Source of the DNA: Gammaproteobacteria bacterium
GTDB taxonomy: Bacteria; Pseudomonadota; Gammaproteobacteria; Magnimaribacterales; AG-339-G14
Reading direction: 5' to 3'
Length of the DNA stretch: 17,225 nt
Assembly (NCBI GenBank): GCA_002689405.1
Contig: NZFZ01000003.1
Span: forward strand, 1 to 17,225
Positions 1-17,225 of this stretch are shown here, piece by piece. Each line of letters starts with the position of its first letter. Positions within the stretch are counted from its first letter, which is position 1. The notes under the pieces are model-generated. The model was not told the DNA's origin. It was given only the letters and a program-made list of their open reading frames with translations, and did not search any database. Made by a program: the position numbers and the translations under genes.

Positions 1-484
1 ATTCTTTACAAGAGGAACATCTCATGATGAATATGCTAGGTATACCGAAAATGGAGATATCAACGAGCAAACTTTAACAAGATTGGTTAAAAAGTTTAGA
101 ACTGCATCTGAATTAGTTCCTGATCCAATTATTAATCTTTCTGAAAAACAAGGAAGTTCTGGGGTTATTTTTTATGGAAGTACATCTTCAGCAATGTATG
201 AGGCTAAAGATATTCTCAATGAAAATAACATTGAGGTAGATCTAATGAGAATTAGATCTTTCCCTTTCAATTTAGATGTATGGGAATTTATCGAAAATCA
301 TGACCTTATCTATGTGATTGAACAAAACAGGGATAGTCAAATGAGAACCTTAATAATGGCTGAAGGAGGAATTTCAGCAGAAAAACTTAGATCACTAGTG
401 TGGTTCAATGGGGATCCAATTCAGGCAAAATTTATTGCTAAGAAAATATATGAAAGAGAATCACAACAGGCATTAATCACATGA
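1..484 (+). CDS. korA: 2-oxoacid (2-oxoglutarate):ferredoxin oxidoreductase subunit alpha, C-terminal part (partial)
   Basis: This is the C-terminal part of the alpha subunit of a 2-oxoacid:ferredoxin oxidoreductase, which with KorB oxidatively decarboxylates 2-oxoglutarate to succinyl-CoA and reduces ferredoxin. The gene enters from the left edge: the frame is open from base 2, so the TTG at 83 is not the start. The first residues read FFTRGTSHDEYARYTE, and the RGT-HDE-Y-RYTE motif is typical of KorA-type alpha subunits. A transketolase-C-like segment follows (GVIFYGSTSSA, then LIYVIEQNRDSQMRTLI). The stop overlaps the korB start by four bases (ATGA), which implies translational coupling. 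The family is clear. The 2-oxoglutarate substrate is inferred from the two-subunit KorAB architecture and is less certain than the family. Confidence 0.88.
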   Translation, partial: FFTRGTSHDEYARYTENGDINEQTLTRLVKKFRTASELVPDPIINLSEKQGSSGVIFYGSTSSAMYEAKDILNENNIEVDLMRIRSFPFNLDVWEFIENHDLIYVIEQNRDSQMRTLIMAEGGISAEKLRSLVWFNGDPIQAKFIAKKIYERESQQALIT

Positions 485-1533
485 GTTACTTTAAACCAAT
501 AAATAAACACCCCAATTTAGAAAAAAATAAGTTAGGTCTAACTAGAAGAGATTATGAAGGTGGCGTTTCTACGCTATGTGCTGGATGTGGCCATGATTCA
601 ATAAGCGCTTGCATCATTGAAGCCTGTTTTAGGTTAAATATAGAAGCATACAAAGTAGCTAAATTGTCTGGAATTGGATGTTCTTCAAAAGCTCCGGCAT
701 ACTTTTTAAACGCCTCTCACGGATTTAATTCTGTTCATGGAAGGATGCCTTCTATAGCTACAGGTGCAAACTGCGCTAATGAAGATCTCCTTTATTTGGG
801 AGTATCGGGAGATGGAGATAGTGCTTCAATTGGTATAGGTCAGTTTATCCATGCAATTAGAAGACAAGTGAACATGGTCTATTTCGTTGAAAATAACGGA
901 ACATATGGTTTAACAAAAGGACAATTTTCCGCAACAAATGACCTTGAGTCTAAAAATAAATATGGGGAGGATAATTTATTCCCGCCAATTGATCTTACTT
1001 CAATGGCAATTCAGATGGGAGCATCATATGTAGCTAGAAGCTTTTCAGGAGATAGAGATCAGTTGGTTCCTTTAATTATGGGTGCAATTCAACATAAAGG
1101 TTTTGCGCTCTTAGATATTATTAGTCCTTGTGTGACCTTCAATAATCACGATTCTTCAACTAAAAGTTACGATTACATTCGAAATCATAATGAAGCTATG
1201 GGCAAAACAGATTTTGTTCCCCTAGGAGAGGAAATTAAGACTAATTATGATGACGGTTCGAGTGTAGAAGTAAAGCTTCATGATGGTTCAAGACTGTCAT
1301 TAGAAAAAACAGATCATAATTTTGATCCCACGGATGCTGGGAAATCTTTGGAGTTAATTAGGGAAAAAAATAAAGAAGGAAAAATTATCACCGGATTGCT
1401 TTATGTAGACAATAAATGCAAGCCTTTAACTGAAATAATGGACTTACCTGATAAACCGCTTAACACTCTGGAACAAGACGAACTTTGTCCTGGCAGCGAT
1501 ATATTGGAAGAAATAAATAAAGGTTTAAGTTAA
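481..1533 (+). CDS. korB: 2-oxoacid (2-oxoglutarate):ferredoxin oxidoreductase subunit beta
   Basis: This is the beta subunit, which carries thiamine diphosphate and a [4Fe-4S] cluster and partners KorA. The 350 residues include CAGCGH (Cys33, Cys36), Cys67 in GIGCSS and Cys217 in SPCVTF, a spacing that fits the four cluster ligands of the family. The ThDP/Mg motif is GDGDS at 110-114, followed by ENNGTYGLTKGQ at 137-148. About 120 C-terminal residues lie beyond the last cysteine. The start is the ATG that overlaps the korA stop. There is no Shine-Dalgarno sequence, as expected for coupled translation. The 3' end overlaps the 3' end of convergent purC by nine bases. The enzyme may replace or supplement the 2-oxoglutarate dehydrogenase complex, but the window cannot show which. 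Confidence 0.9.
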   Translation: MSYFKPINKHPNLEKNKLGLTRRDYEGGVSTLCAGCGHDSISACIIEACFRLNIEAYKVAKLSGIGCSSKAPAYFLNASHGFNSVHGRMPSIATGANCANEDLLYLGVSGDGDSASIGIGQFIHAIRRQVNMVYFVENNGTYGLTKGQFSATNDLESKNKYGEDNLFPPIDLTSMAIQMGASYVARSFSGDRDQLVPLIMGAIQHKGFALLDIISPCVTFNNHDSSTKSYDYIRNHNEAMGKTDFVPLGEEIKTNYDDGSSVEVKLHDGSRLSLEKTDHNFDPTDAGKSLELIREKNKEGKIITGLLYVDNKCKPLTEIMDLPDKPLNTLEQDELCPGSDILEEINKGLS

Positions 1534-2238
1534 ATTTACGCCAAGTCTGTGTGCAATTTCTTGGTAAGATTCAACCACGTCTCCAAGACCCAATCTAAAT
1601 CTATCTTTATCTAGTTTCTTTTTAGTTTCCTTATCCCAAACTCTACAACCATCTGGAGTAAATTCATCTCCAAGATATATTTTTCCTGAGTTCTTTCCAA
1701 ACTCTAATTTGAAGTCAACAAGAATTAAGTCCGCTTTAAGAAATAAATCAACTAAATGGTCGTTAATTTCTAAAGTGAGTTTTTTTAAAACTTCTATATC
1801 ATCGGCTTCTGCCCAGCCAAAAGATATGATGTGATTATCATTTATCATTGGGTCGCCTAAGTCATCATCTTTGTAAAAGAATTCAAAAATAGGATTTTCA
1901 AATTTCATCCCTTCCTCAAGGCCAAGACGCTTACAAATACTTCCTGCAGCGTAGTTCCTCACTACACATTCAATTGGAAACATATCCAAAGACAAAACCA
2001 AACTTTCACGGTCATTTAGTTCTTCCAGAAGGTGGCAAGCAACACCTTTGGAGTCTAAATGATTCATAATAAAGTTATTGAATCTATTATTGACAGTACC
2101 CTTTCCTGCTAATTGTTCTATCTTTTTGCCATCAAATGCAGATGTATCATCAGTAAAATCCATTACAAGCTTTGATTCATCTGCAGTCCTATAAAGTTCT
2201 TTGGCTTTCCCTTTTGTTAGTAATTCTTTTTTTTCCAT
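1525..2238 (-). CDS. purC: Phosphoribosylaminoimidazole-succinocarboxamide synthase (SAICAR synthetase)
   Basis: PurC catalyses the ATP-dependent joining of aspartate to CAIR to give SAICAR in cytoplasmic purine synthesis. The 237 residues equal the length of the E. coli enzyme. Visible family signatures are the N-terminal LLTKGKAKELY, FTDDTSAFDGKK, VVRNYAAGSICKRLG, PIFEFFYKDDDLGDP, LVDFKLEFG and the C-terminal LGDEFTPDGCRVWD. It begins six bases after the bamC stop and is the last gene of a dapA-bamC-purC unit, the same order as in E. coli. No clear Shine-Dalgarno sequence precedes the ATG. Its last codons overlap those of korB on the other strand by nine bases, which leaves no space for a stem-loop terminator outside coding sequence. 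Identification is secure. Confidence 0.97.
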   Translation of the reverse strand: MEKKELLTKGKAKELYRTADESKLVMDFTDDTSAFDGKKIEQLAGKGTVNNRFNNFIMNHLDSKGVACHLLEELNDRESLVLSLDMFPIECVVRNYAAGSICKRLGLEEGMKFENPIFEFFYKDDDLGDPMINDNHIISFGWAEADDIEVLKKLTLEINDHLVDLFLKADLILVDFKLEFGKNSGKIYLGDEFTPDGCRVWDKETKKKLDKDRFRLGLGDVVESYQEIAHRLGVNLT

Positions 2239-2244
2239 TTAAAG

Positions 2245-3216
2245 TTATGACAATGATTGGTTAATTTGAGAAATAATCTCTTCAGATAAGTCTAGGTTTT
2301 CTGCATCTAAATTGGTAGAAATTAGGCACTCTTTAGAGTTTAGTTCTTTAACAAAGATCTCTACGCTCGTGATGTCTGGTCTACGATCTAGCAAAGATCT
2401 TCTTACAGAATATTCTAAATAAAATTTTCCTTCATTTCTATCTTCATCAATTATTTTATAGCCTGCAAGTAACAAAGATCTTCTTAATGCAGCCCACGCT
2501 CTTGCAAAATTTATTCTAAGTTTAATTTTTGATAATCCTGATATTTCATCTGTTATAACTTCGGTTTTATTACTGGCATTTAAATTTAAGGCAACTAATG
2601 AAGTTCCTGAAGCTGGGCCTGATGATGATAAATACTCATAAAATTCGTTTATCAAGCTATCTAATTTATTTTCTTGAGAAGATACAATTTCCCATGAATT
2701 ATTCACTTTTTTAAGTTGAGAGACGAAAATTTCAGAACTAGACTGTTGCAAGCCTCTTTCTATTTTGAATACAAATTTTGAATCAATATTATTGAAATTA
2801 AATATTTTTGAATTGATAGTTCCACTATTCGGGTCAAAAGAATCCAAACCAAGATTATTTTTGTTTTCAAGAAACTCAATAGTCATTGGCCAGGCAGCGC
2901 TCGGTTCTAGTCCTAGATAAACCCACCGAATTTCTCCAAGTTTATGAAGTCTAATTTCACTTGAAGAAGCTGCAGAAAATAGTTGTTTCGGTCGAGGAGT
3001 AAAAACTTTTGTTTGATTATTTAGAACTTCAACTTCTCCAGAAATTGGATACTTATCAACTATAAATGAAGAATCTTTAATGACGCCTTTTTCTAAAAGA
3101 ATATCTTCATTTTTTGAAGTATCGATTAATTTCCTATCTTGAAATTCTTCCTGTGAATTCATTGAAGCACAAGCAGACATGAAAAGAAAAATGATTAATA
3201 CTAGCAAGTTCTTCAT
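2245..3216 (-). CDS. bamC: Outer membrane assembly lipoprotein BamC
   Basis: BamC is a lipoprotein of the BAM complex that inserts beta-barrel proteins into the outer membrane. The 323-residue product starts with a short hydrophobic signal ending FMSAC, so Cys16 is the probable lipidated residue. An N-terminal region with low predicted structure runs to about residue 60 and should be the part that contacts BamD. Two helix-grip-like domains follow, the second containing INFARAWAALRRSLLLAGYK then DRNEGKFYLEY, which resembles the BamC pattern. The sequence is divergent, as usual for BamC, but its position between dapA and purC is the E. coli arrangement and supports the call. Length is close to the E. 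coli protein (about 344). It begins three bases after the dapA stop. Confidence 0.88.
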   Translation of the reverse strand: MKNLLVLIIFLFMSACASMNSQEEFQDRKLIDTSKNEDILLEKGVIKDSSFIVDKYPISGEVEVLNNQTKVFTPRPKQLFSAASSSEIRLHKLGEIRWVYLGLEPSAAWPMTIEFLENKNNLGLDSFDPNSGTINSKIFNFNNIDSKFVFKIERGLQQSSSEIFVSQLKKVNNSWEIVSSQENKLDSLINEFYEYLSSSGPASGTSLVALNLNASNKTEVITDEISGLSKIKLRINFARAWAALRRSLLLAGYKIIDEDRNEGKFYLEYSVRRSLLDRRPDITSVEIFVKELNSKECLISTNLDAENLDLSEEIISQINQSLS

Positions 3217-3219
3217 AAT

Positions 3220-4110
3220 TTAAATTAGATTTAATTCTTCAAGAGAATTTTTCACTGATTTTTTAAACAAATCATTAAGTTCAACCAAAGGCAGTCTTAT
3301 GCCATTTTTTATCAAGCCCATCTCATGCAAAGCCCATTTTACAGGAATGGGGTTAGATTCGCAGAATAAGTTTTGATTAAGATTATATATTTGATCATCC
3401 AATTTTTTTGCCTTAGAAAAATCACTTTGTACAAGCCTACAAATTTCAGAAATTATTTCAGGCACCACATTAGAGGTAACCGAAATGGTTCCATGCCCAC
3501 CTTTTTTCAAGAACTCTAAAGAAGAAAAATCATCTCCAGAATATAAGAAAAAGTTTTTACCTTTGATATCTTCTTCGCACAATTTTAATACCTCAGAAAG
3601 ATTTTTCATGTCTCCAGTGGCATCTTTAATACCCATTATATTTTGATGAGAAGATAACCTTTGGACAGTTTCAGGCTCTATGAAACTAGCTGTTCTAGAT
3701 GGAACGTTATAAAGAATTTGCGGAATATCTACTTCATCAGCTATTTTTGCATGATGTCGGTAAATGCCTTCCTGCGGTGGTTTATTGTAGTAAGGTGATA
3801 CTAGTAAAGCAGCATCTGCTCCTAAGTTTTTTGCTTCTCTCGTAAGTTGCAGAGCTTCCTCAGTCGAATTAGCTCCTGTACCTGCGATGATGTGCACTCT
3901 TCCATTAGATATTCTTATAAAAAATTCTATTAATTTTATATGATCTTCAAAATCTATGGTTGCTGATTCTCCTGTTGTGCCAACTGCCACCAAACCTGAA
4001 ATTCCTGAATCTATTTGAAAGTTGATAAGTTTTTCAAGAGAATTGTAATCAAGGTCTCCTTTTTCGTTCATAGGAGTTACCAAAGCTGTTATAGATCCTT
4101 CAATCGACAT
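3220..4110 (-). CDS. dapA: 4-hydroxy-tetrahydrodipicolinate synthase
   Basis: DapA condenses pyruvate with aspartate semialdehyde, the committed step of lysine and diaminopimelate synthesis, so it also feeds peptidoglycan. The 296 residues form a class I aldolase barrel. Visible active-site motifs are GTTGES (Thr45, Thr46), SPYYNKPPQEG (Tyr108), YNVPSRT (Tyr134, Arg139) and GIKDATGD with the Schiff-base Lys162. These match the E. coli residues offset by one. It is the first gene of dapA-bamC-purC and is divergent from bcp across 67 bases. No convincing Shine-Dalgarno sequence precedes the ATG; the leader is nearly pure A+T. E. coli has gcvR between dapA and bcp, which is missing here. Confidence 0.97.
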   Translation of the reverse strand: MSIEGSITALVTPMNEKGDLDYNSLEKLINFQIDSGISGLVAVGTTGESATIDFEDHIKLIEFFIRISNGRVHIIAGTGANSTEEALQLTREAKNLGADAALLVSPYYNKPPQEGIYRHHAKIADEVDIPQILYNVPSRTASFIEPETVQRLSSHQNIMGIKDATGDMKNLSEVLKLCEEDIKGKNFFLYSGDDFSSLEFLKKGGHGTISVTSNVVPEIISEICRLVQSDFSKAKKLDDQIYNLNQNLFCESNPIPVKWALHEMGLIKNGIRLPLVELNDLFKKSVKNSLEELNLI

Positions 4111-4138
4111 TAATGTTTTATTAATAATTTTTAATAAG

Positions 4139-4147
4139 TGGTATTAT
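4139..4147 (+). promoter_or_regulatory. Possible extended -10 promoter for bcp
   Basis: The motif TGGTATTAT fits an extended -10 element (TG, one base, TATTAT). Transcription would begin near 4154, about 24 bases before the preferred bcp ATG. No good -35 is visible at 17 bases, which extended -10 promoters tolerate. The surrounding AT-richness makes chance matches common. Confidence 0.35.
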
Positions 4148-4177
4148 TCCATATCTTAATTAATCTTGATTGAAAAA

Positions 4178-4630
4178 ATGAAAGTAGGATCAAAAGTAAA
4201 AAATTTTAAGGCGGAGATGACCGGAAAAGCTGATTTTAATTTAGCAGACTATATAGGAAAAAGAATAGTAATTTATTTTTACCCTAGAGATAATACTCCT
4301 GGTTGTACTTCAGAAGGAGAAGATTTTAGAGATAATTACAAATTATTTAAAAAAATGAAAACGGAAATCTTTGGAGTTTCCAAAGATTCTCTAAAATCTC
4401 ACGAAGGCTTTAAAGAAAAATTTAAATTTCCCTTTGAACTAATCTCTGATCCCGACGAAAAGGTTTGCAAAATCTTTGATGTAATAAAAGAAAAAAGCAT
4501 GTATGGAAAAAAATATATGGGTATCGAGAGAAGCACCTTTTTAATTGATTCAAAAGGAAAGCTGATCAAAGAATGGAGAAAGGTAAAAGTTAAAGACCAC
4601 GTTGAAGAAGTCTTATCATCCTTAGATTAA
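4178..4630 (+). CDS. bcp: Thioredoxin-dependent peroxiredoxin, PrxQ/BCP family
   Basis: This is a cytoplasmic thiol peroxidase that reduces hydrogen peroxide and organic hydroperoxides. The product is about 150 residues from the ATG at 4178. A TTG at 4166 would add four residues, but family members usually begin shortly before the KVGSKVKNF-like segment, so the ATG is preferred. The catalytic motif is FYPRDNTPGCTSEGEDF, with peroxidatic Cys43. In two-cysteine members a resolving cysteine lies five residues later, where this protein has Glu48. The only other cysteine is Cys97. It may therefore act as a one-cysteine type or resolve through another thiol. The 3' end overlaps perM by four bases. 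In E. coli bcp is likewise close to dapA and bamC. Confidence 0.93.
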   Translation: MKVGSKVKNFKAEMTGKADFNLADYIGKRIVIYFYPRDNTPGCTSEGEDFRDNYKLFKKMKTEIFGVSKDSLKSHEGFKEKFKFPFELISDPDEKVCKIFDVIKEKSMYGKKYMGIERSTFLIDSKGKLIKEWRKVKVKDHVEEVLSSLD

Positions 4631-5679
4631 TTTATTAGGTCTTCTCTTGTAGGCCATGCAAGCATTATTGCTCTTAAAAAAGTTGCAATAGGAATTGCCA
4701 ATAGAAGACCCCAAAAGCCCCATATGCCACCGAAAATTAAAACTGCCGTAATAATTATGACCGGGTGTAATTTTACTTCTCTACCCAAAAGCAAAGGCAT
4801 TAGAACATTTCCATCTAAAGCCTGAATAATCAAATAACTTGTAATAAAAATATAAAAACTGGAGTCAAGCCCCCATTGAAAAAGGCCAATTAAAACCACG
4901 GGAATTGTAACTAAAATTGCTCCAACATAAGGTATCAAAACTGATAAACCTACTAAGATAGATAAAATGATTGAATAATTCACTTCCTGAAAATAAAAAA
5001 CAAATCCAGTTACAAGAGCAACAATGATCATTTCCAAGCCCTTTCCTCTTAAGTAACCATACAATTGAATATTTAAATCATTCCATATTTTTGTTAGCAG
5101 GTTCTTTTTTTTGGGCAATAGATCTTTAGCATGATTAATAAAAATATCCCTATCTTTGAGCAGGAAAAATACTAAAAAAGGAACAATAATTAAATAAAGT
5201 AAAGCGTTCATTACAGCTGAGAATCCTGAATTAAGCTGCAACAAAGCGTTTTGAAATAATGTGGGGACATAAGAAAAAGCATTTATTATTACTTCATCTA
5301 ATTGATTTGATTGGAGTTCATATTGAGCCAGTTGATTGGATAAAAATGTGTTGACCGATTCGTAGATTTGCGGGATGTCCGAAACCAAAAGCAAAATCTG
5401 TCTTGATAAAAATGGTAAAAATAAAAATATGGATAAATAAAATAAGCCAAAAATAAATAGAGTGACTGATAAGGCTAAAATTCTACTATTACCTTTTTCT
5501 TCCATAAAGCTCATCAATCCATTAAGAATGTAAGCGATTAAAATACTCACCAAAACAGGAGCAATTATCCCACCCAAGAAATATAAAATTACAATTCCGA
5601 TTGATAAAATAAATAAAGCAGCATATTGCTCGTCATCATAAAAATACTTATCAAAGAAATTTTTTAAGAAATTAATCAT
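4627..5679 (-). CDS. perM: AI-2E transporter (PerM/YdiK) family membrane protein
   Basis: The 350-residue polytopic inner-membrane protein matches the E. coli PerM length (about 353). Hydrophobic segments occur in an N-terminal pair (about 20-45 and 65-95), a central one around 155-175 ending in FLLKDRD, and a C-terminal set from about 210 onward. The FLLKDRD segment, LIPYVGAILVTIPV and IQALDGNVLMPLLLGREVKLHPV are typical of the family. Some family members have been linked to AI-2 export or other small-molecule transport, but the substrate of PerM-type members is not settled and none is assigned here. It is divergent from bepA across 36 bases, and perM and bepA are also neighbours in E. coli, which supports the symbol. 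Confidence 0.85.
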   Translation of the reverse strand: MINFLKNFFDKYFYDDEQYAALFILSIGIVILYFLGGIIAPVLVSILIAYILNGLMSFMEEKGNSRILALSVTLFIFGLFYLSIFLFLPFLSRQILLLVSDIPQIYESVNTFLSNQLAQYELQSNQLDEVIINAFSYVPTLFQNALLQLNSGFSAVMNALLYLIIVPFLVFFLLKDRDIFINHAKDLLPKKKNLLTKIWNDLNIQLYGYLRGKGLEMIIVALVTGFVFYFQEVNYSIILSILVGLSVLIPYVGAILVTIPVVLIGLFQWGLDSSFYIFITSYLIIQALDGNVLMPLLLGREVKLHPVIIITAVLIFGGIWGFWGLLLAIPIATFLRAIMLAWPTREDLIN

Positions 5680-5701
5680 CTGTTTCTAACTTTAGATTTC
5701 A

Positions 5702-5709
5702 ATTATACT
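5702..5709. promoter_or_regulatory. Overlapping divergent -10 elements for perM and bepA
   Basis: In the 36-base gap between perM and bepA, bases 5702-5707 read TATAAT on the - strand and bases 5704-5709 read TATACT on the + strand. The two -10-like hexamers share four bases. The + strand element would start transcription at or within a base or two of the bepA ATG (5716). The - strand element would give perM a leader of about 17 bases. No strong -35 is visible on either side. Confidence 0.4.
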
Positions 5710-5715
5710 TTCTAA

Positions 5716-7158
5716 ATGGCAAATAAATTATATTTATTATTATTTGTATTGTTTTTTTCTTCTTATTTTCATTCGGTAATAGAAGAAGACCCTCTTCCAG
5801 CATTGGGTGACTATTCCTCAGCTTCCATATCCTTATCAGGCGAATATGAAATGGGAAGACTTTGGTTAGCAATGTATAGAGGTTCAACGGAGGAATATAC
5901 TGATCCTTTAATGAGAACTTATCTTGAAGATTTAATTTATCGTCTTTCAGAAACAAGTGAAGTAAGAGATAGAAGATTTGAATTCATTATATTAGAAGAC
6001 AAAACGATTAATGCCTTTGCTGCGCCTGGAGGAATAATAGGAATTAATTTAGGCATGTTTTTAAACACAGAAAGAGAAGGAGAGCTTGCTTCGGTAATGT
6101 GCCATGAATTAGCTCATTTAAGTCAAAGACATTTTGCCAGGTCTCAAAATAGAAATTCTCCTTTAGCTAATGCTCTTATGATTCTTGGAAGCATTGCAGT
6201 TGCTGCTGCTTCCAGAAACCCTGAAGCAATATTGATTGCACCAGCCGCCATGCAACAAATGTCTATAAATTACACAAGAAGCAACGAGAAAGAGGCAGAC
6301 AGAATAGGCTTTAATAATCTAGTAAAAGCAGGCTTTGATCCAAATGACATGGTTATGATGTTTCAAAGAATGCAAGATAAATATCAAAATGAGGATTCCG
6401 AACAGTTTTCCTATCTTATGACTCACCCTCTTCCAAGTGAAAGACTTGCTGATATGAGAATTAGGTCCGATGGTTTTAATAAGACTTCAAAAAATTCATA
6501 TAGAGATAATATGGATTTTTATTTGATGCAAAAACGCGCTCAAGTTTGGGCAGAAAAAGATATAAAAAGTTTAGTAAAGAGATTCAAGAAAGGCCAAAAA
6601 TCGCAAAATAAAAATATCCAAGTTTCAAATACATATGGCTTATCACTTGCTTACAAAAAAAACAAAGATTTTGAAAAAAGCTTTGGTATTTTGAGAGAAC
6701 TCGTAAAAGAAATACCTAATAATTTAGTATTTGAATCCAGTCTGATGGAGCTTCATCTTGCAGCAGGAAACTATTATGAAGCTATATCACTTGGAAAAAA
6801 TATATTAGAGATTCATGAAAATAATTACTCTGCTTCAATGTTGCTTGCTGATGCATATATTAAAAATGAACAGTCTGATTTGGCAGAAAAGCTTTTAAAA
6901 TTTTTAGCTAAAGATAGACGAACTGATCCAAATGTTTGGTTTAAACTCGCTGAAGTTCAAGGTTTATCAGGAAATATTCTTGAACTGCATAGATCCAGGG
7001 CTGAATTTTTTATTTTGACTGGCAGACATGATGCAGCTGTATTTCAACTAAAGGAAGCTCTATCTCTTTCACAAAATCTATTTGAAGTCAGGGAAAGCAT
7101 TATTAGGCGCTTGGAAGAAATTTTTGCAGCAAAAAGAGCTTTGACAGAACTATCCTAA
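5716..7158 (+). CDS. bepA: Periplasmic M48-family metalloprotease/chaperone with TPR domain (BepA-like)
   Basis: This is a periplasmic zinc metalloprotease that in E. coli helps assemble LptD and degrades stalled outer-membrane proteins at the BAM complex. The 480-residue product (E. coli about 487) begins with a signal peptide (hydrophobic to about residue 20). The zinc site is HELAH at 130-134, with the third ligand Glu193 in NEKEADRIG. The THPLPSERLADMR segment contains His237, equivalent to the regulatory His-switch region. The TPR-rich C-terminal half runs from about 265 to 470. No Shine-Dalgarno sequence precedes the ATG, and a -10-like element ends six bases upstream, so a leaderless mRNA is possible. 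Adjacency to perM matches E. coli. The gene overlaps the convergent HIT gene by four bases. Confidence 0.93.
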   Translation: MANKLYLLLFVLFFSSYFHSVIEEDPLPALGDYSSASISLSGEYEMGRLWLAMYRGSTEEYTDPLMRTYLEDLIYRLSETSEVRDRRFEFIILEDKTINAFAAPGGIIGINLGMFLNTEREGELASVMCHELAHLSQRHFARSQNRNSPLANALMILGSIAVAAASRNPEAILIAPAAMQQMSINYTRSNEKEADRIGFNNLVKAGFDPNDMVMMFQRMQDKYQNEDSEQFSYLMTHPLPSERLADMRIRSDGFNKTSKNSYRDNMDFYLMQKRAQVWAEKDIKSLVKRFKKGQKSQNKNIQVSNTYGLSLAYKKNKDFEKSFGILRELVKEIPNNLVFESSLMELHLAAGNYYEAISLGKNILEIHENNYSASMLLADAYIKNEQSDLAEKLLKFLAKDRRTDPNVWFKLAEVQGLSGNILELHRSRAEFFILTGRHDAAVFQLKEALSLSQNLFEVRESIIRRLEEIFAAKRALTELS

Positions 7159-7499
7159 CCAGGAAATAAATCAACAAAGTTTTTTCCAGCTAAAAGATGT
7201 ATGTGAAGATGAAAAACTGTCTGCCCAGCTTTCTCTCCATTATTTATAACTACGTTGAATGCATCTTGAACATCTAGTTGTTCTGCAACTTTTTTAACTA
7301 CCATCATTAAATGGCCTAATAAGGCCTGATCAGGTTTTTTAGCCTCAGATAGTTTTTGAATAGGTTTTTTTGGGATTATAAGAATATGAATTGGAGCCTT
7401 GGGAGCAATGTCTTCAATTGCAATACATTTGTCATCCTCATAAACAATATTCGAGGGGAGTTCTCTATCAATAATTTTTTCAAAAATTGTTTTAGTCAT
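7155..7499 (-). CDS. HIT-family nucleotide hydrolase (HinT-like)
   Basis: This is a small cytoplasmic histidine-triad protein. Family members of this branch hydrolyse nucleoside phosphoramidates such as lysyl- or other acyl-AMP. From the ATG at 7499 the product is 114 residues. Upstream in-frame codons inside crcB are rejected because HinT proteins start close to the TIFEKI segment. The triad is HLHIH at 97-101, with the preceding AGQTVF and the upstream PIHILIIPKKP typical of HinT. The usual N-terminal zinc-binding Cys (IFCKI) is Glu here, so metal binding there is unlikely. It starts one base after the crcB stop and ends overlapping bepA by four bases. It is the last gene of the long minus-strand run. 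Confidence 0.9.
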   Translation of the reverse strand: MTKTIFEKIIDRELPSNIVYEDDKCIAIEDIAPKAPIHILIIPKKPIQKLSEAKKPDQALLGHLMMVVKKVAEQLDVQDAFNVVINNGEKAGQTVFHLHIHLLAGKNFVDLFPG

Positions 7500-7500
7500 A

Positions 7501-7857
7501 TTAAGCAAACATCTTATATCCAATAAAAGTTGCTAGTAAACAAATAGATGTGATGACTAAAGCAATAAAATATGCCGTTAGTATTCCATTTGTAGTTGAA
7601 AATAATAAAACTTCTTTAGTAAAGGCTGAAAAAGTTGTAAAAGAACCTAAGAAACCAATGACAACTATTGGGCCAATAAGCTCCTTGTTTGAGAAATTAA
7701 TTGCTAAAAAAGTTCCTATTAAAAAACAACCAATTAAATTCACAGTTAACGTTCCTAAAGGAAATCCTAAGAAAATTATTTTTGCTAGGAATGAGCTTAA
7801 AAGGAATCTTGAAACTGCACCAAAAAAAGCACCAATTCCTATTAGAAGATAAATCAT
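7501..7857 (-). CDS. crcB: Fluoride ion channel CrcB/Fluc
   Basis: This dual-topology inner-membrane channel exports fluoride. The product has 118 residues and four predicted membrane segments, the usual Fluc size. Diagnostic motifs are GAFFGAVSRF near the N terminus, GTLTVNLIGCFLIG with the pore Asn40, and GFLGSFTTFSAFTKE at 68-82 with the phenylalanine-box residues Phe76 and Phe79. The start codon lies only six bases after the encoded CCA of tRNA-Lys, with no Shine-Dalgarno sequence and no room for a fluoride riboswitch. Expression probably depends on read-through from the tRNA or cpoB transcript, followed by tRNA processing. A single crcB copy is enough for a homodimeric channel. Confidence 0.95.
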   Translation of the reverse strand: MIYLLIGIGAFFGAVSRFLLSSFLAKIIFLGFPLGTLTVNLIGCFLIGTFLAINFSNKELIGPIVVIGFLGSFTTFSAFTKEVLLFSTTNGILTAYFIALVITSICLLATFIGYKMFA

Positions 7858-7863
7858 AACTTT

Positions 7864-7939
7864 TGGTGGGTCGTATAGGATTCGAACCTATGACCAATTG
7901 ATTAAAAGCCAACTGCTCTACCAACTGAGCTAACGACCC
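7864..7939 (-). tRNA. tRNA-Lys (anticodon TTT)
   Basis: The reverse strand folds as a 76-nt tRNA including an encoded CCA (7864-7866). The acceptor stem pairs GGGTCGT with ACGACCC, the D arm is GCTC with loop AGTTGGTAGA, the anticodon loop is CTTTTAA (anticodon TTT), and the T arm is ATAGG-TTCGAAT-CCTAT. It is nearly identical to E. coli tRNA-Lys; the visible changes include a G-T pair closing the anticodon stem and an altered T stem. It lies 19 bases after cpoB, and the tol-pal cluster of E. coli is likewise followed by a tRNA-Lys gene. Confidence 0.98.
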
Positions 7940-7949
7940 AAAAAAAAAG

Positions 7950-7955
7950 ATTATA
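7950..7955 (-). promoter_or_regulatory. Possible -10 element for tRNA-Lys
   Basis: A perfect TATAAT lies on the - strand in the 19-base gap between cpoB and tRNA-Lys. Transcription would start near 7944, about five bases before the mature tRNA 5' end, which suits a dedicated tRNA promoter. The -35 would fall inside the cpoB 3' end, where TTAAAT at 17-base spacing is a weak match. Confidence 0.45.
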
Positions 7956-7958
7956 CCT

Positions 7959-8660
7959 TTATTGAGAATTTAATTTAATTAAATCTTGTTCTGCAAGTAA
8001 AGCGGCTCCAGAGTTTGGATAATTACTTATAACTTCTTGTAAGAGAATCTCAGCAGAGTCCAATTCTTCTAAATTAATTTTTGCAAGAGCAAGTTTGTAC
8101 AAACCATCTACCTTCCTGGGATGATCATCAAACTTTGATACAAAAGCATTCAAAATTTCAGAGGAATCTTCAAACATTTCTTGGACTAAATAAATTTCAC
8201 CCAACCAAAAATAAGCATCGCCTACATAAGTTCCGTTTGGATAAGAAAGTATCAAAAGCCTTAAGTTTTCTGCTGCTTCTGAATATCTAGAATTATCAAG
8301 CAACTTAATAGAATTTGACCAAAGACCGAATTCTCCTGAGTCAATATCTTCTTCTATAAGCCCTGACAAAGGATTTATGGATTGATCAGAAGATTCTTCG
8401 TTTTGAGCTTCTTCAAATAGTAATTTTGTTTCCAAAAGGTGTATCCTTTTGTCCAAGTCAATATACCTAATTTGGTTTGCTTCTTCCAACCTAGAAATAG
8501 TTAAGTTATTTGTTTCTATTGAAGCTGTTAAAGACTCTATTTCTTTCTTCAAAAGATTTATTTTTTCAAGAAGAAGCTCTACGGATTCAGTGTTTTGCAA
8601 AATTGCAAAATTAGACGAACCCAAAAAAATAAAAAAAAGAAAGTTTTTTAGAATTTTCAA
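7959..8660 (-). CDS. cpoB: Cell division coordinator CpoB (YbgF), periplasmic coiled-coil/TPR protein
   Basis: CpoB is a periplasmic protein that coordinates peptidoglycan synthesis by PBP1B with Tol-driven outer-membrane constriction. The 233-residue product has a signal peptide (about 1-20), a heptad-rich coiled coil from about 27 to 90 that should mediate oligomerisation, and a TPR domain from about 110 to 230 (repeat cores NSRYSEAAENLRLLILSYPN, EMFEDSSEILNAFV and ELDSAEILLQEVISNYPN). The start is TTG at 8660, one base after the pal stop. No ATG lies before the signal peptide, so TTG is the only sensible start. It is somewhat shorter than the E. coli protein (about 263). Its position right after pal is the standard one. 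Confidence 0.92.
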   Translation of the reverse strand: MKILKNFLFFIFLGSSNFAILQNTESVELLLEKINLLKKEIESLTASIETNNLTISRLEEANQIRYIDLDKRIHLLETKLLFEEAQNEESSDQSINPLSGLIEEDIDSGEFGLWSNSIKLLDNSRYSEAAENLRLLILSYPNGTYVGDAYFWLGEIYLVQEMFEDSSEILNAFVSKFDDHPRKVDGLYKLALAKINLEELDSAEILLQEVISNYPNSGAALLAEQDLIKLNSQ

Positions 8661-8661
8661 T

Positions 8662-9141
8662 CTAATAAAGAGAGATTTCTACCCTTCTATTTTCAGCCCA
8701 AGCTTTTTCATTTGATGCACTTTTAAGAGGCTTTTCTTCGCCAAAACTTACTACTCTAATTTTTTTGCCAGATACTCCTTTCACAATAAGAAAGTCTCTC
8801 ACCTCAAGTGCTCTTCTTTCTCCGAGTGCTAAATTGTATTCTCTTGTTCCCCTTTCATCACAGTGGCCTTCCAAGCGTACTATTTTTGCCTTTTTTATTT
8901 CTGGTAAATACTGCTCGAGTAAATTTTTATCTTCTGCATCTAAAGTGGATTTATCAAAATCAAAATAAACTTTATCGTCTAGATTAGTTTCAAGCCTTTC
9001 TTCTTGAAGATATTCGTCCCCTGCTACAGAGGCATATTGCATTCGTTCTACTGAATCTGACACATTCGCAGCACAAGAATATACCTGACAAAGCATTGCT
9101 AAAATAAATATTCCAATTGGTTCCATAAATAGTCTCCTCAT
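8662..9141 (-). CDS. pal: Peptidoglycan-associated lipoprotein Pal
   Basis: Pal is an outer-membrane lipoprotein that binds peptidoglycan and TolB. The 159-residue product (E. coli 173) has a signal peptide and a probable lipobox VYSC with Cys23; Cys18 is a less likely alternative. The OmpA-like domain at about 55-159 shows VYFDFDKSTL, LEGHCDERGTREYNLALGERRA (92-111) and NRRVEI. The peptidoglycan-contacting Asp95 is present. The ATG at 9141 has AAGGAG eight bases upstream and gives the expected Arg-Arg N region. A second ATG five codons later has AGGAG seven bases upstream and is a real alternative. It follows tolB across 73 bases, the widest gap inside the tol-pal run. Confidence 0.96.
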   Translation of the reverse strand: MRRLFMEPIGIFILAMLCQVYSCAANVSDSVERMQYASVAGDEYLQEERLETNLDDKVYFDFDKSTLDAEDKNLLEQYLPEIKKAKIVRLEGHCDERGTREYNLALGERRALEVRDFLIVKGVSGKKIRVVSFGEEKPLKSASNEKAWAENRRVEISLY

Positions 9142-9168
9142 TGTTAAAGCTCCTTCTTTAATATAATG

Positions 9169-9196
9169 ATTATAATACTTTTCCTTTAGACAAGAA
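9169..9196 (-). promoter_or_regulatory. Possible internal promoter for pal-cpoB
   Basis: A perfect TATAAT (9169-9174, - strand) is preceded at 16 bases by TTCTTG (9191-9196), a weak -35. A TTGTCT also occurs, but at only 13 bases. Transcription would start about 20 bases before the pal ATG, just upstream of its AAGGAG. This fits extra transcription of the abundant lipoprotein Pal. Confidence 0.4.
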
Positions 9197-9214
9197 ATTT
9201 TATATTAAGTTTGT

Positions 9215-10498
9215 TTAATTTAATAATGGCGACCAGGCTGGTTCTCTTACTGATCCATTTTTAACAGGTAATGAAAATCTTGATTTTCCATCTAAGGTGA
9301 TTCCTCCTAAATAACCATTAGATCCATCTTTTGTCGCATAAATAATGATATTCCCATTTGGAGAAATAGTAGGTGATTCATCTAGCGAAGTAGAGGTCAA
9401 AGTCTCAATGTATCTACTGGAAAGTTTTTTTGTTGCGATCTGAAAATTTCCATTGTTTCCATGAACAAAAAATATAGATTTTCCATCAGGAAAATATCTT
9501 CCCCTGGCATTATAATTACCATCTCTGGTTAATCTTTTTTTTCTTTTAGATTGTGTATTAATTTCATAAAGCTGTGGAGAACCTGACCTGTCAGATGTAA
9601 AAATAATTTTTTTTGAATCTGGAGACCATGATGGTTCGGTATCGATTCCATAATGATTTGTCAGCCTTATTAATCTTTTGCTGTTTATAGAATATAAAAA
9701 AATATCTGGATTTCCTGAAAAAGAAACTACTAAGGCTAAGCTCTTCCCATCGGGTGACCAAACTGGAGCACTATTTGTCATTCCAAGAGCCTGGATTGAA
9801 TTTCTTTCACCAGATTGTAAGTCTTGAATAAAAATTTCCGCTAAACCATTTTCGAAAGATACATATGCCATTTTTTTCCTATCAGGAGACCAATCAGGAG
9901 ACATTATTGGAGCCTTGGAAGAAAAAAGAATTTGTTCGTTTTTACCATCAATATCTGAAATGCACATTTGATATGTATCAGCATCAGAATTGATAACGTA
10001 TGCCAGTTTCGTATCAAATATTCCTTTCAAGCCTGTAATTTCCTCATAGATTCTATTACTGATAATTTTTGAAATTCCTTCGATATTATCTTCACTTCCA
10101 ACAATTTCTCCCTCTAGTAACTTAATTCTTCGATTTATATTGAATAATGAATATGAAATATTTAAATTTCCTAAGGAGTTAACGGAATTTACTTTTCCAA
10201 TTACTGAATAATCTACTCCAAGTACTTTCCAATCCCTATAATAAAAATCATTTCCTGAGCTAGGATAAGACAGCATCTCACTCTTAGGTAGATTTTCAAA
10301 CTCCCCAAATAAAAGCATATTCTTTTCGATATTTCTAGATATCTGCCTGCCATAGCTTTCTTCAATACCGTCGTCTACGCCAAAGGGAACAAATGCAATT
10401 TTTGATAAATTATCACTGCCCTTTAAGATCTCTATTTCTAAAATAGAAAAAATACTATTAGAAACTAAAATTAATGCTACAAACAAAAATCTAATCAC
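9215..10498 (-). CDS. tolB: Tol-Pal system periplasmic protein TolB
   Basis: TolB is a periplasmic protein that shuttles between Pal and TolA. The 427 residues (E. coli 430) comprise a signal peptide (about 1-18), an alpha/beta N-terminal domain containing KIAFVPFG and a six-bladed beta-propeller. The propeller repeats appear as MSPDWSPDRKKMAYVS, APVWSPDGKSLALV, EPSWSPDSKKIIFTSDRSG, GRYFPDGKSIFFV, SPTISPNGNIIIYAT and REPAWSPLLN. The start is GTG at 10498, overlapping the tolA stop by four bases (GTGA), and is preceded by a good GGGGAG about seven bases upstream. The last blade closes near the C terminus, so the protein looks complete. Confidence 0.96.
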   Translation of the reverse strand: MIRFLFVALILVSNSIFSILEIEILKGSDNLSKIAFVPFGVDDGIEESYGRQISRNIEKNMLLFGEFENLPKSEMLSYPSSGNDFYYRDWKVLGVDYSVIGKVNSVNSLGNLNISYSLFNINRRIKLLEGEIVGSEDNIEGISKIISNRIYEEITGLKGIFDTKLAYVINSDADTYQMCISDIDGKNEQILFSSKAPIMSPDWSPDRKKMAYVSFENGLAEIFIQDLQSGERNSIQALGMTNSAPVWSPDGKSLALVVSFSGNPDIFLYSINSKRLIRLTNHYGIDTEPSWSPDSKKIIFTSDRSGSPQLYEINTQSKRKKRLTRDGNYNARGRYFPDGKSIFFVHGNNGNFQIATKKLSSRYIETLTSTSLDESPTISPNGNIIIYATKDGSNGYLGGITLDGKSRFSLPVKNGSVREPAWSPLLN

Positions 10499-11115
10499 TC
10501 TATCTCCCCAGATGATTTAAAAACCAAGTTAAAATTTCTAAAGTTTTGTTCAAATAGCTTTCTATCAAGGGATAAGACTTCTTCAAAAAAAGTCATTTTA
10601 TTCATTGCAGTTAAAATAGAATTGTTGAAAGAAGAATTGATACTTGGTTCAATCAAATCAAAATTTAATAACTCACCAGAAGGAGCAAGGTTTATTGATA
10701 CCTTTGCTATTAAAGATTCACTCAAAGAATTTGGCTTAATCCAAATTGAAGAAATTCTTGCTTGTATGATTGCTGAAACTCTCAAAATATCTTCTCTTTC
10801 CTTTGAAAGCTTAATTTTACTGATTTCGTTTTTGATATCTAATTTATTAATTTTAAATTTAGAAACAATAGCTGCTTCAGCAGCTTTTATCTTTTCATCA
10901 GTTGCAGAAGTTTTTTTTGTTTCTTTTTTAACTGTTGTTTTAGGAAAAGATGAATCGAACAATATATCCTCTTCTTGAATTAATTCATAAAAATTAACTC
11001 GAATAGATTGCGTCTTGTCTATATTAAGCTTTGGGATAGAAAAAATTGAAAAAATCAAAGATAGAAATAAAAGAACCAAAAAAAAAGTGTTTAAACTAGT
11101 TAAAGCCTTATTCAT
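10495..11115 (-). CDS. tolA: Tol-Pal system protein TolA (unusually short)
   Basis: TolA is the inner-membrane-anchored protein that transmits energy from TolQR to TolB-Pal. The product has only 206 residues against about 421 in E. coli. It has a membrane anchor (about 8-27), a reduced linker of about 80 residues with a Lys/Glu/Ala-rich stretch (63-105), and a C-terminal domain from about 108. The C-terminal domain contains ILRVSAIIQARISSIWI and SINLAPSGELLNFDLIEPS, which fit the TolA/TonB C-terminal fold. The whole protein has no histidine, so the S-x3-H motif of the TolA anchor that contacts TolQR is not conserved. The call rests on this architecture plus the position between tolR and tolB. 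It overlaps tolR by eight bases. Confidence 0.87.
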   Translation of the reverse strand: MNKALTSLNTFFLVLLFLSLIFSIFSIPKLNIDKTQSIRVNFYELIQEEDILFDSSFPKTTVKKETKKTSATDEKIKAAEAAIVSKFKINKLDIKNEISKIKLSKEREDILRVSAIIQARISSIWIKPNSLSESLIAKVSINLAPSGELLNFDLIEPSINSSFNNSILTAMNKMTFFEEVLSLDRKLFEQNFRNFNLVFKSSGEIE

Positions 11116-11539
11116 TTTTAATGGGTTCAGTTATGAGATTAATAGAATCTGTTTTAAATTTTTTTATCAAAGACATTGTTTGAGCTACATTGTCATAGAG
11201 TGTTTCTTTGTCAGCTCTTAAAAATATCTCTACTTTTGGATTATTTTTTAAAATTTTTTCAAACTGTTCTGCAAATGACTGAAAACTTTTATAACTTTCA
11301 TTCTTCTCGCCTAGATCAAGAGAATAAAATCCCTCTTTGCTGATTGAAACAGTTAAATTATCGTCTTTAGATTTATTCAGAGCTTGTGCTTCGGTTTTTG
11401 GTAAATCAAGATCAATTCCTTGAATCATAAATGGTGTCGCAACCATGAAAATAACTAACAAAACTAATGAAATATCCACATATGGAATTACGTTAATTTC
11501 TGTTAAAAGCTTTCTACTTTTTTCTCGTCTCTTGGACAT
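11108..11539 (-). CDS. tolR: Tol-Pal system protein TolR
   Basis: TolR is an ExbD-like inner-membrane protein which, with TolQ, converts the proton gradient into movement of TolA. The 143 residues match the E. coli length (142). A basic cytoplasmic N terminus is followed by EINVIPYVDISLVLLVIFMVATP, with the essential membrane aspartate at Asp22, then LDLPKTEAQ. The periplasmic domain ends with an ExbD/TolR-like helix containing FLRADKETLYDNVAQTMSLIKK. The ATG at 11539 gives the expected N terminus but overlaps the end of tolQ by 26 bases, the longest same-strand overlap here. tolA overlaps its end by eight bases. Confidence 0.96.
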   Translation of the reverse strand: MSKRREKSRKLLTEINVIPYVDISLVLLVIFMVATPFMIQGIDLDLPKTEAQALNKSKDDNLTVSISKEGFYSLDLGEKNESYKSFQSFAEQFEKILKNNPKVEIFLRADKETLYDNVAQTMSLIKKFKTDSINLITEPIKNE

Positions 11540-12185
11540 TGAATTCTTGGTAAGTTATTAAAAGTTCAGATGTAAAATTTTCGTAACTCCTAATAATCAT
11601 GTCAATTCTTTTGACACTCCAATTGTAGGAAATAAGGGCAGGTATAGCAGCGAAAAGACCCAAGGCAGTTGCCACCAAAGCTTCAGATATTCCTGGAGCT
11701 ACAGCATTTATTGATACTTGAGAAAGTTGTGCTAAACCACTAAAAGCATTCATAACTCCCCAGACAGTTCCAAATAGTCCTATAAAGGGGCTTACAGATG
11801 CTACAGTAGATAAAAAGGATAATCCTTCTTCTAATCTTTCTTCTTGCCTATTAATTATTATTTCTGTTGACTTATTGATGCGGTCTTCAGCTTTTTCAAA
11901 ATTTTCTGCTTTTAAAAATTCTTCATGAGAAATTACAAAGATTTGAGATAGTCCAAAATTATCTTCTTTACGATTGAGTTCATTAAATATTTTTTCAATA
12001 TTTCTAGAGTTCCAAAACTCTGTTTCAAACTCAAAGATATCCTTTTTCGCTCTGCTTAAGGTAAGCCACTTATCAAAGATAAACCACCAGGAAGTTCCCG
12101 CTAGAATAAACAAAACAATCATCACTAACTGAACAACTAAGCTTGCTCCTAAAAATAAATCTACAAAACTTAATTCAGCTTGCAT
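11514..12185 (-). CDS. tolQ: Tol-Pal system protein TolQ
   Basis: TolQ is an ExbB/MotA-like inner-membrane proton-channel subunit that drives TolA together with TolR. The 223 residues (E. coli 230) show three membrane segments at about 12-36, 124-148 and 165-186, with a large cytoplasmic loop between the first two. Conserved motifs are SVSPFIGLFGTVWGVMNAF, with Thr140, and APGISEALVATALGLFAAIPA, with Thr173. These correspond to the channel-lining threonines of the family. It starts at ATG 12185 inside the end of ybgC (11-base overlap), and its last 26 bases overlap tolR, so the three proteins are probably translationally coupled. Confidence 0.97.
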   Translation of the reverse strand: MQAELSFVDLFLGASLVVQLVMIVLFILAGTSWWFIFDKWLTLSRAKKDIFEFETEFWNSRNIEKIFNELNRKEDNFGLSQIFVISHEEFLKAENFEKAEDRINKSTEIIINRQEERLEEGLSFLSTVASVSPFIGLFGTVWGVMNAFSGLAQLSQVSINAVAPGISEALVATALGLFAAIPALISYNWSVKRIDMIIRSYENFTSELLITYQEFNVQETRKK

Positions 12186-12582
12186 TTTTTTTATCCAACA
12201 TCTTTTTTCTTAGCTCATCTGGAAGAGCAATGGGTTTTTTAGTTTCAAGATCAACACAGCCGCATAATACATTAGCTTCACACATTATTTGTGAATTTAT
12301 AACAACTCTTTGGTTAAAGCTAAAACTAGCTTTCTTTAATTCTGAAAGAGAAGATTCTATTTTTATTAATTGATCTAATAGAACAGGTTTTTTGTAATGA
12401 ATGTCTAATTTATTAACAATGAAAATAATGTTTTTGTCTAATAGTTCGTTTTGTAGATAACCACACTTTCTTAGAAATTCAGTTCTAGCTCTTTCAAAAT
12501 ATTTAAGATAATTAGCATAAAAAACTACACCTTGTGCATCCGTATCTTCATAGTAAATTCTTAGCTCTATGGTATCTGACAT
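12175..12582 (-). CDS. ybgC: YbgC-family acyl-CoA thioesterase of the tol-pal operon
   Basis: YbgC is a cytoplasmic hotdog-fold acyl-CoA thioesterase, standard first gene of tol-pal operons and associated with phospholipid synthesis proteins in E. coli. The 135 residues (E. coli 134) contain the family signature YYEDTDAQGVVFYANYLKYF, with the catalytic Asp15, followed by ERARTEFLRKCG. The start codon shares one base with the stop of the upstream nuclease gene (TAATG), and the end overlaps tolQ by 11 bases. No frame disruption or truncation is visible. Its exact physiological substrate is not settled in the family. Confidence 0.95.
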   Translation of the reverse strand: MSDTIELRIYYEDTDAQGVVFYANYLKYFERARTEFLRKCGYLQNELLDKNIIFIVNKLDIHYKKPVLLDQLIKIESSLSELKKASFSFNQRVVINSQIMCEANVLCGCVDLETKKPIALPDELRKKMLDKKNAS

Positions 12583-12989
12583 TAAAGATGGCTTTTTATA
12601 TCTTCCTCAAAGAGAGATTTAAGTAAAACTATGAAGCTCTCTAAAGAAAAATCGCATGTATTATTAAAATCTTTAGGAAGATTATCGTTCAAAGTATGGA
12701 GTGGAACTCTCACCTTGATAGGTCTGTGATTAAATTTATAGATCAAAGCTGGATAACTACCTTCTGGAGTTGCAGCAATCACTTGATCCCACCAGCCTTC
12801 AAGAGGTTCTGCGCCTTGCCCATATCTCTTGCATTCTATATACCAATTACCAAGAATAAGATCTGGAAGATATTTTTCTCGAGTTTGCTCCAATATTCTT
12901 TTTAATGGTTTTTTTAATTCTAAAGAATCATTCAATGCATTTGCAATTTCTCTTTCAAATGATGCTCCCTTATTCCTTGAATTCGTCAT
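12582..12989 (-). CDS. Putative PD-(D/E)XK nuclease, Holliday junction resolvase-like
   Basis: This 135-residue protein looks like a small PD-(D/E)XK nuclease of the kind found in phages and in archaeal Hjc resolvases. A basic N-terminal segment SRNKGASFEREIANAL provides the conserved glutamate (Glu12) of the first helix. The core is YLPDLILGNWYIECKRYG, with Asp43, Glu52 and Lys54 in the D-(9)-E-x-K arrangement expected of the active site. GWWDQVIAA, then YPALIYKFNHRPIKVRV, resembles the downstream helix and strand of phage resolvase-like proteins. The start is the ATG that shares a base with the yebC stop (TGATG); a TTG one codon earlier is possible. It occupies the place of ruvC-ruvA-ruvB in pseudomonad gene order. 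Nuclease fold is likely; resolvase activity is inference. Confidence 0.6.
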   Translation of the reverse strand: MTNSRNKGASFEREIANALNDSLELKKPLKRILEQTREKYLPDLILGNWYIECKRYGQGAEPLEGWWDQVIAATPEGSYPALIYKFNHRPIKVRVPLHTLNDNLPKDFNNTCDFSLESFIVLLKSLFEEDIKSHL

Positions 12990-13723
12990 CAAGCAAAGCT
13001 CCCTTCCGAAAACTCAGCATTAGAATGAACACTTTGCACATCATCCAGATCTTCAAGATTTTCAAGAAGATTGATAACTTTTTCTGAAGCTTCATCATCA
13101 AGCTCAACGCTATTTGATGCTTTCATAAGCAACTCGTATTGGTTGATTTTGATTTCATTCTCTTCTAGAACTTTTTTAAGATTGTGAAATTCCTCAACTT
13201 CAACAGAGATGATGAGATTATCTTCATCACCCTGTTCTACTTCATCTGCACCATTGGATACAGAGATATCAAATATTTTTTCCTCATCAGAATTTTCAAC
13301 GACTATTTGACCAATTTTGGTAAATAGATATGCTACAGAACCATCGGTACCTAAACTTCCTCCATACTTTGAAAAGGCATGCCTAACTTCAGCAACTGTT
13401 CTATTTTTATTATCCGTTAAAGTTTCAATGATTATGGCAACCCCATTGGGACCATAGCCTTCATAAATGGTTTCTTCTAAATTTTCTGCTTCCTGATCTC
13501 CAGAACCTCTTGCTATGGCTCTTTCTATTGTATCTTTTGGCATATTGGCCCCAAGGGCCTTATCTAGAGCCAGTCTTAATCTGGGATTATCTCCTGGCTC
13601 AGGTCCTCCCAATTTAGCAGCAACGGTAAGCTCTCTTATAAGTTTTGAAAAAACTTTTTGTCTTTTTTCATCTTGACGACCTTTGCGATGTTTTATGTTG
13701 GCCCACTTAGAATGTCCCGCCAC
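12989..13723 (-). CDS. yebC: YebC/PmpR family protein (TACO1-like)
   Basis: This cytoplasmic protein of the YebC family is known in different bacteria as a transcriptional regulator or as a factor that relieves ribosome stalling on proline-rich motifs. The 244 residues (E. coli 246) start with the invariant MAGHSKWANIKHRKGRQD. GPNGVAIIIETLTDNKNRTV and HAFSKYGGSLGTDGSVAYLF follow. The start is GTG at 13723, sharing a base with the aspS stop (TAGTG). The MAGHSKW terminus makes the start certain. An acidic loop around 145-165 is normal. It lies between aspS and the nuclease gene; in pseudomonads ruvC follows here. Confidence 0.97.
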   Translation of the reverse strand: MAGHSKWANIKHRKGRQDEKRQKVFSKLIRELTVAAKLGGPEPGDNPRLRLALDKALGANMPKDTIERAIARGSGDQEAENLEETIYEGYGPNGVAIIIETLTDNKNRTVAEVRHAFSKYGGSLGTDGSVAYLFTKIGQIVVENSDEEKIFDISVSNGADEVEQGDEDNLIISVEVEEFHNLKKVLEENEIKINQYELLMKASNSVELDDEASEKVINLLENLEDLDDVQSVHSNAEFSEGSFA

Positions 13724-15486
13724 TATTTATCCTCTTCAAGAACTTTTATGGAAAGCATATCTAATTGATCTTGATCAATTAAACTTGGTGCATCGGAAAG
13801 CAAGCAGGTTGCTGATTGGGTCTTTGGAAAAGCAATTACATCTCTGATGGATTCTTGTTTACAAAGCAACATGATCAAACGATCCAATCCAAAAGCAATT
13901 CCGCCATGAGGAGGACATCCATAGGACAAAGCTTCTAAAAAGAAGCCAAATTTTTCATCCGCTTCTTTTTTATCTATTCCTAAAATTGATAATACTTCCA
14001 ATTGTTCATCTAAATTGTTAATTCTCAAAGAGCCGCCTCCAATTTCACTGCCGTTCAAAATAAGGTCATATGCTTTTGCAACAGCATTTGCAGGATCTTT
14101 CTTTAGTTCTTTGAGCCCTCCTTGAGTAGCAGTAAAAGGATGGTGTGATGGAGATAAGTTCCCTTGAATGTCCTCTTCAAATAAAGGAAAGTCTGTTATC
14201 CATCCGAATTTAAAAGCCTCTTTATCAATTAAGTTAAGATCTTCACCTAATTTTTCTCTCAATGAGCCCATTGAATCATTCACAACATTTCTGTGATCGG
14301 CACCAAAAAAAACGGTGTCTCCAGAACTTAGATTAAGCCTTTCAACTAAACTAGAAATCTCTTCTTTAGAAAGGAACTTAAGAATTGGAGACTGAAGACC
14401 ATTTTCAAGATCAGTAGAATCATTGACTTTTATATAAGCTAGTCCTTTTGCTCCAAAATTACCGACAAATTTAGTGAACTCATCTATTTTATTTCTGCTT
14501 ATTTCTTGTTCAATTTTAAGGGCAACAATTCTTGCCTTTTCATTCTTAGCAGGATCGGCAAAAACCTTAAATGAAGACTTTTCAAAAATATCTTTTACAT
14601 CAACAAGTTTTAAGGGGTTTCTTAAATCAGGTTTATCTGAGCCATAATCCTTTATTGCTTCTTGATATTTAATTCTTTGGAAATCATCAAACTCTATATT
14701 TAAAGTTTCATAAAAAATTCTTTTAATAAGGCTTTCAGATATGCTGAGAATTTCTGCTTCTGAAATAAAAGATAATTCGATATCCAATTGAGTGAATTCT
14801 GGCTGCCTATCTTTTCGGGTATCCTCATCCCGAAAGCATCTAACAATTTGAAAGTATTTTTCAAAACCTCCAATCATCAACATTTGTTTGAAAAGCTGTG
14901 GTGACTGAGTGAGTGCATAAAACTTTTGATTGTAAAGTCTGCTTGGGACAAGAAAATCCCTGGCTCCTTCCGGAGTAGCTCTAGCCATCATTGGGGTTTC
15001 AATTTCAATAAACTGATCTTCAATGAGATAACTTCTAACGATGTGATTTACTTGCGATCTTATTTTCAGATTTGATTGCATTTCCGGTCTTCGTAAATCC
15101 AAGTAACGGTATTTAAGACGAACCTCTTCGCCGACTTTTGTATGTTCATCTAGTTGAAAAGGCAAAGGTTTGCTTTTGGAAAGGATATCAATTTCTTTTG
15201 AAACCAATTCTAGTTCTCCTGAAGCCAATGACTCATTTATTGTACCTTTAGGCCTTTTTCTGAGAATTCCTGTAACTTCAAGAACATAGGACATTCTTAT
15301 TGATTCCGACTTTTTGAATAAATCTTTATCTTCTGGCTCAACAACAACTTGCATTAATCCAGATGCGTCTCTGATATCTAAAAATATGACACCGCCATGA
15401 TCCCTGACTTTTTCAACCCACCCAGAAATAAGAAAGGAAGAATCGATTTCTTTATTAGAAATGTTTGTTATTTGAGTGCGTTCCAT
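13723..15486 (-). CDS. aspS: Aspartate-tRNA ligase (predicted non-discriminating, Asp/Asn)
   Basis: This class II synthetase charges tRNA-Asp. The 587 residues (E. coli 590) comprise an OB-fold anticodon domain (1 to about 105), the catalytic core beginning with YRYLDLRRPEMQ, motif 2 FRDEDTRKDRQPEFTQLDIE, a bacterial GAD insertion (about 280-420), GGGSLRIN and motif 3 with PPHGGIAFGLDRL. The anticodon domain has His30 in VRDHGGVIF and Gly81 in RPKGTIN. These correspond to His31 and Gly83 of the non-discriminating Pseudomonas aeruginosa enzyme, where E. coli has Leu and Lys. It may therefore also form Asp-tRNA-Asn for transamidation by GatCAB. The zinc-ribbon gene lies 14 bases upstream. Confidence 0.97.
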   Translation of the reverse strand: MERTQITNISNKEIDSSFLISGWVEKVRDHGGVIFLDIRDASGLMQVVVEPEDKDLFKKSESIRMSYVLEVTGILRKRPKGTINESLASGELELVSKEIDILSKSKPLPFQLDEHTKVGEEVRLKYRYLDLRRPEMQSNLKIRSQVNHIVRSYLIEDQFIEIETPMMARATPEGARDFLVPSRLYNQKFYALTQSPQLFKQMLMIGGFEKYFQIVRCFRDEDTRKDRQPEFTQLDIELSFISEAEILSISESLIKRIFYETLNIEFDDFQRIKYQEAIKDYGSDKPDLRNPLKLVDVKDIFEKSSFKVFADPAKNEKARIVALKIEQEISRNKIDEFTKFVGNFGAKGLAYIKVNDSTDLENGLQSPILKFLSKEEISSLVERLNLSSGDTVFFGADHRNVVNDSMGSLREKLGEDLNLIDKEAFKFGWITDFPLFEEDIQGNLSPSHHPFTATQGGLKELKKDPANAVAKAYDLILNGSEIGGGSLRINNLDEQLEVLSILGIDKKEADEKFGFFLEALSYGCPPHGGIAFGLDRLIMLLCKQESIRDVIAFPKTQSATCLLSDAPSLIDQDQLDMLSIKVLEEDK

Positions 15487-15500
15487 AATAGAAAGATTTT

Positions 15501-15782
15501 TTAATCTTTTTTAGTAGGTTTTGAGTTTTCTGTTTTCTTTGGTTCCTTAGATGTTTTTTTACTTTTAACATCTGATTGTACAAGATTTTTTTTATTGCCT
15601 GTCTTAAAGTCAGTTTCGTACCATCCTGACCCTTCTAAACGAAAGGATGGGGCTGAGATAATCTTTTTAGCCCTTGCCTTTGGCGAACAATCACAAAACA
15701 CAGTTTTTGTAGAATCTGCTACAGAAACAATTCTTTCAAATATTTTGTGGCATTTACTACATTGGTACTCATAAATAGGCAT
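15501..15782 (-). CDS. FmdB-family zinc-ribbon protein
   Basis: This small putative regulatory zinc-ribbon protein has no settled function. The 93 residues begin with MPIYEYQCSKCHKIFE, with Cys8 and Cys11, and continue with a second cysteine pair Cys30 and Cys32. IISAPSFRLEGSGWYETDFK, a strongly conserved FmdB signature, follows. The tail after residue 65 is rich in lysine, serine and threonine and probably disordered. The second cysteine pair is spaced C-x-C rather than the usual C-x-x-C. The ATG is preceded by GAGGAATA, a good Shine-Dalgarno sequence, and the gene is divergent from proS across 71 AT-rich bases. An fmdB-type gene directly before aspS is common in gammaproteobacteria and probably starts this operon. 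Confidence 0.9.
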   Translation of the reverse strand: MPIYEYQCSKCHKIFERIVSVADSTKTVFCDCSPKARAKKIISAPSFRLEGSGWYETDFKTGNKKNLVQSDVKSKKTSKEPKKTENSKPTKKD

Positions 15783-15853
15783 TATTCCTCACTGAAAGCA
15801 TCTTTTTTTAGTATTATTAATTTTTTAAAGCAGAATATTAATTTATATTTTAA

Positions 15854-17131
15854 ATGAAAGCTTCCTCATTTCACTATAAAACTCAAAAAGAAGCCCCAAA
15901 AGACGCTGAACTCATAAGCCACAAACTTATGATCAGAACTAATATGATAAAACCTCTGGCTTCTGGTATTTATTCGTGGATGCCCCTAGGATTAAGGATT
16001 CTCAATAAGGTCGAATCTATCATTAGAAGAAATATGAATGAGTACGGTTGTCTAGAAGTTTTAATGCCAATGGTTCAACCAAAATCACTATGGGACGAAA
16101 CAAAAAGGTCAGAGCAAATGGGTCCAGAACTTTTAGGTTTTTTGGATCGTAATGAAAGGGAATTTTACCTCGGACCTACTCATGAAGAAGTCATTTCCGA
16201 TATATGTCGGCAAGAACTGCAAAGTCATAAAGACCTGCCTAAAACTTTTTATCAAATACAAACAAAATTTAGAGATGAAATTAGACCTAGATTTGGCGTA
16301 ATGCGAGGCAGAGAGTTCTTAATGAAAGATGCTTATTCATTTGATCTTAATGAAGAAGGGATGAGCAAAAGCTATAAAGCTATGAAAGAGTGTTATCAAA
16401 AAATATTTGATGAGATTGGCTTTGATTACAAAATTGTAAAAGCTGATTCAGGTGCAATTGGTGGGAATATGTCTGAAGAATTTCATGTCTTAGCTGATTC
16501 TGGTGAAGATACATTGGTATTCAACGATAACGATTTTTCATCAAATATTGAATTGTTGGAAGATTCCTTAAAAACCGAAATTGAAAAAAAAATTGAAAAT
16601 AACGATCTGTCTGACATTGATAGTGAGTATGGCAAACTTTCAATTAAAAAAGGAATTGAGGTAGGTCATATATTTGAGCTAGGTAATAAATACAGTAAAT
16701 CTATGGGTTTAAGTGTCCAACATGATAATAGTCAAAAAATTTTAGAAATGGGCTGTTACGGAATTGGAGTTTCACGAATTGTTGCAGCTGCTATAGAGCA
16801 AAATCATGATAGTGAAGGTATTGTTTTTCCAAGAAATATTTCTGCTTTTGATTGTTCCTTAATTTCAATCAATGAAAAGAAATCAGAGATAGTTAAAAAC
16901 AAAGCTAAAGAAATATACTCTTATTTAATGAATAACAAAGTAGATGTCTTTTATGACGATAGAGATGCATCTCCAGGTAATAAATTTTCTGATTCCAATT
17001 TAATGGGAAATCCTTATCAAATAGTCATTAGCGAAAAAAATGTTGAAAAAGGCTCAATAGAAATAATTAATAGAAGAGATCAGGCAAAATCTGAAATAAT
17101 GGAAAAAGACTTATTGGGTCTCTTTAATTGA
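15854..17131 (+). CDS. proS: Proline-tRNA ligase lacking the editing (INS) domain
   Basis: This class II synthetase charges tRNA-Pro. The product has 425 residues, against about 572 for E. coli ProRS. The catalytic core is complete: [28 protein letters not shown] (105-113), [28 protein letters not shown] (137-164) and motif 3 [17 protein letters not shown] (300-316), then an anticodon-binding domain with [18 protein letters not shown]. The roughly 180-residue YbaK-like insertion, which in E. coli removes mischarged alanine, is replaced by a charged linker at about 233-262. Core similarity is to the bacterial-type enzyme; a shortened insertion is also known in alphaproteobacteria. No Shine-Dalgarno sequence precedes the ATG and the leader is A+T only. 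The 3' end overlaps recA by 21 bases. Confidence 0.96.
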
Positions 17132-17225
17132 GTCTGTAATCTGTTTTTCTATTTTCTTAGCTATATTAGGGTTATCTTTTAGCCACTGACTAGCATTGAT
17201 TTTACCTTGACCAATTTTTTCACCA
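17111..17225 (-). CDS. recA: RecA recombinase, C-terminal end (partial)
   Basis: Only the last 37 codons lie in the window; the gene continues beyond the right edge. The translated end contains [19 protein letters not shown], then [17 protein letters not shown] and a TAA stop at 17113-17111. GEKIGQGK followed by the AxxWLKDNP helix is the RecA C-terminal domain. E. coli RecA continues about 20 residues further with an acidic tail that is absent here, so the protein ends just after the helix. The last 21 bases overlap the end of proS on the opposite strand. RecA catalyses strand exchange and LexA co-cleavage. Identification rests on this short but characteristic stretch. Confidence 0.9.

Follow-up and report, generated by a model that had tools for sequence, protein, structure and literature searches.

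A phage-type nuclease in the ruvC slot of SAR86 bacteria as a probable replacement for RuvABC

RuvABC, a recombination machine, is conserved very widely among bacteria, and SAR86 is one of the abundant lineages of the surface ocean. Respective to its fold, RuvC belongs to the retroviral integrase superfamily (PMC3834835), and its association with YebC has been published (PMC3403352). In Firmicutes, the stand-in for RuvC is RecU (PMC3403352). Among phages and bacteria, the stand-alone VRR-Nuc proteins psNUC, stNUC and saNUC are dimers that cleave Holliday junctions symmetrically in vitro (PMC4103454).

The window considered here, i.e., the whole stretch of DNA analysed, comprises 17,225 nucleotides of a SAR86 genome and carries, in the slot where ruvC is typically found in other Gammaproteobacteria, the gene of a small nuclease. 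With a probability of about 0.8, this protein is the Holliday-junction resolvase of SAR86, namely a phage-type enzyme with predicted junction-cleaving activity that replaced RuvABC long ago and throughout the order.

The nuclease gene and its slot

The preliminary description had placed a 135-residue gene between yebC and ybgC; the open reading frame is present there and both neighbours are NCBIfam equivalogs (Table 1). The coordinates then given were correct, while the strand, which is the minus strand, had been left out. The one-base overlaps claimed at both ends also exist, i.e., TGATG with yebC and TAATG with ybgC. Among the neighbours, proS was likewise confirmed by NCBIfam, and the remaining genes of the tol-pal block bear presumptive names.

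Table 1. Features of the window around the nuclease gene
Feature	Coordinates	Strand	Remarks and basis
tRNA-Lys (ttt)	7864-7939	minus	
tolQ	11514..12185	minus	first gene of the downstream tol-pal block; NCBIfam
ybgC (tol-pal associated thioesterase)	12175..12582	minus	downstream of the nuclease; NCBIfam equivalog over cut-off
PD-(D/E)XK Hjc-like nuclease, 135 aa	12582..12989	minus	ATG at 12989, stop ending at 12582; ORF, Pfam, PHROGs, fold, motif
yebC	12989..13723	minus	upstream of the nuclease; NCBIfam equivalog over cut-off
aspS	13723..15486	minus	upstream operon neighbour of the nuclease; NCBIfam

The closest named relatives of the nuclease, up to 97% identical, are encoded on contigs of SAR86 cluster bacteria. 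With profile A1, built from 16 rows (12 from SAR86 and 4 viral), the nuclease was detected in 177 of the 199 genomes of the SAR86 order, covering 22/22 genera, and in 38 of the 40 that are at least 90% complete; one genome (G059) gave two matches. A single-sequence search retrieved it in 37/40 genomes of the window's family, one copy each. As for the 22 order genomes lacking a match, the contig ends before the slot in all four of those examined (G070, G072, G074 and G080), which include both of the genomes at least 90% complete.

In 16/16 gene-bearing genomes fetched from four families, the nuclease directly follows yebC. A scan of contigs with two peptide patterns returned 61 loci with a nuclease relative, most of them named SAR86, some Gammaproteobacteria bacterium and one a Thaumarchaeota MAG; yebC lies immediately upstream in 61/61 and ybgC downstream in 59/61. 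On two SAR86-type contigs (L149 and L150), the nuclease is followed by a gene other than ybgC, which we take from its sequence to encode an acetolactate-synthase-like enzyme. In three genomes of family f4 (L172-L174), ybgC went undetected after the nuclease, which still adjoins yebC, and one of them (G045, L173) shows no tolQRAB-pal match further along the stretch.

The gene is under purifying selection, as computed over 94 pairs of 15 congeneric sequences (median dN/dS 0.064, maximum 0.252), 11 of the 105 pairs having been dropped for saturated or very low dS. It had been regarded from the start as an integral operon member rather than a recent insertion, and a recent insertion is indeed ruled out by its presence in 22/22 genera, its shared site in four families and the 61/61 contigs. 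A recent prophage remnant, or else an assembly artefact, might be envisaged, given that viral collections supplied most of the relatives outside SAR86; the probability of either is negligible, since the synteny is order-wide (one site in the four families, the genera and the named contigs alike), the gene is selectively constrained and its neighbours are housekeeping genes.

Outside SAR86, the same slot typically belongs to ruvC. In a draw of 369 genomes from the class, RuvC was present in 343, i.e., 0/4 of SAR86 and 343/365 of the others, including some genomes of 0.3-1.1 Mb; conversely, the nuclease profile matched 4/4 of SAR86 and 3/365 of the others, the latter being distant relatives, with two copies in one genome. 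The 22/365 non-SAR86 genomes giving no RuvC match comprise several nearly complete ones (e.g., two of f42, 1.1 Mb). The slot was surveyed in 18 of the 343 genomes carrying RuvC, most of them taken from the head of the list of matches: yebC lies upstream of ruvC on the same strand in 16/18 (within 400 bases in 14, at 406 and 694 in the others) and tolQ within 4 kb downstream in 13/18. On one contig (L195), proS, fmdB, aspS, yebC, RuvC and tolQ succeed one another in the SAR86 order and orientation, with further ORFs in between, and RuvC occupies the very position that the nuclease has in SAR86. The comparison with the ruvC slot, first drawn with pseudomonads as reference although the genome is of SAR86, holds for most of the RuvC-bearing relatives examined.

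Family, predicted fold and viral relatives

In Pfam, the window protein belongs to PF24608 (PDDEXK_15, a phage putative PDDEXK endonuclease), with 37.4 bits against a cut-off of 27 (3e-9), and this is its sole family at E<=1, VRR_NUC included among those giving no match. All the aligned relatives (46/46) also match PF24608 at E up to 0.1. In PHROGs, the protein matches phrog_244 at 1.2e-13, a family labelled "RusA-like Holliday junction resolvase", yet fold and profile point to Hjc and the RusA family PF05866 is not matched in Pfam. A chance ORF is ruled out by the PF24608 and phrog_244 matches together with the median dN/dS. The window protein gave no Pfam match to RuvC (PF02075) and none to Hjc (PF01870) at E<=1, the latter being matched weakly by 3/46 of the relatives (best 0.0042). 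The VRR-Nuc structure 4qbn appeared as a non-significant profile match (E 0.61).

The residues pointed out in the preliminary description, namely Glu12, Asp43 and Glu52-x-Lys54, stand at the positions claimed and are invariant in 70/70 distinct SAR86 proteins, as are Arg5, Lys7, Gly8, Arg31 and Gln69. The structure predicted with a pLDDT of 91 exhibits a helix at 4-23, strands at 44-46, 49-56 and 79-86, and a helix at 64-72. The Glu-Asp-Glu-x-Lys site and the alpha-beta core of this model place the protein in the PD-(D/E)XK superfamily, in keeping with the core initially anticipated, and its best fold matches in the PDB are the archaeal Holliday-junction resolvases Hjc and Hje. By profile comparison, the four predicted catalytic residues are in register with Hjc; the match of the narrow profile A1 to Hjc is weak, and a single-sequence PDB search returned nothing useful. 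The modelled nuclease is Hjc-like without being classified in the Hjc family.

Outside SAR86, the closest relatives retrieved are encoded on IMG/VR viral contigs (L035-L045, 57-61% identity), whose viruses are presumably marine; the best match among named phages stands at 36.7%. On these contigs, the nuclease gene sits among genes that we take, from their sequences, to be lysozyme-like and virion-like, and one neighbour matches phage stabilization proteins. The nearest of them (L035, L036, L037, L039, L041 and L044) carry it within a block for lysis and virion structure, a setting which hints at a role in packaging or debranching.

In a tree of 59 rows, the 32 SAR86 rows fall on one side of a branch (98/88), the close viral cluster adjoins them (together 100/98), and families f1 and f2 each fail to fall on one side of a branch. 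The viral look of this tree is partly due to what was sampled, the viral scan having supplied 23 of the 27 non-SAR86 rows and class genomes the other 4. Independently of the tree, the nuclease is rare in cellular genomes (3/365 in the class draw, and only SAR86-type loci in the contig scan). A viral background of the family is supported by these sequence comparisons, and the nuclease would originate from a phage. The term "virus-derived" used earlier is apt in that the family is seen mainly in viruses, but goes too far as to which way the gene passed between SAR86 and the nearest viral contigs: nesting of the viral rows inside SAR86 was not rejected by AU tests (p 0.485 with f1 and 0.392 with the other families), and as such no claim is made on how the most recent exchange was oriented. 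For the SAR86 crown, an age of ~503 million years has been published, with older dates under other models (PMC10703444); on that dating, the swap would go back at least about as far.

RuvABC, RusA and RecG in SAR86 genomes

Respective to RuvC (PF02075), no match was obtained in any of the 199 order genomes, in any of the 40 that are at least 90% complete or in the window's own genome. For RuvB, none of the 199 genomes reaches the cut-off of the equivalog TIGR00635 (best 37.1 bits against 299), weak matches being present in 197/199. RuvA (PF01330) was found in 0/40 genomes of the home family. RusA (PF05866) is ruled out as the real resolvase, with 0/199 order genomes matching. The assembly that contains the window amounts to 1.07 Mb, with a completeness of 68.5%, so the absence claims rest on its relatives.

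That RuvABC is present elsewhere and was missed, owing to incomplete genomes or high divergence, is very improbable. The low completeness of the window's genome, the 159/199 order genomes outside the high-quality class (completeness of 90% or more with contamination of 5% or less) and the Pfam family RuvB_N, matched in 40/40 family genomes and over its cut-off, at 27-33 bits, in 34/40, would speak for it. Against it, the search that found RuvC in 0/40 of the genomes at least 90% complete is identical to the one that recovered it in 343/365 genomes outside SAR86, and RuvB_N is not specific, because four archaeal controls match too. Besides, the RuvB_N matches score 18-27 bits (27-33 with neighbours in the frame) in open frames ranging from ~120 to 800 aa; together with the archaeal controls and the TIGR00635 result, these low scores and varied lengths led to their rejection as RuvB. 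They probably correspond to other AAA+ proteins, presumably such as ClpX, Lon and DnaX. An intact ruvCAB elsewhere in the genome, named at the outset as the finding that would speak against the replacement, was thus not encountered, whether judged by RuvC and RuvB (over cut-off) in the order sample or by RuvA in the family.

RecA is present in 61/61 SAR86 genomes. In the 17 SAR86 genomes for which the distance was counted, its gene lies 4-10 kb from the nuclease on a shared contig; the recA of the window's genome is located at the end of a contig (C40:174-959), as would be expected from an assembly break.

RecG (TIGR00643) is near full-length in 46/61 genomes, over the cut-off in 22 of those, and appears as fragments or split genes in three more (G022, G079 and G082). 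The remaining 12/61 give no match of RecG length: one is G036, and the other 11 are all the sampled genomes of the f3 genera g6, g9, g10 and g11 (G041, G044, G047, G050, G053, G056, G059, G071, G077, G080 and G083), G044 being a single-contig genome. In these f3 genomes, which all carry RecA, TIGR00643 matches solely in frames of 656-1101 aa, lengths suggestive of Mfd- and PriA-like helicases. A sub-lineage of SAR86 seems to lack RuvAB and RecG together.

The presence of RecG in most sampled lineages also bears on another view of the nuclease, namely a structure-specific repair or debranching enzyme that lies in the slot by chance, junctions being dealt with by RecG, by topoisomerase dissolution or by an unrecognised resolvase. 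The viral relatives, encoded in a virion-structure and lysis block, may debranch DNA for packaging, and some cutting of forks or 3' flaps is also seen with VRR-Nuc proteins, whose fold is similar (PMC4103454). This view is nonetheless rather unlikely: in all the SAR86 loci inspected, the gene follows yebC, i.e., it holds the ruvC position, the fold comes closest to enzymes dedicated to resolving four-way junctions, and the searches recovered no RuvC, RuvB or RusA across the order sample and no RuvA in the family.

Proposed role and comparison with known systems

The non-homologous replacement of RuvC with loss of RuvAB, put forward in the preliminary description as a plausible reading, is supported by the missing RuvC and RuvB (0/199 each, RuvB being judged over its cut-off) and RuvA (0/40 in the family), the Hjc-like fold and the slot. 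Considering the resolvase reading, the small PDDEXK_15 nuclease would act as a homodimer and bind the four-way junction through basic residues near its N terminus and around the active site, where Glu12, Asp43, Glu52 and Lys54, with Mg2+, would nick two opposing strands symmetrically; both dimerisation and junction cleavage are suggested by analogy with Hjc and the dimeric phage VRR-Nuc proteins. The nuclease would have taken over the aspS-yebC-[ruvC-ruvA-ruvB]-ybgC-tolQ slot, RuvA and RuvB being lost along with RuvC before the SAR86 families diverged. Branch migration would then be provided by RecG in most lineages, and the f3 lineages lacking RecG would either rely on another helicase or do without one. 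The chances are about even for the fuller scenario, in which the order replaced RuvABC with the phage-type resolvase and the f3 genera g6, g9, g10 and g11 dropped RecG as well, leaving them devoid of both standard branch-migration motors and with a stand-alone, viral-style nuclease to process their Holliday junctions.

Should the order-wide replacement be true, it would show that a free-living cell retaining RecA can do without the resolvasome, SAR86 would offer a natural system to ask whether resolution needs branch-migration motors, and a function would be suggested for the phage family PDDEXK_15. Automatic annotation has already named some relatives of the nuclease "Holliday junction resolvase", and the guess at its activity is as such not new. 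Among open-licence papers, as far as their titles and the beginnings of their abstracts go, no report of RuvABC replacement in SAR86 was found, and the order-wide displacement appears unreported in the searchable literature.

Compared with archaeal Hjc and Hje (PF01870), the SAR86 nuclease shares the small PD-(D/E)XK fold and, in register, the K-G...E-R...R...D...E-x-K pattern, but it lacks a PF01870 match, exhibits an invariant Gln69 and Trp66-Trp67, and occurs in bacteria and viruses. By score, it is a member of the phage families PDDEXK_15 (PF24608) and phrog_244; unlike these, described as phage families, it is fixed in a bacterial order, where it occupies the ruvC slot. With the VRR-Nuc proteins psNUC, stNUC and saNUC, it has in common a small Hjc-like fold and a conserved Gln, whereas it belongs to a different Pfam family and they are not described, in the accessible part of their report, as replacing RuvABC (PMC4103454). 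With RuvC, the nuclease shares the operon slot beside yebC and presumably the cellular job; on the other hand, its fold superfamily is different and the RuvAB partners were not found in SAR86. In organisms with RecU, the known bacterial substitute, RuvAB is retained and recU lies far from ruvAB (PMC3403352), in contrast to SAR86, where the nuclease sits in the ruvC slot itself and all three subunits would have been replaced. The best reading of the locus is a non-orthologous displacement of RuvC, accompanied here by the loss of RuvAB.
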